Assembly (NCBI GenBank): GCA_029552745.1 | Contig: JAKPDK010000134.1 | Span: 1 to 64,000, forward strand | Source of the DNA: Candidatus Hydrogenedentota bacterium | Lineage (GTDB): Bacteria > Hydrogenedentota > Hydrogenedentia > Hydrogenedentales > SLHB01 | Length of the DNA: 64,000 nt | Direction: 5' to 3' | Shown: in pieces, positions 1 to 64,000 of the stretch | Position numbering within the stretch: the first letter of the stretch is position 1 | Layout of the letters: each line of letters begins with the position of its first letter | Program-made: the position numbers and the translations under genes | The notes under the pieces: generated by a model | Databases searched by the model: none | What the model saw: the letters and a program-made list of their open reading frames with translations, nothing else | Told to the model about the DNA's origin: nothing

Positions 1-97
1 CGTCGCGCCTCGCTTTTTTGGGGACGTCGAGTTATCCTGCGAAGGAAAGCAAGAGTTTTATGGGGTTGGCAGCGTTTCGTGTTCTTTTGCTTCGCTG

Positions 98-106
98 TGA
101 TATAGT
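98..106 (+). promoter_or_regulatory. Possible extended -10 promoter element
   Basis: TG-A-TATAGT at 98-106 matches an extended -10 box (TGnTATAAT) about 105 bases upstream of the first lipoprotein gene. There is no good -35 at the standard distance, as is allowed for extended -10 promoters. This is a sequence-motif guess only. Confidence 0.25.
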
Positions 107-211
107 AAGATGATAGAAGATGGAGACTGTGCGTCCTCAAGGGAAGAGGCTACCTTGTTCTCAGGACAGTGGGTTCCAAGATCGTTTATCGGGTGCAAGA
201 GAGGTGCTAAC

Positions 212-871
212 ATGAGAAAAGCAGTTTGGTTAAGTGTGTTTTTGCTTTGTCTTCTAGCCGCGTGTAAGAAAGCGGAACCGCCCCCTCCTCCGCCGCCCCC
301 TCCTCCGCCGCCGCCGAGCGCTGAACAGTTGCGAGAAGAGGCGTTGAAAAGCCTGGGCGACATCTTGATGCCGGGCATGCCCATTACATCGGACGTGGTC
401 AAGACGCGAATCAATGACGTTAAGGCAAAGTTGCGAGCGGAAGTCAATGGTGACAAGGCTATCCGTTTGATTACGAGCGACGTGCGTGACGCACTTAAGA
501 CGGCAAAGGACGCCAACCAATGGGATACGGTATTGGTCCTGTGTGATGCGTTGGAAGCGCTTGACCCCAGTGACTCGCGGGTGGAGCGTTATCGCGATCA
601 AGCAAAAGGAGAAAAGAACAAACCCATCGTTACGGTGAAGGGTTTTTATGAAGATGTGAAGACATCGGAGATCACCGTATTTATTGAGGCATATTTCCCC
701 AGCACGAACGAGCGGAAAACGGTTCAGGTGCGTGAGGGAGATGAATTTCTCGACGTATTGAAATTTCTTGAGATCGTCGGGAATCGCAAGGGCGTCAAAT
801 TGCAGTATCTGCCCACAGGTGAAATCTATGAGGTATTGATGCGAGATAATACGGCTCCTGCCAAGGGATAG
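212..871 (+). CDS. Polyproline-linker lipoprotein, paralogue 1 (unknown function)
   Basis: The start at 212 is preceded by a purine-rich GAGGTG and gives a clean lipoprotein signal peptide (MRKAVWLSVFLLCLLAAC). Upstream in-frame starts would bury that signal. The lipidated Cys at residue 17 is followed by a run of 13 prolines, then a roughly 190-residue predicted alpha/beta region. The C-terminal third (VxVKGFY...VQVREGDEF...L.YLPTGEIYEV) is shared with the next gene, so the two are tandem paralogues. The domain resembles no family I can name; the final part looks like a small beta-rich domain. The protein is likely anchored in the outer or inner membrane and faces the periplasm, with the proline run acting as a rigid spacer. 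Translation of such a run would normally need EF-P. Function unknown. Confidence 0.85.
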   Translation: MRKAVWLSVFLLCLLAACKKAEPPPPPPPPPPPPPSAEQLREEALKSLGDILMPGMPITSDVVKTRINDVKAKLRAEVNGDKAIRLITSDVRDALKTAKDANQWDTVLVLCDALEALDPSDSRVERYRDQAKGEKNKPIVTVKGFYEDVKTSEITVFIEAYFPSTNERKTVQVREGDEFLDVLKFLEIVGNRKGVKLQYLPTGEIYEVLMRDNTAPAKG

Positions 872-973
872 TCGCTGGTCATATGCTGTTTCGGCGAGGC
901 TCGGCTGTTTTGCGAAACGATCGGGATCTTTACGGGTTACTTTGTCCTTATGTACAACGAGGCGTGTCGACGT

Positions 974-1669
974 ATGCGACGTGAGCGATGTGGTGTGCTT
1001 GTCAGATGCGGAGTGGTTCTCCTGTTGTTGTTGACTGGTTGTGGGGAAGACTTCAAGGTGCAGCCCGCGCAACAAGCCCCGCCACCGCCCCCGCCTCCTT
1101 CAGCGGAAGAGCTCGCTAATCAGGGTATGCAACGGTTGCAGATATTGTCTGTCATTCCCAAGAACCTTCCGTTGCAAATGGTACTGTCCGACGAAGCGCG
1201 CCAAAAGCTGATCCAAGATTTGTTGGCTTGGAAGTCGTCGGTTTCCAAGGAAAAGAATGGGTCAGAGGCTGTCTCCCGTCTAATGGCCCAATTGGAGGAC
1301 CGGTTGCGTGCGGCACGTGACGACCAGAACCCAGCCCTGACGTTGCTCTTATGCGATTTGTTGGAGGCGTTGGGCTCTACGACGACGCGTATTGACGTGA
1401 GCCGCGAATGGGCGAAGGTGTACAATAACCGCCCCGTAGTTGTGATCAAAGGCTGGTTTCAGCAAATGGACACGCCCAATGAGGAAATTTATGCGTTTTG
1501 CGAGGTCTATTTGCCCGAAACCGGGGAAGTTCATACGGTTCAGGTGCGCGAAGGAGATGAGTTCTACGGGATGTTATTTGTTCAGATCATTGGCAAAAAC
1601 CGCGGCATGCGACTTCGTTACCTCGCAACGAACGACACGTTCGAGGTGTACGGTCCTCGACCGTTTTGA
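974..1669 (+). CDS. Polyproline-linker lipoprotein, paralogue 2 (unknown function)
   Basis: The start at 974 has GAGGCG about ten bases upstream. An ATG at 950 in the same frame lacks any ribosome site. The N-terminus is basic, followed by a hydrophobic stretch and lipobox LLTGC, then a spacer with seven consecutive prolines. The remainder parallels the upstream gene: a helical middle, then VVVIKGWF and the shared VQVREGDEF segment, ending in a YLATNDTFEVY-like strand. The proline run is shorter than in paralogue 1 (7 against 13), so spacer length has diverged while the C-terminal domain is kept. The stop lies only 6 bases before the next gene, so the two lipoproteins and the TMTC-like gene are probably cotranscribed. 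No known family recognised. Confidence 0.82.
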   Translation: MRRERCGVLVRCGVVLLLLLTGCGEDFKVQPAQQAPPPPPPPSAEELANQGMQRLQILSVIPKNLPLQMVLSDEARQKLIQDLLAWKSSVSKEKNGSEAVSRLMAQLEDRLRAARDDQNPALTLLLCDLLEALGSTTTRIDVSREWAKVYNNRPVVVIKGWFQQMDTPNEEIYAFCEVYLPETGEVHTVQVREGDEFYGMLFVQIIGKNRGMRLRYLATNDTFEVYGPRPF

Positions 1670-1675
1670 GGCCTT

Positions 1676-3424
1676 ATGAACGACCGAGAATTTAATATTG
1701 GTGTTGTGCTCGCCGTAATCCTGACGGGGATGTTGGCGTACAGTAACAGTTTTTCGAATGACTTCGTATGGGATGATGCTTCATCGGTTTTATTGCATCA
1801 TCACGTACAAGACCCGTCTCAATTTTTTCAACTTTTTCGAGAAGACCTTCACGCGTTCGGTCGGGGGCAAGGTAATTTCTACCGGCCTCTGTTGGCGGCG
1901 TCCTTTATGTTGGATTATGCTCTTTCACGTCCTGCTCCGGGGAGTCAACCGAGTCCGCTCTTGTTCCATTTGACGAACACCCTTTGGCATCTTGCGGCGG
2001 CGCTGTTACTCGCTGCGCTGCTACGGCGTTTCCGCGTTCCGAAACCCGTGTTGTTTATTGTACCGGTGTTGTATGTGGTTCATCCGCTTCACACTCAGGC
2101 AGTGACCTACATCAGCGGTCGGGGTGATCCCATGGCGGCGACGTTTATGTTTGCCGCTTTGTGGTTTTCGTTATGGGAAGGTAGCGCGGGACGTCGTTTT
2201 GCGGGTACGGTGCTGGGACTGCTATGTTTTGTTGCAGCCGTTCTCTCCAAGGAATCGGCAGTCATCTATCCTTTCTTATTATTGATTCTCCTCCTCACAG
2301 CCCCGTCGAGTAATACGGTAGAACCCCATGTTGAGGAAACAAGTAGTCGCTTCTGGGGTAGATTGATCCCTTTGGTGGTAGGGTTTGTTGCAGTAGCGGT
2401 CTATGGCGTTTTGCGTGCGACGGTGCTTCGCTTTGCCAATGAGTCGACCTCGACCAGCGCTGGGTTGGTTTCGCGTGTGACCGACGCGCTGAAAGCATTG
2501 ACTGTCTACGTTCGTCTAATCATAGCCCCGACGGATCTCCATATGGAACGTACATTGGACGGGGTACCGACTTTGGCCGTTTTTGGCGGTATTGTGATCT
2601 TGCTAATTTTGGTCGCTGGTATAGTTTTGGGAATTCGTTTCGGAAATCGTCGAATCGCAGCAGGATCGGCATGGTTTCTGGTGACGTGGTTCCCGATATC
2701 GGGGATAATCCCTCTCAATGCTCAAATCGCCGAGCATTGGATGTATGTTCCTTTAGCAGGGTTGATTTGGGCAGTGGTAGAAACGCTCTGGATGATTCTT
2801 GCCAAACGGGGCGTGCTCATCCAAAGGGTTGCTGGGGTAACTGCATTTGTCGTTGTGTTACTGTGTCTTTATGGCACGGCTTCACGCAACTTGGTATGGC
2901 GTGACAACGAGACCTTATTCCGCGATACTCTGGCCAAAAACCCGAATTCGATCCGAGTACATTTCAATCTTGCGGTGACCTATGAGGATATTTTGAAAAA
3001 TATTCCAGGGGCGCGTCGTCATTACGAGAAGGTGCTGTCGCTTTATAAAGAAAAGAAGGCGGCAGAAGGCATAAGCGAAGACACCTTCTGGCCGGACGAA
3101 CTCGAAGCGCATATATCGCTCGGAAGGATTTATGCGGAACAAGGCAATTTGGATCGTGCGGCAAATCATTTTCAAACCGTGCTGCGGGTGCAACCCAACG
3201 AGCAAAACCGCTCATACCTGGCGGAAGCCTCCTTGGGGTTAGGAAAATGCCTTTTAAGTATCGGGGACACCGATAACGCGAAAAAACTTTTTGAACAGGC
3301 GGCAAAACTGAACCCACAGCTCGGGGTACAACAAGGGGCAATGAGCGAGTCGGCTGGACAACCTGATACGAGCTCTTTAAAAGAAAACCCGAGCACTCAA
3401 GGCGTCGGGGAAACGACACAATAG
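1676..3424 (+). CDS. TMTC-like integral membrane protein with C-terminal TPRs
   Basis: 582 residues with about nine to ten hydrophobic segments in residues 8-405, then a soluble TPR region (about residues 430-550, with A..H...VL...P signatures). The N-terminal pattern (YSNSFSNDFVWDD, then YRPLLAASFMLDY, then VTYISGRGDPMAA) matches the bacterial and eukaryotic TMTC/DUF1736-type GT-C membrane proteins, whose animal members are O-mannosyltransferases with TPRs. The acidic Asp pair in the first loop (DD after FVW) sits where GT-C enzymes keep their catalytic acid. A role in transferring sugars from a lipid carrier to exported proteins is inferred from the family. It follows two exported lipoproteins closely; these would be natural acceptor candidates, but nothing shows this. 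The C-terminal tail is low-complexity. Confidence 0.8.
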   Translation: MNDREFNIGVVLAVILTGMLAYSNSFSNDFVWDDASSVLLHHHVQDPSQFFQLFREDLHAFGRGQGNFYRPLLAASFMLDYALSRPAPGSQPSPLLFHLTNTLWHLAAALLLAALLRRFRVPKPVLFIVPVLYVVHPLHTQAVTYISGRGDPMAATFMFAALWFSLWEGSAGRRFAGTVLGLLCFVAAVLSKESAVIYPFLLLILLLTAPSSNTVEPHVEETSSRFWGRLIPLVVGFVAVAVYGVLRATVLRFANESTSTSAGLVSRVTDALKALTVYVRLIIAPTDLHMERTLDGVPTLAVFGGIVILLILVAGIVLGIRFGNRRIAAGSAWFLVTWFPISGIIPLNAQIAEHWMYVPLAGLIWAVVETLWMILAKRGVLIQRVAGVTAFVVVLLCLYGTASRNLVWRDNETLFRDTLAKNPNSIRVHFNLAVTYEDILKNIPGARRHYEKVLSLYKEKKAAEGISEDTFWPDELEAHISLGRIYAEQGNLDRAANHFQTVLRVQPNEQNRSYLAEASLGLGKCLLSIGDTDNAKKLFEQAAKLNPQLGVQQGAMSESAGQPDTSSLKENPSTQGVGETTQ

Positions 3425-3450
3425 GATTGGGTCATAAGAGGATCAAGCAT

Positions 3451-4386
3451 ATGGCTATACCAGACTTCCAGAGTCTCATGTTGCCTCTGCTGAAATATCT
3501 TGGGCAAAAAGGGTCCGAAGTCAGTTCAAAAGAAGTCTTGGACGCGATGGCGAAAGAATTTGGTCTCAGTGAAGATGACCTTCGCGAAACGATACCGAGC
3601 GGAGCACAGACGGTATTTGCGAATCGGGTCAGTTGGGCGAAAACCTATTTGGCAAAAGCGGGTTTGGTGGAGTCGCCGCGTCGAGGGCATTACCGTATTA
3701 CTCCACGAGGGACGGAACTTCTACAGAGTAATCCAGAACGAATCGATATCGATTTTTTGAAAAGATACCCGGAATTCCTGGATTTTAAGAGCCTTCGAGG
3801 GACACGCAGGAGGTCTAATGCAGATGCAGTTCCTTTAGATGCGCCGCTTTTAGATAGTACTATGACTCCTTCCGAGCTGGTGGAGGAAGCCTTCCGTCAG
3901 ATGCAAGATTCGTTGGCAGAAGAAATACTGCAACGGCTCAAGCAAGTATCTCCGGCATTTTTTGAGCGTATTGTCGTCGAATTGCTTGTTGCCATGGGCT
4001 ATGGTGGGTCTTTTCCGGACGCGGGCGAGGCTATTGGGAAGAGCGGTGATGAAGGAATAGACGGTGTCATCAAGCAAGATAAATTAGGATTGGACACGGT
4101 TTATATCCAAGCGAAACGCTGGGAAGGCACTCCTGTGGGGCGTCCGGTATTGATGCAATTTGCGGGCGCTCTCCAGGCGCGCAAGGCAAACAAAGGGGTC
4201 TTCATTACTACGTCGAGTTTTACAGAAGATGCGAAAAGGTATGTAGCCCAGATTGGCACCAAGATAGTGCCTGTCGACGGGTACCAACTCGCGCATTTGA
4301 TGATTGAGCACAATGTGGGTGTTTCGACCGTCACTTCTTATCACGTGAAACGGATTGACAACGACTTTTTTGAAGAAGCGGGCTGA
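3451..4386 (+). CDS. mrr: Mrr-type restriction endonuclease
   Basis: The start at 3451 is preceded by AAGAGGA at a good distance; a TTG 24 bases upstream is less likely. 311 residues in two parts. The N-terminal winged-helix Mrr_N domain (about residues 1-95) contains FANRVSWAKTYL and GHYRITPRG. A linker follows, then the Mrr_cat PD-(D/E)xK nuclease domain (about residues 165-290) with FERIVVELLVAMGYGG, GKSGDEGIDG and IQAKRW. The Asp of GDEGIDG and the Gln-x-Lys of IQAK are the expected catalytic residues and look intact. The family cleaves modified (methylated) foreign DNA without a partner methylase, and none is encoded nearby. The gene starts 26 bases after the TMTC-like gene and may ride in that operon. 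Function is well supported by family; specificity unknown. Confidence 0.9.
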   Translation: MAIPDFQSLMLPLLKYLGQKGSEVSSKEVLDAMAKEFGLSEDDLRETIPSGAQTVFANRVSWAKTYLAKAGLVESPRRGHYRITPRGTELLQSNPERIDIDFLKRYPEFLDFKSLRGTRRRSNADAVPLDAPLLDSTMTPSELVEEAFRQMQDSLAEEILQRLKQVSPAFFERIVVELLVAMGYGGSFPDAGEAIGKSGDEGIDGVIKQDKLGLDTVYIQAKRWEGTPVGRPVLMQFAGALQARKANKGVFITTSSFTEDAKRYVAQIGTKIVPVDGYQLAHLMIEHNVGVSTVTSYHVKRIDNDFFEEAG

Positions 4387-4423
4387 CGGAGATGTCGTCG
4401 GCTGAGAAAGTAAGGAGGACTGT

Positions 4424-4846
4424 ATGCTGAAACAGCGCTTGATCCATCCGATGATACTGGAAGCGTTGTCTGCCGCAGGGCATGGTGCGAAAGTATTGAT
4501 TACGGATGGCAATTATCCTGCGAGCACCAAATTAGGTCCTAATGCTTTGTGTGTGTATTTGAACCTGGAACATGGGAAACTCACCGTCACAGAAGTCTTG
4601 GACGTGCTTCTCACAGCAATTCCGGTGGAGTCCGCCGCGGTCATGGTTCCTGAGTCGGGACCAGAGCCGCCGATTTTTTCAGAGTTTCGTGCCCGACTGC
4701 GCGACGTGGAGTGGGTGGAACTAGGTAGGTTTGAGTTTTACGAGGAAGCCAGTGACCCGGACGTATGTCTTACCATTGTGACGGGCGATCAGCGTTTGTA
4801 CGCAAATATCTTATTGACGATAGGTGTCGTTCCGCCTGCGCGATGA
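4424..4846 (+). CDS. RbsD/FucU family sugar mutarotase
   Basis: 140 residues, the usual length for RbsD (D-ribose pyranase) and FucU (L-fucose mutarotase). Seen: the N-terminal HPMILEAL segment followed by GHGAKVLITDGNYP, which holds the family's conserved GHGD-like catalytic His and the D-x-N/H-x-P loop. The family interconverts pyranose/furanose forms or anomers of a sugar entering a catabolic pathway. A strong AAGGAGG lies before the ATG. No sugar transporter or kinase is adjacent. The closest obvious pathway is the isomerase-aldolase-kinase operon at 31.5-35.4 kb, so a shared substrate such as L-fucose or a related deoxy-sugar is possible but is inference. Ribose versus fucose specificity cannot be read from the sequence by eye. 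Confidence 0.85.
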   Translation: MLKQRLIHPMILEALSAAGHGAKVLITDGNYPASTKLGPNALCVYLNLEHGKLTVTEVLDVLLTAIPVESAAVMVPESGPEPPIFSEFRARLRDVEWVELGRFEFYEEASDPDVCLTIVTGDQRLYANILLTIGVVPPAR

Positions 4847-5473
4847 ATGGGGAGCATGCAGGAGCACGCCGTAGCGGCGAAGCAACATGGTAAAAGAATG
4901 ATACGAATCTGGGCTGAAGTGAAAAGGTGCCTAGCCGACGCCTCCTTCGTATTGGTGACGCTAATTATATTCTCGTCGTTCCTGTTGGGGTGTGCTTATG
5001 TGCACCGTTTCCACGTGGTTCGATACAGTGTGGAATCCTCTTCGGGCGTCATCTCCGGACAAGGGAAGAATCTGCACTTAATGGAATGCGACGGGATTCG
5101 TGTGACATTCCAGAGGGCATATGCGCACGCCTGCTGGACGAAAAACCCGGGTGTGGGGTTGACCCTAATTTTGGAAAACACGACATCGAATCCGGTAAAG
5201 GTCGACACCCGAGAGATCTCTTTTTCTCGTTTTCCAGCGCGAGATGCAGCCACGCAGACCGCAATAAGCCCCGTTTACGTATGGGTCGAACCGGCAGAAC
5301 AACAGGGCGATGTCTGGGAAATAGCCGCAAAGACGACGGCAAAGGTTCACGTAGTGTTTCAAAGCCCTGCGCGTACGCCAGGCTATGTGCGGCTTGTCGT
5401 ACAGAAGGGAAGCAGGGACGAGCAAGCCGTTTTCACTTTTAAGGTGACTCGTATTCCTCCCACAAATTCGTAA
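4847..5473 (+). CDS. Putative lipoprotein, unknown function
   Basis: The ATG at 4847 abuts the stop of the mutarotase gene, but the signal peptide really begins at MIRIWAEVKR (in-frame ATG at 4898), so the true start may be there. A hydrophobic stretch ends in the lipobox FLLGC. The mature part is about 160 residues, predicted beta-rich, with a segment (LTLILENTTSNPVKV) that looks like an immunoglobulin-like strand pair. The latter half reads like a domain comparing unperturbed and stressed loops, with no catalytic motif visible. Probably anchored and periplasmic. Directly downstream a hairpin with a T-tract separates it from a convergent gene. I do not recognise a family. Confidence 0.65.
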   Translation: MGSMQEHAVAAKQHGKRMIRIWAEVKRCLADASFVLVTLIIFSSFLLGCAYVHRFHVVRYSVESSSGVISGQGKNLHLMECDGIRVTFQRAYAHACWTKNPGVGLTLILENTTSNPVKVDTREISFSRFPARDAATQTAISPVYVWVEPAEQQGDVWEIAAKTTAKVHVVFQSPARTPGYVRLVVQKGSRDEQAVFTFKVTRIPPTNS

Positions 5474-5474
5474 T

Positions 5475-5513
5475 CTCTCCCGTTTTGTCTCAGGGGATAA
5501 CGAGGGAGTTTTT
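5475..5513 (+). terminator. Rho-independent terminator between convergent genes
   Basis: An inverted repeat (CTCTCCCGTT at 5475-5484 against AACGAGGGAG at 5499-5508, small bulge) is followed at once by TTTTT. It lies immediately after the lipoprotein gene, and its T-tract overlaps the stop codon of the convergent dehydrogenase gene. Confidence 0.6.
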
Positions 5514-8370
5514 AAGCGTCTGGGTTGGGCACCAACCACGCAGCAAGCAGTTCGGCAATGTGTTTCGGTTCCGCCGAGCTCAAATGTTGGATCTGGTGTC
5601 GGCAGCTTATGCCACAAGCCACCACTGCAGTCTGATCCGAAAGACGGTTGACTTTTTCCACCAAGGGTTTTGCGACTTTAACGGACAGGTCGTATTTTTC
5701 GCGAAGTTGACCGAACTGTCCCGCCATGCCACAACAACCGGTATCTAAATAGGTAACATTGGCGCCGAGGATAGCACGGAGCAGGCGCTCTGCCGTTCGC
5801 GGATCACGTAACGCCTTTACATGACAATGGGCATGAATGGCTGCCGATGCGTTTCCATTTGGGTGAAATTGTAAGGCGTTAGGCTCCCGTTCCAGTAGGT
5901 CGGCAAGGAACTCCTCGAAGAGCACGCACCGGTTCGCCACTTCTTCTGCACCTGGAATCCCGAGTTCGGCATAGTCCTCAATAAACATCGAATGGCACGA
6001 AGGTTCTAGAAAGAGGATGGGCGTGGTAGACTTTTGTTGGAGAAGTAGTTGGACGTTGTGGGTTCCTAGCGCACGTGCCTTATCGAGCCTTCCCACGCTG
6101 AACGCGGGTCGTCCGCAACATTTTCTTCCAGAAATTGGCGACACGCGAAAGCCCGCCGCTTCGAGAACCTTCACAGCCGCTCTCCCCACATGCGGTTCGA
6201 AGTACCGTACGAACGTATCGTCCCAAAGAAAGACCTCGCCGCGTAGGTTGCTCTCTCGTGGGCGGTGTCGTCGGAACCATTTGTCAAAGGGTTGTTGAGC
6301 GAACGTGGGAAAGGGGCGTCTTGCTGCAAAACCGAGGTGTTTTTCCATTAAGTGCCGGGTAATCGGCAGCGCCAAGGCCCAGTTCGCAAGCCTCGGGAAC
6401 ATACAACCTAGCCTTCCCATCACATCGACGGCGCTGACGAGCCGTTCACGAGGTGTCAAGCCATTTTGTTTTTGTTTTGCATGAAGGAGTTCGGCTTTTA
6501 GTAAGCTCAAATTTACATTGGAAGGGCATTCTGTGGTGCAGGCTTTGCACGACAGACAGTTGGAGAGCGCCGTGTCAAGACTGCGGGAGAGGTTCCACGG
6601 CGTTTTGTCGTTCTCAAACCCTTCCAAGACGGCGCGGATCGTGTTGGCTCGTCCCCTTGTCGACATGAGTTCTTCCCCGGTGGCGGAGAAAGTGGGGCAC
6701 ATCGTGGGCTCATTCTTGAGGCATGCGCCGCAGCCGTTACACTGCTCGAGATTCGCAAGGAAAGATTCATCCTTTGCGCGGAAGCGCAGTACCGGTTTGA
6801 AGGGGAGTTCCAGACGATAGCCTGCGCCGCGTCGCCAATTCGTATCAATGCGATACACGGGGGCGGCGTTGTCTTCCGAAATAATTTTGCCCGGATTGAA
6901 ACGATTCACGGGATCAAACAAACGCTTGATTTCTTGCATGGCGTTGTAAAGATCGGCGCCCACATGTTCCTGCAAGAACTCGGTCCGAGCGATTCCTACG
7001 CCATGTTCGCCGGCGATCGTCGCGCGGAACTGATTCGCCAAGGCGAAAACTTTTTCCGCCATCTTTCTGTACTTTTCAATGTGTTCCGGAAGCGTGCAAT
7101 CTATGATGGGACGAATATGGAGGAGTCCGGCGCCGGCGTGACCGTAGAAAGAACCCTGTAACCCCATCTCGGACATGATATTTTGTACGCCTTCCGCATA
7201 TTCGGGAAGTTGTTCCGGTAACACGGCGACATCTTCCAAGCCGGGCACCGGCTTCGCCGCGCCTTTTCGTCCAGTCAATAGAGATAATCCGGCTTTTCTC
7301 AAGCCCCAAACCATGTCCATTTCTTTGGCGTCGGTGACCTTCATCGAACGCATGCCCAGTCCGCGACGTACGGCTGCCTCCACGCGGTCGGCTACGTCGT
7401 CATAGAACTCCACGATCAGAATTGCCTCACAGGGTTCTTCGTCAAGCCGAAGGAGTGTCCGCGCAGGCCGAAACGCCAACTGACCCCGCGTCTGATCAAA
7501 CAAGGCGCTATCAATATGCTCTACGGAGGCGGGATGCAAATCGCTAAGGGTAACGCAAGCTTGTAAAGCCTCGATCACGGAAGAGAAAAAGATTAAGACG
7601 AGCCCCTTTTGAGAGGGCATCTTTGCCAGTTTCAGTTTGGCGCTTATAATGAGGGCGAGGGTTCCTTCGCTGCCGCAGAGCAAGTCATTGAGGTTTCGAC
7701 CGTGCCGAAGATATCGGTCGATCCCGTATCCTGCCATGCGTTTTATGGTGGTACGCGGAAAATGCTCCTCAAAACCCACCGGCAGTCGACGAAGAATCGA
7801 CTCCACGGCGTCACGTATTGTCGTTAAAGAGGCGCCCGTTTCGCTTACAGTCGCTAGGGTGCCGTTGGCAAGCACGACATCGAGAGAGACAATGTTATCT
7901 GCCGTCGTGCCATAAACGGGGGCTCGTGCGCCGGAGGAATTGTTGCCGATCATACCTCCCAGCGTGGCGCGGGAACTGGTCGCTACGTCGGGACCAAAAC
8001 AGTAACCGTGGGGTTTCAGGAAGGCGTTGAGCTGGTCGAGGACGACTCCCGGTTCGACACAGACTGTGCCGCTATCCAAATCCAGGTTATAGATTCTTTT
8101 GTTGTACTGAGCGAGATTCACGACGAGCCCGTGCCCCACGGCGCCTCCGGCTAAACCCGTACCAGCTCCACGGGGAATCAGCGGGATGTCGGCTTCGTTT
8201 GCCGCTCCGACCAACCATGCCACTTCCTCACCGTTCTTGGGAAACGCCACGCCGAAGGGTTCTATTTGATAGAGCGAAGCATCGGTCGCGTATAACCTTC
8301 GGGTGTGGGCGTCAAATCGAACCTCACAAGGACCTTCTCCAAGGATCACGCGTTTTTTGGAGTCATTCAT
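5512..8370 (-). CDS. Fused FAD-linked 2-hydroxyacid dehydrogenase / Fe-S oxidoreductase
   Basis: 952 residues joining a GlcD-like flavoprotein with a GlcF-like iron-sulfur subunit in one chain. FAD_binding_4 (PCMH fold) spans about residues 38-172, with PRGAGTGLAGG and the GGMIGNNSSG loop. The FAD-oxidase C-terminal domain spans about 230-498 (GEHGVGIARTEF near the end). Two 4Fe-4S motifs are CNGCGAC...CP (544-559) and CLSCKACTTECP (605-616). Two CCG domains follow (CCGRP at about 751 and CCGMAGQFG at about 879). The architecture is that of the E. coli YdiJ / D-lactate dehydrogenase (cytochrome) group, which oxidises D-lactate, D-2-hydroxyglutarate or glycolate and passes electrons to quinone at the membrane. 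The exact substrate cannot be decided. It is about 45 bases downstream of the DUF4838 gene on the same strand, so possibly in one operon. Confidence 0.92.
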   Translation of the reverse strand: MNDSKKRVILGEGPCEVRFDAHTRRLYATDASLYQIEPFGVAFPKNGEEVAWLVGAANEADIPLIPRGAGTGLAGGAVGHGLVVNLAQYNKRIYNLDLDSGTVCVEPGVVLDQLNAFLKPHGYCFGPDVATSSRATLGGMIGNNSSGARAPVYGTTADNIVSLDVVLANGTLATVSETGASLTTIRDAVESILRRLPVGFEEHFPRTTIKRMAGYGIDRYLRHGRNLNDLLCGSEGTLALIISAKLKLAKMPSQKGLVLIFFSSVIEALQACVTLSDLHPASVEHIDSALFDQTRGQLAFRPARTLLRLDEEPCEAILIVEFYDDVADRVEAAVRRGLGMRSMKVTDAKEMDMVWGLRKAGLSLLTGRKGAAKPVPGLEDVAVLPEQLPEYAEGVQNIMSEMGLQGSFYGHAGAGLLHIRPIIDCTLPEHIEKYRKMAEKVFALANQFRATIAGEHGVGIARTEFLQEHVGADLYNAMQEIKRLFDPVNRFNPGKIISEDNAAPVYRIDTNWRRGAGYRLELPFKPVLRFRAKDESFLANLEQCNGCGACLKNEPTMCPTFSATGEELMSTRGRANTIRAVLEGFENDKTPWNLSRSLDTALSNCLSCKACTTECPSNVNLSLLKAELLHAKQKQNGLTPRERLVSAVDVMGRLGCMFPRLANWALALPITRHLMEKHLGFAARRPFPTFAQQPFDKWFRRHRPRESNLRGEVFLWDDTFVRYFEPHVGRAAVKVLEAAGFRVSPISGRKCCGRPAFSVGRLDKARALGTHNVQLLLQQKSTTPILFLEPSCHSMFIEDYAELGIPGAEEVANRCVLFEEFLADLLEREPNALQFHPNGNASAAIHAHCHVKALRDPRTAERLLRAILGANVTYLDTGCCGMAGQFGQLREKYDLSVKVAKPLVEKVNRLSDQTAVVACGISCRHQIQHLSSAEPKHIAELLAAWLVPNPDA

Positions 8371-8414
8371 GTCGTCAAATAGCCTTTCATCAAGGAAACC
8401 AGGAAATGGTGGCG

Positions 8415-10466
8415 TTAGTCGTTCTTATCAACGTTCGTTAGCAGTTCTTTCCATCCCGCGCCCCGCATTTCGCGATAAGCCAGGTAACCCATATCACAGA
8501 TGTTCTCGTGTTCCACCGATGCCCGATATTTCATCAATTTCTCCAAGGCACCTTGTGCCGCCTTTTTGGCAGATTCATCGGGTCTCCGTTTGTACGTTTT
8601 ATATGCGGACAGAGTTTCCAGCGTCAGCTCGACATTTCGTAAACCTTTTTCCAGGAAGGCGGCGCGGGCAGCCGCTTCGTCATTGTCCTGTGCGGCGTTT
8701 TGTGCGATCTGCAGTAACCGTCGTGCTTCGGTCAGCACTTCCGGTGTACAGATGCGATCCGCGATGAGGACATAGTCTTTGAATCCGCCGCCTCCTTCTT
8801 CCTCGTGAAATCTTCCGACATCTGCTTCTGTGAGTTTATTGCTAATCTTTTCCCAAAATTCAAAATAGCGCCGAACTGCCACTTTTGCCGGACCGAACGC
8901 CCGATAGTACTCATCAAGAATCTGTGCGGGTTTCCATTCGGGGTGGGTGTGGATGCGGGCAATCGTGTAAAGCGTGGGGCCCTGTGTTGCCCAAGCGCCG
9001 CAAAGGGAATCAAACGTGGTACCTATCATTCCTCGTTTTGCTGCATAGGAGAAATCGGCGGCAAACCGCTTGGCATAGAATATGGGGAGGTTATGTCCTG
9101 CAAGCATGAGGTTTGGGCGTAGCACCAATTGTGCACCCGCATGGCGCCAGCCTTGCCAGTTTTTCCGGAAGGTGCGGCTCATCTCTGTTGTATAGGGAAA
9201 CCACAATGGTGGCACAAAAGAAATAATGACGCCTTCATGTAAATGGGTTTGTTTTGGCGCTTCCCAATAGTTTGCATAGGCATAGCCAAATACCGTTGCG
9301 TGAGGGCAAACACCCCGAGCTAGTTGCAACACGGCGTTGTAAAACATTGCGTATCGGTCTGACAAGGAGGGTGCGTCTTCGGGAAGTACGACGCCACCCC
9401 AAGGCGTGCTGGTGCCGGCAATGCCGAAACCTTTTCCGTGAAACCTTTCCTTAAACGTGGGGATTTTCCCCTGGCTCCAATAGGGGGAAATGTCAAAGCG
9501 CGGGTCAGGGCTATCCCACGCTCGGCAAGAGGGGCAAGTGCATAGCCCTGGCGTGTCGTTTTCACACACATTGACCGGGGGAAGACTATCGCTCGAGACT
9601 CCCTTGATCTTTTCTTGCCAGTCTGCAACGATTTGTGCCCATAAAGACGGTTGAGAAAGGCAGAGGGCTACGTTTGTGCCGTCCCGGTCCCCGGCAAGAG
9701 GGATGCGGTTTCCATCAGGAAGAAGTGCGAAAAACTCTGGGTTCGTTTTGTGAAATCGTGCCCAGTAATCGCCGAACGTGTGACCATATTGAAGCGACTT
9801 TGTGGCGACTAACCGATGACGTAACAGCCAGGTATCTTGTTCTTTCAAGAACCGGTCGTGGTTAGAACTGTCTGCCCAACCGAATGTAGCCTCCCGAGAA
9901 AGCTGGGGAACAATCAGGCGCGCGTCTTGGAAGCGAGGCGCCCCGTGGCGTTCGCAGGGAGGCACCCGGATGGTCTTTTGGGTTGGAATGTATTCTCCGA
10001 GTCTGCCGGGCCAAAGCCATCGTACACCTAATTCATTCTCCAAAAAGTCATAGACCGCCCAGAGCGTTCCGTGCCAGGTAGGCTCGTCGTCCCCGCCGAC
10101 ATTTCCCGAAGTATCCCGTCCGACAAGATAGAGTCTCGACGCACGCGCGCAAACAAGATACCCCGCTGGAGGCAAGGCTGACAGGTCGATGCCATCCTTT
10201 ACAGAGGAAGATAGGAGCCCGAGAAAGATTTTATTTTGAAAATAGGTGTTGGGATCACTCTCTTTTCGAACGGGAAGCTTCGTACCAGATGCTCGTTCTA
10301 TGTGGTATTGCAACTCTTGTATTGCAAAGTCCAGCACGGGATAGGAAGAATCGGGGACGACGATTTCTGCGCACGCATTGCCATCTTGGACAAGTTCCAC
10401 GGCATGTCCCGAGGCTAAAGAAAAACAGTGTACCAGTAGTGTGGTGCTGACCAACGGGCTGAACAT
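8415..10466 (-). CDS. Secreted DUF4838 protein (glycosidase-like)
   Basis: 683 residues. The ATG at 10466 has GGAGTAC just upstream and starts a signal peptide (about 20 residues, ending near SGHA). An N-terminal domain follows (IVVPDSSYPVLDFAIQELQYHIERASG), of the alpha-glucuronidase N-terminal type that recurs in DUF4838 proteins. Next is LWAVYDFLENELGVRWLWPG, and then the central DUF4838 barrel with NDTPGLCTCPSC (two Cys pairs) and YAYANYWEAP. DUF4838 is a relative of TIM-barrel glycoside hydrolases common in polysaccharide degraders; its substrate is not established. A second DUF4838 protein sits at 39.4-42.0 kb but has a different N-terminal domain. The C-terminal 150 residues are helical. 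Likely periplasmic or secreted. Confidence 0.82.
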   Translation of the reverse strand: MFSPLVSTTLLVHCFSLASGHAVELVQDGNACAEIVVPDSSYPVLDFAIQELQYHIERASGTKLPVRKESDPNTYFQNKIFLGLLSSSVKDGIDLSALPPAGYLVCARASRLYLVGRDTSGNVGGDDEPTWHGTLWAVYDFLENELGVRWLWPGRLGEYIPTQKTIRVPPCERHGAPRFQDARLIVPQLSREATFGWADSSNHDRFLKEQDTWLLRHRLVATKSLQYGHTFGDYWARFHKTNPEFFALLPDGNRIPLAGDRDGTNVALCLSQPSLWAQIVADWQEKIKGVSSDSLPPVNVCENDTPGLCTCPSCRAWDSPDPRFDISPYWSQGKIPTFKERFHGKGFGIAGTSTPWGGVVLPEDAPSLSDRYAMFYNAVLQLARGVCPHATVFGYAYANYWEAPKQTHLHEGVIISFVPPLWFPYTTEMSRTFRKNWQGWRHAGAQLVLRPNLMLAGHNLPIFYAKRFAADFSYAAKRGMIGTTFDSLCGAWATQGPTLYTIARIHTHPEWKPAQILDEYYRAFGPAKVAVRRYFEFWEKISNKLTEADVGRFHEEEGGGGFKDYVLIADRICTPEVLTEARRLLQIAQNAAQDNDEAAARAAFLEKGLRNVELTLETLSAYKTYKRRPDESAKKAAQGALEKLMKYRASVEHENICDMGYLAYREMRGAGWKELLTNVDKND

Positions 10467-10563
10467 CTTATGTACTCCGAATTAGTGAAACCTTAGGTAG
10501 GATACCAAAGCGAATGGCAGAGAATGAATTTCGTGTCGGGATTGTTTTCCTAAGTAGGCAACT

Positions 10564-11196
10564 ATGGAGAAGTGTCTACTGAAAAAAGCAGCGCTGTTGT
10601 TCCTTTTGATTGTTGCAGGCTATGTGCGATGCGATGCGTCAAAGGCAACAGCCGAGCATAACCAGAACCCGCAGCGGGATACACCGACGGTTTCCCATGC
10701 GAGTGAGGAGAATAAGGTCATGTTGGAACGAGCCACCTTTGCCGCAGGGTGTTTTTGGGGTGTCGAGGCGACTTTTCGCAGTGTAAAAGGCGTGGTATCT
10801 ACGTCCGTAGGTTATACGGGCGGGTGGACAGAAAATCCCACGTATGAGATGGTTTGCACCGATAAGACGGGTCATGCCGAAGCCGTGGAGGTGGTTTTTG
10901 ATCCGCAGGTTGTAAGCTATGAAGACCTTCTCAACGTTTTCTGGGAATGTCACGATCCCACCCAGAAAAACAGGCAGGGTCCCGACATAGGGACGCAGTA
11001 CCGCTCTGCCATTTTCTATCACAGCCCCGAACAGGAAGAGGCGGGACGGCGCTCGAAGGAACAGCTCGAAAAGTCCGGTAAGTACAAGCGCCCCATCGTT
11101 ACCGAAATTGTTCCGGCTTCTATGTTTTGGCGTGCGGAGGAGTATCATCAGCAGTATTTGGAAAAACGCGGACTGGCAACTTGCTATATTCGTTAA
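10564..11196 (+). CDS. msrA: Exported peptide methionine sulfoxide reductase A
   Basis: The catalytic domain (about residues 55-208) carries the MsrA signature with nucleophilic Cys ([11 protein letters not shown]), then VGYTGG, THAEAVEV-like [32 protein letters not shown] and a terminal [12 protein letters not shown]. MsrA reduces the S-epimer of methionine sulfoxide. Unlike the usual cytosolic enzyme, this one begins with a hydrophobic leader ([18 protein letters not shown]), so it is probably secreted or anchored for periplasmic protein repair and would need an exported electron donor. A possible resolving Cys lies near the C-terminus (LATCYIR). It is divergent from the DUF4838 gene across a 97-base gap. 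No msrB is in the window. Confidence 0.93.
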
Positions 11197-11474
11197 CCGT
11201 TGTCGGGTGACCCGGTGGGTCTATGGGAGCTTTTGCTAAACCAGGGTAGTAAAGCCGGTTCTGCTCCAGCCTTTGGTTTCTCCATTTAAGCATCCTTGCT
11301 TCGCCATCCCAGGGCTTCTGCACAAAACGCGGGTGGTTTCTCTTGGAAATTTGGGAAAAACCTCTATTTTGCACTGCGTGCTGGTTTGCTTCTGTTTCCT
11401 CAGGACTATAAAATAGCGAGGAAAGCAAGAGTTAACCGCGGCGATTGCCGCATACGTCGGAGGGAGAATACGTC

Positions 11475-12509
11475 ATGTCGAAGAAATTGCGTGTTGGTGT
11501 GATTGGGTGTGGTGCAATCGGTTCGCGTCTTCACGTGCCGGACTACAGCGTTTGCCCTTATGCTGAGATAGTGGCGCTTTGTGACATTATTCCGGCAAAA
11601 GCCAAAGAGGTTGCAGACAAGTGGGCGCCAAACGCGAAGATATATTCGGATTACAAAAAAATGCTGAAGGAAGCCGCCCTAGACTGTGTCACGGTGGCAG
11701 TTCCCAACTATCTTCATGCGCCGATCACCATTGCGGCTCTCAAAGCCGGCTGTAACGTTCTGGTCGAAAAGCCGATGGCGACGAGCGCTGCCGAGTCACG
11801 CGCGATGGTGGATACCGCGAAAAAGATGAAGCGTCTGCTGATGGTGAATCAAAGTCAGCGGAGATTTCCTGCGCATGTTAAAGCGAAAGAGGTTATCGAT
11901 AGTGGCATCATGGGCAGGATTATTCATGTAACCGCGCAATTTGGCCATGCGGGTCCTGAATACTGGAGCCCCACCGGCAAGTGGTTCTTTGACAAGAAAC
12001 AAGCACGTTTTGGAGCGATGGCAGACCTCGGCGTGCACAAGGCAGACTTGGTGCGTTTTCTTACCGGCAAAGAGGTGGCAGAGGTTTCTGCTTATACGGC
12101 ACGGTTGGAGAAAAAGAATGCGACGGTCGAAGATAACTTCGTTTCTTGTTTGAAGTTTACAGACGGTACTGTGGGGACATTGTGTTCTTCCTGGACCGTA
12201 AAGGGGATGGAAGCAAATTACACCATTCTGCACTGCGCGAATGGTTCACTTCGGATTTGTGAGATTCCGGGGAAGCCACTCGTAGCTAACTTGGTCAATC
12301 CGCACTGTGAGATCGTTTTTCTTGTGCCGCCTCCGGTGACGAACTATGAAGGTTCATGGGGATTGGATGTCAGTGGCGCCTTTGTTCGGGCGTGTTTGGG
12401 CATGGAAAAGCCGTTCTGCACGGGTGAGGAAGGCATGAAATCCTTGGACGTCATTCTTGCGGCGGAAAAATCGGCATTGACGGGGCGTTCCGTCAAGTTA
12501 AAGCACTAG
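11475..12509 (+). CDS. Gfo/Idh/MocA family oxidoreductase (cytosolic)
   Basis: The start is ATG 11475 with a strong GGAGGGA upstream; an earlier in-frame codon at 11445 lacks this. 344 residues. The Rossmann fold begins with VGVIGCGAIGSRLHV, followed by the family's EKPMA motif (residue about 97) after HAPITIAALKAG, and the GFO_IDH_MocA C-terminal domain with the DLGVHKADLVRFL segment. The family performs NAD(P)-dependent oxidation or reduction of sugars and inositols; the substrate cannot be assigned. The 278 bases before it hold no gene. It is followed 9 bases later by aroB, so the two are likely cotranscribed even though their pathways are unrelated. Confidence 0.92.
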   Translation: MSKKLRVGVIGCGAIGSRLHVPDYSVCPYAEIVALCDIIPAKAKEVADKWAPNAKIYSDYKKMLKEAALDCVTVAVPNYLHAPITIAALKAGCNVLVEKPMATSAAESRAMVDTAKKMKRLLMVNQSQRRFPAHVKAKEVIDSGIMGRIIHVTAQFGHAGPEYWSPTGKWFFDKKQARFGAMADLGVHKADLVRFLTGKEVAEVSAYTARLEKKNATVEDNFVSCLKFTDGTVGTLCSSWTVKGMEANYTILHCANGSLRICEIPGKPLVANLVNPHCEIVFLVPPPVTNYEGSWGLDVSGAFVRACLGMEKPFCTGEEGMKSLDVILAAEKSALTGRSVKLKH

Positions 12510-12518
12510 AGGGAATAG

Positions 12519-13607
12519 TTGGACACACTCACGATTAATCTTGGCGATCGCTCGTACCCAATCATCATTGGTGAGGGGGCGTTGTGTAAACTGCCGGAGG
12601 TTCTGACTTCGCTCCAAGCGAAAGGTACGGTTGGCTTGGTGACGGACACAAACGTGGGACCTTTGCACGGGGACAAGGTGGTAACCCAAATCCGCGAAAA
12701 AGGGCTGAACGTAAAGGTTTGTGTGCTTCCCGCCGGTGAACCGTACAAACGGTTGGCAGTCATTGAAGGGCTCTGCGAGGATTTCTTGCTGGCGGGTTTG
12801 GATCGAAGCAGTGTCATACTAGCCCTGGGGGGCGGTGTCGTTGGCGACGTCGCCGGCTTTGCGGCTGCTGTATATATGCGGGGAATCCGATTTATCCAGA
12901 TTCCCACAACCATTGTGGCACAGGTGGATTCGAGCGTCGGCGGGAAGACCGGGGTCAACTTGTCGGAAGCGAAGAATATTATTGGCGCTTTTCATCAACC
13001 TTCGGGTGTGGTCATAGACCTCTGTTTGTTAACGACGTTGCCTGATCGGGAACTTCGCGCTGGTTTGGCGGAGGTGATCAAACATGGTGTGATTGCCGAT
13101 GCGTCTCTGTTTGAGTACATGGAAGACCATGTCGATGCCCTGTTGAAAAAGGATTTGGCGGCATTAACGTATCCCATTCGGCGTTCCTGCGAAATCAAAG
13201 GCGCTATTGTAGAGGCGGATGAACGCGAGCAAGGGTTGCGTGCTAATCTCAATTACGGTCATACCTTTGGGCATGGAATTGAGGCGGCATCGGGGTACGA
13301 ACGGTTTTTGCACGGGGAAGCTGTTGCGCTGGGCATGTGTGCCGCAGCGGCGCTGGCAAACTCCTTAGGGCTGGTAGATGTCGCTTTTGTGGAGAGACAG
13401 CGTCGTTGTCTGCAACGGTATGGTTTGCCCACACATTGGCCGGATATGTCCGTTGATGCCGTATGGGAATCGATGCAACATGACAAGAAGGCAAAAGCCG
13501 GAAAGCTGAAATTTGTTCTTCCTGAGGGGTTCGGTAGAGTAGTGCATCGATCGGATGTCTCTGAGTCAGAAGTGCGGCGGGCTTTGGAGACCTTGTTGAC
13601 GGTGTAA
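12519..13607 (+). CDS. aroB: 3-dehydroquinate synthase
   Basis: Second step of the shikimate pathway: converts DAHP to 3-dehydroquinate using NAD and a divalent metal. 362 residues, standard length. Seen: the NAD-binding GGGVVGDVAGFAAAVYMRG, then PTTIVAQVDSSVGGKTGVNL, and the metal-binding region NYGHTFGHGIE with the conserved His residues. The best start is TTG 12519, since AGAGGGA lies just upstream and no ATG or GTG precedes the conserved N-terminal strands. The use of TTG may lower expression. It is nine bases after the MocA gene and 23 bases before the TPR gene. Confidence 0.97.
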   Translation: MDTLTINLGDRSYPIIIGEGALCKLPEVLTSLQAKGTVGLVTDTNVGPLHGDKVVTQIREKGLNVKVCVLPAGEPYKRLAVIEGLCEDFLLAGLDRSSVILALGGGVVGDVAGFAAAVYMRGIRFIQIPTTIVAQVDSSVGGKTGVNLSEAKNIIGAFHQPSGVVIDLCLLTTLPDRELRAGLAEVIKHGVIADASLFEYMEDHVDALLKKDLAALTYPIRRSCEIKGAIVEADEREQGLRANLNYGHTFGHGIEAASGYERFLHGEAVALGMCAAAALANSLGLVDVAFVERQRRCLQRYGLPTHWPDMSVDAVWESMQHDKKAKAGKLKFVLPEGFGRVVHRSDVSESEVRRALETLLTV

Positions 13608-13630
13608 CAAACCTGGGGATGGTAGCCGTT

Positions 13631-14455
13631 ATGGCGTTTGGCGGAGAAAATGCCGAAAGTTACTACGACGAAGGTCTGACAGCAAGTGTGAAAGGTGACA
13701 TCCCGCTTGCGATAGCGTGTTTTGAAAAGGCATTGGCGGCGGACCCGAATATGACGGCAGCCGCGCACCAACTCGGAAAGTGTGCCATGCGCACCGGGGA
13801 TTGGTCTCGTGCGGTTCAGCTATTGACTCGGGTCGTTCGGGCTCGTCCTCAGCAGATTCCGCCCAGGCTGGACTTGGGCGTGGCGTTGTTAGAAAGCGGC
13901 AAGATAGAGAACGCCCGTGCAGTTTTTGGAGAAGTGTTGGCTGCGGAGCCCAATAACCCACGCGCCCTGTTGGGATTTGCCCAGATTGAATTTGCTCAAG
14001 GCAATTGGCAGGGCGCTGCCGCTTTTGCGGAGCGTTCCCTTGCCGTGAGCGGTCCGAATTTCGCCGGGTTGTTTTTGTTGGGACGTGCTGCAAAGTTGAA
14101 AGGCGACCTCCCTGGGTCCCAAGCTGCGCTTTCCCAAGCCGACGCCTTGCTGGAAAAATCGCTGGAGGCGAACCCGAGCCAACCGGAACCCCATTTTCTT
14201 CGGGGCGAGCTACATTTCGCACGCGAGGACTTTGTTTCGGCAATAGACTGCTATCGCGCGGCGGAGAGCCGCATGTCCCGTGACGGGGTGTACAGCGCCT
14301 ATGGAATTACGTTCCAATTGTGCGATGTCTGGGCAAAATTGGGGATGTGTTACCACCGTTTGAACAAGAACGACCAGGCTCGGGAACTGGGTGCCCGCGT
14401 TTTGAGCATAGATCCTCACCATAAGGTGGGGCAATTTTTGAACTCGTTGACATGA
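13631..14455 (+). CDS. TPR-repeat protein
   Basis: About 274 residues made almost wholly of tetratricopeptide repeats (for example YYDEGLTASVKGDIPLAIACFEKALAADP, then AAHQLGKCAMRTGDWSRAV). At least six units are visible, ending with AKLGMCYHRLNKNDQA and a final helix. ATG 13631 is preferred because GGGGATGG lies eight bases before it; ATG 13619 has no such site. No signal peptide, so a cytosolic scaffold is likely. The ORF follows aroB by 23 bases and is followed 10 bases later by an unknown gene; the partner protein is not evident. Confidence 0.75.
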   Translation: MAFGGENAESYYDEGLTASVKGDIPLAIACFEKALAADPNMTAAAHQLGKCAMRTGDWSRAVQLLTRVVRARPQQIPPRLDLGVALLESGKIENARAVFGEVLAAEPNNPRALLGFAQIEFAQGNWQGAAAFAERSLAVSGPNFAGLFLLGRAAKLKGDLPGSQAALSQADALLEKSLEANPSQPEPHFLRGELHFAREDFVSAIDCYRAAESRMSRDGVYSAYGITFQLCDVWAKLGMCYHRLNKNDQARELGARVLSIDPHHKVGQFLNSLT

Positions 14456-14465
14456 GGACTTGGAC

Positions 14466-15122
14466 GTGGCGGACGTCAATCTGCAATTGGTGCGGGAGTT
14501 TTTCGAACTCAACATTTTCCGTGTGTTGACGAACTGGGACCAGGAACCTTGGCGGGAACATGCGGGTGAGCGATCGCCGCAACTATTTGTTGAAAACCCT
14601 CAACCACGGATTTCAGAAGAGGTACCGGTGGTGCTGCGTCCTGCCGATCTCGCCGCGATCGAGCGTGCCGTCGTTCATATTCGGGCATGGCACGCTGACC
14701 GGTTTTATCCTTCCGTGATAGAATCCAGTCCGGTATTGTCGCGATTTGAGGCAGATGAGGCATCGTCGCTTGCACGCGTTGTATTTGCTCATCAACCGTT
14801 CGTCACGATTTTGGTGATCTCTGAGTTGCCGGTCTCGCCTGAATTGAGGTCGCGATCGTTGTCCATGCTACAACACGCCGGAGTGGATCATGTGATCGAG
14901 TTTCCCCAGATTCTGAAAGATTTGCTGGATAGGGTGAGCATCGAAGGCAATTACGGTGCGTCTGTGACGCTGCAAATGCTTCGATTGTTGAAGCGGTACA
15001 AGTTCATTAGGAATCAGCAGCTCGAGTTCAGTTTTGTAGTAGACCCCCCTGTCCCGGTAGTTGCGCCTTGGGTTGAAGTGATCAACGAGCCGGTTTCGGA
15101 TGAAGAAAATACACCGACCTGA
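14466..15122 (+). CDS. Conserved-looking hypothetical protein
   Basis: About 218 residues. GTG 14466 with GAGGA seven bases upstream fits better than TTG 14460. Sequence is acidic and soluble, with one region of regular hydrophobic strands (VTILVISELPVSPELRSRSL) followed by a helical stretch. The middle (RPADLAAIERAVVHIRAWHADRF) also looks helical. No signal peptide, membrane segment or known motif. The C-terminus is proline-rich and acidic. It closely follows the TPR gene and ends convergently with the FHA gene. I do not recognise a family. Confidence 0.6.
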   Translation: MADVNLQLVREFFELNIFRVLTNWDQEPWREHAGERSPQLFVENPQPRISEEVPVVLRPADLAAIERAVVHIRAWHADRFYPSVIESSPVLSRFEADEASSLARVVFAHQPFVTILVISELPVSPELRSRSLSMLQHAGVDHVIEFPQILKDLLDRVSIEGNYGASVTLQMLRLLKRYKFIRNQQLEFSFVVDPPVPVVAPWVEVINEPVSDEENTPT

Positions 15123-15188
15123 CTCCCATGCCACGTGGATCTCTTGTATTGCTTTCTTAGAAAAAGGCGGTGTGTTGTGCCGACACGG

Positions 15189-15767
15189 CTAGCGCAAGAA
15201 ACGGGAAATTATATTCTGCCAAAGGTACTCGAAAAACCAACTCAAATACCAGCGAAACGCTGGCCAAAAGACGTACAGGCATACGAACAAGATCAGCACT
15301 CCCAGCCATGACGTCAGTAATCGTCCTATTGCCCACGCTACAAACGAGACGCTAGCGCGGATGCCTCTCGTTACAATTCGGAAACCATGACGGATCGCCC
15401 AGCCGATGTCCGTTTCAGATATGGTTCCTTCTGAGCGATGGGCAAGACCTTCCGGGGCACATGCCAGTGCAAAAACTGTTTCGCCTATTTTTAGTCGGTC
15501 ACCATCTCGTAATACGCGCGAGCGAATGCGGCCTGCCCGTTTTCCATTGACCCACACAGGCGCCCGAGATGCTTGACGAATGCGGTATCCATCTGAGACA
15601 ACGCTGACAAACGCATGGCAGGGTTCTACCTCGGCGTCAAAAACCACCGTGACTTCGCAACGTGGATCGCTACCGATATAAAACGGTGCACGTACAATCG
15701 GGAACTCGTTGCCATCTTCGGGACCATTAATGATCTCCAGACTATCGGTTGGTTTCAGTCGGCTCAC
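15189..15767 (-). CDS. FHA-domain protein with C-terminal membrane segments
   Basis: 192 residues. The forkhead-associated domain occupies about residues 10-105, with the phosphopeptide-binding core (YIGSDPRCEV, then EPCHAFVSV, then VWVNGK...LRDGDRLKIGETVF). The usual SRxHA motif is replaced by EPCHA, so the conserved Ser/Arg contact to phosphothreonine is partly lost. The C-terminal 65 residues contain two hydrophobic stretches (about 140-180) rich in Trp/Phe. A cytosolic FHA tethered to the inner membrane is inferred. It starts with GTG at 15767, overlapping the stop of the upstream Clp-type gene by four bases (GTGA), so the two are translationally coupled. Confidence 0.82.
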   Translation of the reverse strand: MSRLKPTDSLEIINGPEDGNEFPIVRAPFYIGSDPRCEVTVVFDAEVEPCHAFVSVVSDGYRIRQASRAPVWVNGKRAGRIRSRVLRDGDRLKIGETVFALACAPEGLAHRSEGTISETDIGWAIRHGFRIVTRGIRASVSFVAWAIGRLLTSWLGVLILFVCLYVFWPAFRWYLSWFFEYLWQNIISRFLR

Positions 15768-18145
15768 CCTGTGAGTTCCTTCACTGTTTCATTTGTTGCT
15801 GCTTTGCGGATGGTCAATTCGTCGTCAACCATGAGCACTTCGATGGTGTCCCCGTAGACGAAATCACCGCGGATGAGTTGCTCGCTTATCGGATTGATCA
15901 CCAGTCGGTCTACGGTACGCTGTAATTCTCGGGCGCCAAACTCTTCGCTATACCCCTGACGGGCAAGATATTCATATGCCCCTTGATAAACCCGTAGATT
16001 CATGCCTTTTTCCTGCAGTCGTGCGTGCAATTTTCGGAGTGAGATGCTCAGAATCGTTCGGATGTCTTCGAAGAGAAGCGGGAAAAACGGCACAAATTCA
16101 TCAATCCGATTGATGAACTCTGGACGAAACACTTCTTTTAGGGCGGGGAGAATTGCCTCGTGCTGGTCGGGAGCGTCTCGCCGTAGATGTTTTGCCGCAA
16201 TATTGGACGTAAAAATCAGAATACAATTCCGAAAGTTGCAGTCGCGCCCACGCGCGTCTTTAATACGTCCCTCGTCCAATATGGGTAACAGGATATCGAA
16301 GACCCGCGGATGCGCCTTGTCAATTTCATCAAACAGGAGGACAGAAAACGGAGAATGTCGAACGGCTACCGATAGGCGCCCTTCTTGGTCGCTGCCGACA
16401 TATCCCGGCGGTGCTCCCAGTAGACGTGCAACCGAGTGCTCTTCGATGTACTCGGACATATCAAAAGTATACAAGTGGCGGCTGGAACCAAATACGACTT
16501 CGGCTAACACTTTTGCGAGTAAGGTTTTGCCAACACCGCTCGGTCCCAAAAACAAAAACACGCCGCTGGGACGGTCCGGGGACGCAAGCCCCGTTCGTGC
16601 CCGTCGTACCGTTTGTGCCACGCGACGCACGGCTTCGTCCTGCCCAACCACGCGTTTCTTTAGAATGTGCTCCAAATTTTCCAGCCGTTGCCTTTCGCCG
16701 TCTGCGATTTCCTCGATGGGTACCGAGGTCAGTCGGCTCACGACTTTCCGAATGTCGTGCGGGGTGATTTTTTCTTCCAGAGTTGTTGACGTTTCCGTAG
16801 GAGACTGTTGCGGATTCCGCGCCGCCAGTGCCGCAAGCCGCAATCTGTGCCGCGCACAAGCCTGATCCAGCACATCAATTGCCTTGTCCGGAAAACGACG
16901 TTCTGGCATGTAGCGTTGGGTCAACTCCACCGCGGATTTTAATGCCCGGCGACTAATGCGGACACCATGATGGCGTTCCAAAGAAGGACGCAAATGTTCC
17001 AAAACTTCGAGGGTCGTAGCGGGGCTCAATTCTTCAACCCGCACCATTTGAAACCGTCGCTCGATTGCAGGATCGCGTTCGATGAACTTTCGATATTCTT
17101 CCAGGGTAGTGGCGCCGATGCAACGGAGATTACCGCGGGCAAGTGCGGGTTTGAGCAAATTTGCAAGATCAACGGGACTGCCTTCCGTGCTGCCCGCGCC
17201 CATAATGAGATGCACCTCATCAATAAACAAAATCAGATTGGGAATTCGCTCAATTTCCTCCAATAGTTGAGCTACTCGTTTTTCGAATGCGCCTCGAAAC
17301 TCCGTGCCCGCGGTCAGTAAACCAATGTTCAGCTCCACGATCCGAGCGTTTTCCAAAAATCGGCCTGTGCTACCGGAAGCGAGCGCGAGTGCCAGCCCTT
17401 CCACGATGCGTGTTTTACCTACACCGGCATCCCCGACGAGAATGGCATTGTTCTTGGTTTTCCTTCCGAGGATTTCGAGTAACTGGGTAATCTCACCGCT
17501 ACGGCCAATGGCTGGCTCCAATTTGCCCGCACGAGCCAGTGCTGTCAGATCTCGCGTGAGACGTTGCAAACCATAATCATCCGTGTCTTTTGTTGACTCC
17601 ACCGCGGTTTCGTTCGGCGGCATATCCATCGTTGTTCGGGCAGCTACGTCCTCCTTGGTTCTAGTTGCCCCGAGTTTTGTGCGGTAGAGGCTTTCTCTCA
17701 GCGTCTCGATCAGTTGTTTGCGGTTGAGTTGTAACACATCCATAGCGCGGCTGGGCGCTGCGAGAGGGTCTGATAAGATAGCGAGAAGCAAATGTTTTCC
17801 GTTGGGCGAGGCGCCGCTGAGTTGAGTGGCAATTCTCGCTGCCTCATTGATCACATTGCAACAACGTGTGGTGAAGAAAACGTCCTGGACATTGCTGGGG
17901 GGTACACCACGCCATCTCTCCCGGTCGAGTTCTTGCAGTACCCATTGTAATCCGCGTTTGATGTCCGCCGGCACCCCTTGGAGCATTTCTTCAAATTTCT
18001 GGTAAAGAACCTCAAAGACCGCGTCGACCCCGACAAAGAATTGCCCCCGTTTCACACTCAACGCGGCGGCTTCTTCCAAGATGCGATTTATTTCCGACGA
18101 AACACGGACCTGCACACGCTTCATCCTAAGTAAGGTTTTGAGCAT
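15764..18145 (-). CDS. ClpA-like AAA+ unfoldase without obvious ClpP loop
   Basis: Two AAA+ domains. The first has Walker A GDAGVGKT and Walker B NLILFIDEVH; the second has Walker A GPSGVGKT, Walker B VLLFDEIDKAH and the FRPEFINRIDEF C-terminal sequence. A Clp N-domain-like helical region precedes them. The linker between the rings is short, with no ClpB M-domain coiled coil, so the layout is ClpA/ClpC-like. After the second ring's sensor (TSNIA) the region where ClpA and ClpC carry the IGL/IGF-type ClpP-docking loop reads AKHLRRDAPDQHE, with no such motif, which suggests work without ClpP. The start is uncertain: ATG 18145 or 18124 is favoured over GTG 18202, and none has a clear ribosome site. 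Confidence 0.88.
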   Translation of the reverse strand: MLKTLLRMKRVQVRVSSEINRILEEAAALSVKRGQFFVGVDAVFEVLYQKFEEMLQGVPADIKRGLQWVLQELDRERWRGVPPSNVQDVFFTTRCCNVINEAARIATQLSGASPNGKHLLLAILSDPLAAPSRAMDVLQLNRKQLIETLRESLYRTKLGATRTKEDVAARTTMDMPPNETAVESTKDTDDYGLQRLTRDLTALARAGKLEPAIGRSGEITQLLEILGRKTKNNAILVGDAGVGKTRIVEGLALALASGSTGRFLENARIVELNIGLLTAGTEFRGAFEKRVAQLLEEIERIPNLILFIDEVHLIMGAGSTEGSPVDLANLLKPALARGNLRCIGATTLEEYRKFIERDPAIERRFQMVRVEELSPATTLEVLEHLRPSLERHHGVRISRRALKSAVELTQRYMPERRFPDKAIDVLDQACARHRLRLAALAARNPQQSPTETSTTLEEKITPHDIRKVVSRLTSVPIEEIADGERQRLENLEHILKKRVVGQDEAVRRVAQTVRRARTGLASPDRPSGVFLFLGPSGVGKTLLAKVLAEVVFGSSRHLYTFDMSEYIEEHSVARLLGAPPGYVGSDQEGRLSVAVRHSPFSVLLFDEIDKAHPRVFDILLPILDEGRIKDARGRDCNFRNCILIFTSNIAAKHLRRDAPDQHEAILPALKEVFRPEFINRIDEFVPFFPLLFEDIRTILSISLRKLHARLQEKGMNLRVYQGAYEYLARQGYSEEFGARELQRTVDRLVINPISEQLIRGDFVYGDTIEVLMVDDELTIRKAATNETVKELTG

Positions 18146-18358
18146 TATAGCGACAAGACTTTGGGAGATAAAGTCGATGTATAAGCCCAGTACCTTTGGC
18201 ACGTTTCGTTATGTCGTATGAGGGTATGAGGGATTGAAACAAGGGTTTTCGATTAAGGTTATGAAAAAGGCACCTATGCGAACGCCCTCAGGTACATTTG
18301 AGTAATCCATGAACCTCTTGAGTGTTTGTTAACGACACGCCCGTTTTTCGGACTATTT

Positions 18359-18423
18359 CCTCTTGCGCTACGCGGTTGAGGGGATTGTTTCGTCGCGTCG
18401 GGGACTCGTTCCTGGCAATGACA
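18359..18423. repeat. Orphan right arm of interspersed TIR element
   Basis: GGGGATTG(T/C)TTCGTCGCGTCGGGGACTCGTTCC followed by GGCAATGACA, the right arm of the element seen whole at 38.1 and 61.0 kb. No matching left arm lies upstream within a few hundred bases, so this copy is partial. Confidence 0.75.
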
Positions 18424-18524
18424 ATGTTGGTGGAGGCAGCGGGATAAAACGGAGAGCGGGGGTCAGGGCGTCGTGCTTAAATATGTGCTTATTGGAATAC
18501 CCCTTCAGGTCATTGCAACCCTAC

Positions 18525-18731
18525 TGTCATTGCGAGGAGTGCCGTTAGGCACGACGTGGCAATCCCCTCGGGAATTCGAGGAAGACCCCGTCTAAGGACT
18601 ATGTACTCCTTCACTAAGCGGTTAAGGTAATTGCCTTTGTTTAGGACATGATAGGGCGCAACGTGTTGCGCCCCTACAAAAGAACGAGGGGATTGTTTCG
18701 TCGCGTCGGGGGCTCGTTCCCGACAATGACA
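18525..18731. repeat. TIR palindromic element, enlarged copy
   Basis: Left terminus TGTCATTGCGAGGAG at 18525, inner GGCAATCCCCT, and a right arm ending CGACAATGACA at 18731. The two inner motifs (GCAATCCCC / GGGGATTG) are also inverted copies. At 207 bases it is about 60-70 bases longer than the copies at 38.1 and 61.0 kb. The extra DNA contains a GGGCG palindrome. Confidence 0.78.
18654..18673. repeat. GGGCG-type palindrome inside TIR element
   Basis: GGGCGCAAC-GT-GTTGCGCCC is a perfect 9-bp-arm palindrome followed by CCTACA. It lies between the arms of the 18525-18731 element. The flanking CCCCTACA suffix is shared with the other copies at 18.74 and 61.15 kb. Confidence 0.75.
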
Positions 18732-18739
18732 ACCGAAAA

Positions 18740-18759
18740 GGGCGAGGCATGCCGCGCCC
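18740..18759. repeat. GGGCG-type palindrome
   Basis: GGGCGAGGCATGCCGCGCCC is a 20-base palindrome with a single mismatch, followed by CTACAGGG. It sits nine bases after the end of the TIR element, the same order as at 38.1-38.3 and 61.0-61.2 kb. Confidence 0.72.
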
Positions 18760-19202
18760 CTACAGGGTGGTATGGAGACGTAGGGGCACGAAAATCTTGC
18801 GTTCCACTTGGGGCAAGTTCCTGCATGGGATGGATGTCGAGGCGCGTTGGGTGGGCTGCGGCAGACGAATGCAAACAGGGTGGGCGTGCATAACAGAGTT
18901 GTCGTTTTGTAATTGGTATGGATTCTTCTCTGGTGCCACCTGGTTCTTTTTTTGACCTCATTAAAATATACTACTTATAGTAGTGTCTTCCCTTGCCATT
19001 CCAAATATTGTGTTTATCCTTGTGAAATCTAGCATTTAGGAGACTTTTCCCTGGCGGAGCGTCCTAATTGAGGAATGTTTCATGCCCACCTTGGTTGAAA
19101 TAAATGATAAAAAATACAAAATATGATAAAAATCCAAACACAAACTCACGGTTTCGGAGCCCTACGGAGGGTATTTATCCAGAAAGAAAGCACAATATTT
19201 TG

Positions 19203-19231
19203 TTGCATATTGAGTCCAATAGTGCTATGAT
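19203..19231 (+). promoter_or_regulatory. Sigma-70-like promoter for ftsK operon
   Basis: TTGCAT, a 17-base spacer and TATGAT, with the ftsK ATG 44 bases beyond the -10. Spacing is ideal and the hexamers match consensus at four and five positions. Confidence 0.5.
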
Positions 19232-19275
19232 ATCGACTAATACAACCCAAAAACCTGTTACTGTGGTGTCAAGAA

Positions 19276-21810
19276 ATGAGCAGATCTGCCGGGATTTCGT
19301 CAGAGAGATATCTTGAAATTCTTGGCGTGGTGGTGCTTGCGCTGTCTCTTTTGCTTTTTCTCGCATTGACCACGGATGGCTATCAAGGGGACATCCACAG
19401 GCCTTTGGACGGGATGTCTCAAGTTTCCAACTTATTGGGCAAGCCAGGTGCAGTAGTTTCGGGGGCGTTGACTCTTGCTTTGGGCAGGTCATCGCATATG
19501 ATTTATGCGGTGTTATTGATCTGGAGCATCATGTTGCTTCGGCACGAACCGCTCGACCGTTTTCTTTCCCGTTTGTTGGGGATGTTTGTTCTTCTTGTCT
19601 CTACGGCGGGGCTGGTGCACATTAATAGCCCCTACCTTTTCGAAGAAAGTGGCGAACCTCAAGGTGGGGTCGTTGGGGATTTTGCAGCGGGCGTCTTGGA
19701 CAATTGGGTAGGATTTTCAGGGGCTGAAGTTGTATTAGGTGCTTTTTTCCTCGTTGGTCTTTTGTTGGTCACAGACCTTCTTTTCCTCGATATTGTTTTG
19801 TTTTTGAGCCGAGTGTTGCCTCGCGTTATGCAAGCCTGTTTTTCAGGGGTTGTTGTCTTGGGACGCGCATTACGTCGTGTGGGTGAGGCTGTGGGGGACA
19901 TGTTGGGAACGCGACGTGCGAAGCAACGCCGTGCCCTGCGTTTGCATCGGCGCTTGGCGGAACAATCGGACGTGACGGAAGAAACTCCTGGGGAGGAAGA
20001 TGCGGAGGCGCTGTTTGGGCGAGGAGATTTTGTCGAACCGTCACCCGAGCAGGCTCGCCAGGAATCGCTGTTCCCTGAAGAGGAGATTTCAGAGCAAGAA
20101 AACGTGGAGTCGGAATCGGTCTCCGGAGTGGAAGATGATGTAACTGCGGCTGAAGTTTCCGAGTCCGTTCCAAGCGAGGCGCAGGAAGATTTGTTGGAAA
20201 AATCTCAGGAGTCTGTGCCGGCCACGGTTGCGGCTCAATCGGATGAAACTGAACAAAAGCCTCGCAAAGGTCGGGCGACATTTCTGCGTCGACGCGGTGA
20301 GCTAGACGATGCGTTGCCGCCGGATTATGTTTATCCGAAGAAGTACACCAAGCCGCCGCTGACCTTGTTCGATCCTCCCCCGCCCCCTGCTGTTGATGAT
20401 ATCAATGAGCGCTTGGCTAAGTTGAGCGCCTTGTTGGAGGAGAAACTAAAAACCTTCGGAGTTGAAGCGCGGGTGACGGCGGTGACTCGGGGTCCTGCCA
20501 TAACTCGGTTTGAGTTGGAGCCGGCCCCCGGGGTGAAGGTAAGTCGTTTTGTGACGCTTTCCAATGATATTGCGCTTGCGTTGAAAGCCCATCGCGTGCG
20601 GGTGGAGGCGCCTATTCCCGGAAAAGGCAGGGTGGGAATAGAAGTACCCAATGCCCACAGGGAGCCCGTCGTAATTCGCGACCTGTTGGAATCTAAGGTA
20701 TTTCAAAACGACAAAGGACATCTTAAACTGGCGCTGGGAAAAGATATCGCGGGTGATGTTGTGACGGTCGATCTGGCGAGCATGCCGCACCTACTTGTGG
20801 CAGGTGCCACGGGTTCCGGCAAGACGGTATGTGTCAAGACGATGATCGCCAGTCTGCTGTGTTCCAAGACGCCGGAAGAGTTACAGCTTATGTTAATTGA
20901 CCCTAAGATGGTGGAGTTGTCCATCTTTGATGACATTCCCCATCTGATTACCCCTGTGGTGACGGATCCCAAGAAAGCGGCCACCGCACTGCGGTGGTTA
21001 ATAGTGGAGATGGAAGAGCGGTTTCGTCTGTTCACCGATCTTCGTGTGCGAAATATTGAAGTGTACAACCGAATTGTGGAAAATGGGGAAATCGAGGTGG
21101 CGCAGGTAGATGGTGCCGCAGGGGATTCGGTGGAAGCCATCCGGCGTTTGCCTTATATTGTTTGTATTATTGATGAGCTAGCCGATTTGATGATCTTGGC
21201 ACGCGCAGAGGTGGAAGACGCGATTGCGCGTCTGGCGCAGCTGGCGCGGGCCGTGGGCATTCATCTGATTTTGGCAACGCAGCGTCCCTCGGTAGATGTT
21301 CTGACGGGTGTGATCAAAGCGAATTTCCCCGCGCGGTTGTCTTTTCAAGTGTCGTCGCGGGTTGATTCACGGTGTATTTTGGACGAAATTGGAGCGGAGG
21401 ACCTGATAGGGCGCGGTGATATGTTGTACCTGGCTCCCGGGCAATCCAAACCTTTACGTATCCAAGGGGCTTTTGTGAGCGACGAGGAAATGAACCGTCT
21501 TATTGCTTATTTGAAGACGCAGGCGCCTCCCCAGTACCGAGATGAGATTCGGAGATTTGGTTCTACGACTTCGGCGTTGGATGAGCAGGAAGATGATCGT
21601 GACGATGAACTGTTGGACAAGGCGATCCAGGTGGTCTTGGAAACAGGGCAGGCGTCTATTTCGATGGTGCAAAGGCGGCTTCGTGTAGGGTATACTCGAG
21701 CTGCTCGACTGATTGATATGATGGAAATGAGGGGCATCGTTGGTCCGCATGTGGGGAGTAAGGCCCGAGAAATTCTGGTGCCGCTTCCGTCTAAGGACGA
21801 GGTAGCATGA
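19276..21810 (+). CDS. ftsK: DNA translocase FtsK/SpoIIIE
   Basis: Septum-associated ATP-driven DNA pump that clears chromosomes from the division site. 844 residues. The N-terminal membrane region has about four to five hydrophobic segments within residues 12-185. An acidic, low-complexity linker follows to about residue 350. The FtsK alpha/beta domain has Walker A (GATGSGKT, about residue 510) and Walker B (VCIIDELADLM, about residue 630). The C-terminal gamma winged helix (about residues 775-840) ends with QRRLRVGYTRAARLIDMME, the typical DNA-orienting segment. Gamma recognises KOPS/SRS sites in other bacteria. The stop overlaps the next start by four bases (ATGA). A good promoter lies upstream. 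Confidence 0.97.
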   Translation: MSRSAGISSERYLEILGVVVLALSLLLFLALTTDGYQGDIHRPLDGMSQVSNLLGKPGAVVSGALTLALGRSSHMIYAVLLIWSIMLLRHEPLDRFLSRLLGMFVLLVSTAGLVHINSPYLFEESGEPQGGVVGDFAAGVLDNWVGFSGAEVVLGAFFLVGLLLVTDLLFLDIVLFLSRVLPRVMQACFSGVVVLGRALRRVGEAVGDMLGTRRAKQRRALRLHRRLAEQSDVTEETPGEEDAEALFGRGDFVEPSPEQARQESLFPEEEISEQENVESESVSGVEDDVTAAEVSESVPSEAQEDLLEKSQESVPATVAAQSDETEQKPRKGRATFLRRRGELDDALPPDYVYPKKYTKPPLTLFDPPPPPAVDDINERLAKLSALLEEKLKTFGVEARVTAVTRGPAITRFELEPAPGVKVSRFVTLSNDIALALKAHRVRVEAPIPGKGRVGIEVPNAHREPVVIRDLLESKVFQNDKGHLKLALGKDIAGDVVTVDLASMPHLLVAGATGSGKTVCVKTMIASLLCSKTPEELQLMLIDPKMVELSIFDDIPHLITPVVTDPKKAATALRWLIVEMEERFRLFTDLRVRNIEVYNRIVENGEIEVAQVDGAAGDSVEAIRRLPYIVCIIDELADLMILARAEVEDAIARLAQLARAVGIHLILATQRPSVDVLTGVIKANFPARLSFQVSSRVDSRCILDEIGAEDLIGRGDMLYLAPGQSKPLRIQGAFVSDEEMNRLIAYLKTQAPPQYRDEIRRFGSTTSALDEQEDDRDDELLDKAIQVVLETGQASISMVQRRLRVGYTRAARLIDMMEMRGIVGPHVGSKAREILVPLPSKDEVA

Positions 21811-22274
21811 AACAACAATTTTTGGGCGGAGAAGAGTTGCGTCAGCGGCGGATTGAAATGGGGTTTACACCGCTGGACGTATCGCGGAAAATTCATGTGC
21901 CGGTGAGTTATATCGAAGCGATCGAGCGCGGAGATATTCGAGCGTTGCCGCCGGTCTGTTATACCACGGGATTTATCAAAAGCTATTGTAACTTGCTTGG
22001 GTTGGATGCAACTCCTTTTTTGAACGACTATGCGGCAATTGTTCGACCGCCGCGCCGCCGTTCCTTCTGGTTTAATGAAAACCGGAAGCTTATTCTAAAT
22101 AGCAAGGCTGCGAATGTTCTGACATGGGTTGCTATTTGCGCCGTTCTCGCGTTGAGTTGGGTCGCTTATATGTTTATTGTAAACCCAAAACTCGACGATC
22201 CCAGTAAGCATGTGGAAGCGGGTGCCATGGAAATAGTGGAACCTTTTCCGCCGGGGGTTCCGGGTTTCAAATAA
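21807..22274 (+). CDS. RodZ-like helix-turn-helix membrane protein
   Basis: 155 residues, overlapping ftsK by four bases. Residues about 8-75 form a HTH_25 domain (LGGEELRQRRIEMGFTPLDV, then SYIEAIERGD), with a typical GFIKSYC helix after it. A single transmembrane segment (about residues 103-125) and a short extracytoplasmic tail follow. RodZ links MreB to the cell envelope; this protein is shorter, lacking the long periplasmic beta domain. The order ftsK, rodZ-like, pgsA is common in several phyla. A RodZ role is inferred from domain order and context; it could equally be another HTH_25 envelope protein. Confidence 0.75.
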   Translation: MKQQFLGGEELRQRRIEMGFTPLDVSRKIHVPVSYIEAIERGDIRALPPVCYTTGFIKSYCNLLGLDATPFLNDYAAIVRPPRRRSFWFNENRKLILNSKAANVLTWVAICAVLALSWVAYMFIVNPKLDDPSKHVEAGAMEIVEPFPPGVPGFK

Positions 22275-22430
22275 AGGCACAACTAACCCGGACGACCTCT
22301 ACGATATATCGTCCCGCACTTTATGACACACCGAGATGTGTTCCCGTCTTTGTATGGGGTAAACTGTATCGCCATGTAGACCCTATGGCGAGCTGGGAAA
22401 AGATTATTCACTAGGCAGGAACTTACGCAC

Positions 22431-23111
22431 ATGGGCGGGTATTCTTCTGACAAAGCCGCGCTGGAACAGCACGAAAAAACCTCTGAGAGAGGTTCGCGCC
22501 GCATCGCGTTGAATCTTCCCAATAAGCTGACGTTGACGCGATTCGTTTTGACATTTATCTTTATTTTGCTTTTGTCTTACGAGCATGTGGTGACTTATTC
22601 TGCCGCTTACGTGGTCTTTGTCATAGCCACGATCACGGATTACTATGACGGCAAAATTGCGCGTTCCCGCAATCTGGTGACCAATTTTGGGAAATTGATG
22701 GATCCTGTGGCGGACAAAGTGCTGATTTCTGCCGCATTCATCATGCTGATGCTCATGGGAAAAGACTTATATATCCCCGGTTGGACTGTGGTCGTGGTCA
22801 TCGGCAGGGAGTTCCTCGTCACGGGCGCACGTTCTCTTGCGGCAAGTGAAGGCGTGGTTATAGGCGCCAATCGATGGGGAAAGACCAAAGCCGTGTTTCA
22901 GATGGTTTATGTCTACTGTTTTTTGGGTTTTGTTGTGCTGAAGGAACTGGCGATTGCTGCACAGCTTCGTCTTGATTATTCGTTGATCTCCTCGTGGCTT
23001 CGATGGACATCGCTTTTCTGTGCGATTGCCGTTGCTGTGTACACCGTGTATTCGGGCGTCCAATTTGCCCGTATCAATTGGGGATTGCTGCGCTTGGGAG
23101 AAGAGCGATGA
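22431..23111 (+). CDS. pgsA: CDP-diacylglycerol-glycerol-3-phosphate 3-phosphatidyltransferase
   Basis: Makes phosphatidylglycerol phosphate from CDP-diacylglycerol and glycerol-3-phosphate at the inner membrane. The CDP-alcohol phosphotransferase motif is complete (DYYDGKIARSRN followed by GKLMDPVADK: D-x2-DG-x2-AR-x8-G-x3-D-x3-D). About five to six hydrophobic segments. 226 residues; the N-terminal 28 residues before LPNKLTLTRF are polar and longer than usual, and the ATG at 22431 with AGGAAC upstream is the only sensible start. Its stop overlaps the alr start by four bases (ATGA), so the two are coupled. Confidence 0.95.
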   Translation: MGGYSSDKAALEQHEKTSERGSRRIALNLPNKLTLTRFVLTFIFILLLSYEHVVTYSAAYVVFVIATITDYYDGKIARSRNLVTNFGKLMDPVADKVLISAAFIMLMLMGKDLYIPGWTVVVVIGREFLVTGARSLAASEGVVIGANRWGKTKAVFQMVYVYCFLGFVVLKELAIAAQLRLDYSLISSWLRWTSLFCAIAVAVYTVYSGVQFARINWGLLRLGEER

Positions 23112-24235
23112 ATCGTCTTGCCCCATCCCGGGCAGTCATCGACCTATCCGCCTACACGAGCAACCTGAATGTAGTGCGCGCATGTATTCCTCCATCGTGC
23201 CGCATTATGCCGGTCGTCAAAGCAGATGCTTATGGCCATGGGGCAGTGGCTCTTGCGCAAAGCGCGACCGCGGCAGGCGCCTATGGGGTTGCTGTTGCAA
23301 CGGTTGCCGAAGGGATCGCGTTACGCGAGGCTGGGATAACATGTCCCATCCTCGTTTTGGTGCAGCCTTTGTTGGAGGCGCTCGAGGCAGCGGTAGTATA
23401 TACCTTGGAAGTTATGATCTCTGACCCTGAAGCTCTAGACTCCTTGGCACAAATTGCGGCGCGCGTCGGCAAAAAGGTTTTGGTACATTGCAAGATTGAT
23501 ACGGGGATGGGAAGGCAAGGGTATCCCTGGGAGACGGCGCATCTTTTTGTCCATAAGGCGGCGACGGTACACGGTATTGAGTTGGTAGGCATCGCCACAC
23601 ACTTTGCGGCCGCGGACGATCCTTTGAGTACCTTTACGGATCGACAGCTGGCGAATTTTTCCCGTGTCATAAACGCACTTAAGACACGGAAAGTACCTTA
23701 TGGCGTCGCCCACGCCGGAAATAGCGCGGCAATACTACGCTACGGGGCAGCTGCGTCGTTTGACATGGTTCGTCCCGGTTTGATGACTTATGGCGTGCCG
23801 CCTTATGAAGATTGTCCGCGTAAAGATCAGCTGCGTCCGGCATTGCGTTGGGAGACGCGAGTCGTTTGCGTCAAGGATCTTCCCCAAGGGGCGCCTGTGG
23901 GGTACGGTTGCACGTACGTCACCCCCCGGGCCATGCGCACAGCGATCATTCCTGTAGGGTACGCCGATGGTTATCCGCTGGCGTTGTCTAATCGGTCGGA
24001 TGTTCTTATTCGCGGCACGCGTTGTAAGGTTTTGGGACGTGTATCTATGGATCAGATCGTCGCGGACGTTACAGCATTAAAGACGGTGGAAGTGGGGGAA
24101 CAGGTAACGCTCATAGGACAAGACGGCGATGAGGAAATAACTGTTTCTGAAATTGCCAAGCGCGCCGGTACGATTCCTTATGAGATCTTAACAGGCATTG
24201 GGAATCGAGTGGAACGCGTGTACACACGAGGATGA
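23108..24235 (+). CDS. alr: Alanine racemase
   Basis: PLP enzyme converting L-alanine to D-alanine for peptidoglycan. ATG 23108 overlaps the pgsA stop. The catalytic PLP-lysine motif is VVKADAYGHGAV at about residue 37. Further family landmarks are VHCKIDTGMGRQG, HAGNSAA, DMVRPGLMTYG and, near the C-terminus, the second catalytic site (VGYADGYPLALSN) and VLGRVSMDQIVADVT. 375 residues, normal length. An upstream in-frame start at 22994 would overlap pgsA and is rejected. Its stop is three bases from the next start. Confidence 0.97.
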   Translation: MNRLAPSRAVIDLSAYTSNLNVVRACIPPSCRIMPVVKADAYGHGAVALAQSATAAGAYGVAVATVAEGIALREAGITCPILVLVQPLLEALEAAVVYTLEVMISDPEALDSLAQIAARVGKKVLVHCKIDTGMGRQGYPWETAHLFVHKAATVHGIELVGIATHFAAADDPLSTFTDRQLANFSRVINALKTRKVPYGVAHAGNSAAILRYGAAASFDMVRPGLMTYGVPPYEDCPRKDQLRPALRWETRVVCVKDLPQGAPVGYGCTYVTPRAMRTAIIPVGYADGYPLALSNRSDVLIRGTRCKVLGRVSMDQIVADVTALKTVEVGEQVTLIGQDGDEEITVSEIAKRAGTIPYEILTGIGNRVERVYTRG

Positions 24236-24238
24236 ACC

Positions 24239-24772
24239 GTGGGGCGAATCTATTATATTGACGGCTATAATGTGATTCTTCAATGTCCGACGTTGGGGGC
24301 AATTGCTCAACGCGATCTCGAAGGGGCGCGTGCCAGGTTGTTTCAACATGTCGTGCATTTTTGTACGGATACTGGGCACCGCGCGGTACTGGTATTCGAT
24401 GGGCGCAATGCTTCCTCCTTCCCTTCTTCGGAGATTGGCTCTAGGGGACAGGTTCAGGTGGTCTATTCCAAGGGTTCTCGTACAGCTGACGCTGTGATCG
24501 AACGCATGGTATATGAGGCGCGTCACCAGCATGTGGAAACTGTAGTGGTATCAGCCGACAGAGAAATTCGGGAATTATGTAGTACGTTGGGGGCGCTGGT
24601 TATACAACCGGGGACGTTTTTGGGCTGGATGCACGATGCGCAAAAACGTTTGCGCTCGGAATACACCGAGCGAACGCTATCTCCCAAGCGATATCGTATA
24701 GAAGACGTGCTAAACGAGCGGTCGGTTCATCGTCTTCATGCAATCCGACGCCGCTTGGAAGGGGAGAGTTGA
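24239..24772 (+). CDS. YacP-like NYN-domain ribonuclease
   Basis: 177 residues starting with GTG 24239 (GAGGATG a few bases upstream). The NYN/PIN-like nuclease fold begins with IYYIDGYNVIL, carrying the first catalytic Asp, followed by AVLVFDGRN, then KGSRTADAVIERMV (a conserved Asp of the active site) and VVVSADREI with a further Asp. This is the YacP/Rae1 family; Bacillus Rae1 cleaves mRNA on the ribosome. The C-terminal 45 residues are helical and basic. It directly follows alr by three bases and is likely cotranscribed. Confidence 0.85.
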   Translation: MGRIYYIDGYNVILQCPTLGAIAQRDLEGARARLFQHVVHFCTDTGHRAVLVFDGRNASSFPSSEIGSRGQVQVVYSKGSRTADAVIERMVYEARHQHVETVVVSADREIRELCSTLGALVIQPGTFLGWMHDAQKRLRSEYTERTLSPKRYRIEDVLNERSVHRLHAIRRRLEGES

Positions 24773-24860
24773 AGAATTATCCTAGCAGCGTCGTAAGGGT
24801 TGCCTTTTTGGGGCGAGGGCTATAGAATTATCGCAGGAAGAGACGACGCGGGAGGCAACA

Positions 24861-26537
24861 GTGGAGCGAGGATTCGTCGTTATAGGAGAGGGTGAAGATC
24901 GGAAACGTATTCCGGTCATTTCGTCCTTGCTGATCGGTCGGTCGGTTGATTGTGACATTTCCATCGATGACGCGGCGGCATCTCGGCATCACGTGGAGAT
25001 TTTTGTCAAAGAGGGGAAGTTTTGTTGGCGGGACTTGGGAAGTACCAACGGGACGCTGATCAACGGCAATTTGATGACGGAGGGGGTGCTTCAAGATGGT
25101 GACCGTATTCAGATAGGGGAAACCTGTCTGCGTTTCGAGGCAGAGTCGGTGCCTGAAGCGCCCGATGGAGAGGACTCCACCTTATTTGCCACCTTACTCG
25201 ATGGTCAAGGTAAAGTACTGGCGCGTTCCCCCGAAGATGCCAAATCCGAACAGCTTCTTCGCGCGGTGTACACCATCATGAATCAGATCGCCTCCAACTA
25301 TGATCCCTGCAGTCTTGTGGATCAGGTGTTGGAGACTTCCATGAAAGCCATTGCGGCGCAACGGGCAGCGGTTCTTTTTGCGGATCCGTCAACGGACGAG
25401 CTACTGCCATGTCCGGTATGTCATTCGTTTCATATTATTCAGGATGGGCGATTACGTAAAGTGGATCGTGGCGGGGTCCGCGTGAGTAGCACGGTGGCGC
25501 ACCGCGTTCTTGCGATGGGGGAGAGTGTGCTTTATCAGGATACGCAAAGTGCTGGGGACATTAGCAGCGCCCAAAGCGTTGTGTCGATGCATGTACGTTC
25601 GATCATGTGTGTGCCGCTGCGTGCCAAGCAGAAAATCCTTGGGTTGTTGTACGTGGATACCGATAAACCGGGGCACTCGTATACCCGTCAGGACATGTTG
25701 TTAACGACGGCGGTGGGGAACAGTGCAGGTCTTGCACTCGAAAATGCCCGGATGCACCTTCAAGTCATCGAAAAGGAGCGCACGGATCAAGAGATTCAAC
25801 ACGCCTGGTCGATACAGGAAGGGTTTTTGGTGCATGAATGGCCTCAGGATGACTCGCGGTATCGTGTGTATGGCGAGACAAAACCTGCGAAAGTGGTGGG
25901 TGGTGATTTTTACGATTTTGTCCAGCCGGATAAAGACCGCGTGGGAGTGCTGATAGGGGATGTCAGCGGCAAAGGAGTTCCTGCGGCGTTGACGATGGCG
26001 CAGCTGCTCGCTACATTTCGTTTATGTGTGCTCCGTGAGACATCGCCGGCAGCGGTGTTATCCCTTTTGAACACGAGTCTCTATAAGCGTAGTCGGTTTG
26101 GCATGTTTTGTACAGTTTGTTTTGCCGTGCTCGATTTGAAGACGGGCGCAGTGGTCTGCGCTAATGCGGGACACCATCCACCGTTGCGGGTGGGTAAAGG
26201 AGGGGCGGAGCTTTTGGCAGAAGCCAGCGGCCCTCCGATTGGGGTTCTTCCGGATGCGTCTTGGACGGATTCCCAGCTAACCCTTACCCCGGGAGATACG
26301 CTATTGCTTTATACAGATGGAGTTGTGGAGGCTCGAGGCATGCACACGCGACGGGGCACCTCCAGTGTGGCGGCGGATGAGTTTGGGGTACGCAACTTGA
26401 GCCGTGTAGCCCAGATCTTTTGGAAGGAATCCCCGAAGGAAATGATTTCTGGTGTAAACCAGAGTGTCCGTGAGTTCACGGCACCCGCGCTTCCCCATGA
26501 CGACTGTACCATGATCGCCGTGCGGTATGACGGATAA
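24861..26537 (+). CDS. FHA-GAF-PP2C (RsbU/SpoIIE-type) serine phosphatase
   Basis: 558 residues, GTG start with GGGAGG upstream. An FHA domain (about residues 22-92: LIGRSVDCDI, then ASRHHVEIF, GSTNGTLING) binds phosphothreonine peptides. A GAF domain (about 135-300) has the VPLRAKQKILGLLYVDT core. A PP2C-type SpoIIE phosphatase domain (about 345-556) has VVGGDFYDF, GDVSGKGVPAAL, LLYTDGVVEAR and HDDCTMIAV, with the metal-binding Asp residues intact. The family dephosphorylates STAS anti-anti-sigma proteins. Overlapping by 11 bases with a downstream anti-sigma kinase, and followed by a STAS gene, it forms a complete partner-switch module. The input (FHA, GAF) suggests response to an upstream Ser/Thr kinase and a small ligand. 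Confidence 0.95.
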   Translation: MERGFVVIGEGEDRKRIPVISSLLIGRSVDCDISIDDAAASRHHVEIFVKEGKFCWRDLGSTNGTLINGNLMTEGVLQDGDRIQIGETCLRFEAESVPEAPDGEDSTLFATLLDGQGKVLARSPEDAKSEQLLRAVYTIMNQIASNYDPCSLVDQVLETSMKAIAAQRAAVLFADPSTDELLPCPVCHSFHIIQDGRLRKVDRGGVRVSSTVAHRVLAMGESVLYQDTQSAGDISSAQSVVSMHVRSIMCVPLRAKQKILGLLYVDTDKPGHSYTRQDMLLTTAVGNSAGLALENARMHLQVIEKERTDQEIQHAWSIQEGFLVHEWPQDDSRYRVYGETKPAKVVGGDFYDFVQPDKDRVGVLIGDVSGKGVPAALTMAQLLATFRLCVLRETSPAAVLSLLNTSLYKRSRFGMFCTVCFAVLDLKTGAVVCANAGHHPPLRVGKGGAELLAEASGPPIGVLPDASWTDSQLTLTPGDTLLLYTDGVVEARGMHTRRGTSSVAADEFGVRNLSRVAQIFWKESPKEMISGVNQSVREFTAPALPHDDCTMIAVRYDG

Positions 26538-27030
26538 ACGTACAGGTATGACTAGCCGCGAAAAGATGGCGGAAGATATTCGACTGCGGATGGCATCTGA
26601 TGCGCGGCTTCTTTGCGCCGTTCGGGGTTTGGTGCGAGGATATTTTGGGAGTTTGGGATTTTCGGGAGACAAAGTCGAGTCAGTCATTTTGGCTATTGAC
26701 GAGGCGTGCGCCAATTCGATTCGTCACGCGTATCAACGGCGGTCGACGGGAATCATCGAGCTTGCGTTTCGCGCAGATGGCGACTTTGTAGAAGTGGTTG
26801 TTCGGGACTTCGGGAGGCCCGCGCGCCCTGCTGATGTTGCGGCGAGGCATGCAGAGTCGTTTTCGCGGGATTCTTTGCCTCGAGGAGGATTTGGTGTGCA
26901 GTTTATGAGGGAAGTATTCGACTCCGTCGAGTTTTCGCGCGGGAAACGGCGCGGCAACCAGGTGCAGATGCGTCTGAAAAGGCCTGCGACGGCGATCCCT
27001 TGTCCGGAAACCTACGACGGAAAGGTATAG
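26527..27030 (+). CDS. Anti-sigma-factor-type serine kinase (RsbW/SpoIIAB family)
   Basis: 167 residues; start 26527 overlaps the phosphatase gene. HATPase_c_2 fold with N-box LAIDEACANSIRHAY, G1 box VVRDFGRP and G2 box RGGFGVQFMREVFD. The protein would bind ATP and phosphorylate the Ser of a STAS partner, and in other systems also sequesters a sigma factor. No sigma factor gene occurs within this window, so the final target is unknown. The STAS partner is eight bases downstream. The C-terminal 25 residues after the fold are basic and unusual but short. Confidence 0.93.
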   Translation: MTDKRTGMTSREKMAEDIRLRMASDARLLCAVRGLVRGYFGSLGFSGDKVESVILAIDEACANSIRHAYQRRSTGIIELAFRADGDFVEVVVRDFGRPARPADVAARHAESFSRDSLPRGGFGVQFMREVFDSVEFSRGKRRGNQVQMRLKRPATAIPCPETYDGKV

Positions 27031-27037
27031 GGAGTTT

Positions 27038-27376
27038 ATGAAATCCATGACATTGCAGCTCGACACCGTGGATATCGGCAAGAACTGTCTCGTAAAAGTG
27101 GCGGGTGAAGTGGATTTATATAGTTCTCCGGAATTACGCACCGCTATCAACAAAGCCTTTGCCCGCGCCTCTTCTCTCGTGGCTGTGGACTTGCGTGACG
27201 TGGCGTACATGGATAGTTCGGGGGTGGCGACCTTAATTGAAGGACTCCGCAGTGGCATGCAGCAGCAGAAGACGTTTATCCTTGTGGCGCCCAGCAATCC
27301 CGTGATGAAAGTATTGCGGCTCTCGCGTCTCGACACCGTTTTCGAAATTCGTGACAATATGGAGGAGGAAACCTAG
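27038..27376 (+). CDS. STAS-domain anti-anti-sigma / MlaB-like protein
   Basis: 112 residues, one STAS domain: LVKVAGEVDLYSSPELR, then VAVDLRDVAYMDSSGVATLIEG. The DSSG motif contains the Ser that RsbW-type kinases phosphorylate. Position makes it ambiguous. It is the third gene of a phosphatase-kinase-STAS triad (RsbV-like), yet also sits just upstream of mlaE, where E. coli has the STAS protein MlaB, a cofactor of the MlaFE transporter. It may serve either or both. Eight bases separate it from the kinase gene and 41 from mlaE. Confidence 0.93.
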   Translation: MKSMTLQLDTVDIGKNCLVKVAGEVDLYSSPELRTAINKAFARASSLVAVDLRDVAYMDSSGVATLIEGLRSGMQQQKTFILVAPSNPVMKVLRLSRLDTVFEIRDNMEEET

Positions 27377-27417
27377 CCGACGAAATCCGCCGCGTTTCGG
27401 CTCAGGCAATCCCATGC

Positions 27418-28215
27418 ATGTCTATCGTGATTCACATAGTAGGGGCGCTGGGCAGGACAACGCTCAACGTGTTTCATTCGGTGCTGCGTGTTTGCCTACT
27501 GATTGTGGAGACCCTGCGATGGACATTTATCCAGCCCTTTCGGGGGAAGGGCCTGCGGTTCCGTAGCGCCGTACATCATTTCGTGGAATTTGGGGTCAAT
27601 TCTCTACCCATCGTGAGCCTCATTTGTTTCTTGATTGGTGCCATCATGGCGATGCAAGCGGCAAATCAATTACGCCGGTTTGGGGCGATGCAATACATCG
27701 CCCATTTGGTGGGCGTCGCCGCGATGCGCGAATTAGCTCCTTTGATGACCGCCATCCTCTTGACGGGCCGTAGCGGTTCGGCGATTACAGCGGAAATTGG
27801 AGCAATGCGCGTAGCAGAAGAAATCGATGCACTAGAAGTCATGGGGGTAAACCCGACTAAATTCCTTGTTGTGCCCAAGTTTTTAGGCATGCTCTTTGCC
27901 TTGCCTTGTCTGACAATTGTTGCCGTTTTTATCATGATTAGCGGGGGGTTTGCACTTTCGGTGTTGGGGTTGGGGTTAGAGCCGATTCAGTATCTCACGA
28001 ACACGGTGGATGCCATTCAGATGAAAGACTTTGCTACGGGCATGACCAAGAGTGTGTTTTTTGCTGTGGTCATCTGTTGGGTGGGCGTATATCGCGGGTT
28101 TCAAGTAGAAGGCGGCGCAGAAGGGGTGGGGCGAATGACCACCTCGTCTGTGGTCACATCCATCTTCTTCATCATCATTGTGGACCTCATTTTTACAGCG
28201 TTGTTTTTCTCATGA
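27418..28215 (+). CDS. mlaE: MlaE-type lipid ABC transporter permease
   Basis: 265 residues, about five to six transmembrane segments. The permease signature is complete (RELAPLMTAILLTGRSGSAITAEIGAMRV..EIDALEVMGVNP), as in MlaE/YrbE/TGD1. In E. coli MlaE carries phospholipid across the inner membrane together with MlaF (ATPase), MlaD (MCE ring) and MlaB (STAS), maintaining outer-membrane lipid asymmetry. The stop overlaps the mlaF start by four bases. Ribosome site upstream is weak. Confidence 0.95.
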   Translation: MSIVIHIVGALGRTTLNVFHSVLRVCLLIVETLRWTFIQPFRGKGLRFRSAVHHFVEFGVNSLPIVSLICFLIGAIMAMQAANQLRRFGAMQYIAHLVGVAAMRELAPLMTAILLTGRSGSAITAEIGAMRVAEEIDALEVMGVNPTKFLVVPKFLGMLFALPCLTIVAVFIMISGGFALSVLGLGLEPIQYLTNTVDAIQMKDFATGMTKSVFFAVVICWVGVYRGFQVEGGAEGVGRMTTSSVVTSIFFIIIVDLIFTALFFS

Positions 28216-29015
28216 CTACGGAGGTATCGACAGAATACATCATCGAGGTAAAAGACCTTGTGGTAAAGTACGGCGATCGGGTCGTGCTCGATGGGCTGAA
28301 TTTCCGTATTCGTCGGGGCGAAGTATTTGTTATTCTTGGAGGAAGCGGTTGTGGGAAAAGCACGCTATTGCGGACGTTGGTTGGGCTTCAAAGACCTTCT
28401 GCCGGTCAGATTCTTTTTCGGGGGGCAGACATTGCTCAGATGAATGACGATGAGTTAGTGGAAGTGCGGAAACGCATGGGCATGTGTTTTCAGGGCTCTG
28501 CGTTGTTTAATTCGATGACCGTTGCAGACAACGTTGCCCTGCCTTTACGGGAACATACGCGTCTGGAAGAATCCACGATTGAAATTATGACGAAGATAAA
28601 ATTGGAATTAGTGGGGCTGGGGGGTTGTGGGCATCTTTTGCCGTCAGAGCTGAGCGGGGGGATGCGTAAACGGGCAGGTTTGGCGCGGGCGATGGCGATG
28701 GACCCGGAAATCATTTTCTATGACGAGCCTTCTGCGGGTCTCGATCCTATCGTTGCTGCGGGGTTGGATAATCTCATCCGTAAATTGCAGAGCACCTTCA
28801 ATCTGACGAGTGTGGTTGTGACCCATGAAATGGCAAGTGTCGAAGTGATTGCGGATACCTTGTGCCTATTAAAAGGAGGAAGGATCATCGCCATGGGCAC
28901 GCTTGACGAAGTACGTGCCAACGACCATCCTTTTGTGAGACAGTTTTTTGAGCGGCAACCGGATGATGACGTGCAGGAAAATCCCGATTATATTCGTTCC
29001 TTGACGCAGGCGTGA
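28212..29015 (+). CDS. mlaF: MlaF-type lipid ABC transporter ATPase
   Basis: 268 residues, start at 28212 (ATGA with mlaE stop). Walker A GGSGCGKST (about residue 38), Q-loop FQGSALF, signature LSGGMRKRAGLARAMA, Walker B IIFYDEPSAG and switch His VVTHEM are all intact. The family energises lipid transport by MlaE/MlaD. It is followed by a 22-base gap to the MCE gene. Confidence 0.96.
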   Translation: MTTEVSTEYIIEVKDLVVKYGDRVVLDGLNFRIRRGEVFVILGGSGCGKSTLLRTLVGLQRPSAGQILFRGADIAQMNDDELVEVRKRMGMCFQGSALFNSMTVADNVALPLREHTRLEESTIEIMTKIKLELVGLGGCGHLLPSELSGGMRKRAGLARAMAMDPEIIFYDEPSAGLDPIVAAGLDNLIRKLQSTFNLTSVVVTHEMASVEVIADTLCLLKGGRIIAMGTLDEVRANDHPFVRQFFERQPDDDVQENPDYIRSLTQA

Positions 29016-29037
29016 GTTACGGTAAGGGAGTGCCCTT

Positions 29038-30063
29038 ATGGCGGATGACAGAAATCGTTATACGAGTGCAGAGATCAAGGCAGGGCTCCTCGTACTCACG
29101 AGTATGATTCTCTTTCTTCTGTTTTTTGCGGCGATACGAGGGATACATCCGACCCAACCACGTGCGGTATATCATGCTTATTTCACCGACATAGGCGGCC
29201 TTAATTTAGGCGCGCCGGTGCGTTTTGGCGGCTATAAGGTTGGGCGTGTGAACGCTATCGCTATTGATAAGGAACAACCGTCTCGAATCCGCGTGGACTT
29301 TGAACTTCCGCCTGATGTGCCGGTGAATGACGCGAGCCGCGCGTTTGTGGGACAGGTCTCATTAACTTCGGAGAAACATCTTGAAATTACGACGGGAGAT
29401 GTCGATGCCCCGAAGGTCTCCCCTGGTTCTGAGATTCCTACCCAACGTAAAGATCTTTTTGGCTTGGCGGGCGAAGTTGGGGGCAAAGTAGGCGATGTGC
29501 TCGACCGGGTCAAAGAACTACTGGAAAAGGAAGGCAAGGACCGTGAAACAGAAAAACCCGTAACGGTTCCGGGGGTATTGGAAAACATCGACGGCGCTGT
29601 TTCTGATTTGCGGGATGTGATGCAGGAAAACCGTGGAGATATCAAAGAGGTCCTGGCACGCCTGCCCGAGATCGAGGACACAGCCAAAAAACTCATTCAA
29701 CAGTTGCAAGACGTCGTTCATGAAAACCGAGAAGATCTTCGTGCCACGGTGTCTGACGCTCGGGCAACGGCTGCCTCGGCTCGGGAGGCGATGACAAAAA
29801 TCGAAGGTATTGCCGGCGATGCCGCTAAGGTCGCGGCACGCCTTGAGGGAATGGCGGATGATTTGCAGACGATTCTTACGAATGCTTCCGAGGCGAGTGC
29901 GGACATGCGCGACATACTTCAAGAAAACAAGCCGCGGATTGAGGACATCATCGCCGAGTTGCGGGAGGCAGCCCGTTATGCGCGCGGGTTTGCACATGAG
30001 ATTATGGAACAGCCCCAGTCCCTCATTCGCGGGGTGAAACCCCAAGGGCGGGAGAGCCGGTAG
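29038..30063 (+). CDS. mlaD: MlaD-type MCE-domain protein with long coiled coil
   Basis: 341 residues: an N-terminal transmembrane helix (about residues 17-38), an MCE domain (about 45-125, with YFTDIGGLNLGAPVRFGGYKVGRV) and about 200 residues of predicted helix, with repeated D.Rxxxx.NR heptads and a short C-terminal tail. MCE proteins form hexameric rings that pass lipids between membranes. E. coli MlaD has only a short tail, so the long helical part may form a tunnel or needle, as in PqiB/LetB or Mce1. Ribosome site GGGAG just upstream. Confidence 0.93.
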   Translation: MADDRNRYTSAEIKAGLLVLTSMILFLLFFAAIRGIHPTQPRAVYHAYFTDIGGLNLGAPVRFGGYKVGRVNAIAIDKEQPSRIRVDFELPPDVPVNDASRAFVGQVSLTSEKHLEITTGDVDAPKVSPGSEIPTQRKDLFGLAGEVGGKVGDVLDRVKELLEKEGKDRETEKPVTVPGVLENIDGAVSDLRDVMQENRGDIKEVLARLPEIEDTAKKLIQQLQDVVHENREDLRATVSDARATAASAREAMTKIEGIAGDAAKVAARLEGMADDLQTILTNASEASADMRDILQENKPRIEDIIAELREAARYARGFAHEIMEQPQSLIRGVKPQGRESR

Positions 30064-30072
30064 GAGGGAGAA

Positions 30073-30627
30073 ATGACGGCGAAGAGGCTTGTGTTGCTGG
30101 TGATGTTTGCTTCAGGTTGTGCCACAACTTCAAAACCGATTCACTATTACACGCTCGATATGACTCCCTCCGGTAAAGCGCTGTGTTCGCGAGGTATAGT
30201 CATAGAAATATTTCGTTCAGCCGAGCCCCTGTTGCGACGTAACATCATGATTAAGGCGACACCGACTCAGGTGGAGTACTACGCCGCGGACGAATGGGTG
30301 GCTAGCGTGGATGAGTTGGTCACGCAAAAACTGAGGGCTGAATTGGGTGAGAACAACCCCCAACGCCGCGAGGCAGTTCTTTCGGGTACTGTACTCGCTT
30401 TTGAGCAACAAGACACAACCAATGGGGCGCGGGCTTATGCAAAAGTTCATGTAACCGTGCGGAAATGGCAAGATGCGCGCGAGAAGGAATGGTTGTTAGA
30501 AAAAACCTATGATGCCGCCGTGGATATGAAGGCGCCGAAGCCTGGCGCTGCGGCAGAGGCTTTGTCCAGGGCATTGGAACAGATCGCCGCACAGATTGCC
30601 GCAGATATTCAAAATCTCCCCTTGTAA
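30073..30627 (+). CDS. ABC-transport auxiliary lipoprotein (PqiC/LinL-like)
   Basis: 184 residues with a lipobox (MFASGC) at residue 16 and the ABC_trans_aux fold (PIHYYTLDMTPSGK; LLRRNIMIKATPTQVEYYAADEWV; Ser-Val-Asp-Glu-Leu-Val near 75). PqiC- and LinL-type lipoproteins sit in the outer membrane as the end station of MCE transport. Nine bases after mlaD and ending the operon. Confidence 0.85.
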   Translation: MTAKRLVLLVMFASGCATTSKPIHYYTLDMTPSGKALCSRGIVIEIFRSAEPLLRRNIMIKATPTQVEYYAADEWVASVDELVTQKLRAELGENNPQRREAVLSGTVLAFEQQDTTNGARAYAKVHVTVRKWQDAREKEWLLEKTYDAAVDMKAPKPGAAAEALSRALEQIAAQIAADIQNLPL

Positions 30628-30711
30628 CTTCGAATAACGAACAGACGGTTTTGACTTCACAGTTTTCTGTATCACAAAAAGGTATCAAGTAGATTGGAAG
30701 GGGATCCTCGT

Positions 30712-31500
30712 ATGGGAAAAGCAGTTGCCCTGATTACGGGCGCTAGTCGTGGTATAGGCAGAGGTATCGCGATCGAGCTGGCAAAACACGGGTATGATAT
30801 CGCCGGGGTAGCTACGCGCTACGAACCGGACAATCTCGAAAAAGGCTTGGCGGAAGTCGAAAAGCGCGTGGAGCACTTGGGTGTTCGGTTTTTGCCTGTT
30901 GTCGGCGATATCTCTGACCTGGCATCTCATGATCGCATGGTTCAACAGGTATTGGATGAGTTTGGGGCTATTGATGTGCTTGTCAACAACGCGGGCGTCG
31001 CCCCGTTACAACGTCTCGATATTCTCGAAACAACCGCAGAAAGTTTTGACCGTCTTATAGCTATCAATGTTCGTGGACCTTTCTTCCTTACGCAACTTGT
31101 GGCGCGTCGCATGATCGAACAGGTCGCTGAAAAGCGGGCGTATACCCCCAAGATCATTTTTGTGACCAGTATCTCATCGCACACGGCAAGCCCCAATCGT
31201 GCGGAGTATTGCATTAGTAAGGCAGGACTGAGCATGGCTGCCCAAAACTATGCGGTGCGCCTTGCAGACCACGGCATATTGGTCTTTGACGTGCGACCCG
31301 GTATCATCCAGACAGACATGACGTCAGGTGTCAAGGAGAAATACGACCGATTAATCAGTTCGGGGCTTTTGTTGCAACGACGCTGGGGGACGCCGGAAGA
31401 TGTGGGGAAGGTGTGCGTTGCTCTTGCAGACGGATACCTTGACTATGCCACGGGCACGGTGATTGAAGTGGGGGGAGGTTTTGGCATCCACAGGTTGTAG
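30712..31500 (+). CDS. Short-chain dehydrogenase/reductase (FabG-like)
   Basis: 262 residues from ATG 30712, with GGAAGGGG about ten bases upstream. Rossmann motif TGASRGIGRGIA, NNAG at about residue 93, and the catalytic triad S (SISSHT), Y and K in AEYCISKAG. Near the C-terminus GGFGIHRL ends with the usual GG. This is a 3-oxoacyl-ACP-reductase-like SDR, possibly acting on a sugar or polyol given its neighbours; substrate not determinable. The loop between the Rossmann and catalytic parts is longer than in FabG (EQVAEKRAYTPK). It ends convergently with the sugar kinase. Confidence 0.92.
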   Translation: MGKAVALITGASRGIGRGIAIELAKHGYDIAGVATRYEPDNLEKGLAEVEKRVEHLGVRFLPVVGDISDLASHDRMVQQVLDEFGAIDVLVNNAGVAPLQRLDILETTAESFDRLIAINVRGPFFLTQLVARRMIEQVAEKRAYTPKIIFVTSISSHTASPNRAEYCISKAGLSMAAQNYAVRLADHGILVFDVRPGIIQTDMTSGVKEKYDRLISSGLLLQRRWGTPEDVGKVCVALADGYLDYATGTVIEVGGGFGIHRL

Positions 31501-31548
31501 GTCGTCCCCTCCCTTGTCACTGATCATGAACGGAACCGTTGTCTGTCG

Positions 31549-33081
31549 TTAGTCCGATGTCTCGTGAATTGTCCGATGGAGTTCGTGGAGAAGAGGTTTC
31601 AATAGGGGCCAAATCTGACGATATTGGTCGTATCGTGTACGGTAAAACTCCACAAGAGATGGGTTTGGTTCGAAGGGGTGTCCTTTCCGCGTCATTGCCC
31701 GTGAACCGTCGGGGGCAGAAACGAAAATGCCCGTCGCGGAGCCCGCTAGAATCGCGCTGCCGAGCGCACCCGCCTCGGGTACTTCCATCCGAACCAAGGG
31801 ACAATTCAAAATGTCTGCAGCTATCTGCAACCACGCGTCGGATTTACTTCCTCCTCCGACGGCGCGTAATTCATGGATTTGAATGCCTGCTGCCGCGGCG
31901 GCATCGACGCATTCGCGCAGATAGAAAACGACGCCTTCCATGATGCCACGCATGATGTCGCCGCGTGGAGTTTCGAGTTTAAGCCCCAAGATGACGCCAC
32001 TGGAATCAGCCACAAACTCCGGGGGACCTGTCGGTGCGAAGTGAGGCAGCACCAACACCGATGAAGGCTGCGAAGAAACTTCGCGCATAAGCAGGTCGTA
32101 CACATTGACACCCGTTTGCGACGCTAGGCTCTGGGCATCGTGAGCGAAGGTTTCACGAAACCATTTGAGAAGGCTTCCGCCGTGATTGTAGAGAAACGAG
32201 ACAAAGCAGTTTGGTGCAGCATGATGTTCGGTGTTCAGCCCATAAGGGAGCATCTTTGCTGGCTCCGGTCGGGAGTGATAAACCGGGGCGATGCAAAAGT
32301 AGGTACCCATGCCAAACATGGCGCTGCCTTCTTCTACAACGCCGCACCCCAGAGCATTGGCGCACTGGTCGTGTGCCCCGGAAACGACGGCCACCGGTTT
32401 GTTACCCAACCCGAGTTCAGCAGCAATTTTTGGTGACACTTCCCCGATTAAGGTACCAGACGGTACGGTAGGTGGGAGCTTTTCGACATCAAGACCCGCG
32501 ATATCAAACAATTCGTTCGACCAAGTTTTCTGTTCTAAATCAAACAACAAAGTGCGGTTGGCGAGGGAGTAATCCACGACAGGGTCAGCCCCGAGCATGA
32601 AACTGACAAAACCCGCCCAGTGGAGGAATTTATAGGTGCGCTCATATAAGTCCGGCTGATGGTCCCGAAGCCAAAGGAGTTTCGTCAACGTGTAATGGTT
32701 CCCAGGGGTATTTCCATTAATGCGGTAAAGTCTGTCCGGCGGGCAGACACGGGTGAACTGCGGCACGTACTCCGCGCCGCGTTCATCAAAGTTCAGAATG
32801 GAATTACCCAAAATGGCGCGGTCCTGCGAAACGGGTACAACGGCTTCTCCGAGAGACGACACGGCCAGCGCAGACACCGGGTCGTGGACGCATGCCGCTG
32901 CCGTACTTTGGATTACCTCTTTAACGTTCTCCCACACCTCTTGGGCGTTGAGCTCCGCTTCTCCAGGCTTTTTCCGCACAATGTCGTATTCTCGGTACGC
33001 GGATGCAAGGAGGCGTCCATCTTCACGAAAAGCGCACGCCTTGCAACCAGTTGTGCCAACATCAACACCCAGAAGACTCAT
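31549..33081 (-). CDS. FGGY-family carbohydrate kinase (xylulokinase/fuculokinase-like)
   Basis: 510 residues. FGGY_N begins with SLLGVDVGTTGCKACAF, and FGGY_C contains VVSGAHDQCANALGCG, HFAPTG and AVGGGSKSDAWLQIAADI. The catalytic base lies in GAHDQ. Third gene of an isomerase-aldolase-kinase operon; ATG 33081 overlaps the aldolase stop (ATGA). Would phosphorylate the ketose made by the isomerase before aldol cleavage. FGGY specificity cannot be read by eye; L-fuculose, D-xylulose or related ketoses are all possible. Confidence 0.9.
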   Translation of the reverse strand: MSLLGVDVGTTGCKACAFREDGRLLASAYREYDIVRKKPGEAELNAQEVWENVKEVIQSTAAACVHDPVSALAVSSLGEAVVPVSQDRAILGNSILNFDERGAEYVPQFTRVCPPDRLYRINGNTPGNHYTLTKLLWLRDHQPDLYERTYKFLHWAGFVSFMLGADPVVDYSLANRTLLFDLEQKTWSNELFDIAGLDVEKLPPTVPSGTLIGEVSPKIAAELGLGNKPVAVVSGAHDQCANALGCGVVEEGSAMFGMGTYFCIAPVYHSRPEPAKMLPYGLNTEHHAAPNCFVSFLYNHGGSLLKWFRETFAHDAQSLASQTGVNVYDLLMREVSSQPSSVLVLPHFAPTGPPEFVADSSGVILGLKLETPRGDIMRGIMEGVVFYLRECVDAAAAAGIQIHELRAVGGGSKSDAWLQIAADILNCPLVRMEVPEAGALGSAILAGSATGIFVSAPDGSRAMTRKGHPFEPNPSLVEFYRTRYDQYRQIWPLLKPLLHELHRTIHETSD

Positions 33082-33992
33082 GACTCCACCACATCCAATG
33101 CACTGCGGGTTCCTGAGAGTTCAAAGTATTCGCGTAACATCCACAACGTGCGCTCATAAACAGCATCTTGCGCCGCGTTCAGGTCACCCGTTTGGCGCAA
33201 GGCATTTTCGTAGACCTGACGAATTTCGGTTCCGATGTTGATCTTGGCGATGCCGTTCCGGATGGCTTCTCGTACATAGGTCCGGTCAATCCCTGAACCT
33301 CCGTGTAGCACCAAGGGAACCCCCGTGGCATCGCGAAGCCTTCGTAGGTGATCGATATTGATTTTGGCAGTCACTTTGGGTTTATCGCGCAAGGCGCCCG
33401 ACACTGCCCCGTGGATATTGCCCACTGCCACAGAAAGCCAATCACACGCGGTTTCTTTCACAAACCGAGCGGCTTCCTCCACGTCGGTGAAGCCTTTTCC
33501 TGTTGCAAAAAGCTCTTCGTATGGCGGGGGCGGGCCGGCTTCATGGCCAAAAACGGCCCCCAATTCAGCCTCACAGGGTACGCCAGCTTGGTGCGCCATC
33601 TCCGCAATCTGCGCCGTGGCTTGAATGTTTTCTTCGAGCGGTAATCGGGAACCATCTACCATAACAGAATGGTAGCCAAGTTGCAGCGCCTCCGAGATAT
33701 CCCGGACATAATCCACTCGTTGCCCGTCTTCATCGATAACAGGAACATGGTCAAGATGTAAGCGGACATACCTGGTGTTCTCGTATTTCTTGTACGTTTC
33801 AAACACGGCTTTTGCGCTCTTGGCGTCGAACTTGTACCACTCCAGCCGTGCCGTCGCTACAAAGGCAAAACAGTCCGCATCGCAAACAGCCCTGATGATA
33901 GGTTCTATCATCGGTAGATAGGGCACATTGAATGCGGGAACGACGAGACCCGCCCGCCAAGCGTTTCTCACGATAACCCCACTGTTGATCAT
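33078..33992 (-). CDS. Class II fructose/tagatose-bisphosphate-type aldolase
   Basis: 304 residues. Zinc-dependent class II aldolase fold: HLDHVPVID with the catalytic Asp and first zinc His, GSRLPLEENI, EAELGAVFGHEAG, AVGNIHGAV and VLHGGSGI with the further zinc His residues. Closest in outline to KbaY/GatY/FbaA (F_bP_aldolase). It cleaves a ketose bisphosphate or ketose-1-phosphate to DHAP and an aldehyde. The gene lies between isomerase and kinase, overlapping both by four bases, so all three proteins are made in coordinated amounts. Confidence 0.92.
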   Translation of the reverse strand: MINSGVIVRNAWRAGLVVPAFNVPYLPMIEPIIRAVCDADCFAFVATARLEWYKFDAKSAKAVFETYKKYENTRYVRLHLDHVPVIDEDGQRVDYVRDISEALQLGYHSVMVDGSRLPLEENIQATAQIAEMAHQAGVPCEAELGAVFGHEAGPPPPYEELFATGKGFTDVEEAARFVKETACDWLSVAVGNIHGAVSGALRDKPKVTAKINIDHLRRLRDATGVPLVLHGGSGIDRTYVREAIRNGIAKINIGTEIRQVYENALRQTGDLNAAQDAVYERTLWMLREYFELSGTRSALDVVES

Positions 33993-35407
33993 GCATGCAC
34001 CTCCTGTGGAACAGCCACCTCGAAACCGAGGTATGTGCTGAGTGCTTCTTGTAGTGGGGCGACGACTTTTCCGAAGGCAGCGCTCACATGATGGCGGTAG
34101 CCGTTACGTCCGACATGCAGGAGTACGTCTTGCAACCGAGGAATCTGGGCTACGCCCGCACATCCAAAAAAGTCTGCCGGTATGGGGTCCGTTGTGAATT
34201 CCCCTTCTCCGAGATAAAAACGCAGACGCCCTTCAGCGGTCATCATACTAGCGAATGTAAATGCGCCCGGTGCAATTCGTCCCACATTGCAACCGTAACT
34301 GTGCCCTTCGCCGACGGCATTGGCAAGAATGGCATGATCCACGATCTTGCCGGGTTCTTTCATCAAGGATTTGGGCACAGGGCCACAGTGGAAAAGAATG
34401 CATTTATCATCTTCGTCACCGTAGTTGTTATTCCAATCGAGGCACATAGACGGCGAGTAGGTAGCAAGCCGCAAGGCGTGCATGCTGACGGCATTGCCCA
34501 CGTCCACTTCGCAGGCAGCTGCCATGCCGCGATCGTTGAGTTCACCTAACAACACACACGGAGAGATGCCCAGATGTTTTTGCATTTCTATCCAACAACG
34601 TAGGGCAAGCGCATCCAGTTGGAACTCTTCGATAATCTGGTCAATCACGACACCCAACCGCACTAATTTATCTTTCGCATCGCTGGGCACATCCTCCCAG
34701 GATCCGCAGGCATCCAGTGATTGGAGTTTCGCGCGGTACGCCTCATCCTGTTTCACATTCGTCATGCGGGCAAATACGTCACTCAGATCGATCGTTTCCA
34801 TGGTAATACCGTGGCGCTGGAGAGCAAGTTCATCGATACGCACGGTCTTGAAGGCGGTTGTTCGCGCCCCTATGGCACCCACTGTCATACGGCGCAAGCC
34901 GTTTACCACACGGCAAACGGCGTCGAAAAAGCGGATGTTTTCCCGGAAGCGTTCGCTGGCTGGCGCTACGGTGTGGGGCTTTAGTGCTGTGTAGCGGATG
35001 CCGTTTTGATAGAACACGTCCATGATCGAGAATTTGCCGCAAAACGAATCCCGGCGAAGTGCCGGCGCCATTTTATTGAGATCGTCAGGGTACGCTTGAA
35101 TGAAGATAGGCACATCCGCATCTCGCAAAGCAGCAACTGCTCCGTTTTCGTCCCCAAAGTTGGGGAGAGACAAGATGATCCCTCCGTATTTCCCGCGATT
35201 GCGGCGCAAAAACTCAGCAAATTTTCTCCCCTCTTCGGGGGTTTCGATAGCGCCGTTTCGAGTGGCATCACGCTCCATCAAAATGCATTCATGGCCCAGT
35301 TCCTTGAGGATTCGCGGGATCTCTTCACGTGCTTCATCCATGAGACTCGCAGGGAAGAAGCCCCTGTTTGCCAAGCATAACGCAAAAACCGTCTTTTCTT
35401 GTTTCAT
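33989..35407 (-). CDS. L-fucose/L-arabinose isomerase-family protein
   Basis: 472 residues with a good AAAGGGG ribosome site. Shape and motifs follow the FucI/AraA C-terminal-domain superfamily: an N-terminal Rossmann-like half (IILSLPNFGDENG, then TVGAIGARTTAFKTVRID) and a metal-site half with the CWIEMQ.HLGISPC and ACEVDVGNAVSMHAL sequence. In this family the Glu and Asp of such segments bind Mn. Shorter than E. coli FucI (about 590 residues), so it belongs to one of the uncharacterised branches. First gene of the isomerase-aldolase-kinase operon. The sugar is unknown; the whole set could process fucose, a related deoxyhexose or a sulfo-sugar. Confidence 0.88.
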   Translation of the reverse strand: MKQEKTVFALCLANRGFFPASLMDEAREEIPRILKELGHECILMERDATRNGAIETPEEGRKFAEFLRRNRGKYGGIILSLPNFGDENGAVAALRDADVPIFIQAYPDDLNKMAPALRRDSFCGKFSIMDVFYQNGIRYTALKPHTVAPASERFRENIRFFDAVCRVVNGLRRMTVGAIGARTTAFKTVRIDELALQRHGITMETIDLSDVFARMTNVKQDEAYRAKLQSLDACGSWEDVPSDAKDKLVRLGVVIDQIIEEFQLDALALRCWIEMQKHLGISPCVLLGELNDRGMAAACEVDVGNAVSMHALRLATYSPSMCLDWNNNYGDEDDKCILFHCGPVPKSLMKEPGKIVDHAILANAVGEGHSYGCNVGRIAPGAFTFASMMTAEGRLRFYLGEGEFTTDPIPADFFGCAGVAQIPRLQDVLLHVGRNGYRHHVSAAFGKVVAPLQEALSTYLGFEVAVPQEVHA

Positions 35408-35808
35408 GCTTTGCCCCTTTCAGTTTCTGCATCGGCAGTTCGGTATCTGCTTAGGCTTTCCAGTTTACCACGGTCCACGGCAACGTTGCGAAATGAAGAA
35501 CGGGGCTCGAAGAGAAAGGCGAAAGACAGGGCAGTGGAAGCGAGCCCTCCTTTGCAAGAGCATCGCCTGTTTCAAAATGAATTACGTTGAAAGGCGCTTG
35601 TTTGCACTTTGAAACACCTTGAGGATGCAGAGTGTCAATGATGTGCTGTTTGCAGAAAGCGTTCATGGCGTAAGTGTATTTTTTACAATGGGTTACAAAC
35701 GTGTATGCGGCTGTGGCGGTTTTTGGCATCTAGGTTGCTATTACAGAGGTGCGCCGCAACAAACGGCGCAAGAAAGTTGAAAACAACAAGTGAAAGGAGG
35801 GACCAACT
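35408..35808. other. Divergent intergenic region upstream of the Hsp20 operon
   Basis: No gene. It separates the leftward sugar operon from four rightward Hsp20 genes. A perfect 6-bp stem (GCGCCG, loop CAACAAA, CGGCGC) spans 35751-35769 and lies 23 bases before the strong AAAGGAGG of the first Hsp20 gene. A TACAAT at about 35685 could be a -10 box, with only a poor -35. I see no clear CIRCE or sigma-32 consensus. Confidence 0.5.
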
Positions 35809-36270
35809 ATGATGTGGGATTTGGTGCGTGAATTAGAGTCGTTGCGCAGGGAAATGGAGCGAGCTTTTGAGAACTTCGGAGCGGATTTTGGAATCCATCC
35901 GTGGTTCCGTACAGCGTTCCTTCCCGGTCGTGCCGCGCGGGCGTATCCGATGCTGAATATCAGCGAGGATCGCGACGCGGTCTATGTGGAGGCGCTTGCG
36001 CCGGGGCTTGACACCGAGACGTTAGAAATCTCTGTTTTGAACAATCGGTTGCGCATCGCCGGCGAGAAACAGGCGCTTTCCAAAGACATTAAGCCGGAGG
36101 CTTTCCATCGCAGCGAGCGCAGTGCCGGTCGGTTTGTCCGCACGATTGATCTCCCGACGGAGGTCGATGCTGAGAAAGTTACGGCGGAATACAAAAACGG
36201 CATGTTGCTGATAACGCTGCCGAAAGCCGAGGCCGCAAAACCCAAACAGATTACGGTGAAAGTGGCTTGA
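35809..36270 (+). CDS. Hsp20 small heat-shock protein 1
   Basis: 153 residues, ATG 35809 behind AAAGGAGG. A short N-terminal arm (MWDLVRELESLRREMERAFENF), an alpha-crystallin domain (about residues 45-135, with AYPMLNISEDRDAVYVEAL, ..PGLDTETLEISV.., IAGEK), and a terminal motif with GMLLITLPKAEAAKPKQITV. Small heat-shock proteins hold unfolding proteins in a refoldable state as oligomers. First of four adjacent Hsp20 genes. Confidence 0.97.
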   Translation: MMWDLVRELESLRREMERAFENFGADFGIHPWFRTAFLPGRAARAYPMLNISEDRDAVYVEALAPGLDTETLEISVLNNRLRIAGEKQALSKDIKPEAFHRSERSAGRFVRTIDLPTEVDAEKVTAEYKNGMLLITLPKAEAAKPKQITVKVA

Positions 36271-36315
36271 TGGCGTGAGGAAAACAGTTGGTACGAGGCA
36301 AGGAGGTGACTAGCC

Positions 36316-36705
36316 ATGAAGGAAACAACGACTGTACCGGTGAAAGCAGAAAAGCAGGTGCCCGAAACCCGTGAGGAAACCCGGACCCTGACGCCGCCCG
36401 TGGACATTTTCGAGATTGACGACGGCTTGGCGGTCGTGGTCGATCTCCCCGGAGTGGATAAGTCGGGGGTAGACATCCGTGTGGAGAATAACATCCTCAC
36501 GATTAAGGGCACGGTTGACCATAAGACAGCTGGCGATCCCGTATACAAAGAATTCGAACTGCTGAACTACTATCGGCAGTTCCAACTCGGTGAGAAAGTG
36601 GATCAGAACAAGATCCACGCGGAGATGAAAGGTGGCGTGCTTACCATCTACCTGCCCAAGGTGGAGGAAGCCAAGCCGAAGAAGATCTCCGTGAAAGTGT
36701 CGTAA
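36316..36705 (+). CDS. Hsp20 small heat-shock protein 2
   Basis: 129 residues, ATG with AAGGAGGTGA upstream. Alpha-crystallin domain (about residues 30-125), with PPVDIFEIDDGLAVVVDLPG.., LTIKGT, and YLPKVEEAKPKKISVKVS at the end. The first 25 residues are short and polar, so the N-terminal arm is much smaller than in the others, implying a different oligomer size. Located 45 bases after Hsp20 1. Confidence 0.96.
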   Translation: MKETTTVPVKAEKQVPETREETRTLTPPVDIFEIDDGLAVVVDLPGVDKSGVDIRVENNILTIKGTVDHKTAGDPVYKEFELLNYYRQFQLGEKVDQNKIHAEMKGGVLTIYLPKVEEAKPKKISVKVS

Positions 36706-36713
36706 ATCTATTC

Positions 36714-36738
36714 GGCTTGGCGGAAACCCCGCCAAGCC
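36714..36738 (+). terminator. Intercistronic stem-loop (possible attenuator)
   Basis: GGCTTGGCGG-AAACC-CCGCCAAGCC, a perfect 10-bp stem with 5-base loop, followed by CTTTAC. It starts nine bases after the stop of Hsp20 2. The T-tract is short, so partial termination or 3' protection of the upstream message is more likely than full termination. Confidence 0.55.
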
Positions 36739-36775
36739 CTTTACACATGAATAATAGAGAAGGAGGTGTTGGACG

Positions 36776-37252
36776 ATGTCAAATCTGGTTCCAGTACCGT
36801 TGCGTGACTCCTTAGAAAGGTTCCGTAGAAGTGTGTTGGACCTGTTTGAGAACTGGCTTCCCGGAGAACGGCAAAGCGGCTTGACGCGTGAGAGCACGTT
36901 CTGGCCTACCGCGTTCTTCTCGATGGGAGGGCCAGCAGTCGACGTGCTGGAAGATGATGACTCCGTCCGAGTCATTGCCGAGTTGCCGGGGCTCGACGAA
37001 AAGGATTTCAGCGTGGAGGTCGAAGGTTCGCGCCTGTTGTTGCGTGGTGAAAAGAAAACATCTCGTGAGCACAAGGACCGCAACTGCTACTATTCCGAAT
37101 GCAGTTACGGCTCATTCTCTCGGGTGATTCCGTTACCATGCGAGGTGCAGGCGGACAAAGCCTCCGCTACCTATAAGAAGGGTGTTCTGGAAGTCGTATT
37201 GCCCAAGACCGAGGAAGCCAAATCCAAACGCATCAAAGTTCAAGTCTCCTGA
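36776..37252 (+). CDS. Hsp20 small heat-shock protein 3
   Basis: 158 residues with GAAGGAGGTG upstream. An N-terminal amphipathic arm of about 40 residues (LRDSLERFRRSVLDLFENWL), alpha-crystallin domain (about 50-145, PAVDVLEDDDSVRVIAELPG..., LLLRGEKK), then VLEVVLPKTEEAKSKRIKV. An Asp/Glu-rich loop differs from the other copies. Bounded on both sides by stem-loops. Confidence 0.96.
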   Translation: MSNLVPVPLRDSLERFRRSVLDLFENWLPGERQSGLTRESTFWPTAFFSMGGPAVDVLEDDDSVRVIAELPGLDEKDFSVEVEGSRLLLRGEKKTSREHKDRNCYYSECSYGSFSRVIPLPCEVQADKASATYKKGVLEVVLPKTEEAKSKRIKVQVS

Positions 37253-37268
37253 CCATTCCCATTGCTCG

Positions 37269-37309
37269 AGACATTGGGCGAGCGAGAAGTATCTGCCCGC
37301 CCAATGTCT
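37269..37309 (+). terminator. Intercistronic stem-loop (possible terminator/attenuator)
   Basis: AGACATTGGGCG at 37269-37280 pairs perfectly (12 bp) with CGCCCAATGTCT at 37298-37309, followed by TTACTC. It lies 17 bases after Hsp20 3 and 42 before Hsp20 4, separating the soluble Hsp20s from the membrane-anchored one. Confidence 0.55.
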
Positions 37310-37350
37310 TTACTCGATAACAATTTTCATATAAGAAAGGAGAGGTTCCC

Positions 37351-38031
37351 ATGTCAGACGAAAGAAAGACCAATCGTCTACTTGTGGGTATCGCGGTGTT
37401 GCTGGTCATCGCGGTGGCATTTCTCGGGTACTCCGTTTACGCATTGAGCCATCGGCTCGATCAGGTATTGAAGGAACAAAAAGCATCGCTCGTTGCTCCT
37501 GAATCGGTGCAGTCGCAGCCTCCTGCTCAGGAACCGCCGCGGGTGGCACAACCGGCTCCGTCTTTGCCACCTTTGAGTCCGGAACCCAGTTTGCCCTCAC
37601 CCTTTGATCCGGGCACGTGGGATCCCTTCCGCGAAATGGCTGAAATGGAAGAACGCATGGAGCAACTGTTTAATGATGCTTTTCACCGTTTCCACATGAG
37701 CCCGCGATTTGGTGACCTTGCGAAGGACATCGGGTTCAACCCGAAGTTTGACATGAGTGAAGATGACACCAAGTATACCATTCGCCTCGATATTCCGGGC
37801 GCCGACACGGCTAACCTGCAGATAAAGTTGGACGACAGAACGTTGACGATTTCCGGCACCCGCGAAAAAGAGGCGGAAGAACAACTTCCTGGACGCGCCA
37901 TTCGCCAAGAACGACGGATTGGACAGTTTCAGCGCACAATCACCCTGCCCGGTCCGGTCAAACAGGGTAGCCTCAAGAGTGAGTACAAAGATGGTGTGCT
38001 CACCATAACCATCGAAAAAGAAAAGAGCTGA
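37351..38031 (+). CDS. Membrane-anchored Hsp20 family protein
   Basis: 226 residues with AAAGGAGAGG upstream. A transmembrane helix (about residues 10-31, GIAVLLVIAVAFLGYSVYAL) is followed by a Pro/Gln-rich linker (about 45-85), an amphipathic helix with EMAEMEERMEQLF, and a terminal alpha-crystallin domain (about 130-225, NPKFDMSEDDTKYTIRLDIPG, LTISGTREK). Anchoring of an Hsp20 domain on the periplasmic side is unusual. No terminal I-x-I motif is visible. It closes the Hsp20 array, then repeat DNA follows. Confidence 0.93.
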   Translation: MSDERKTNRLLVGIAVLLVIAVAFLGYSVYALSHRLDQVLKEQKASLVAPESVQSQPPAQEPPRVAQPAPSLPPLSPEPSLPSPFDPGTWDPFREMAEMEERMEQLFNDAFHRFHMSPRFGDLAKDIGFNPKFDMSEDDTKYTIRLDIPGADTANLQIKLDDRTLTISGTREKEAEEQLPGRAIRQERRIGQFQRTITLPGPVKQGSLKSEYKDGVLTITIEKEKS

Positions 38032-38081
38032 AGCGACCGGTGTGGGTGGCTGTTAATGTGTTAATGAACCTTATCTTCGCT

Positions 38082-38227
38082 TGTCATTGCGAGAAGTGCC
38101 GTTAAGCACGACCTGGCAGTCCCCTTGGGAATTCGGAGCAGACCCAGTCTATGCAATGCGTTCTCTTGCGCTATGCGGTGAGTAGATTGCTTCGTCGCGT
38201 CGAGGGACTCCGCTCCTCGCAATGACA
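38082..38227. repeat. TIR palindromic element, 146-base copy
   Basis: Begins TGTCATTGCGAGAAG and ends CTCCTCGCAATGACA; inner motifs GGCAGTCCCC and AGATTGCTTCGTCGCG match those at 18.5 and 61.0 kb. The left terminus has one substitution against the 61.0 kb copy. Confidence 0.8.
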
Positions 38228-38302
38228 AGCGGAAAGGATGCGGCATGCCTCACTCCTACGAGTGGGCGTAGGATATACGTAGAGGTGGTGCGGTGCAGGT
38301 GA

Positions 38303-38324
38303 GGGCGAGCACACTGCCTCGCCC
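38303..38324. repeat. GGGCG-type palindrome
   Basis: GGGCGAG, an eight-base loop, CTCGCCC, then CCTGCAGG. Same suffix pattern as the 18.74 and 61.15 kb copies. Confidence 0.7.
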
Positions 38325-38408
38325 CTGCAGGGGACACCACATGGACGCAGGTAGGAATGCTTACGCTACGCTGTGTCCGTCGAATAGCACCGGGCGCTGC
38401 GACGGTAA

Positions 38409-39338
38409 TCAAGAAAACAGGGCTTCTACAAATTGGCGTGGATCGAAGGGCTGCAGGTCATCTACTGACTCGCCGACTCCTATGAACTTGATGGGGATAC
38501 CGAGTTGTTTTTGTATGGCGACGGCGATGCCGCCTTTTGCGGTGCCATCAAGTTTGGTGACGACGACTCCTGTGACTTGGAGCGCCTCAGTAAACACACG
38601 TGCTTGTTGAAGCCCGTTTTGTCCGGTGGTCGCATCCAGGACGAGGAGGACCTCGTGAGGGGCGCCGGGGATTCGTTTGGCAACGACCCGCTGGACCTTT
38701 TTCAACTCTTCCATCAGATTTACCTTCGTATGGAGTCTGCCGGCGGTATCAATGATGAGCCAATCTACACCGCGTGCCGCGGCGGCATCTGCTGCATCGT
38801 ATGCTACCGCGGCAGGGTCCGCGCCGTCCTTATGTTTAATTAAGGGGGCGCCCACACGTTCGCACCATACGGCAAGTTGGTCTACTGCCGCGGCACGGAA
38901 GGTGTCTGCGGCGCCGATCAGCACGGATTTCCCTTGCGCCATCGCGAGAGCCGCGAGTTTGGCAATGGTGGTAGTCTTTCCGGAACCATTGACACCGACA
39001 ACCAGCATGACGCGCGGTTTTTCCGGATGATCCCATTGAAATGTGTGTTCTCCGGGTTCTAGCGAACGGGTGAGTTCTTCCTTCAGGACTTCGTAGAGTT
39101 GTTCCGGGTTTTCTAGTCTCTTCTCGCGTGCTACGCGTCGCATATCTTCCAAGATAGCCAGGGTGGTTTCTACACCCAAATCGGCTTGAATCAAAACGGC
39201 TTCTAATTCTTCAAAGACTTCGTCATCTAACCGCGTTTTGCCGGTAAACACCCGCCGGACGTTGTCTGCCAAGGCGTCACGAGTCTTAACAAGTCGTTCT
39301 TTTAGTCGTGCGAAAAACCCTTTTGGGGCCTCAGCCAT
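38409..39338 (-). CDS. ftsY: Signal recognition particle receptor FtsY
   Basis: SRP receptor GTPase that docks ribosome-SRP complexes at the inner membrane. ATG 39338 has GAGGAGAG just upstream; an earlier in-frame codon at 39410 would add 24 residues without support. 309 residues: the N-domain four-helix bundle (FFARLKERLVKTRDALADNV), then the G-domain with VVGVNGSGKTTTIAKLA, DTFRAAAVDQL, IDTAGRLH, TKLDGTAKGG. The acidic A-domain of E. coli FtsY is absent, as in many phyla. Confidence 0.97.
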   Translation of the reverse strand: MAEAPKGFFARLKERLVKTRDALADNVRRVFTGKTRLDDEVFEELEAVLIQADLGVETTLAILEDMRRVAREKRLENPEQLYEVLKEELTRSLEPGEHTFQWDHPEKPRVMLVVGVNGSGKTTTIAKLAALAMAQGKSVLIGAADTFRAAAVDQLAVWCERVGAPLIKHKDGADPAAVAYDAADAAAARGVDWLIIDTAGRLHTKVNLMEELKKVQRVVAKRIPGAPHEVLLVLDATTGQNGLQQARVFTEALQVTGVVVTKLDGTAKGGIAVAIQKQLGIPIKFIGVGESVDDLQPFDPRQFVEALFS

Positions 39339-39410
39339 AGTCTCTCCTCTTCTTGTTTCGAAATAAGTGATGAAAGCCTGGTTTTTGAATCTTACAAAAT
39401 CTGAGGCCAT

Positions 39411-42008
39411 TCAGGGAATCTCAACAGCGTCCATCATTTCATGGAAAGCACGTCTGTGAGGTTCTCCTGCTTCTGCGTAGTGCGTAATCCCTTCTCGGGC
39501 TACGATAGCCTTAAACCGGTCGTACGTGCCGTCTGCCTTTGCTTCAATCGGGGACCGACGGCATTTCAGATACATGATAGGCAACCGTGCCATCTCGACA
39601 CGCTGTCGAATTTCTTCATTGTCAGCAACTTTCTCCGCCTCATCGAAGAGCCGCTCTGCCTTTCTCACAAAATCATCCGAAAAGATTCTGTCTTCCGGCG
39701 AGAGCCCCAGATGGATGTGCGTGTCGGGAGTTATTTGATTATGGAGCAAGTCAAAATATGCCTTTACGTATTGTCCGGCTCTGCCGTAGTAACCGTACAT
39801 AAAATCGTCGATCACAGATGGAACATCAATCTCGGGGTCCCACAACAGCTTGGAAAGGACGTAGGCTCGCAGTTCCGCAAATTCCCCACCCCGACTTTGG
39901 TAGGCTGCCTGCTCCATAATGCCGATAGCGTTGTGATCGCGGAAGAATTGGATGTTGGGTTGCAAGACGCGGAAATTGGGATAGGGCATGATGTAGTGAC
40001 TGAAGTTGACCACGTAGTCCCAGATATACAAATGCGGCGCTATTTTAGCCCAACCTTCCATGTCTTCGACAAAAGACTCATTTTCCGGGCAGTGGCGAAA
40101 GTCGTGGGCAAAACAACACTCGATACTGCAAAGTCTCACCACCACATTGTCGCGTGGCTTTATGCTCTTCGGCGGTTTACGGGTATATTGATACGCCAGG
40201 GTACCAATGAACTTGTCCGGAAACTCTTTCTTGACGGCGTCCGCCACCTGATTCACGAACCAGATGACCACACCCGATTCGCTGCCTTCTGCTTTGGCGA
40301 TGGCTTGGCACTTCTCGCATTGGCAGGGGTTTCCCCAGTCGTTCTGTGAAACATCGTAAATAAGATATTGGGGCAGTTCCCTCATTTTTTTCTTGATCCT
40401 GTCGATTACGATTTGGAGGACATCCGGATTCGTCAAACACAGTTGAGCGCGTTCGTATTGCCGTTTGCCATCAACAAGGCTGTAATACTCCGGATGACTT
40501 GCAAAGAACTCTTCCGGAGGCACCAGCGGAAAGAAAGTATGAACCGCCCAATAGCATTCGAGTCCGCCGGGCTGTTCGCGCCAGGTCATTGCCCCATTGA
40601 CGCGGTTGCGTGCCGCCCAGATAGGGTCAAAGGCTTCGAAGTAGAAGTCATTGCGGACACGAATCCCGGGCTTTTCGGCATGCTCCAGACCCGTGAAGGC
40701 ATAGCGCTGCTTTTTCGGGGCTACGGTGACACGTGGGGTATAGAATCGCACTCCCATTTCGCGTTCCAGGAAAGACATGACTCCGTACATCGTGCCCCGG
40801 TCTCTGCCGCCCAAAATGAAAATGCTCGGTCCCATGTTGAAATATCGGAAGGATTCGTCGCCGGGAAGCGGTGGTTTTGAATGCAGCTGCGGCACTGTTT
40901 TCCAAAGTTTCGGGAATGAATCGTCATAACCAATGTAAATCGCTTTTTGAGGCGGCCGGGAAGACATACCTACGATGGGGAAATCAGCGCCGCTGACTTC
41001 GTGGAGCCAATGTCGCATTTCTTCGGCAGCCCACCGCTCCGATTCCGAGGGATTTGAGTTCAGCACAATGGAATAGTCGGTCGTGCCGTTTTCGAAGACT
41101 ACGTGCTCGTCACGTGTACCCGCTCGAAAAGGTATTTCAGTCATGCTTTTCTCTCCTCCTTTGAATTGAAATGCCACCCGAAGAACATAGTCTCGATAAA
41201 GGTTTTTGTCGATCCCCAGCGGTGTGTCTTTTTTCCCACCCCATGTTCCTCGCCAGACTTCTTGGTCTGGGGTCGAAGCGGGCGCTACGCTCAGTTCGAT
41301 TTTGTCAGCTAGCGTGTGCCAGAGGTCACTCGAACCGTTCATCTGAAACAAGGCGCCGCCTTCTTTTGTGGAAATGACCTGGATGATTCTGGTTCTGTCT
41401 TGAACCACCTTGGAATCCCAAGGTACAAAGCGCGCGGCGAACTGCCATTTATTACCTCGCTCTTCAATTTTTGCCAGCAAGGTATTTTTACCGCGTTGCA
41501 AGAGGACAGGCGCGGCATCGAGGTCGAATTTCAACCCACCGGATGCCGGATGCGTTATGATTTCCTCCCCGTTGAGCCACACACGTCCCCCATCGTTAGC
41601 ACCGAAAAGGAAGAGAGCCGGGGTGTTTTTCTCGCATAGGATTTCACAATAGGCGTAAGCTATTCCGGTCGCCTGTTGAGATACCGCACCGTCTAAATCA
41701 ATATAGTCATGGGGCGAGATGTGGTGTTTCCATCGAATTGGTGCGTTTTTGTTTTTTTCCGCATCCATAACTACTTGCGGATTCTCTTCCCCGCCTATGT
41801 CACGGAGATAATCGGTGAACATCCCCGATAAACGGATGTTGTCCACGTTTTCTTGATCTCCTACGAGCGGGAAGGGACCGCATAGTGCCCATATGCGCAA
41901 ATACGCTGATGAAGGTTCTCCGCGATACAAGGGTGGGGACGTTTCTGCAAAAGTACACAAACTCAGGCTAAGCGACAGCAAACTAGCAAAAAGCATAACG
42001 TTGCGCAT
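39411..42008 (-). CDS. Secreted DUF4838 protein with N-terminal carbohydrate-binding-like domain
   Basis: 865 residues. ATG 42008 has GGAGGAG upstream and starts a signal peptide (MRNVMLFASLLSLSLSLCTFA); a start at 42038 is less fitting. An N-terminal PA14/jelly-roll-like module (about 30-195, GANDGGRVWLNGEEI, LLQRGKNTLLAKIEE) is followed by a beta region. Then comes the alpha-glucuronidase-like N-domain (PSIFILGGRDRGTMYGVMSFLEREMGVRFYTP) and DUF4838 (ICLTNPDVLQ-like QLCLTNPDVLQIVIDRIKKKM, SQNDWGNPCQCEKCQA). Family members are thought to act on polysaccharides; activity here is unknown. The first 20 residues of ftsY's old reading frame overlap no feature of this gene; the gap is 72 bases. Confidence 0.82.
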   Translation of the reverse strand: MRNVMLFASLLSLSLSLCTFAETSPPLYRGEPSSAYLRIWALCGPFPLVGDQENVDNIRLSGMFTDYLRDIGGEENPQVVMDAEKNKNAPIRWKHHISPHDYIDLDGAVSQQATGIAYAYCEILCEKNTPALFLFGANDGGRVWLNGEEIITHPASGGLKFDLDAAPVLLQRGKNTLLAKIEERGNKWQFAARFVPWDSKVVQDRTRIIQVISTKEGGALFQMNGSSDLWHTLADKIELSVAPASTPDQEVWRGTWGGKKDTPLGIDKNLYRDYVLRVAFQFKGGEKSMTEIPFRAGTRDEHVVFENGTTDYSIVLNSNPSESERWAAEEMRHWLHEVSGADFPIVGMSSRPPQKAIYIGYDDSFPKLWKTVPQLHSKPPLPGDESFRYFNMGPSIFILGGRDRGTMYGVMSFLEREMGVRFYTPRVTVAPKKQRYAFTGLEHAEKPGIRVRNDFYFEAFDPIWAARNRVNGAMTWREQPGGLECYWAVHTFFPLVPPEEFFASHPEYYSLVDGKRQYERAQLCLTNPDVLQIVIDRIKKKMRELPQYLIYDVSQNDWGNPCQCEKCQAIAKAEGSESGVVIWFVNQVADAVKKEFPDKFIGTLAYQYTRKPPKSIKPRDNVVVRLCSIECCFAHDFRHCPENESFVEDMEGWAKIAPHLYIWDYVVNFSHYIMPYPNFRVLQPNIQFFRDHNAIGIMEQAAYQSRGGEFAELRAYVLSKLLWDPEIDVPSVIDDFMYGYYGRAGQYVKAYFDLLHNQITPDTHIHLGLSPEDRIFSDDFVRKAERLFDEAEKVADNEEIRQRVEMARLPIMYLKCRRSPIEAKADGTYDRFKAIVAREGITHYAEAGEPHRRAFHEMMDAVEIP

Positions 42009-42161
42009 GACCTTACTCCTCCAGATCCATTCCGCCACCGAAATATATTAAGCATAACGTGTTATAAATAGATAATCAAAAGAAAAAATTACTTGAGTTA
42101 TTCCTTGTTTTGCTATAAACTTAGAAAAATGATATATTATGGAAGTTTGTAAAGAAATATT
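42009..42161. promoter_or_regulatory. AT-rich divergent promoter region
   Basis: 153 bases between the leftward DUF4838 gene and the rightward exopolysaccharide locus. Very AT-rich, unlike its surroundings. Candidate rightward elements are TTGAGT with TATAAA 15 bases on, and TATATT about 27 bases before the ATG. Only the composition is certain. Confidence 0.4.
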
Positions 42162-43262
42162 ATGAAGATTGCAATTTTAGGTACCCGCGGTATACCTGCA
42201 AACTACGGCGGCTTTGAGACGTTTGCTCAAGAATTGAGCGTGCGACTGGTCGAGCGTGGCCATGAGGTCGTCGTGTATTGCCGCACCACCAATTTGAAAG
42301 AACCCTTGACGACATACCGAGGCGTCCGTTTAATTGCCTTGCCCAGCTGGCATACCAAATACACGGACACGCTCTCTCACACGTTTTTGAGCACCTTGCA
42401 CTTACTGGCTCATCGGGTGGACATCGCTTATTATTGTAACACGGCGAATAGTTGGATGATATGGTTGCCGCGTTTGTGGGGAATGAAGACGATATTGAAT
42501 ACGGATGGCCTGGAATGGGAACGGGCGAAATGGAATCGCATTGGAAAGTGGTATTACAAATTGTCTGAGTATCCCGCTTCCTGGTTTCCCCATATGTTGG
42601 TTTCTGACTCCCGTGTGATTCAGCGTTATTATCGCGACAAGTTTAATGTTTCCAGCGAGTTTGTGGCGTACGGCGCGGATATCGTACCCCGGGGAGAAGG
42701 GGCAGACCAATTGGTGCAGTTTGGTGTGGAACCCGAGCGCTACTTTTTGTTTGTGAGTCGGCTGGAGCCTGAGAATAATGCCCATGTGGTGGTGAAGGCG
42801 TTCGAAGGGGTGAAAACCGACATGAAACTACTGATCGTCGGCGATGCCCCCTTTGCGAAAGACTACATTCGGGCGTTGAAGTCCACGACGGATGCCCGCA
42901 TTAATTTTCCGGGCGCCATTTACGGAGAGGCATACCGTGCATTACGCGCAAATGCCTATGTCTATATTAATGCGATGGAAGTGGGGGGGACCCATCCCGC
43001 TATCCTTGAGGCGATGGGTGCAGGAAATTGTGTATTGGTAAGTGATATCGCGTACAATGAGGAGGCTGTAGGGGAGAGCGGTGTGACCTTTCGCAACAAA
43101 GATGCGGATGACTTACGAGAAAAGATGCAGTATCTCGTCGATCACCCGGAGGTAGTTGCGTCCTATCGCAAGCGGGCGGTGGAACGGGTGCGTGATGTGT
43201 ATTCGTGGGAGCACGTTGTCGATCAATATGAACAGTTGTTTGAGCGCCTTTTAGGACACTAA
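42162..43262 (+). CDS. DUF1972/GT4 glycosyltransferase
   Basis: 366 residues. The DUF1972 N-terminal domain is clear: KIAILGTRGIPANYGGFETFAQEL. A GT4 GT-B C-terminal domain follows (FLFVSRLEPENNAHVVVKAF, VIVGDAP, then GGTHPAILEAMGAGNCVL, with the family's E-x7-E nucleotide-sugar site). Such enzymes add rhamnose or another sugar to a growing polysaccharide repeat unit. First gene of the exopolysaccharide locus; 26 bases before the epimerase. Confidence 0.92.
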   Translation: MKIAILGTRGIPANYGGFETFAQELSVRLVERGHEVVVYCRTTNLKEPLTTYRGVRLIALPSWHTKYTDTLSHTFLSTLHLLAHRVDIAYYCNTANSWMIWLPRLWGMKTILNTDGLEWERAKWNRIGKWYYKLSEYPASWFPHMLVSDSRVIQRYYRDKFNVSSEFVAYGADIVPRGEGADQLVQFGVEPERYFLFVSRLEPENNAHVVVKAFEGVKTDMKLLIVGDAPFAKDYIRALKSTTDARINFPGAIYGEAYRALRANAYVYINAMEVGGTHPAILEAMGAGNCVLVSDIAYNEEAVGESGVTFRNKDADDLREKMQYLVDHPEVVASYRKRAVERVRDVYSWEHVVDQYEQLFERLLGH

Positions 43263-43288
43263 AACAGAATTTTTTGGGGACTTTTCTT

Positions 43289-44266
43289 ATGGATTGGAAA
43301 GACAAAGTCGTGCTTGTGACGGGGGCAGGCGGGTTTATCGGCAGTCATTTGACGGAACGACTCTTGGCGATGGGTGCCCATGTCCGTGGCATTGTTCACG
43401 GCAACATGAGGGGTAGCATTGGTTATCTCGCCGCGGTGCCGGAGGAACATAGCAACCATTTGGAGATTTTTGGTGGAAATATCCGGGACGCGGCTTTTGT
43501 TCGAGAAGTTACAGTTGGGGTAGACACGGTGTTTCATTTAGCAGCGATTACCAGCGTGAAGTATTCGTACTCCAATCCCGATGAGACGGTGCTGACGAAT
43601 GTGCTGGGCACATTAAACGTCTGCAATGCGTGTCGTCATGAGCAGGTGCGCCGAATGGTTCATACGTCGTCGGCGGGCGTGTATGGTTCGGCGGAAGGAA
43701 GCGCGGCAATCCGCGAGACGCATCCGTTAAAAGCCTGTAATCCATATACGGCGTCCAAGTTGGCTGCTGACGCCGTCGTTGAAAGTTTTTATATGTCTTA
43801 CGAGTTGCCGGTGAGTATCTGTCGCATTTTCAATGTATACGGTCCTCGTATCGGTAAATTCCTGGTCATTCCCAGCATCATCCTTCAGTTATTGAAAGGT
43901 AACGAATTGAAACTGGGAGATCCCACGCCAACGCGTAACTTCACCTATGTGGATGACATTGTGAACGCTTTCTTGCTGATGGCGGAGTCGCCGAATGTAG
44001 TCGGCGAAGTGGTACATTTTGGTTTTACGGAGGCCATAACCATTGGAGAGTTGGCACAACGGATTGCTCGGTTGATGAACAAAGAGGTGAAGATTGAGGT
44101 TGATCCGGAACGGCTTAGGCCCGCCAAAAGCGAAATCTATCGTGTGGTAGCTGATACAACAAAGGCGCGGGAGTTGTTGGGGTGGCAGCCGAAAGTGGGG
44201 CTTGAAGAAGGCTTGAAGAAAACCATAGACTGGATCGCTGCTGGAGGGTATGATGACGTCCGCTAG
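43289..44266 (+). CDS. NAD-dependent nucleotide-sugar epimerase/dehydratase
   Basis: 325 residues from ATG 43289, GGGGAC upstream. Extended SDR: VTGAGGFIGSHLTERLLAMG nucleotide motif, HLAAITSV, catalytic S-x-Y-x3-K as TSSAGVYG and NPYTASKLAAD. The C-terminal half has the typical RNFTYVDDIVNAFLLM. Closest in feel to UDP-glucose 4-epimerase or GDP-mannose/dTDP-sugar dehydratase groups; the exact reaction is not determinable. It supplies sugars to the locus. Confidence 0.93.
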   Translation: MDWKDKVVLVTGAGGFIGSHLTERLLAMGAHVRGIVHGNMRGSIGYLAAVPEEHSNHLEIFGGNIRDAAFVREVTVGVDTVFHLAAITSVKYSYSNPDETVLTNVLGTLNVCNACRHEQVRRMVHTSSAGVYGSAEGSAAIRETHPLKACNPYTASKLAADAVVESFYMSYELPVSICRIFNVYGPRIGKFLVIPSIILQLLKGNELKLGDPTPTRNFTYVDDIVNAFLLMAESPNVVGEVVHFGFTEAITIGELAQRIARLMNKEVKIEVDPERLRPAKSEIYRVVADTTKARELLGWQPKVGLEEGLKKTIDWIAAGGYDDVR

Positions 44267-44337
44267 AGCAGCGTTTGGTGTTGGGAGCCGACGAGATAAA
44301 CAGGCATAAAGGATATCTTTTGAAACTGGGGAATGCG

Positions 44338-45192
44338 ATGCCCATCCGAATGGGTCGGTCAGCGTCTACATCTCGAATGTTGACGGTACTTGGAGGGGTA
44401 TGGGTATTTCTGCTCCTAGGGGGCATATCCTTTCCGGCGAAAGCAGAACAAGTTCGTTATCACGGTTTTCAACTTACGGAACAGTATCACCTTTTGGTAG
44501 AGGAGCGTGCGGGCGGCATTTTGCGTGTGGGATTGCGTGCGCGCACCCGCCCCGAAGGAGGGCTACAGGCTCGATATATTCGGGTGGAAGATGAAGCCGA
44601 AACCGGGCGATTGGAAGAGGTGGAGTATTTGGCGGAAGTCCGTAGCGAGGTCGTTGCTCCGTCGCCGCCGAATTATTTTCAAAGCCGCGGTTCTAAATAT
44701 CGAATCACGGTGCAGGGCATAGAGAAAGGACCCCAGTTTTTTTCGCGCCGCACGGTGAATGCGTCGGATGCACGGCGTGCCCTTACGGAAGAGTTCCGGA
44801 AGATGTGGGTACAGTCGGAAGGGATATATCAGGTAGCCTTGTATTGGGCTGTGCCGATCGTGTTGAGTGTGTTTAAAGATACCGGGCGGATGCCGGCCCC
44901 CGTGTACGCGACGGTCGCGCAAAGTGTTGGAGGTGGCATTCGCACTGTGGATCCCACTTTGACGCGGCGGGCGTTACCAGCAGGTCGAAAGCTGGGGCCT
45001 CAGCCGGGGTTCCGGCAGACAGAACCGCTCACGGGAATGAAACGGGTTCGAGCAGAGATGAATCAACCCTCGGCGGGGACGCCGAGTGCTCGAGCCGGGG
45101 CATCCACCTACCAGCCTCCGAAAGTTAGGGCGGGTGGTCAATCGTTTCAGCCTCAGTTCGGGCATCCTTCCGGCATTCGGTCGATGCAGTAG
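44338..45192 (+). CDS. Secreted hypothetical protein of exopolysaccharide locus
   Basis: 284 residues from ATG 44338 (CTGGGGA upstream), preferred over GTG 44275. A signal peptide (VWVFLLLGGISFPAKA) is followed by a beta-rich region (residues 40-140) and one short hydrophobic helix (about 170). The C-terminal third is basic, rich in Pro, Gly, Arg, Gln and disordered. I do not recognise a family. Its place between sugar epimerase and exporter suggests an accessory secretion or surface role. Confidence 0.6.
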   Translation: MPIRMGRSASTSRMLTVLGGVWVFLLLGGISFPAKAEQVRYHGFQLTEQYHLLVEERAGGILRVGLRARTRPEGGLQARYIRVEDEAETGRLEEVEYLAEVRSEVVAPSPPNYFQSRGSKYRITVQGIEKGPQFFSRRTVNASDARRALTEEFRKMWVQSEGIYQVALYWAVPIVLSVFKDTGRMPAPVYATVAQSVGGGIRTVDPTLTRRALPAGRKLGPQPGFRQTEPLTGMKRVRAEMNQPSAGTPSARAGASTYQPPKVRAGGQSFQPQFGHPSGIRSMQ

Positions 45193-45227
45193 AATGACGT
45201 ATTTGGGTATAAGAAGAAAAGTGATAT

Positions 45228-45256
45228 TTGTAGGAAGATATTCCCTGTGGTATGTT
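45228..45256 (+). promoter_or_regulatory. Possible sigma-70 promoter for exporter gene
   Basis: TTGTAG, a 17-base spacer, then TATGTT, 51 bases before the exporter ATG. Spacing is ideal but the hexamers match only moderately. Confidence 0.35.
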
Positions 45257-45306
45257 TATGCAACATGCAGTGATGAGCACTGTTGAGTAGGGGAGGCGTA
45301 ATCGCT

Positions 45307-46668
45307 ATGAAAACCAGCACCTCAAGAAACCCCGGGTTATTCGCCGTCCTTGCAGCTATTGTTATTAGCACGGCAGGGTGTTCGGTAACCGACAGCACGG
45401 TCTTGTTGGACCCGGATGGTCGCGCCGTACAGGTTACACCTGCGGAGATAGAGAAAATGAGCGGCACCGACCTGCCTTATCTCATTTCGGTCGGGGATCA
45501 AGTGCAGATTGCCTTTCGTGTGAAGGATTACCGGCAGGGCGAACCGGCATGGGATTACCGCATTGAAGTGGGGGACAGCATGGAGGTGCGGCTCAGCGAG
45601 GAGACCGGAGACCGCAGCGACTATCGAATCGATGTGGGCGATCTGATTGGTATATCGTTTTTGAACAACTGGGCGCTTAACGTCACGCGGGCGGTTCGTC
45701 CCGACGGCTACGTCACGTTCGAGCAGGTGGGCGATGTCAAAGCCGGGGGACTTACCGTCAAGGAGCTCGAAGCCAAACTCACGGAGTTGTACAAGAAGAC
45801 GGACTTAATCCAGGGCGATCCTCATATTACCGTCACGGTGGATTTTTCCAATCCCGACAGACTCGAGAATATCAGCCGCGACCTGGTCGTTCGGCCTGAC
45901 GGAAAGATACGGCTGCCCGCGTTGAAAAATGAGATTCACATTGCGGGTTTGACCGTCGATGAGGCATGTCGGGCTGTGCAAGAGGAGGCAGCAAAGGTAC
46001 TGCGCAACCGTCCCATCGTGAGCATGGTGATTTTCCCCTACATTAACACCGCGTTAGGGACCATGAACGGCGTGTATACCGTGCGGCCTGACGGCAAGAT
46101 TTCATTGCCACGGATTGGGGAGGTACAGGCAGCCGGTTATAGCGTGGAGGAACTACGTGACACCCTGATCGCCGCATGCGAAGGGCTTCTTCACAATCCC
46201 ATCGATCCATCCGTGAGTGTTGTCGCGATGACCGGCGCGCGAATTTACGTAGGCGGTGAAGTAGATGCCCCCGGCGTTTATCCTTTGGACAGTGTGCCGA
46301 CGGCTTTGCAGGCGGTGATCATGGCGCGTGGGCCGAACGATCGCTCTCGCCTGAACAGTGTCTTGGTTATCCGAAGGAATCCGAACGGAAAGCCCTATGT
46401 TTTTAAGACAAATCTCCATCTTGCACTGAAAGGGCGCACGGAAAACGATATCCCCCTGCGGGCGTTTGACGTGGTTTACGTGCCGAAAAAACTTGTGTCG
46501 CGAGCGAATTTGTTTGTCAAACAATACATTGATGATATTGTGCCGTTTGATAATTCTTTGGGCGTGACAGGAACCTACTATCTGAATGAGCAGCGGACTC
46601 GGACCAAATCAAAGAACTTTAACTTCTCGACCGGAGTCAATGTTATCCCGGGATTTACAACGCCGTAA
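45307..46668 (+). CDS. Wza-like polysaccharide export lipoprotein with triplicated motifs
   Basis: 453 residues, GGGGAGG before ATG 45307. Lipobox STAGC at residue 24. Wza-type protein that carries polysaccharide across the outer membrane. Unusually, the segment that opens the Poly_export domain occurs three times (YLISVGDQVQIAF, YRIEVGDSMEVRL, YRIDVGDLIGISF), and the RPDG...L/V.G..V..AG.TV.EL module also occurs three times (from about 135, 200 and 255). An SLBB-like domain follows (GARIYVGGEVDAPGVYPL). The first RPDG module lacks the LP of the others. The C-terminus resembles the transmembrane-helix region of Wza but is longer. Confidence 0.9.
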   Translation: MKTSTSRNPGLFAVLAAIVISTAGCSVTDSTVLLDPDGRAVQVTPAEIEKMSGTDLPYLISVGDQVQIAFRVKDYRQGEPAWDYRIEVGDSMEVRLSEETGDRSDYRIDVGDLIGISFLNNWALNVTRAVRPDGYVTFEQVGDVKAGGLTVKELEAKLTELYKKTDLIQGDPHITVTVDFSNPDRLENISRDLVVRPDGKIRLPALKNEIHIAGLTVDEACRAVQEEAAKVLRNRPIVSMVIFPYINTALGTMNGVYTVRPDGKISLPRIGEVQAAGYSVEELRDTLIAACEGLLHNPIDPSVSVVAMTGARIYVGGEVDAPGVYPLDSVPTALQAVIMARGPNDRSRLNSVLVIRRNPNGKPYVFKTNLHLALKGRTENDIPLRAFDVVYVPKKLVSRANLFVKQYIDDIVPFDNSLGVTGTYYLNEQRTRTKSKNFNFSTGVNVIPGFTTP

Positions 46669-46748
46669 ATGGGAAACCGCATGAGAGAAAATCAAAGGTG
46701 TACACGGCTGAGTCGAGCATAAGAACGACAACATAGGGGAGCAGAGAA

Positions 46749-47075
46749 ATGGATCAGCGTCAAATTTTCCTTCGCGACATACTTACCGTGCTCTTCAAAC
46801 GAAAAGGGTTTATTGTTTCGTTTGCCATCGTCGTGATCGTACTGGTTGCAGCGGGAAACTACGTGTGGCCCAAGACCTACGAGTCCGTTGCGAAGGTGCA
46901 AGTGATGCGCGGGCGCGAAACGGTGGGGGTTGATCCGACCGTGCTCGAAGGTGCGGCGATGCCTATGGTCCAGCTGACCAATTATGACGTGAACACGACG
47001 ATCGACCTGGTGACGAGTAATGATGTGCTGTGCTGCGCCGCGTTGTGCAAGAGACGGAGCTTGATCGGGGGATGA
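46749..47075 (+). pseudogene. Wzz/BY-kinase chain-length regulator, N-terminal fragment (frameshifted)
   Basis: The first 95 or so residues form a normal Wzz domain start: a cytosolic head, a transmembrane helix (FIVSFAIVVIVLVAAGNYVW) and the YESVAKVQVMRG region, up to TSNDVL. Then the reading frame shifts; the last residues (CCAALCKRRSLIGG) are out of frame. The rest of the protein continues in a second frame. The stop TGA at 47073-47075 overlaps an ATG in the second frame (ATGA). Chain-length regulators sit in the inner membrane and control polysaccharide length with Wza. Either an assembly error, a real lesion or a switch; see the duplication entry. Confidence 0.75.
47025..47034 (+). repeat. 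5-bp tandem duplication that breaks the Wzz frame
   Basis: GTGCT occurs twice in tandem (47025-47034) followed by G. With a single copy the sequence reads D-V-L-R-R-V-V-Q-E-T, restoring one continuous frame from 46749 to 48748. With two copies the frame is shifted by five bases. Confidence 0.8.
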
Positions 47076-48748
47076 CGGGAGGGCTTATTCAGGCGATACG
47101 ACGCGCATTCCGTAAAGCGCAGTATGCGCTCCGTTTTGCTGTGCCACCGGATCCCGTGCAGGAAGCAGCCGATGAACTCCGCGATGCCATTTTGGTGGAA
47201 CCGGTGAAAGATTCTTATGTGTTGGAAATTCGTTGCCGTATGGCACAGCCGGATTTGGCTCATAAAGTTTTGACCGCCCTTGTGAAACAGTTCCAGGAAA
47301 AATACAAAGAGGTCTACAGTACGCGGGAATTAAAGCCGTTTTTTGAGGCGCAATTGGAACGCGTCTCGAAGGATCTCCAAGAGAAACAAAAGCAACTGGA
47401 GGTGTTCCGAAACGAGAACAATATTGTTTCTTTGAATGTTGAGCAAGATTTGCTGGTGGAACAGTATACTGCCGCTCAACGTCTTTTGAACCAACTGGCG
47501 GAGAGTGAAGCCGTAGCGGCGCGAGTAGAAGGAACCAGTCAAGGGGATAGTGATATCATCGCGGCGCTTTCGAAGCAGACCGAGAGCACAGTTGTGACCG
47601 AGCTCCAATTACGGCTCTTGGACAAGATTGTCGAACGGAACCGTCTTATCAATTCTTTAGGTCCCAAACATCCTCAAGTGGTGGGAATTCTAAACGAGAT
47701 TGAAGCGCTAAGCACGCGACTGAAGGAAGCCATCGCTTCTACGCGGGAGATTACCCAGCGCAAGATCAAAGACATCGAGCAGCAGATGCAGAAGATCAAT
47801 ACGCTCATGGGACAGCTGGAAAATCTCGAGCGGGATGTGAAGATTGCGGCGCAGTCCTACGAGTACTATAAACAAAAGATTGAAGAGTCTACAGTCTATG
47901 ACAAGATGGCGGAACAGAATATATCCAGTATTCGGCTTACATCTTCGCCGACGCTTCCTGACAACCCCATCAGTCCGAAAAAGCTTTTGAATATTGTCTT
48001 GGCGTTGATAGGCGGCTTGATCGGCGGCGTGGCATTGGCGTTTTTCTTTGAGTATCTTGACCATGGTCTCAAAACGCCCGAGGACGTCGAATATTATCTG
48101 AAGCTTGCGCCGTTGGCCTCGTTCTTCCAGTCTCCCAAAGAACAGTTGGATGCCAACCAGTCACACCGTTTGAGCGCCATGCTCATGAGCCTCTATCCCG
48201 ACCGGCCGTTACAAACCGTGATGGTGACCAGTTCTGTTCCGGGCGAGGGTTCCCACCGTGTGGCGCGGGCTCTTGCAGAAGCACAGGCGGATGACCCCGA
48301 ATCCCGTATTCTTTTGCTCGATTACGTTGGCGATGCTGTGTCGGACATGCCCGGTGGGAAAGGAATTTTGGATGTTTTAGAAGGGGATGCCGATCTGGGG
48401 GATGTTATCACGCGCAAGAACAATTTGTCCTTGATTGGACGGGGCTCTCGGAATAGTTGTCCCGCCTATCTGTGGAATTCCGAGCGCATGCGTTCTCTGT
48501 TGGGGCGTTTGCGCCAAGAGTATACGCGGGTGGTCATCCATGCGGCGCCTATCACCGTTTCCCATGATGCGCTATATGTGAGTCAGCATGCCGATGGTAT
48601 ATTGATCGTGATTCGTGCCGACAGCACACGGCGGGAAGTTGTACAGCGCGCCATAGAAACACTCGGAGAAGCGAAACAACGCGTGGTTGGCGCTGTGTTG
48701 ACGGAACGTCGTCAAGTGATTCCGCCCTCGGTCTACCGCAGAATATAG
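47030..48748 (+). pseudogene. Wzz/BY-kinase-like protein, C-terminal part with degenerate kinase domain
   Basis: About 570 residues if read from GTG 47030; ATG 47072 is another possible restart. The long periplasmic coiled-coil region (residues about 100-290, with FFEAQLERVSKDLQEKQKQLEVF) and the second transmembrane helix (NIVLALIGGLIGGVALAFFFE) are present, then a P-loop domain like Wzc/CapB tyrosine kinases. It is degenerate: the expected GEGKST Walker A reads VPGEGSHRV, losing the Lys and the Ser/Thr, and Walker A' reads LLLDYVGD. No C-terminal Tyr cluster. So it likely lacks kinase activity even if translated. Confidence 0.78.
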
Positions 48749-48859
48749 GCTCTGTTAACGATAGCTCGACAATTCTGTAATCACGAGCGCGGAACGTGTA
48801 CCTCCGTTGGGATCGCAGTTCCTAAACAAGCTGTTTGACCGTGTCTTTTTCCTTCGTGT

Positions 48860-49810
48860 TTACTCGGGGAGACGAACGGCGCGGTTGCGAGAAACCTCAG
48901 GATTTGTCCTCGTTTTTGCTTGATTTTGGTAGGCAATAACGCGGTCGTACCATGAAATGTTAAGACGGAGGTTGCGTGTCGTGTTTCGCAACGAAGAAGA
49001 TGGGGTAACTTGTAATTCCGTTCGAGCATCTTCACGGAATGGCCGATAGAGGTATCCCAGGGCATCTTTGCGTTGCGTATGCATGATGTTGTTTTCTTGT
49101 CGGAGGCTCAGCGCGCGGCCTTTTTGAGTTATCCGTGTCTGTTTACGTAGGTTGGGGTTCGTACCGTACTCGTAAAGAATCACAGGTCCCCAAAGGCCTG
49201 TGCCTACACCCACTTCTGCGAAGTACAAATCCACGCCCTGTTCATAATCACCTAGTGCACCAAGCCAATCGAAAGGTATTCCTTGCTCGTAGTCGTTTGC
49301 TCCGAAGACGCGTCCTTCCGAGTAACCGTCGTTATAGCCGTCGATCCACCCGCCGTGGTAGTACTCGATGTGGCGGTCTGTTGCGAGAAAGTTCAGATAA
49401 TCAGGCCAGTAGGCATTGTCATACCCTTCGCTGAATCCCACAATGAACGCATAATGGTAATCCACAAAGTACCCATCGTTGTAGGCATACCACACGCCGT
49501 CCCAGTATCCAGCATCGTAGGGAGGCGACTCCAAATAAGGTATGCCGCTGTCGTCGTAATAGATAGGCGTTCGGCTAACGGTGTAGTACCCGTCAAAATA
49601 CCCGTCCCAATACCAGTCGTCTCGTGCGAAGCCGGCTGTAAAACCAAGGTCGTACTCCTCTTGGGCATCTCCGGAATTGTCGCCGTTCCCGGAACCGGGA
49701 GGCGGAACAACCACGCCGCCAGACCCGCCAGTATAAGGGCACCCCGTAAAGAGAAATGCCGCGATCAAAAGTGTCAAAGGAACGACTCGTTGGAGTAAGT
49801 TGTGTGTCAT
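48860..49810 (-). CDS. Tyr/Gly/Asp-rich repeat lipoprotein
   Basis: 316 residues from ATG 49810 (AAAGGAAG upstream). Lipobox FLFTGC, a Gly/Pro-rich spacer, then about 140 residues with repeated aromatic units (WDGYFDGYY, DAGYWDGVWYAY, NDGYFVDYHYAF, VGFSEGYDNAYWPDY, WIDGYNDGYSEGR). Tyr and Asp are the dominant residues. The last 100 residues are basic and unlike the rest. The repeats recall Gly/Tyr-rich or calcium-binding adhesive proteins, but no family is recognised. Fifteen bases downstream of the DUF6600 gene on the same strand, just beyond the exopolysaccharide locus, so a surface or matrix role is possible. Confidence 0.7.
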   Translation of the reverse strand: MTHNLLQRVVPLTLLIAAFLFTGCPYTGGSGGVVVPPPGSGNGDNSGDAQEEYDLGFTAGFARDDWYWDGYFDGYYTVSRTPIYYDDSGIPYLESPPYDAGYWDGVWYAYNDGYFVDYHYAFIVGFSEGYDNAYWPDYLNFLATDRHIEYYHGGWIDGYNDGYSEGRVFGANDYEQGIPFDWLGALGDYEQGVDLYFAEVGVGTGLWGPVILYEYGTNPNLRKQTRITQKGRALSLRQENNIMHTQRKDALGYLYRPFREDARTELQVTPSSSLRNTTRNLRLNISWYDRVIAYQNQAKTRTNPEVSRNRAVRLPE

Positions 49811-49824
49811 GTTCTCACTTCCTT

Positions 49825-52320
49825 TCACCTTCTGCGGACGAAGGAAGACCCCGTATTGCTACCGGGAGTCGTCCCCAAGGGACGCGAACCGAAAGACGAT
49901 GTAGAATTCATAGTTGTCGTAGATGGGCCTGACAACGAAGGCAGCGTGCCGGCGGACGGATTTGGTGTTTCCACCTTGATGGGTGAAAGAGATGAATCCG
50001 CTATGGGAGTCGCACTGGGACGACTGGGCGGAGATAGAATGGGTAACGGGGCAGAAATCTCTCTTTGGTTACGGTAAATTTTTCGCGGAAGTGTAATGGA
50101 CGCATCAGGAGTTGTGTTTATGGGCGGCGCAATCCGAAATGACGCCGATGCGTTGTGGCGGCTACGCACAGCAGGCGTAGGGCTTGAAAAGTTTTCTGAA
50201 ATGCTTCTGGGTGGACTGTTCGTGGTGTTTCCAGCAACGCTTGGAGGCTCCATCGTGTGTGTTTCTAAGCGAGGAAGCGTTGGTATTATGGATGGTTGTG
50301 GATTGGGCACATTGTATCGCGCGCCACCGAGACGGAGCGGAGCTGACGTCACGGCAGAATCCGCAACACGGGGTTCTTGTCTCACGGGGGTACGCTCTAC
50401 GGGCGCGATTCTATCCACGGGGGTGCGCTCAATCTGTCGGATGGTTGTTCGGTCGGGGCTCGGTGTGGCGAAAGAGTTATTGCCGGATGTCGAGGGCTCC
50501 GCAACGCGGTTGGTTAGTGTCCTTCTTGGCGAAACTATACGGGTGTCTGGAGTCTCGATGCGCGCCCCTCCCAATGACGGAGGAGTTATCGATGGGGGAA
50601 CGTCTTCAATCGGCCGAGAGAAGCGGTCACCCGCATCGTTGGGGTTGTACCTATCCGGTGTGCCTTGTCGAACGCTCCGTGGACGTAGAAGGTTGTTCGG
50701 CGATGTGTTCTGATTCAGATTTGTAGTCACTCCTCCTAACCGGGGCAAAGCGGGTTCTGTGCGGGCTTCGCGTGAAGAAACGGGACGCCTAACCAACCGT
50801 GTCTCTGTGCCTTCTGTTCGCACGACCGAAGGCACGACCTCTCTGACACGGCGCAACGTGGAGTTGAGGGGTTCGCGTGCTTCCGGTGCGACATTCGCAG
50901 CACGGACACTCGATCTGCGAATTGACTCGGCGATAGACGTGCGCACGCTAGGCGAGGACGTTTCGCGAAGCGTCTGGAATTGTGGACGTTCGAGAGAAGA
51001 TTCCAGTGTTGCCACTCGAGCCCTCGCTTCTGTGGCACCGAAAGAACTTACGGAGGGACCGCGGATCACTCGGCGCGGAGAGTAGTCACGAACCAGCAGT
51101 CCTGGACTACGGAATACGGGTTCCCGGGGACGACGGTCACTCACCCAGGTATTCCATACATAGATTTGAGTGGCAGGTACCACCGTGGACACGATAGTGG
51201 GTGTACAGGGATAGACCGGGGCACATCCTACAAAAATATCATCGACTCGGCAGTAGCTACTCGCCGTAATGCTGAAGTCAACGTCCCCGACACGAAACGT
51301 TGCCGTGCCGATAACGATAGGCCTGTCAAACGGATCTAACGGCGACCAGACCAAATAGGGACCGTAGCGAACCGTGGCGCACCACGCGGGCGCCCATGCA
51401 TCTCGATATGTCCAAACCCACCCATACGTGGGATGGCACCACCAACGGCCATAATGTGTGGTGACGTAGGAGAAGGGATACGTTTCGACCCACACATACC
51501 CGATACCTGCAACAAAACTCCAGTGCCCTTCCCGGTATGGTACGTAATTCACAACCAGGGTCGGACGCCAATAGGGCACGGATTCAATGTAGACCCACTC
51601 TCCGTATGGGGCAAGGTCGTAAATACCTATTGGCATGCGAGACAGCTTTACAGGCGTTCGCGCGGGATCTTCGCCAATTGCCAACAGGCGTACTCGTTCC
51701 CGATTCCAGATATCAAAGTCATCTTCGGCTGTCCGATCGAAAAATACAGGTGCCGAGGGCAGTAGCCCGGCATCGACGAAGACCCGGCGCCCTTCGGTTA
51801 TTGAGACTTGTTCATTGGCAGCCTGAACTGTGACCTGTCCCCAGCGCACCGACACGGTGGTGGAACCGTCGCCCACAATGTCTACACGCGCGAGGCTGTC
51901 AGGAGATGCGAGCACCTCGCATGCCGGTGTCGCAAGGGTGACCGTCCCGGTACTCCGACGGAGACGATGAATGTAGAACGACCCCTGCCACGCACGAAGC
52001 AGGACGTGCGGCGCCAACTGCACGACCTCGACCTTGCTTCCATCTGCCAAACGCAGAAATGAGCCGCCTGCCAATTCCACTTCGAGTGTACCTCTTTTGT
52101 CTACCCATAACGTGTCACCGGGCAGGACAATCGTGTTGGTCGGGGCATAGCTCCAATCCTCATCTGCGGTACCACGTACCATCCCCGCGCCCGAGTCAAA
52201 GCTTACCCGTGCGTGCAACGGCTCATAGTCGGAGTCCGCTCCCAGCGGGACCATAACACATAGTCCTATCAAGGCCGCCCAGGAACCGATTTTCTTGATT
52301 TTCAGTATAGTCATTACCAT
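49825..52320 (-). CDS. FecR-like/DUF6600 surface protein with long disordered tail
   Basis: 831 residues from ATG 52320, with AAGGAGG eight bases upstream. Signal peptide (WAALIGLCVMVPLGA), then a FecR-like beta domain (about residues 55-190, LPGDTLWVDKRGTLEVELAGG...LRLADGSKVEVV). A DUF6600-type aromatic region follows (about 225-350, YDLAPYGEWVYIESVPYWRP, HYGRWWCHPTYGWVWTY, AWAPAWCATVRYG). The last 400 residues are Arg/Ser/Pro/Thr-rich and look disordered. Such proteins are common in Acidobacteria, Planctomycetes and other phyla; function unknown. In an operon with the Tyr-rich lipoprotein. Confidence 0.82.
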   Translation of the reverse strand: MVMTILKIKKIGSWAALIGLCVMVPLGADSDYEPLHARVSFDSGAGMVRGTADEDWSYAPTNTIVLPGDTLWVDKRGTLEVELAGGSFLRLADGSKVEVVQLAPHVLLRAWQGSFYIHRLRRSTGTVTLATPACEVLASPDSLARVDIVGDGSTTVSVRWGQVTVQAANEQVSITEGRRVFVDAGLLPSAPVFFDRTAEDDFDIWNRERVRLLAIGEDPARTPVKLSRMPIGIYDLAPYGEWVYIESVPYWRPTLVVNYVPYREGHWSFVAGIGYVWVETYPFSYVTTHYGRWWCHPTYGWVWTYRDAWAPAWCATVRYGPYLVWSPLDPFDRPIVIGTATFRVGDVDFSITASSYCRVDDIFVGCAPVYPCTPTIVSTVVPATQIYVWNTWVSDRRPREPVFRSPGLLVRDYSPRRVIRGPSVSSFGATEARARVATLESSLERPQFQTLRETSSPSVRTSIAESIRRSSVRAANVAPEAREPLNSTLRRVREVVPSVVRTEGTETRLVRRPVSSREARTEPALPRLGGVTTNLNQNTSPNNLLRPRSVRQGTPDRYNPNDAGDRFSRPIEDVPPSITPPSLGGARIETPDTRIVSPRRTLTNRVAEPSTSGNNSFATPSPDRTTIRQIERTPVDRIAPVERTPVRQEPRVADSAVTSAPLRLGGARYNVPNPQPSIIPTLPRLETHTMEPPSVAGNTTNSPPRSISENFSSPTPAVRSRHNASASFRIAPPINTTPDASITLPRKIYRNQREISAPLPILSPPSRPSATPIADSSLSPIKVETPNPSAGTLPSLSGPSTTTMNSTSSFGSRPLGTTPGSNTGSSFVRRR

Positions 52321-52537
52321 GGAGGGCACCTCCTTCTTCTACGTGCCTTTGCACCTGCAACTAATTAGACGATACTCCATGTAGTTCATTCATTGACACG
52401 TCTACTTTTAATACAGGGCTTTTAGAATAACACAGGTTGCTGACGAGAGTATTCGGGAATATATAGAGAAAAGCCATTTATTCCCTTTACTGTAATCATT
52501 GATAGTTTCAATAAATCCTAAAATGAAATACTAGGTA

Positions 52538-52566
52538 TTGTATTTTGATAACCTTTATGCTACAAT
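52538..52566 (+). promoter_or_regulatory. Sigma-70-like promoter of the small KA-rich gene
   Basis: TTGTAT, a 17-base spacer, then TACAAT, with ATG 36 bases after the -10 box. The region is strongly AT-rich. Confidence 0.5.
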
Positions 52567-52601
52567 ATAGATACTGAAAACTTTGAAGGGAGGAGAAAAC
52601 T

Positions 52602-52694
52602 ATGGCAACGACGAAGAAGAAAGCGGCGGCTACCAAGAAAACCGCGGCGAAGCCGAAGGCTTCAAAAGGTGGCTGCTGCAAGACCGGCAAATAA
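52602..52694 (+). CDS. 30-residue Lys/Ala-rich peptide with Cys pair
   Basis: ATG 52602 follows a strong GAAGGGAGGAG. The product is 30 residues: a Lys/Ala/Thr repeat resembling the histone-H1-like tails of bacterial nucleoid proteins, ending in GGCCKTGK. It has 10 Lys and no acidic residue. It may bind nucleic acid or, through the two adjacent Cys, metal. A terminator lies 38 bases past the stop, so this is a monocistronic gene with its own promoter. No homologue known to me. Confidence 0.65.
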   Translation: MATTKKKAAATKKTAAKPKASKGGCCKTGK

Positions 52695-52731
52695 TTTCTC
52701 ACGTCGGTCTGAGGGGTTTCCAACGCTTTGC

Positions 52732-52769
52732 GGGGAGGGAACGGATGGGTTCTCTCCCTCCTGTTTTTT
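52732..52769 (+). terminator. Rho-independent terminator of the small gene
   Basis: GGGAGGGAAC pairs, with a two-base bulge, to GTTCTCTCCCTCC, and is followed by GTTTTTT. It separates the small gene from the nitroreductase gene. Confidence 0.7.
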
Positions 52770-52844
52770 GGGTAGTTTGATGTATTGCGGATGTGCGCGT
52801 TGGGGTCAAAAAGGGCACGTGTTGAACGATGTAAGGAACCGAAC

Positions 52845-53369
52845 ATGGACTTTTGGTCAGTCATTGAACGACGTAGAAGTGTACGGGCGTTTTCTAAAGA
52901 AACCGAAGTAAGTAAAGACGCTGTCGCCCAAGTTCTCCGTGCTGCTATATTGGCACCGTCTGCGGGAAACAGACAGCCGTGGCACTTTATAGTCGTTCGT
53001 GACCCGAGTCTCCGCAAGGCGCTAGCGGAGGCAGCTTATGGACAAGAGTTTTTAGCGGAGGCGCCGGTGGTAATTGTTGTGTGTGCCGAGCCGCAACGTT
53101 CTGCAGCTCGTTACGGTAAGCGCGGCGCTGAGCTCTATTGCCTTCAAGATACGGCGGCTGCGATAGAACATATTCTACTCGCTGCCACAGCACTTGGCTT
53201 GGGCACGTGCTGGGTCGGTGCCTTTGACGAATCCCGCGCTGCCGAATCACTGCAATTAGCGAGCCATTTCCGTCCTGTTGCGTTGATTCCAATAGGAAAA
53301 CCTGTTTCGGAGGGGCCTCGCGAGACGGGTCGACGCCCCCTTGAAGAAGTGGTCGAGTACCGTGACTGA
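52845..53369 (+). CDS. Nitroreductase-family FMN protein
   Basis: 174 residues from ATG 52845, AAGGA upstream; an earlier in-frame codon at 52785 is rejected. Starts with FWSVIERRRSVRAFSKE, the FMN-phosphate-binding Arg cluster of nitroreductases, then ILAPSAGNRQPWHFIVV and a final GLGTCWVGAFDE. The short length and sequence fit the NfnB/BluB-like nitroreductases that reduce quinones, flavins or nitro compounds with NAD(P)H. Substrate unknown. It ends convergently, nine bases from the alcohol dehydrogenase. Confidence 0.92.
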   Translation: MDFWSVIERRRSVRAFSKETEVSKDAVAQVLRAAILAPSAGNRQPWHFIVVRDPSLRKALAEAAYGQEFLAEAPVVIVVCAEPQRSAARYGKRGAELYCLQDTAAAIEHILLAATALGLGTCWVGAFDESRAAESLQLASHFRPVALIPIGKPVSEGPRETGRRPLEEVVEYRD

Positions 53370-53378
53370 GCTTGTTGC

Positions 53379-54386
53379 TCAGGTTGCGGACACCTGAAGA
53401 ACCGCGCTACCTTGGATTTTTCCTGCCTTGAGCTCAAGCAATGCTTGGTTGGCTTTTTCAAGGGGGTAAAGGCATGTACGGACTCGCACGGGGATTTTCG
53501 CCGCTTCAAGCAGAAGTCCCTGAGCATCTTCTCGTGTGTTCGCGGTGACCGTGCGGACATCGCGCTCGTAAAACAGGTGGCGATCGTAATTCAAGGGCGG
53601 GATCTCACTCATGTAAATGCCCGCCAACACAAGTGTTCCCCCTTTCTTAAGAGACTCCAGGGCAGGCAGAACGAGCCACCCTGCCGGGGCAAAGATGATC
53701 GCTGCGTCTGCAGGTTCCGGCATCTTGGCGGGGTCTGCTCCCACCCAATTCGCGCCCAGTTCGCGTGCCGCCTCCTGATGGTGTTCTCCCTGAGAAACAA
53801 CAAAGAGCTTATGTCCGCGATGTTGAGCGATTTGGAAAACGAGATGGGCAGACGCGCCGAAGCCGTAAAGAGCCAGAATGCCGTTCGTTTGTAAATTGCA
53901 ACGTTGTAGGGCTCGGTAACCAATAATGCCAGCGCAGAGCAAGGGAGCGGCGGAAACATCATCGAACGAGTCCGGGATAGGGTAGAGAAACGCTTCAGGA
54001 GCGACGGCATATTCTGCGTAGCCGCCATCTGCATCATATCCGGTATACGTGGAAGACTCGCAGAGGTTTTCCTTACCTGCTGTGCAGAACGCACAGTGAC
54101 CGCATGTTTTTCGTAACCACGCAATTCCGACGCGTTGCCCAACGCGAACCCTTGAGCAAGCGGAACCTAACCGTGCCACTATTCCAACGATTTGATGTCC
54201 AGGAATGAGCGGCAGTTTGTGGGGCGGCAATTCCCCCTCCACGACATGCAGGTCGGTTCGACAAACGCCGCATGTTCTCACTTTGACGAGAACCTCATCA
54301 TCCGCGGGTTCCGGAACTTCAACGGTCGTTGCTTGTAGCGGCGCCGTTTCGACAGGCGCGGGTTTTGATAACAGCATGGCTCGCAT
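53379..54386 (-). CDS. Zinc-dependent alcohol dehydrogenase
   Basis: 335 residues from ATG 54386 (GAGGTAC upstream). MDR fold: catalytic zinc Cys in CGVCRTDLHV, GHQIVGIV His, and structural zinc set CGHCAFCTAGKENLC (four Cys). The Rossmann part has the expected GFGASAH at about residue 190. Resembles AdhA/zinc-type alcohol dehydrogenases that interconvert alcohols and aldehydes. Substrate unknown. Confidence 0.93.
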   Translation of the reverse strand: MRAMLLSKPAPVETAPLQATTVEVPEPADDEVLVKVRTCGVCRTDLHVVEGELPPHKLPLIPGHQIVGIVARLGSACSRVRVGQRVGIAWLRKTCGHCAFCTAGKENLCESSTYTGYDADGGYAEYAVAPEAFLYPIPDSFDDVSAAPLLCAGIIGYRALQRCNLQTNGILALYGFGASAHLVFQIAQHRGHKLFVVSQGEHHQEAARELGANWVGADPAKMPEPADAAIIFAPAGWLVLPALESLKKGGTLVLAGIYMSEIPPLNYDRHLFYERDVRTVTANTREDAQGLLLEAAKIPVRVRTCLYPLEKANQALLELKAGKIQGSAVLQVSAT

Positions 54387-54654
54387 AAGACGTACCTCGG
54401 CTGAGCAGAAATATATGCGAATTATTACAGACCAGTGATTATACAAAAACTTCGCCCCGTGAAGTGCCTTGCATGTAGTTGGGACGGAGAATGGAAGTGG
54501 ATGTTGTAATGAAGTTTCTGCTGTTTGAGCTTTCTGCTTGGTTGATTCTTTTAAGAACGTGCTTTACCATGATGGTTTCGGTGTGCTTAATGTGCCCACG
54601 TTTTTTAGTGATGGGCTAGGTTTTTGGCGCGAGGGCGCCGATGGAGAGTTTACT

Positions 54655-55950
54655 ATGGGGTCAAAAGGTATTTCCCGCCGAGCTTTTCTCATTCGTAGCG
54701 GTAGATGGATTCTAGGAGGGAGCGCTGCAGCGCATTTCGCTGGTAAGAGGGCTTATGCAGACACGTCGGCGAACGAACGCATTCGATTGGGGATTATCGG
54801 ATGCGGCGGCATGGGACGTGCTCACATATATGCCCTGGCGTATGAAGAAGAATGTGATTTGGTTGCCCTATGCGATTGCTACAAGAAGCGGTATGAAGAG
54901 GTCGCGCCGAATGTGGAGAAGATTCGGGGTAAAGCGCCCGATGTGTATCAGGATTTTCGGCATGTTCTTGATCGAAACGACATTGACGCGGTGTTCGTTG
55001 TCACGCCTGACCATTGGCACCCTCTCTTGACGATCTTGGCTTGCCAAGCGGGAAAGGATGTGTACGTTGAGAAACCGGTCTGTCCGACCGTTCGAGAAGG
55101 ACGCGCGATGGTGGAGGCGGCACGACGTTACGGGCGTGTTGTGCAGGTGGGGACGCAACAGCGTTCTATGCCGGTTTTTCAAAAGGCAATCGAAGTAGTG
55201 CGCAGCGGTAAGCTCGGTCCTATTACGTCCGCGAGCGCGTGGATAGGCACTAACCCGCGGAGTGTAATCGAGCACCCGGGTCCTATCCCCGAGGGTCTGG
55301 ATTGGGACATGTGGCTAGGTCCGGCGCCTTACGTACCGTATTCACCCGAACGACAATTTGGTTTCATGATGTGGCATGACTATTGTCGGGGCGGTGAGTT
55401 GACCAACTGGGGCACTCATCTCATGGACGTTGTGCATTGGGGCATTGGCGAAGATCGGCCGCTGAATGTTCAGGCGATAGGCGGAAATTACCGGGACCTG
55501 CCGGGCGCAGAGAACTATGAAACGATAGAAGCCATTTTTGAATACAAACGATGCAATGTCACATGGGAACAACGGCATACGCCGGGCCATGAAAAGGGGT
55601 ACGGGATACAATTTCAAGGACCACATGGTCGTCTGGTGGTAGACCGGGCGTCTTTTCAAGTATTTCCGAGTTCCCTAGGCATCCCAGAGTATGTGGGCGA
55701 GCCGGAACGCAGCTGGGCGAACCCGGCACACCACCATAATTTCTTTGAATGTATTCGCACGAGAAAGCGTCCGGTTGCGGATATCGAGCAGGGGTTCCGG
55801 TCGACGACGGCGGTGTTATTAGCCGGTATTGCGCTAAAAATGCGGCGCAAGTTAGTGTGGGATGGAGAAGCCGAGCGTTTCGCCAATGATGAAGAAGCTA
55901 ATCGCCACTTGAGCCGCCCGTATCGTGCCCCGTGGTATCTGCCAGTCTGA
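54655..55950 (+). CDS. Tat-exported Gfo/Idh/MocA oxidoreductase
   Basis: 431 residues from ATG 54655 (GGAGAG upstream); a start at 54538 would bury the signal. The twin-arginine signal peptide is clear (SRRAFLIRSG then a hydrophobic stretch to AYA). Rossmann LGIIGCGGMGRAH, then the family motif VYVEKPVCPT, and the C-terminal domain with GGELTNWGTHLMDVVHWG. Exported members with Tat signals are common in Planctomycetes and related phyla and can act as glycosidases, or as oxidoreductases carrying bound NAD. The role here is inferred only from family. Confidence 0.93.
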   Translation: MGSKGISRRAFLIRSGRWILGGSAAAHFAGKRAYADTSANERIRLGIIGCGGMGRAHIYALAYEEECDLVALCDCYKKRYEEVAPNVEKIRGKAPDVYQDFRHVLDRNDIDAVFVVTPDHWHPLLTILACQAGKDVYVEKPVCPTVREGRAMVEAARRYGRVVQVGTQQRSMPVFQKAIEVVRSGKLGPITSASAWIGTNPRSVIEHPGPIPEGLDWDMWLGPAPYVPYSPERQFGFMMWHDYCRGGELTNWGTHLMDVVHWGIGEDRPLNVQAIGGNYRDLPGAENYETIEAIFEYKRCNVTWEQRHTPGHEKGYGIQFQGPHGRLVVDRASFQVFPSSLGIPEYVGEPERSWANPAHHHNFFECIRTRKRPVADIEQGFRSTTAVLLAGIALKMRRKLVWDGEAERFANDEEANRHLSRPYRAPWYLPV

Positions 55951-55962
55951 GGGAGATTGAAA

Positions 55963-58071
55963 ATGCGTTTATTCAAAATGATGGCGGTGTGCAATGTTTT
56001 GTTGTTTTTAGGGATTTCGGTGGCGGCTTCCGCCTCTCAATTGGACGCATGGGTGGCGGCGATTGCCGGTGACGATGAGGCGGCGCGTGTCGAAGCCCGT
56101 CAACTCTTGCCACGAATGGGAGGTGCAGCCGTTCCCGAGCTTGTGCCCCTTCTATCTCACGAAAAGCAGGAGGTGTGGCGAACTGCCTATAACGTGATCG
56201 CTGATATTGTCAGTGAGGTCTCGGCTCCTGGCAGGGAGAAAGAGCGAGAGGCAGTTACGGCGTGCTTGATGCAGCTCGTGGCGCCCGCTCAATCAGATCA
56301 TGTGAAAGAATTGGGTTTGCGTCTTCTGCCCCTCGCCTTGCCGGAAGGGTATGACGTGCAGCCCATTGCGGCGCTGCTTTATGATTCGGTCTTTCGCGAA
56401 AAAGCCCGTGCAGCCCTTGAGCTGGCGGGGACGCGTCCTGCCCGTGCTGCATTACGCCAGGCGGTTACCTCAGCAGAACCGGATTTTCTTTGTGCGCTGT
56501 TCAACAGTCTTGCCGCTTTAGAGGATGAAGACAGTCTTCCGCTCGCCATAAAGTATGTGGGTCATACGAATCCACAAGTTCGTGTGGCGGCGGCGCGTGT
56601 GCTCGCGTGGACAGGTTCGCCAAGGTTTCTTCCGGCGTTGCAGGAAGTATTTGCTGCTGCGGATGCTGCAACGCAGCTGGAAGCGGGAGATGTGTTGCTC
56701 CGTCTCGCTGACCACATGATGGAACGCGGTGGCAATTGGGAAACAGCCATTCACGTTTATCGGGATGTTTTGGCTACTACATCTGACACGCGATTGAAGA
56801 ATGCTGCCCTGGCCGGTTTGGGAAGGTATGGCGATGAAACCGTAGTAAACGATATTGCTGCGGCGATAGAAAAGGACTCTGGACGTGAATTGCGCGGCGC
56901 AGCCTTGTCGGCGTGTCGAAGTTTGGGGAGCCGTGCCGCTCACTTGGCACTACGAGCGTGGTATGCTTCTGCTCCTCAACATGTGCGCCTGGGACTGTTA
57001 AGCGTGTTTGGGGATTCCAAGGATCCCGTTTTTGCAGACCTTTTGGTGCAAACGGCGGCAAGTGAAGATGAGACGGAACGCGAAACGGCATTGGAAGCGC
57101 TTGTGGCTTCGGAGCTGCCCGATGCGGTTGATCCGTTGATTGCGGCTGCCCAACGCGCGGAAGGAGAAAAGCGTCAGAATGCCATAGCGCGCCTCCAGAC
57201 TCTTGGGGAAAGCATGTTACACAAGGGCGCCAGAGCCGCGGCGGGACGAATCTATGCAGCCTGGTTTCATCTGGCTGAAAGCGAAGAGGAGCAATCTTTT
57301 GTTTTGGAGAAGATTTGTGCCAATCCAACCGCCGACTCTTTCGATATTCTCGTTGCCCATCTTGATCGTTCCGAGATGTTGAAATTGCCTGCCGAGACGT
57401 TGATTGGGTTAGCCAAAGCCTTGAACGATGCTGGTAGGACGGATGAAGGAGAGGCGTTGCTGAGAGATGCGTTGGCACGATTAACGACCACGGAGTCGGT
57501 TGCTGCTGCGATGACATTTCTTGCAAATGACCCTGACCCAAAAACTTGGAGCCACCGGTTGGGGTTTGTCACTGATTGGTACGTGGTGGGTCCCTTCGCA
57601 TGGCTCCCGACAGACGGGTTTTCCAAGAATTACTTGCATGAACCCGATGTGGATGTTCACGCGGTTTATGCGGAAGGGGAGAAAAACCTGTCGTGGCAAC
57701 CCTATGAAACGCAAAGCGTTCAAGGTGTTGTTGATTTGATGAGTTTATATGGCATGGTGAGTAATAAAACGGCGTTTGGTTTGGCTCGGATAAAAGTAGA
57801 GCAAGAAACCGACGCGATTCTGTGCGTTGGCTCGGACGACGGCATCAAAGTGTGGGTAAATGGCCAGATGGTACATGAAAATCTTGTGGATAGAGGGAGC
57901 GCTTTGGATCAGGATCGTGCGCCGATTCATCTTGTTCCAGGTGAGAATACGGTCCTTGTACAGGTGACACAAGGTGGCGGAGGATGGAATTATATGGTGC
58001 GTATTACCACGAGGGAGGGGGCGCCTCTCCTATTTACCTGTGTGCCCGCAGGGGAAGAAAAGAAGGAGTGA
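55963..58071 (+). CDS. Secreted HEAT-repeat protein with C-terminal jelly-roll domain
   Basis: 702 residues from ATG 55963 (GAGGGAG upstream). Signal peptide (MRLFKMMAVCNVLLFLGISVAASA), then alpha-helical HEAT/ARM-like repeats to about residue 505 (for example PRMGGAAVPELVPLLSHEKQEVWR). The C-terminal part (about 530-700) is a PA14/CBM-like beta domain with SDDGIKVWVNGQMVHENLV and NTVLVQVTQGGGGWNY, similar to the N-terminal module of the DUF4838 gene at 39.4 kb. Likely a periplasmic or surface scaffold that binds sugars. Eleven bases after the exported oxidoreductase gene, so cotranscribed. Confidence 0.82.
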   Translation: MRLFKMMAVCNVLLFLGISVAASASQLDAWVAAIAGDDEAARVEARQLLPRMGGAAVPELVPLLSHEKQEVWRTAYNVIADIVSEVSAPGREKEREAVTACLMQLVAPAQSDHVKELGLRLLPLALPEGYDVQPIAALLYDSVFREKARAALELAGTRPARAALRQAVTSAEPDFLCALFNSLAALEDEDSLPLAIKYVGHTNPQVRVAAARVLAWTGSPRFLPALQEVFAAADAATQLEAGDVLLRLADHMMERGGNWETAIHVYRDVLATTSDTRLKNAALAGLGRYGDETVVNDIAAAIEKDSGRELRGAALSACRSLGSRAAHLALRAWYASAPQHVRLGLLSVFGDSKDPVFADLLVQTAASEDETERETALEALVASELPDAVDPLIAAAQRAEGEKRQNAIARLQTLGESMLHKGARAAAGRIYAAWFHLAESEEEQSFVLEKICANPTADSFDILVAHLDRSEMLKLPAETLIGLAKALNDAGRTDEGEALLRDALARLTTTESVAAAMTFLANDPDPKTWSHRLGFVTDWYVVGPFAWLPTDGFSKNYLHEPDVDVHAVYAEGEKNLSWQPYETQSVQGVVDLMSLYGMVSNKTAFGLARIKVEQETDAILCVGSDDGIKVWVNGQMVHENLVDRGSALDQDRAPIHLVPGENTVLVQVTQGGGGWNYMVRITTREGAPLLFTCVPAGEEKKE

Positions 58072-58076
58072 TTGGT

Positions 58077-59252
58077 ATGCGAATTGTTCTGTGCTTTTCT
58101 ATTCTAATGATAGCAGGTGTGCCGTGTTACGCGGGATCATTAGTTTTTGAGCGGGAAAGAATTGGGGACAGCACGTTTGAGGCCGCGTCCGTATTCGATG
58201 TCAATAACGATGGCAAACTGGATATTGTCTCGGGCGGTTTTTGGTACGAGGGACCCGATTTCCAAAAATGCCACAAGATCTGTGATGTCGCGCGGATAGG
58301 CGATTACTACGACGATTTTTCAGACTATCCGATGGATGTGAATGGTGATGGATATCTGGACATTGTCACGGGGGGATATTGGGGTTTGAAATTACGTTGG
58401 GTTCAAAATCCAGGTTCGAGTGGCGGGGCGTGGAAAGTCCATGAAGTGGCGGAGGTCGGCCCAATAGAGCGAAATACCTTTTATGACATTGACGGGGATG
58501 GGGTGGTGGAGGTCTTCTGCACTACAAGCCCTGTCCACTTTTTTAGACTGGTGCGCGATGAGAACGGACGCGCAACAGGGAAGTTTGAGCAATACACGAT
58601 TACAACGGGTGGCGGTGGACACGGTTTTGGTTGTGGAGACATAAACGGAGATAAGCGTCCGGACCTCGTTTTTTCCCAAGGCTGGTTAGAGGCGCCTGAA
58701 AACCCCTACGAGGTGGAAAAGTGGCAATGGCATGCCGAATGGGATTTGGGCGTGGCGAGTGTGCCGATTTTGGTGTACGACGTTAATAGAGATGGAGCGA
58801 ACGATTTGATCGTGGGGCAGGCACACGATTACGGACTGGCATGGTATGAACAACAGCGCCAATCGTCGGGGGAACGTATTTGGATAAAACACTCCATTGA
58901 TGATACCTGGTCGCAGGTTCATGACTTACAACTGCATGATATCGACAACGACGGGGAACTGGAACTGGTAACCGGGAAGCGGTACCGCGCACACAATGAG
59001 CACGACCCAGGTTCTTTTGATCCGCTGGGGGTGTATTACTATGAGATGGGCACGGGCGAGTTCAAGCGGGTGACTATCGATTATGGACCACCGGAACGTG
59101 CGAGCGGCGTTGGCATTTATTTTTGGGTGTGCGACCTCGATCATAATGGCTGGAAAGATATCGTTGCGCCAGGGAAAGAAGGGTTATATCTTTTCCGAAA
59201 TCAAGGTTTTTTGTCTGACTGCAAGTTTGGTTATTCTCGCGGCGCTCCATAA
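58077..59252 (+). CDS. Secreted FG-GAP/VCBS repeat beta-propeller protein
   Basis: 391 residues from ATG 58077 (AAGGAG upstream). Signal peptide (FSILMIAGVPCYA). About seven Ca-binding FG-GAP/VCBS repeats are visible (DVNNDGKLDIVSGG, DVNGDGYLDIVTGG, DIDGDGVVEVF, DINGDKRPDLV, DVNRDGANDLIVG, DIDNDGELELVTG, DLDHNGWKDIVAPG), which would form one seven-bladed propeller. Probably extracellular. Third gene of the exported-protein operon; followed by a bidirectional terminator. Confidence 0.93.
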   Translation: MRIVLCFSILMIAGVPCYAGSLVFERERIGDSTFEAASVFDVNNDGKLDIVSGGFWYEGPDFQKCHKICDVARIGDYYDDFSDYPMDVNGDGYLDIVTGGYWGLKLRWVQNPGSSGGAWKVHEVAEVGPIERNTFYDIDGDGVVEVFCTTSPVHFFRLVRDENGRATGKFEQYTITTGGGGHGFGCGDINGDKRPDLVFSQGWLEAPENPYEVEKWQWHAEWDLGVASVPILVYDVNRDGANDLIVGQAHDYGLAWYEQQRQSSGERIWIKHSIDDTWSQVHDLQLHDIDNDGELELVTGKRYRAHNEHDPGSFDPLGVYYYEMGTGEFKRVTIDYGPPERASGVGIYFWVCDLDHNGWKDIVAPGKEGLYLFRNQGFLSDCKFGYSRGAP

Positions 59253-59254
59253 GA

Positions 59255-59283
59255 AAAACGCCGCAAATAGGATGCGGCGTTTT
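59255..59283. terminator. Bidirectional terminator between convergent genes
   Basis: AAAACGCCGCA, loop AATAGGA, TGCGGCGTTTT: a perfect 11-bp stem with A and T runs on both sides, two bases after the FG-GAP stop and 24 before the TIM-barrel gene's stop. Confidence 0.85.
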
Positions 59284-59306
59284 CCGACAAAGTAAAGAGT
59301 GTGTCT

Positions 59307-60050
59307 TTATTGTTTCCTCATAAAGTCTGCCCCGATACGTGCGCTTTCCAAGGAATCGCCTGGGCATTCATCTTGTTCGACGATGTACCACTCCACGCCC
59401 GCGGCACGGGCAGCATCAAAAATGGGTTTCCAGTTCATCGTTCCCTGACCCAAATTCGCAAAAATCGGTTTTGTCCCTTCCGGAGCCATATCTTTGACGT
59501 GGAGCAACGGACATCTTTGTGCGTATTTCTTGATGACAGCGACGGGATCGGCTTTGCCATAAGCCACCCAAAACGTGTCCAATTGTGCGGCAAGGTTTTG
59601 CGGGGAAGTGGAGCTGTATAGCAGGTCGAGCGCATAGACGCCGTCGAACTGGGCAAACTCGTGGGCGTGGTTGTGGTAGCACAACCGAATTCCCGCAGCA
59701 CGAAGCGCAGCCCCGGCGGCATCCAGGATGCGCGCGTTTTCTAGAACTTTGTCTTTGGTTTCCGCGCTTGCCCAGGGCACGACGGCGAACTTGATGCCAA
59801 GTGTGCGACACATCGAAATCACACCATCTACGTTTTTCTGGACTTGTTCGATGCCAATGTGTGCGCTGACGGGCGTCAAGCCGGCTTCCTCCAAGGCGGC
59901 ACGGAACTCTTCGGTGGAAAGCCCCGCCGTCCCTGCGACCTCAACAAAGTCATATCCTGCGGCTTTCACTTTTTTGAGTGTGCCACGCGGGTCTTTCTCC
60001 ATGTGATCTCGAACGGTATACAATTGCAACGCATACGGTAAACTTGCCAT
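59307..60050 (-). CDS. Sugar phosphate isomerase/epimerase family TIM barrel 1
   Basis: 247 residues; AAAGGAG before ATG. Xylose-isomerase-like TIM barrel (AP_endonuc_2 family): SLPYALQLYTVRDHME, then YDFVEVAGTAG, VSAHIG, YHNHAHEF and LLHVKDMAPEG, with the metal-site residues His and Glu in VEQDECPGD. No signal peptide. Act on sugars, or inositol intermediates; substrate unknown. Paralogous to the next gene 40 bases away. Confidence 0.92.
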   Translation of the reverse strand: MASLPYALQLYTVRDHMEKDPRGTLKKVKAAGYDFVEVAGTAGLSTEEFRAALEEAGLTPVSAHIGIEQVQKNVDGVISMCRTLGIKFAVVPWASAETKDKVLENARILDAAGAALRAAGIRLCYHNHAHEFAQFDGVYALDLLYSSTSPQNLAAQLDTFWVAYGKADPVAVIKKYAQRCPLLHVKDMAPEGTKPIFANLGQGTMNWKPIFDAARAAGVEWYIVEQDECPGDSLESARIGADFMRKQ

Positions 60051-60090
60051 GTTTCTACTCCTTTGTGCGACGCGGAAGCGCGCCGATTGG

Positions 60091-60864
60091 TTATGTGAGG
60101 TTTTTCGCTAAAAATTGATAACTCTTCTTTACACATTCGAACAGATCTCCCTCGTGGGAATCTTGTTCGTAAATACACCACTCTACACCGCTCTCGCGCG
60201 CGGCGGCGAAGATGGCCTCCCAATTTAACACCCCATCCCCCAAGGGCACGAAGACGGGTCTGCCGCTGGCATTTCGTTCTGCGCGCATGTCCTTTACATG
60301 GATTAACGGACAGCGCCCGGGGTATTTGCGGATGTAAGCGGCTGGATCGACCCCGCCGACCTGAGCCCAACAAGTGTCCAGTTCCATGTAAAGATTTTTG
60401 GGATTGGTTGACTCATAGAGAATGTCCAGCTTGCAGCGTGAGTCGTCCGGAAAACGTTCAAATTCTCCCGCGTGATTGTGATAGGAGAGGCGCATGCCGA
60501 CCTCGCGCAGTTTTGCGCCGAGCGTATCCAGACGCAGCGCCCCGCGTAGCCATGCCGCCAAGGAATCGGTGCAGTCACGCATCATGCCCCCCGGAGCCAC
60601 GTCCTTTACACCTACCGTGCGCCAGAACGACACTTGTTGTTCGAAATCCTTTTCGAAAGGTTCTACCCCACAGTGAGCCGCGATCGCCTTCAGGTCAGCG
60701 GCGTCAAGTGCAGCGCGAATTTCTTCTGCAGGCAGATCGGGCATGCCGCTCCATTGGACATACTGAAAACCCGCGTCCCTTACTCGTTTCAAGGTCCCCA
60801 AAAGGTCGTCTCGAGCGGGTTCCCGCACTGTGTACAAGATCATCGCGATACCAGGTTTACTCAT
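60091..60864 (-). CDS. Sugar phosphate isomerase/epimerase family TIM barrel 2
   Basis: 257 residues. Same family as its neighbour: AMILYTVREPARDDLLG, YVQWSGMPD, IAAHCG, YHNHAGEFERF, PLIHVKDMRAE, IYEQDSHEGD. GAGGTAATGAG before the ATG. The two share about 35-40% by eye. The second half includes an unusual long insertion (ELDTCWAQVGGVDPAAYIRKYPGRC). Probably tandem duplicates acting on related sugars, cotranscribed. Confidence 0.92.
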   Translation of the reverse strand: MSKPGIAMILYTVREPARDDLLGTLKRVRDAGFQYVQWSGMPDLPAEEIRAALDAADLKAIAAHCGVEPFEKDFEQQVSFWRTVGVKDVAPGGMMRDCTDSLAAWLRGALRLDTLGAKLREVGMRLSYHNHAGEFERFPDDSRCKLDILYESTNPKNLYMELDTCWAQVGGVDPAAYIRKYPGRCPLIHVKDMRAERNASGRPVFVPLGDGVLNWEAIFAAARESGVEWCIYEQDSHEGDLFECVKKSYQFLAKNLT

Positions 60865-60964
60865 AGCTCATTACCTCATTTATGAAGGGGAAGTGCACGG
60901 CGTCAATTCTCTACCTAGGGAAGAGAAAAATCAAGCCTGTGTATAAGTCCGTTACCCTCGTCCC

Positions 60965-61101
60965 TGTCATTGCGAGGAGTGCCGCAGGCACGACGTGGCA
61001 ATCCCCTAGGGAATTTGGGGGGGCCTCGCCCGAAGTCCTCTTGCGCTTCGCGGTTGAGGGGATTGCTTCGTCGCGTCGAAGACTCGCTCCTCGCAATGAC
61101 A
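60965..61101. repeat. TIR palindromic element, best-preserved copy
   Basis: 137 bases. Perfect 15-base terminal inverted repeats (TGTCATTGCGAGGAG / CTCCTCGCAATGACA) and inner inverted motifs (GGCAATCCCCT / AGGGGATTGC). No ORF, so if mobile it would be a MITE-like element moved by an enzyme encoded elsewhere. Confidence 0.82.
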
Positions 61102-61150
61102 AAAGGGGGACAATCGGCGGAAGCAAATTGTCCAGAACAAGGGCGTGGCA

Positions 61151-61170
61151 GGGCGAGTCATGACTCGCCC
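61151..61170. repeat. Perfect GGGCG-type palindrome
   Basis: GGGCGAGTCATGACTCGCCC, a perfect 20-base palindrome, followed by CTACAGG. Located 49 bases after the TIR element. Confidence 0.8.
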
Positions 61171-61241
61171 CTACAGGTTCTGGGTCTTCTGAGTCTGTCT
61201 GCTGGACGAACACGCACAGTTTTCGCCCAGCGCACCGAGAC

Positions 61242-62810
61242 TTAAGCTTCTTCCACTACAGTCCAGCCGATGGTTTCTGCCAGTTCGTGCACGGCAGGTT
61301 TGAGGTCACCGTAGAAGGTTACACGGTGCCATCCCCAGCGGTCCCATTGGGTGAACAGTTTTTCCATGTCGCCGATGGGCTCCGCGCAGAGTTTCGTGCG
61401 GCAAGCGCGGTCTTCCGGGTCGTTGCCGACAGCTTTTGCTTGGTGGAAGAGGATTTCCTTTCGTTCTGGGGCAATTTGCAACGTTGTCGTCAAGTAGCCT
61501 TTGGGCATAATGGAACGTACCGATGCCCCTTTTCGGTCTTCGGAGTGTGTCAGAATCTCATACGGATTCGATTTGCCTTCTGGTCCAAACACTTTGTTGG
61601 ATGCTACGCAATGGGCATAGATGATTTGCCGTTTTGCCGTATCCATTACGGGGTCGGAAATATAGCCGGGTCTCCCCTGCGTAAGAAGTGTGAACGCTAC
61701 CATGGTGACTGCCGAACGGATGTCACATTCGCACGCGCCGACCAAACTCTGGTTATTAAGTTCGAAGAAACCGAGGCAAGGATAGGCATGGATGTGCCCG
61801 CCGTAAAATCCACCCAAGCAATTGATGGTAATGGCATTTGCCCCGTGTTTTTTCATCACAGCTTTCTCGGCTAAGTACATTGCCGCGGAGTCTTCCAAGG
61901 TTTCTGGCGAAACGTCTGCGACTTTTCGGGCGTTTTCTGCCCAGCGCTGGGCGATTTCTTTGGCTTCGTTACGGTCTGCTGCCTTCCAGGCATCGTTCAA
62001 TTCCGCAAACGGCAGGTACTCGATGGCGATCCCAAGGATGGGCTCTGCGACGCGCTGGTTTTCGTCTTGGAACGCTAAGATCTTCGTTTCCCGGATTCTT
62101 TCCTGCCACTCTTTGAGAGACAGCGTTTTCAGCGCATCCGGCGCAGCATGCCTGCTACTCGGTTTGGGGGTTGCAGCGATCCGCGTCTGTGCCACTAGTT
62201 TGCCGAATTCGTGTGCGCCACTTTGCTTGGCGGCTTCGAAACATTTGACGGCGCGTACGAGATCTTTGAGATCGGACGTTGCGATAAAACCTAGATTCGG
62301 AGTGCCCTTTCGAACGAGGTCTGCCGAATACACAAGAAATCCTCCACTCCCGGCATAGAGGAAGTCCGCATAGAGAACCGGTTTGCCCGTTGCCGCCACC
62401 GGTTGTATAACGCGGTTCCAGGCATTCATCTGAAAAACAATGTAGCCGTCTATGTTCGCTGAGGCGTCTTCCGCAAGGATCTTTGCTGTCTGTTCTTCGT
62501 TCGAAGCCCTGGACGAGAGAAATTCGTACTTTGGAAAGGCGTGTTTCAACTTCTTTTCGATTTGTTCGATAACCGGTCTGAAGTCAAATCCGATATTTGG
62601 CCAATCTGCGATGGGCTGCACTTCGGCATGAAGCACATAAATCAAGCGAAGACGCAGGAATTCATCACGCCGCGCTTGGGCATATACCGATTTGGGTGCT
62701 GTCAAGAGACTTGCGCCTGCCAAACATGCGGAACAGCCTGTTGCAAGAAATCGGCGGCGAGAAAGTGTTTGGCATGACGAACAAACCGACTGCATTGCTT
62801 TCTTTTCCAT
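61242..62810 (-). CDS. Tat-exported L-fucose-isomerase-like protein
   Basis: 522 residues, GGAGTC upstream of ATG 62810. Tat signal SRRRFLATGCSACLAGASLL near the N-terminus. The body follows FucI/AraA-type isomerases: a first half with Rossmann-like units (DGYIVFQMNAWNR), then ACECDIRSAVTMVAFTLL, matching the ACEVDVGNAVSMHAL segment of the cytosolic isomerase at 34 kb. A periplasmic isomerase-fold protein may be an enzyme or a sugar sensor; unresolved. It is 39 bases downstream of manC on the same strand. Confidence 0.8.
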   Translation of the reverse strand: MEKKAMQSVCSSCQTLSRRRFLATGCSACLAGASLLTAPKSVYAQARRDEFLRLRLIYVLHAEVQPIADWPNIGFDFRPVIEQIEKKLKHAFPKYEFLSSRASNEEQTAKILAEDASANIDGYIVFQMNAWNRVIQPVAATGKPVLYADFLYAGSGGFLVYSADLVRKGTPNLGFIATSDLKDLVRAVKCFEAAKQSGAHEFGKLVAQTRIAATPKPSSRHAAPDALKTLSLKEWQERIRETKILAFQDENQRVAEPILGIAIEYLPFAELNDAWKAADRNEAKEIAQRWAENARKVADVSPETLEDSAAMYLAEKAVMKKHGANAITINCLGGFYGGHIHAYPCLGFFELNNQSLVGACECDIRSAVTMVAFTLLTQGRPGYISDPVMDTAKRQIIYAHCVASNKVFGPEGKSNPYEILTHSEDRKGASVRSIMPKGYLTTTLQIAPERKEILFHQAKAVGNDPEDRACRTKLCAEPIGDMEKLFTQWDRWGWHRVTFYGDLKPAVHELAETIGWTVVEEA

Positions 62811-62849
62811 AGATTGAGACTCCTTATTTGCCGGTAGTCTTTGTGGAAA

Positions 62850-63983
62850 TCACAACTGCCGATACCCCTTATTTTTTAATTCGGCGACAACTTTCCGTAC
62901 ATCTTGTGCGCGGTCTTTGGGAATGACCAAAATCCCGTCGCGGGAGACGATGACGGCAAGATTGTCAACGCCGACTACACCAACCGCCATGTCGTTGGCT
63001 CCAAGTTCATTATAGATAATGCAACTCTTGCTGTCTATCACTATCGGATCCCCGATACACACATTTCCTTCGGCGTCTGTCGGATACGTTCTCTCTAGCG
63101 CATCCCAAGCTCCGATATCGTCCCAATCGAAGTCAGCCCGCACTACATGTACACGGCGTGCCTTCTCCATAAGTGCATAGTCAATAGAAATGTCGGGCAA
63201 GGATTCAAACACGGCTTCCACTCGAGCAGTGTCGCCGGCGCGAAGGGCTTCGGCAAGCTGCCAAGTCGCCTCAGCGTGTGGGGGGCTGGCAACGCGGAGC
63301 TCATCCAGGAACGTTTGAAGGCGCCAAAAAAACATACCACTGTTCCAAAAAAATCTACCGCTTTTAACGAAGGTTTCGGCAGTGGCGCGATCGGGTTTTT
63401 CTCGAAAACCTGCCGCTGGCAATACCGCAATACCCGAGGAAGTAACCATTACTGGGCTGACTTGTTCTTTGGTTTCAATGTAGCCATAGCCCGTTTCCGG
63501 TCGAGTAGGTTTGATACCCATGACCACCAAGGAATGGTGTTCTTCGGCGACAGCCCATGCCGTTTCCACGGATTCCCGAAAGCGCTCGGAATCTCGGATG
63601 AGATGGTCAGCAGTAAGGACGGCGATGGTGACTTGAGACGGATCCGAATATCGGGTTAGGAGCGAGGCTGCGGCATACACCAAGCAGCCGGCAGTATTTC
63701 GTTTGCAGGGTTCACACAGGATGTTCTTTTCGGGTAGTCCGGTGGGCGCCGCGAGAATGGCGTCTTTCAAATGACGGGCGGTTGCAATGAAAATGTTCTC
63801 TTTGGGAACGATCGGTTCCACTCGTTCGATGCTTTGTTCTAATAGGGTTTTTTCGGGGTGGGCTAATCGAAGCAGCTGTTTGGGGCGTAAGCGCCTGGAA
63901 AGAGGCCAGAACCGCTCTCCCGAGCCGCCAGCCATGATAACTGCCGTTCGAATGGGTTTTTCGCAACTATTCAACGGTATCAT
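62850..63983 (-). CDS. manC: Mannose-1-phosphate guanylyltransferase
   Basis: 377 residues, GGGAG before ATG 63983. Makes GDP-mannose from GTP and mannose-1-phosphate for surface polysaccharide synthesis. Nucleotidyltransferase motif AVIMAGGSGERFWPLSR..PKQLL near residue 14-38, TADHLI, ETGYGYI, then FRFWNSGMF-like RFFWNSGMFFWRL. It has no C-terminal phosphomannose isomerase domain, as in the short ManC1 type. About 20 bases of upstream sequence remain in the window, so the promoter lies outside it. Confidence 0.95.
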   Translation of the reverse strand: MIPLNSCEKPIRTAVIMAGGSGERFWPLSRRLRPKQLLRLAHPEKTLLEQSIERVEPIVPKENIFIATARHLKDAILAAPTGLPEKNILCEPCKRNTAGCLVYAAASLLTRYSDPSQVTIAVLTADHLIRDSERFRESVETAWAVAEEHHSLVVMGIKPTRPETGYGYIETKEQVSPVMVTSSGIAVLPAAGFREKPDRATAETFVKSGRFFWNSGMFFWRLQTFLDELRVASPPHAEATWQLAEALRAGDTARVEAVFESLPDISIDYALMEKARRVHVVRADFDWDDIGAWDALERTYPTDAEGNVCIGDPIVIDSKSCIIYNELGANDMAVGVVGVDNLAVIVSRDGILVIPKDRAQDVRKVVAELKNKGYRQL

Positions 63984-64000
63984 CTCCCGTTTTTGTTTTC

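Follow-up and report, generated by a model that had tools for sequence, protein, structure and literature searches.

A family of lipoproteins found almost only in the Candidatus Hydrogenedentota has been identified directly upstream of a gene for a TMTC-like membrane glycosyltransferase, and the two are strongly linked in almost all of the phylum. In its members a proline-rich spacer of nearly constant length is followed by a TPR-like helical domain and by a C-terminal beta domain whose modelled structure matches the HR fold of GspC, OutB and PilP. The reading judged most likely, with a probability of roughly 45%, is that these proteins are lipid-anchored periplasmic adaptors acting together with the glycosyltransferase; roles as its substrates or as parts of a secretin-based machine come next and are judged equally likely. 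To our knowledge, no lipoprotein partner of any TMTC-type enzyme has been described so far; what is understood of these enzymes comes almost entirely from animals, and we know of no partner or substrate described for their bacterial relatives. The phylum-wide linkage, missing beside related enzymes elsewhere, offers a handle for finding both the partner and the substrate of the enzyme. HR domains, lipoproteins, TPRs and TMTC-like enzymes are each already known; their combination appears to be new, though since only the open-licence literature was covered in finding no description of it, of the constant spacer or of the link to the glycosyltransferase, it may be published elsewhere.

The lipoprotein pair

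The relevant features of the window (the whole 64-kb stretch of DNA that was analysed) are as follows:

212-871, plus strand: LP1 (P0001), upstream lipoprotein of 219 aa, with lipobox LLAAC (Cys18) and a run of 13 prolines
278-316, plus strand: proline tract of LP1, 13 codons of mixed CCN type, with an imperfect 15-nt duplication inside
950-1669, plus strand: LP2 (P0002), downstream lipoprotein of 239 aa, with lipobox LTGC and a run of 7 prolines
1079-1099, plus strand: proline tract of LP2, 7 codons
1676-3424, plus strand: P0003, membrane glycosyltransferase of TMTC-like GT-C type ending in a TPR domain, starting 6 nt past the LP2 stop
4424-4846, plus strand: RbsD/FucU-family gene, found less constantly at the locus

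LP1 consists of a signal peptide, the lipobox Cys18, a 17-residue spacer, a TPR-like helical domain (residues 37-136) and an HR-fold beta domain (residues 137-211). The preliminary description of this DNA, made from the sequence alone, had presented LP1 and LP2 as adjacent paralogous lipoproteins with proline runs of 13 and 7, placed immediately before a TMTC-like gene; both open reading frames, their lipoboxes, the tracts and the position of P0003 all bear this out. LP2 is likely to start at the ATG at 974 (974-1669), from which its signal peptide is more typical than from 950. It is the copy adjoining the TMTC-like gene and has the same helical and beta domains as LP1, the two proteins being 37% identical (59% positives, E 4e-28) over 185 residues. 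Given this span, the C-terminal domain that they had been said to share is indeed common to both, and the homology reaches beyond the last 110 residues to the whole of the post-proline part, helical region included.

A Cys is present at the expected lipobox position in 86 of the 90 full-length members of the family, with at least two rows (L092 and L110) lacking it. The combination of signal peptide and lipobox Cys is that by which bacterial lipoproteins are recognized, and from their sequences these proteins would be lipidated. Neither LP1 nor LP2 matched any Pfam or NCBIfam family above cut-off, no relative of theirs was found on viral contigs, and the PDB, searched by sequence, gave nothing beyond look-alikes of signal-peptide, coiled-coil or helical type. 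In window positions 1-5600, scans for promoters and terminators gave no more matches than in shuffled sequence.

The proline-rich spacer

Across all six frames of the 64-kb window, runs of at least six prolines occur only in the LP1 and LP2 tracts, which argues that these are not due to chance. The LP1 tract reads CCG CCC CCT CCT CCG CCG CCC CCT CCT CCG CCG CCG CCG and is thus not a pure repeat. For the spacer as a whole, statistics were compiled from 86 of the 92 family ORFs, with one genome per species; those left out were two fragments of less than 190 aa and four rows without a called Cys (L056 second copy, L092, L109 and L110), though in the second copy of L056 the Cys missed by the filter is visible by eye. 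From the Cys to the conserved residue at which the first helix starts, the spacer has a median length of 17 residues and an interquartile range of 16-18 (n = 86, including at least two rows, G033 L071 and G025 L105, whose length is inflated by a Cys called too early). Proline makes up a fraction of 0.47 of the spacer vs 0.04 of the remaining protein (n = 86). As the preliminary description had expected, the runs do differ between species, the longest run ranging from 1 to 17 and being 7 or more in 27 of the 86, but there is no correlation between run and spacer length (Spearman rho 0.04, n = 86). In genus g4 (G003, G020 and G024) the runs are 7, 7 and 13, all within 16-residue spacers; since they differ at equal spacer length, prolines have been exchanged here by substitution. 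What evolution keeps is therefore the length of the spacer, and probably its stiffness, rather than the proline run or content. A polyproline helix rises by about 0.31 nm per residue, so that 17 residues would make a stalk of roughly 5 nm.

Fold of the two domains

An AlphaFold2 model of LP1, made with 45 sequences, has a mean pLDDT of 93.5 and a pTM of 0.78. It runs from a signal helix through an extended spacer and the helices of residues 37-136 to six strands in two triplets (139-147, 154-162, 167-173, 183-189, 194-199 and 204-209). In its helical part the model is similar to TPR pairs, e.g. 5lyn_A (Z 6.1, 1.8 Å over 58), a middling Z being frequent for helical matches of this kind. For the beta domain the best fold match is 3oss_C, the HR domain of GspC (rmsd 2.2 Å, 62 of 65 residues, 23% identity), at a Z of 8.1, a value near which a match can reflect a common arrangement. 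Further HR-type matches are 3jc8_Pa of the type IVa pilus machine (Z 7.7), 2y4y_B (PilP, Z 7.0), 6hcg_e (PulC HR, Z 6.3) and 7oio (LspC, Z 6.1), and the Dot/Icm chain 7muc_Af also fits (Z 6.2). These five named HR/PilP chains and 7muc_Af are the 6 of the best 13 fold matches listed that cover model residues 136-217, and the only other match to the beta domain among the 50 fold matches listed is one lipocalin (Z 5.3); with Foldseek alone, the LP1 model gave no match at E ≤0.001.

HR domains, as described in the parts of PMC9239104 and PMC3169554 drawn on here, are built from six consecutive strands arranged as two sheets, have pairwise identities of only 10-17%, and bind the secretin N0 domain in the cases studied. 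The LP1 model likewise has six sequential strands, whose two triplets would form two three-stranded sheets. The assignment to the HR fold is favoured because almost the full length of the domain is covered by five named HR chains belonging to different systems; the C-terminal domain of the model matches the fold of GspC, OutB and PilP, and is named by fold, not by sequence. The profile search that the preliminary description had proposed for this domain thus yielded no sequence family, the name coming from structure instead: P0001 and P0002 have no T2SSC or PilP family match up to E 10, the same is true for PF11356, PF04351 and PF16537 up to E 10, and these last three are absent among the best 25 of 46 families for 55 members of the family. 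Such failure of sequence profiles agrees with the low identity among HR domains themselves. Profile-profile comparison of the lipoprotein beta domain with HR families gave nothing significant, a positive control of GspC against PilP-like proteins also failing initially; with better-cut domains the known HR families align in register at P 0.007 and the lipoprotein domain aligns in register with the PilP-like one at P 0.033, in a comparison of little power, since the known HR control stayed weak.

Distribution and phylogeny of the family

The phylum count was made with a family profile (A8) built without signal peptide and spacer, because an earlier profile with the signal peptide still in it had produced weak matches to the lipobox alone. 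A8 matches 64 of 68 Candidatus Hydrogenedentota genomes, the exceptions being G002, G012, G015 and G022, and 1 of 223 genomes outside the phylum; this sole match (G079, E 3.9e-4), weak and partial in that it covers 46 positions of the helical part, has been taken as chance. P0001 alone, used as query, finds a match in 57 of 60 relatives. The family is thus essentially restricted to Hydrogenedentota.

In a tree of 90 of the 92 members, where the labels of contig-end copies were set by hand, three clades stand out: the upstream tandem copy of LP1 type, from 11 genomes of the window's family (support 96); the copy adjacent to the TMTC-like gene, with 12 rows (support 96); and copies belonging to other families and located apart from the TMTC-like gene, here called orphans, with 21 rows (support 99). 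As LP1-type and adjacent copies form separate clades, the pair in the window reflects an old duplication kept over several genera and not a recent one. The surroundings of the orphan copies are varied, and many genomes carry an orphan far from any TMTC gene, so that the family can work without adjacency.

One protein of different architecture carries the same beta domain. In G013, a minus-strand gene (L277, G013:C491, 1592-2791) encodes a membrane-anchored protein with two CAP domains (E 5.7e-35) and an LP-type beta domain at its C-terminus (E 2.4e-8 in the genome profile search), which indicates that this domain moves between architectures within Hydrogenedentota.

The TMTC-like glycosyltransferase and its linkage to the lipoproteins

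P0003 has a GT-C fold (Z about 20 against OST and PMT chains, 18.0 against ArnT), followed by a TPR domain at residues 424-565. Among its relatives D33, D34, Y69, R70, P71 and E193 are invariant in 45 of 45 rows, as is K192 in 33 of 33. In human TMTC1-4, as characterized in the part of PMC7801869 consulted, the motifs are a DD in the first loop, the YRP of motif M2 and the KE of motif M4, again on a GT-C/PMT fold with a C-terminal trans-side TPR; P0003 thus has both the fold and the conserved DD, YRP and KE, but is bacterial, is paired with a lipoprotein and has no match to DUF1736, which is absent among the Pfam families matching it up to E 10. This last point makes "TMTC-like" a fitting label and "TMTC" not. 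In fold and motifs, by model and sequence, P0003 is best described as a TMTC-like protein with putative O-mannosyl transfer activity. At E 1e-30 or better, the window's genome matches the P0003 orthologue group once. In the window, plus frame 2 at about 13.5 kb holds another, weak match to the TMTC-like profile (E 1.2e-5), perhaps only to its TPR part.

To avoid bias, the scan for linkage began from the TMTC-like gene. It retained 78 loci, 50 from the Hydrogenedentota group and 28 from elsewhere, mostly Omnitrophota. At least 700 bp of upstream sequence was required for the upstream count, leaving 41 of the 50 Hydrogenedentota loci eligible, and in 38 of these 41 a lipoprotein gene lies on the same strand no more than 500 bp upstream, 13 of the pairs overlapping and 21 being separated by 1-100 bp. 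Of the three exceptions, L131 and L144 have other genes upstream, while at L151 the lipoprotein gene is about 9 kb away; among the nine loci with less than 700 bp, which were not counted, it is present in three. Beside the TMTC-like genes of other phyla it was found at 0 of 28 loci (25 of them with at least 700 bp upstream). The conserved synteny that the preliminary description had suggested checking is thus well established within the phylum.

Other neighbours are less constant. RbsD/FucU is found downstream at 19 of 43 eligible loci (Fisher p 1.5e-6 vs the lipoprotein linkage), a membrane coiled-coil protein (cluster c2) near 15 of 26 (p 1.3e-3) and a response regulator (cluster c3) upstream at 12 of 35 (p 8e-8), so that among the neighbours tested the lipoprotein is the one most tightly linked to the TMTC-like gene, and strongly so. 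By genome, 59 of the 68 have both the lipoprotein and a TMTC orthologue (E 1e-50 or better), 5 only the lipoprotein, 1 only the orthologue and 3 neither (Fisher p 0.004, in a test that takes the genomes to be independent although they are not); many of the genomes are incomplete, and in four of the five lipoprotein-only genomes the gene lies at a contig end. The correlation of branch-length rates across 21 genomes gave no special signal of co-evolution, with r = 0.57 between adjacent lipoprotein and TMTC-like protein vs 0.72 between orphan lipoprotein and TMTC-like protein.

On one Omnitrophota contig (L174), ten matches to TMTC-like GT-C/TPR genes follow each other on one strand; L189 and L173 carry similar arrays, with the lipoprotein in none of the three.

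Relationship to secretin-based machines

The HR fold has so far come from secretin machines, and here appears in an apparently different setting. The possibility that the lipoproteins are a missing GspC or PilP was considered and rejected, T2SS GspC and T4P PilP-like copies existing separately. T2SSC matches are present in 53 of the 68 Hydrogenedentota genomes (none in the window's own), with the T2SSC gene beside GspD in the T2SS loci read, and the five T4P operons read have a membrane-anchored PilP-like gene between pilO and pilQ; a search with PF04351 matched 0 of 68 genomes of the phylum, and likewise none of the controls. The lipoprotein genes are found beside the TMTC-like gene or by themselves, and not in the secretin operons seen. 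They are HR-fold proteins additional to the T2SS and T4P copies. A secretin domain is found in 67 of the 68 genomes, mostly with 4-10 matches each and with 7 in the window's own, which provides candidate partners for docking.

PilP, from type IV pili, has been described as a lipoprotein. It shares the HR-type beta domain (2y4y, 3jc8) with the family studied here, but is encoded in the pilMNOPQ operon, while our lipoproteins also have a helical domain and are encoded among different genes. GspC, whose HR domain (3oss; described in part of PMC3169554) gave the best match, differs in that it spans the membrane, carries a PDZ domain in the copies read and is encoded next to GspD in Hydrogenedentota. 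GspB/OutB of the T2SS comes close in general design -- a membrane anchor, a linker and a periplasmic HR-fold domain, in an accessory scaffold that is not part of the core pump -- but its anchor is a transmembrane helix, its linker varies in length and it ends in a peptidoglycan-binding tail, according to the sections of PMC9239104 used here. The lipoproteins, in contrast, are probably anchored by lipid, have a proline-rich spacer of constant length and an additional TPR-like domain, and are found beside a glycosyltransferase, where OutB is found beside gspA.

Possible roles of the lipoproteins

In the adaptor role that we prefer, the protein would be anchored through its lipidated Cys, with the spacer of about 17 residues forming an extended stalk, probably roughly 5 nm long, that would set the TPR-like and HR domains at a fixed height over the membrane, beside the periplasmic TPR domain of the enzyme. 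The HR domain might then dock a partner by its edge strand, much as HR domains do with secretin N0, and the lipoprotein could serve in delivering or positioning substrates for the glycosyltransferase. This idea of a partner rests on the adjacency found in 38 of the 41 eligible loci. Against a tight partnership stand the missing co-evolution signal, the orphan copies and the five genomes with the lipoprotein and without a TMTC orthologue. The preliminary description had left it possible that the lipoproteins are partners or substrates of the enzyme: as to partners, the adjacency agrees with it, whereas the case for the spacer as a substrate is weakened, 38 of 86 spacers having no Ser or Thr at all. 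That the HR fold is not known for glycosylation tells in part against the connection drawn there, but the adjacency is conserved nonetheless.

A more specific and rather doubtful version would have the lipoprotein dock the TMTC-like enzyme, by TPR and HR contacts, onto a secretin N0 ring, where pilins or exported proteins would be glycosylated on entering the channel; if true, such a glycosylation-export adaptor would put the HR fold to a new use.

It is unlikely, though worth considering, that the lipoproteins are themselves O-glycosylated by the TMTC-like enzyme, on Ser/Thr at the end of the spacer or on the folded domains. Their adjacency to its gene would fit, as would the residue just past the spacer, at the helix start, which is Ser or Thr in 83 of 86 members; moreover, human TMTCs O-glycosylate the beta domains of cadherins, as stated in the part of PMC11292533 consulted, and a beta-sandwich target here would provide a parallel. 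The motif Ser/Thr-x-x-Glu at a helix start is, however, an ordinary helix cap too, and the many spacers free of Ser and Thr, as well as the orphans that occur with no TMTC gene nearby, argue the other way; an enzyme with a single co-encoded substrate in every genome would also be unusual.

Equally unlikely is a function within a secretin-based machine, with the HR domain bound to N0 as for PilP or OutB and the glycosyltransferase a co-transcribed passenger. The fold itself, the near-universal presence of secretins in the phylum and the precedent of OutB, an HR protein with linker and anchor outside the core T2SS (PMC9239104, in the sections used), speak for it. The lipoprotein genes, though, stand outside the secretin operons seen, which carry a GspC or PilP-like gene of their own, and the synteny with the TMTC-like gene is the tightest among the neighbours tested.

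There seems little chance that the beta domain is a phylum-specific module unrelated to secretins, in generic proteins of the cell wall or envelope: its occurrence at the end of the protein with two CAP domains in G013 and the want of a sequence link to HR families are in keeping with this, but five named HR chains stand among the best 13 fold matches, set against one lipocalin among the 50 listed. Finally, the proposal in the preliminary description that CCN slippage makes the tract a contingency locus, altering spacer length between strains, agrees with runs of 1-17 and with the imperfect 15-nt duplication inside the 13-codon tract, but fails across species and is most improbable, the spacer staying at 16-18 residues whatever the run, the codons being mixed and the g4 runs having changed by substitution.

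Other genes around the locus

Between the TMTC-like and RbsD/FucU genes of the window lies a gene for an Mrr-type restriction endonuclease (3427-4386); since, in most of the loci where it is retained, RbsD/FucU comes immediately after the TMTC-like gene, the Mrr gene is possibly a local insertion. The c2 proteins are 580-630 aa long and appear by eye to have a disordered N-terminus, one membrane helix and a coiled coil; the orthologue in the window's genome is encoded outside the window, at G000:C25:177999-179732. The c3 response regulator, which has a degenerate GGDEF domain, is often divergently oriented upstream of the lipoprotein (e.g. L157, 7976-8905, minus strand). At the other end, window positions 1-141 are identical to the final 141 bases of contig C111, in what looks like an assembly overlap; C111 ends after two ORFs that by eye resemble rplM and rpsI, so that the true upstream neighbour of the window may be a ribosomal protein operon.

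Follow-up and report, generated by a model that had tools for sequence, protein, structure and literature searches.

The question raised by this locus is whether a lipid ABC transporter of the Mla type may be switched on and off by a phosphatase, a kinase and a STAS protein whose genes immediately precede its own. The region studied comprises positions 24861-30627 of the window (the whole stretch of 64,000 nt analysed), on contig JAKPDK010000134.1 of a Candidatus Hydrogenedentota bacterium (GCA_029552745.1).

Organisation of the seven-gene cassette

A first-pass annotation had described a compact seven-gene phosphatase-kinase-STAS-Mla cassette in this region, and the ORFs were recovered with the expected coordinates and families. 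All seven lie on the + strand and each exceeds its Pfam cut-off in profile searches, the matches being, in cassette order, SpoIIE-PP2C/FHA/GAF, HATPase_c_2, STAS, MlaE, ABC_tran, MlaD and ABC_trans_aux. The features discussed below are the following:

24800..24828, + strand: weak match to a sigma-70-like promoter, TTGCCT-17-TAGAAT, in the intergenic gap 5' of the phosphatase gene (suggestive)
24861..26537, + strand: FHA-GAF-PP2C (SpoIIE/RsbU-type) serine phosphatase, 558 aa, GTG start (Pfam and PP2C motifs)
26527..27030, + strand: RsbW/SpoIIAB-type serine kinase, HATPase_c_2 (profile matches and invariant motif residues)
27038..27376, + strand: single-domain STAS protein, proposed phosphorylatable MlaB (profile matches; YMDSSGVATL invariant in the phylum)
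27215..27217, + strand: codon for Ser60 of the STAS protein, the predicted phosphoacceptor (Thr52 in the aligned E. coli MlaB)
27418..28215, + strand: MlaE permease (Pfam; TIGR00056 above cut-off)
28212..29015, + strand: MlaF ATPase (profile matches; ATGA overlap with mlaE)
28584..28601, + strand: MlaF I125-K130 patch of the helical subdomain (aligned with E. coli MlaF 123-128)
28950..29012, + strand: C-terminal extension of MlaF, including Y260 and L264 (which align to Y261 and L265 in the E. coli handshake helix)
29038..30063, + strand: MlaD/MCE protein, 341 aa, with a long C-terminal region (profile matches)
30073..30627, + strand: ABC_trans_aux (PqiC-like) auxiliary lipoprotein (Pfam)

The tight packing reported earlier (overlaps or gaps below 50 bases) was also found, neighbouring genes either overlapping or lying 7-41 bases apart. 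The phosphatase and kinase genes overlap by 11 bases (a 10-base gap if the kinase starts at the alternative ATG 26548), mlaE and mlaF are joined by an ATGA overlap, and 7, 41, 22 and 9 bases separate kinase from STAS, STAS from mlaE, mlaF from mlaD and mlaD from the lipoprotein gene, respectively. The gene order had to be corrected in one respect: the STAS gene, said to occupy the position of mlaB in E. coli, precedes mlaE here, while in E. coli mlaB ends the mlaFEDCB operon. Promoter and terminator scans of the cassette region gave nothing above shuffled sequence, and the promoter match listed above is only suggestive since matches in the region are not more numerous than in the shuffles.

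MlaE, MlaF and MlaD are assigned at family level, MlaF, MlaE and MlaD all scoring below the E. coli-type equivalog cut-offs. The kinase likewise scores below the RsbW equivalog cut-offs. Its N-box Glu/Asn and the G-box motifs of HATPase-type serine kinases are intact, and E59, N63, D94, G96, G121 and G123 are invariant among 21 cassette kinases. In the phosphatase, the PP2C motifs GGDFYDF, GDVSGKG, YTDGV and DDCT can be read in the sequence. By this comparison, the catalytic motifs of the predicted kinase/phosphatase module are intact.

Conservation of the cassette and other Mla components

The cassette is kept in 37 of 68 genomes of Candidatus Hydrogenedentota, while the genes flanking it, unlike the cassette itself, are not conserved within the phylum. 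Furthermore, sampling outside the phylum recovered a core of RsbW, STAS, MlaE and MlaF, usually with the phosphatase, in 31 genomes; these represent 15 families, and the whole distribution covers at least three phyla. Such recurrence, in 37 loci within the phylum and 31 genomes outside it, places the gene order far beyond chance. By comparison, no STAS gene adjoined any of the 80 other mlaE loci from outside the phylum, also when the STAS profile was broad enough to include E. coli MlaB. A single supported branch separates cassette MlaE from bare MlaE, and another separates cassette RsbW from other RsbW proteins. The linkage that the first-pass annotation had proposed to look for in relatives is thus found across phyla, and the genes behave as one module. 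Moreover, phosphatase and kinase are fused into a single ORF in six genomes.

Several loci count against a switch dedicated to the transporter: one genome (G067) retains phosphatase, kinase and STAS with a truncated mlaE and without mlaF and mlaD, another (G363) lacks a kinase gene next to its STAS-mlaE-mlaF genes, in a third (G282) a similar STAS adjoins a kinase without mlaE, and the phosphatase does not adjoin some of the cassettes outside the phylum.

As regards the remaining Mla components, neither the MlaC shuttle nor the MlaA outer-membrane lipoprotein was found in this genome. A separate mlaB elsewhere had been named, together with a cognate sigma factor, as an observation that would refute the dual role of the STAS protein; no free-standing mlaB was seen, but a second transporter of the genome has a built-in STAS, its MlaE (contig C31) carrying an N-terminal STAS domain and having its own MlaF. 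No kinase was seen beside this copy. The fused STAS was considered as a clean non-phosphorylatable contrast to the cassette STAS; this holds only partly, since 14 of the 24 fused sequences compared still have Ser at the phospho-site (Ala in 6, Thr in 4).

The STAS protein and its predicted docking site on MlaF

The cassette STAS exceeds the TIGR00377 cut-off and carries a Ser of the phosphorylatable type after a conserved Asp, as in RsbV-type proteins. In sequence it resembles RsbV-type antagonists (TM1442, E=5.5e-23) more closely than MlaB (chains at E of about 0.08-0.9), which counts against the MlaB role. The motif YMDSSGVATL is invariant across the 37 cassettes of the phylum, and Ser occupies the position of E. 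coli MlaB Thr52 in 46/46 cassettes compared. The second Ser of DSSG was dropped as the predicted phospho-site, since alignment with Thr52 points to the first one, Ser60. In E. coli, Thr52 is central to the interface between MlaF and MlaB; the T52E change makes binding to MlaF weaker, and with T52A the ATPase activity is lost (PMC7367683, PMC5016091).

MlaF was compared between cassettes and bare loci, the latter being mlaEFD loci without a STAS neighbour. A C-terminal extension with a Y/F-x3-[LIVM] helix is present in 39/44 cassette MlaF proteins and in 3/74 bare ones, and in the six genomes that have both kinds the long tail is found in the cassette MlaF only. The site of E. coli MlaF M127, which together with K128 contacts MlaB (PMC7784689), is hydrophobic in 44/44 cassettes and 5/74 bare proteins, while site 123 is Ile in 44/44 cassettes and hydrophobic in 3/74 bare proteins. 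The 21 further cassettes collected later agreed at both sites, and the tail was present in all six of them that have a full MlaF. The features of MlaF expected for MlaB docking co-occur with the STAS gene, and the STAS protein may dock there. These predicted MlaB-binding residues and the C-terminal extension are the strongest support for the earlier proposal that the STAS protein may be both MlaB and RsbV.

A proposed switch of lipid transport and its relatives

The cassette is most probably (roughly 0.75) an Mla-type lipid ABC transporter with its own dedicated partner-switching module. The best reading of the sequences is that the STAS protein is a phosphorylatable MlaB, playing the roles of an RsbV-like kinase substrate and an MlaB-like ATPase subunit, and that the kinase would switch lipid transport off and the phosphatase on. 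Unphosphorylated STAS would dock on the helical subdomain of MlaF and on the C-terminal extension of the neighbouring MlaF, so that an MlaF dimer could form on MlaE and ATP could be hydrolysed. The helical face of STAS used by MlaF would also be the one bound by the kinase, which would compete for it and phosphorylate Ser60; because this residue is predicted to lie at the centre of the MlaF-STAS interface, the phosphorylated protein is proposed to leave MlaF, and transport would stop. The FHA (phosphothreonine) and GAF (small ligand) domains of the phosphatase would receive the signal, and removal of the phosphate would restore transport. If STAS docking gates the ATPase in this way, the target of the switch would be the transporter ATPase and not a sigma factor.

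An ordinary partner switch whose client is a sigma factor, or another regulator, encoded at an unlinked locus, with the Mla genes merely co-transcribed and transport regulated alongside, is unlikely. It would agree with the RsbW/RsbV/RsbU-like character of the triad, with its retention in G067 after the loss of most transporter genes, and with the 13 sigma-70_r2 genes of the genome, ten of them ECF-like. However, the sigma factor reported as missing locally was not found by genome-wide profile search either, none of the 13 exceeding the TIGR02980 cut-off for SigB/F/G-type factors (best, RpoD, 133 of 234 bits), although sigma factors of other types remain potential targets; moreover, the linkage persists across phyla with a single-branch split, and the MlaB-site residues and extension of MlaF are tied to the presence of STAS. 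It is decidedly unlikely that STAS is a constitutive MlaB through which kinase and phosphatase sense Mla assembly on behalf of another kinase client, transport itself being little controlled. MlaF and the kinase would indeed share one face of STAS, judging from PMC7367683 and established knowledge of SpoIIAA-SpoIIAB, but no conserved extra client gene lies beside the cassettes, and changes of E. coli Thr52 strongly alter ATPase activity or MlaF binding (PMC7367683, PMC5016091). An inverted switch, in which phospho-Ser60 engages MlaF Lys130 and the kinase turns transport on, is very improbable: this Lys, aligned with E. coli K128, is kept in all cassettes examined and T52 touches K128 in E. coli (PMC7784689), yet T52E lowers MlaF association (PMC7367683) and SpoIIAA loses partner binding on phosphorylation (PMC7367683, PMC5016091).

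A wider version of the preferred, dedicated switch is doubtful, namely that partner switching has become a general means to gate an ABC transporter, in which a detachable STAS subunit is reversibly phosphorylated on Ser, and has spread over several phyla, with coupling in both directions; MlaF engaged in transport would then withdraw STAS from the kinase, which would also report envelope lipid flux to an unlinked client.

That E. coli MlaB may be phosphorylated was proposed in 2016 and 2020, and its regulation raised as a question, with no kinase known (PMC5016091, PMC7367683). By placing a dedicated kinase and phosphatase beside an MlaB-like subunit, the cassette makes this idea testable. If the switch is real, partner switching would not be confined to transcription but would also act directly on a membrane transporter, and lipid traffic at the envelope could be turned on or off fast, without new protein synthesis. 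Among the open-access papers searched, none joined MlaE with RsbW, or MlaB with a partner switch; one on the Leptospira transcriptome, which contains both MCE and STAS terms, dealt with other matters.

With E. coli MlaFEDB (mlaFEDCB) the cassette shares the MlaE, MlaF and MlaD families, a (here proposed) STAS partner of MlaF, a handshake tail whose Y and L align in the two proteins, and a Ser/Thr at the (here predicted) interface centre; it differs in lacking MlaC and MlaA, in having the STAS gene 5' of mlaE, a PqiC-like lipoprotein and an RsbV-like STAS with invariant Ser, and in encoding kinase and phosphatase in the operon. STAS-MlaE fusions, noted previously (PMC5016091) and represented by the second system of the phylum, likewise join an MlaB-like STAS to a lipid ABC transporter, but their phospho-site varies and the handshake tail was absent from the four MlaF proteins examined. 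The PP2C phosphatase, HATPase serine kinase and STAS with phosphorylatable Ser are common to RsbU-RsbW-RsbV and SpoIIE-SpoIIAB-SpoIIAA of Bacillus, from which the cassette differs by the absence of a cognate sigma factor and by its proposed target, the ATPase MlaF. Finally, in Vibrio fischeri SypE/SypA and Nostoc HmpU/W/V (PMC8256260) the unphosphorylated STAS is also the proposed active output, with a non-sigma target; unlike them, the cassette operon itself encodes the candidate target, with a matching predicted binding site.

The cassette in the window and in the phylum

The seven-gene set proposed by the first-pass annotation, running from a phosphatase to a lipoprotein, was confirmed by reading of the sequence and by family profile matches:

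Window 24861-30627 (genome G000, contig C120), + strand: seven tightly spaced genes
Gene 1, + strand: FHA-GAF-PP2C phosphatase, 558 aa
Gene 2, + strand: RsbW-type HATPase kinase
Gene 3, + strand: STAS protein, 112 aa
Genes 4-7, + strand: MlaE, MlaF, MlaD and ABC_trans_aux lipoprotein

The FHA motif GRS...SRHH...NG and the PP2C motifs GGDFYDF, GDVSGKG, YTDGV and DDCT are legible in the phosphatase sequence, the catalytic motif residues of the kinase are all intact, and an ATGA overlap joins the MlaE and MlaF genes. On comparison of the relatives' loci, pgsA, alr and yacP upstream and an SDR gene downstream fall outside the conserved unit. The neighbouring convergent operon (window 31549-35407, - strand), judged from protein sequences alone, resembles a sugar catabolism operon, apparently encoding an FGGY-type kinase, a class II aldolase and a fucose-isomerase-like protein.

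MlaE is present in 64 of the 68 genomes of Candidatus Hydrogenedentota, in two main kinds: that of the window, found in 37 genomes, and a fused kind of roughly 370 aa, with a STAS domain at the N terminus. Conservation of gene order was checked across the 37-genome set, and the order phosphatase-kinase-STAS-MlaE-MlaF-MlaD-lipoprotein is kept wherever the contig is long enough; one close relative is Candidatus Hydrogenedentota Zod_Metabat.968 (stretch L003, same contig as L086), and in G066 two contigs share the split cassette. The cassette lipoprotein of G047 and G048 (L072:10576-12675; L080) consists of three tandem ABC_trans_aux domains in one ORF of about 700 aa.

Among all the genomes examined, including those sampled outside the phylum, several depart from this arrangement. 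G067 retains the triad of phosphatase, kinase and STAS genes, with mlaE truncated and mlaF and mlaD absent; in this decaying cassette (L124:1508-4365) the triad genes are open and mlaE is a frameshifted N-terminal part, a state that could reflect recent loss or a second function. In the sequence at hand, only phosphatase-kinase is seen in G018 and G020, that of G018 stopping at a contig edge, and G363 carries STAS-mlaE-mlaF with no adjacent kinase, its MlaF having the same contact residues as cassette MlaF. G282 has a similar STAS and kinase, yet with a CHASE2-PP2C protein and no mlaE.

Cassettes in other phyla and evidence of co-inheritance

When a cassette kinase profile was run against 242 genomes sampled across the bacterial domain, many of the best outside matches were found to adjoin mlaE. 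Nine outside cassettes were read from this sample, six further ones from the phylum of G155 and sixteen more from genomes sampled around G205; besides Hydrogenedentota, G091/G238 fall in one further phylum and G155 in another. Kinase, STAS and MlaE stand in a row in 31 genomes from 15 families outside the phylum, in most of which the phosphatase is adjacent. Phosphatase and kinase form a single ORF in six genomes (G107, G383, G096, G337, G436, G304); a GAF-PP2C-RsbW kinase polypeptide lies upstream of STAS-mlaE in stretches L118, L251 and L268-L271, from genomes of four families. Among 80 other out-of-phylum mlaE loci none had a STAS neighbour, even when the STAS profile was broadened to take in E. 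coli MlaB.

In the trees, one branch (SH-aLRT 99) parts cassette MlaE plus the fused kind from MlaE of loci lacking a STAS gene (bare MlaE), another (99.9) parts cassette RsbW from nine other RsbW, and a single clade of cassette STAS is not rejected. On these results and the gene linkage, the cassette behaves as one co-inherited module.

Candidate clients of the proposed switch

A separate mlaB and a cognate sigma factor had been named in the first-pass annotation as grounds against its reading, and both were looked for. No free-standing mlaB was seen; the other MlaE of the genome has a built-in STAS domain, and genes for an MlaF, an MlaD and a lipoprotein of its own come after it:

G000 contig C31, L060:8829-9941: fused STAS-MlaE, 371 aa, phospho-site MDTRG

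The genome-wide sigma factors comprise RpoD, one RpoS-like, one FliA/WhiG and ten ECF-like proteins, none of which passes the SigB/F/G model; the classical partner-switch client is missing from the genome. A second RsbW-like kinase and STAS pair (contig C37, L061:7213-8089; STAS with LSSA) follows a 632-aa protein that matches no Pfam family, with neither sigma gene nor transporter in the stretch examined around it. An orphan STAS gene on contig C102 (L062:8337-8681), whose phospho-site lacks Ser (TYMG), lies between mraZ-like and mraW/rsmH-like genes.

MlaB of E. coli has two docking sites, one on the helical subdomain of an MlaF and one on the C-terminal extension of its partner MlaF, where Y261, L265 and L266 occupy a groove (PMC7367683); Y261 and M127 touch MlaB L55, L59 and L90, and MlaB T52 touches MlaF K128 (PMC7784689). 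Numbering MlaF and STAS positions by the E. coli proteins, a tail of at least 20 residues past the anchor is found in 44/44 cassette MlaF vs 9/74 bare ones, a Y/F-x3-[LIVM] helix within it in 39/44 vs 3/74, and a hydrophobic residue at 127 in 44/44 vs 5/74 (bare mostly Glu), the p-values for these tail and contact-column contrasts being descriptive only, as they ignore shared ancestry. In six genomes a bare MlaF exists alongside the cassette MlaF, and the long tail occurs only on the latter. In a scan of all MlaF columns, with no prior choice, the top cassette-specific column was Ile at 123 (100% in cassettes of the phylum, 100% in outside cassettes, 0% in bare MlaF), with 124, 127, 261 and 265 likewise among the leading ones; K128 is present in all cassettes. 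Later-collected cassettes repeat the pattern (Ile123, hydrophobic 127 and Lys128, 21/21 each; the tail in 6/6 with complete MlaF). Cassette STAS carries V/I/L, V/I and L at the MlaB L55, L59 and L90 positions, respectively. Its predicted phosphoacceptor, Ser60, aligned to MlaB Thr52, is Ser in 46/46 cassettes compared; in the fused STAS domains this position varies among Ser, Ala and Thr. In E. coli, binding to MlaF is weakened by the MlaB change T52E, and ATPase activity is abolished by T52A (PMC7367683, PMC5016091).

Proposed mechanism and relation to known systems

We consider it probable, at roughly three in four, that unphosphorylated STAS serves as the MlaB subunit licensing MlaF, that the kinase would shut transport off by withdrawing it and phosphorylating Ser60, and that the sensory phosphatase would restore it and so switch transport back on. 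Gene content, invariant phospho-site, intact motifs and the MlaF features that accompany STAS are observed in the sequences; from them, STAS-MlaF binding, Ser60 phosphorylation and the direction of switching are inferred. Both modules, the partner switch and the Mla transporter, are already known, and MlaB phosphorylation was proposed earlier (PMC5016091, PMC7367683). A search of open-access literature turned up no account of an Mla system linked to a kinase. To our knowledge, in no partner switch described so far is the identified target a transporter ATPase, and this cassette would be the first case. The cassette transporter departs from E. coli Mla in having neither MlaC nor MlaA and in combining a long MlaD with a PqiC-like lipoprotein. 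A bridging MCE assembly is therefore the probable route of lipids to the outer membrane.
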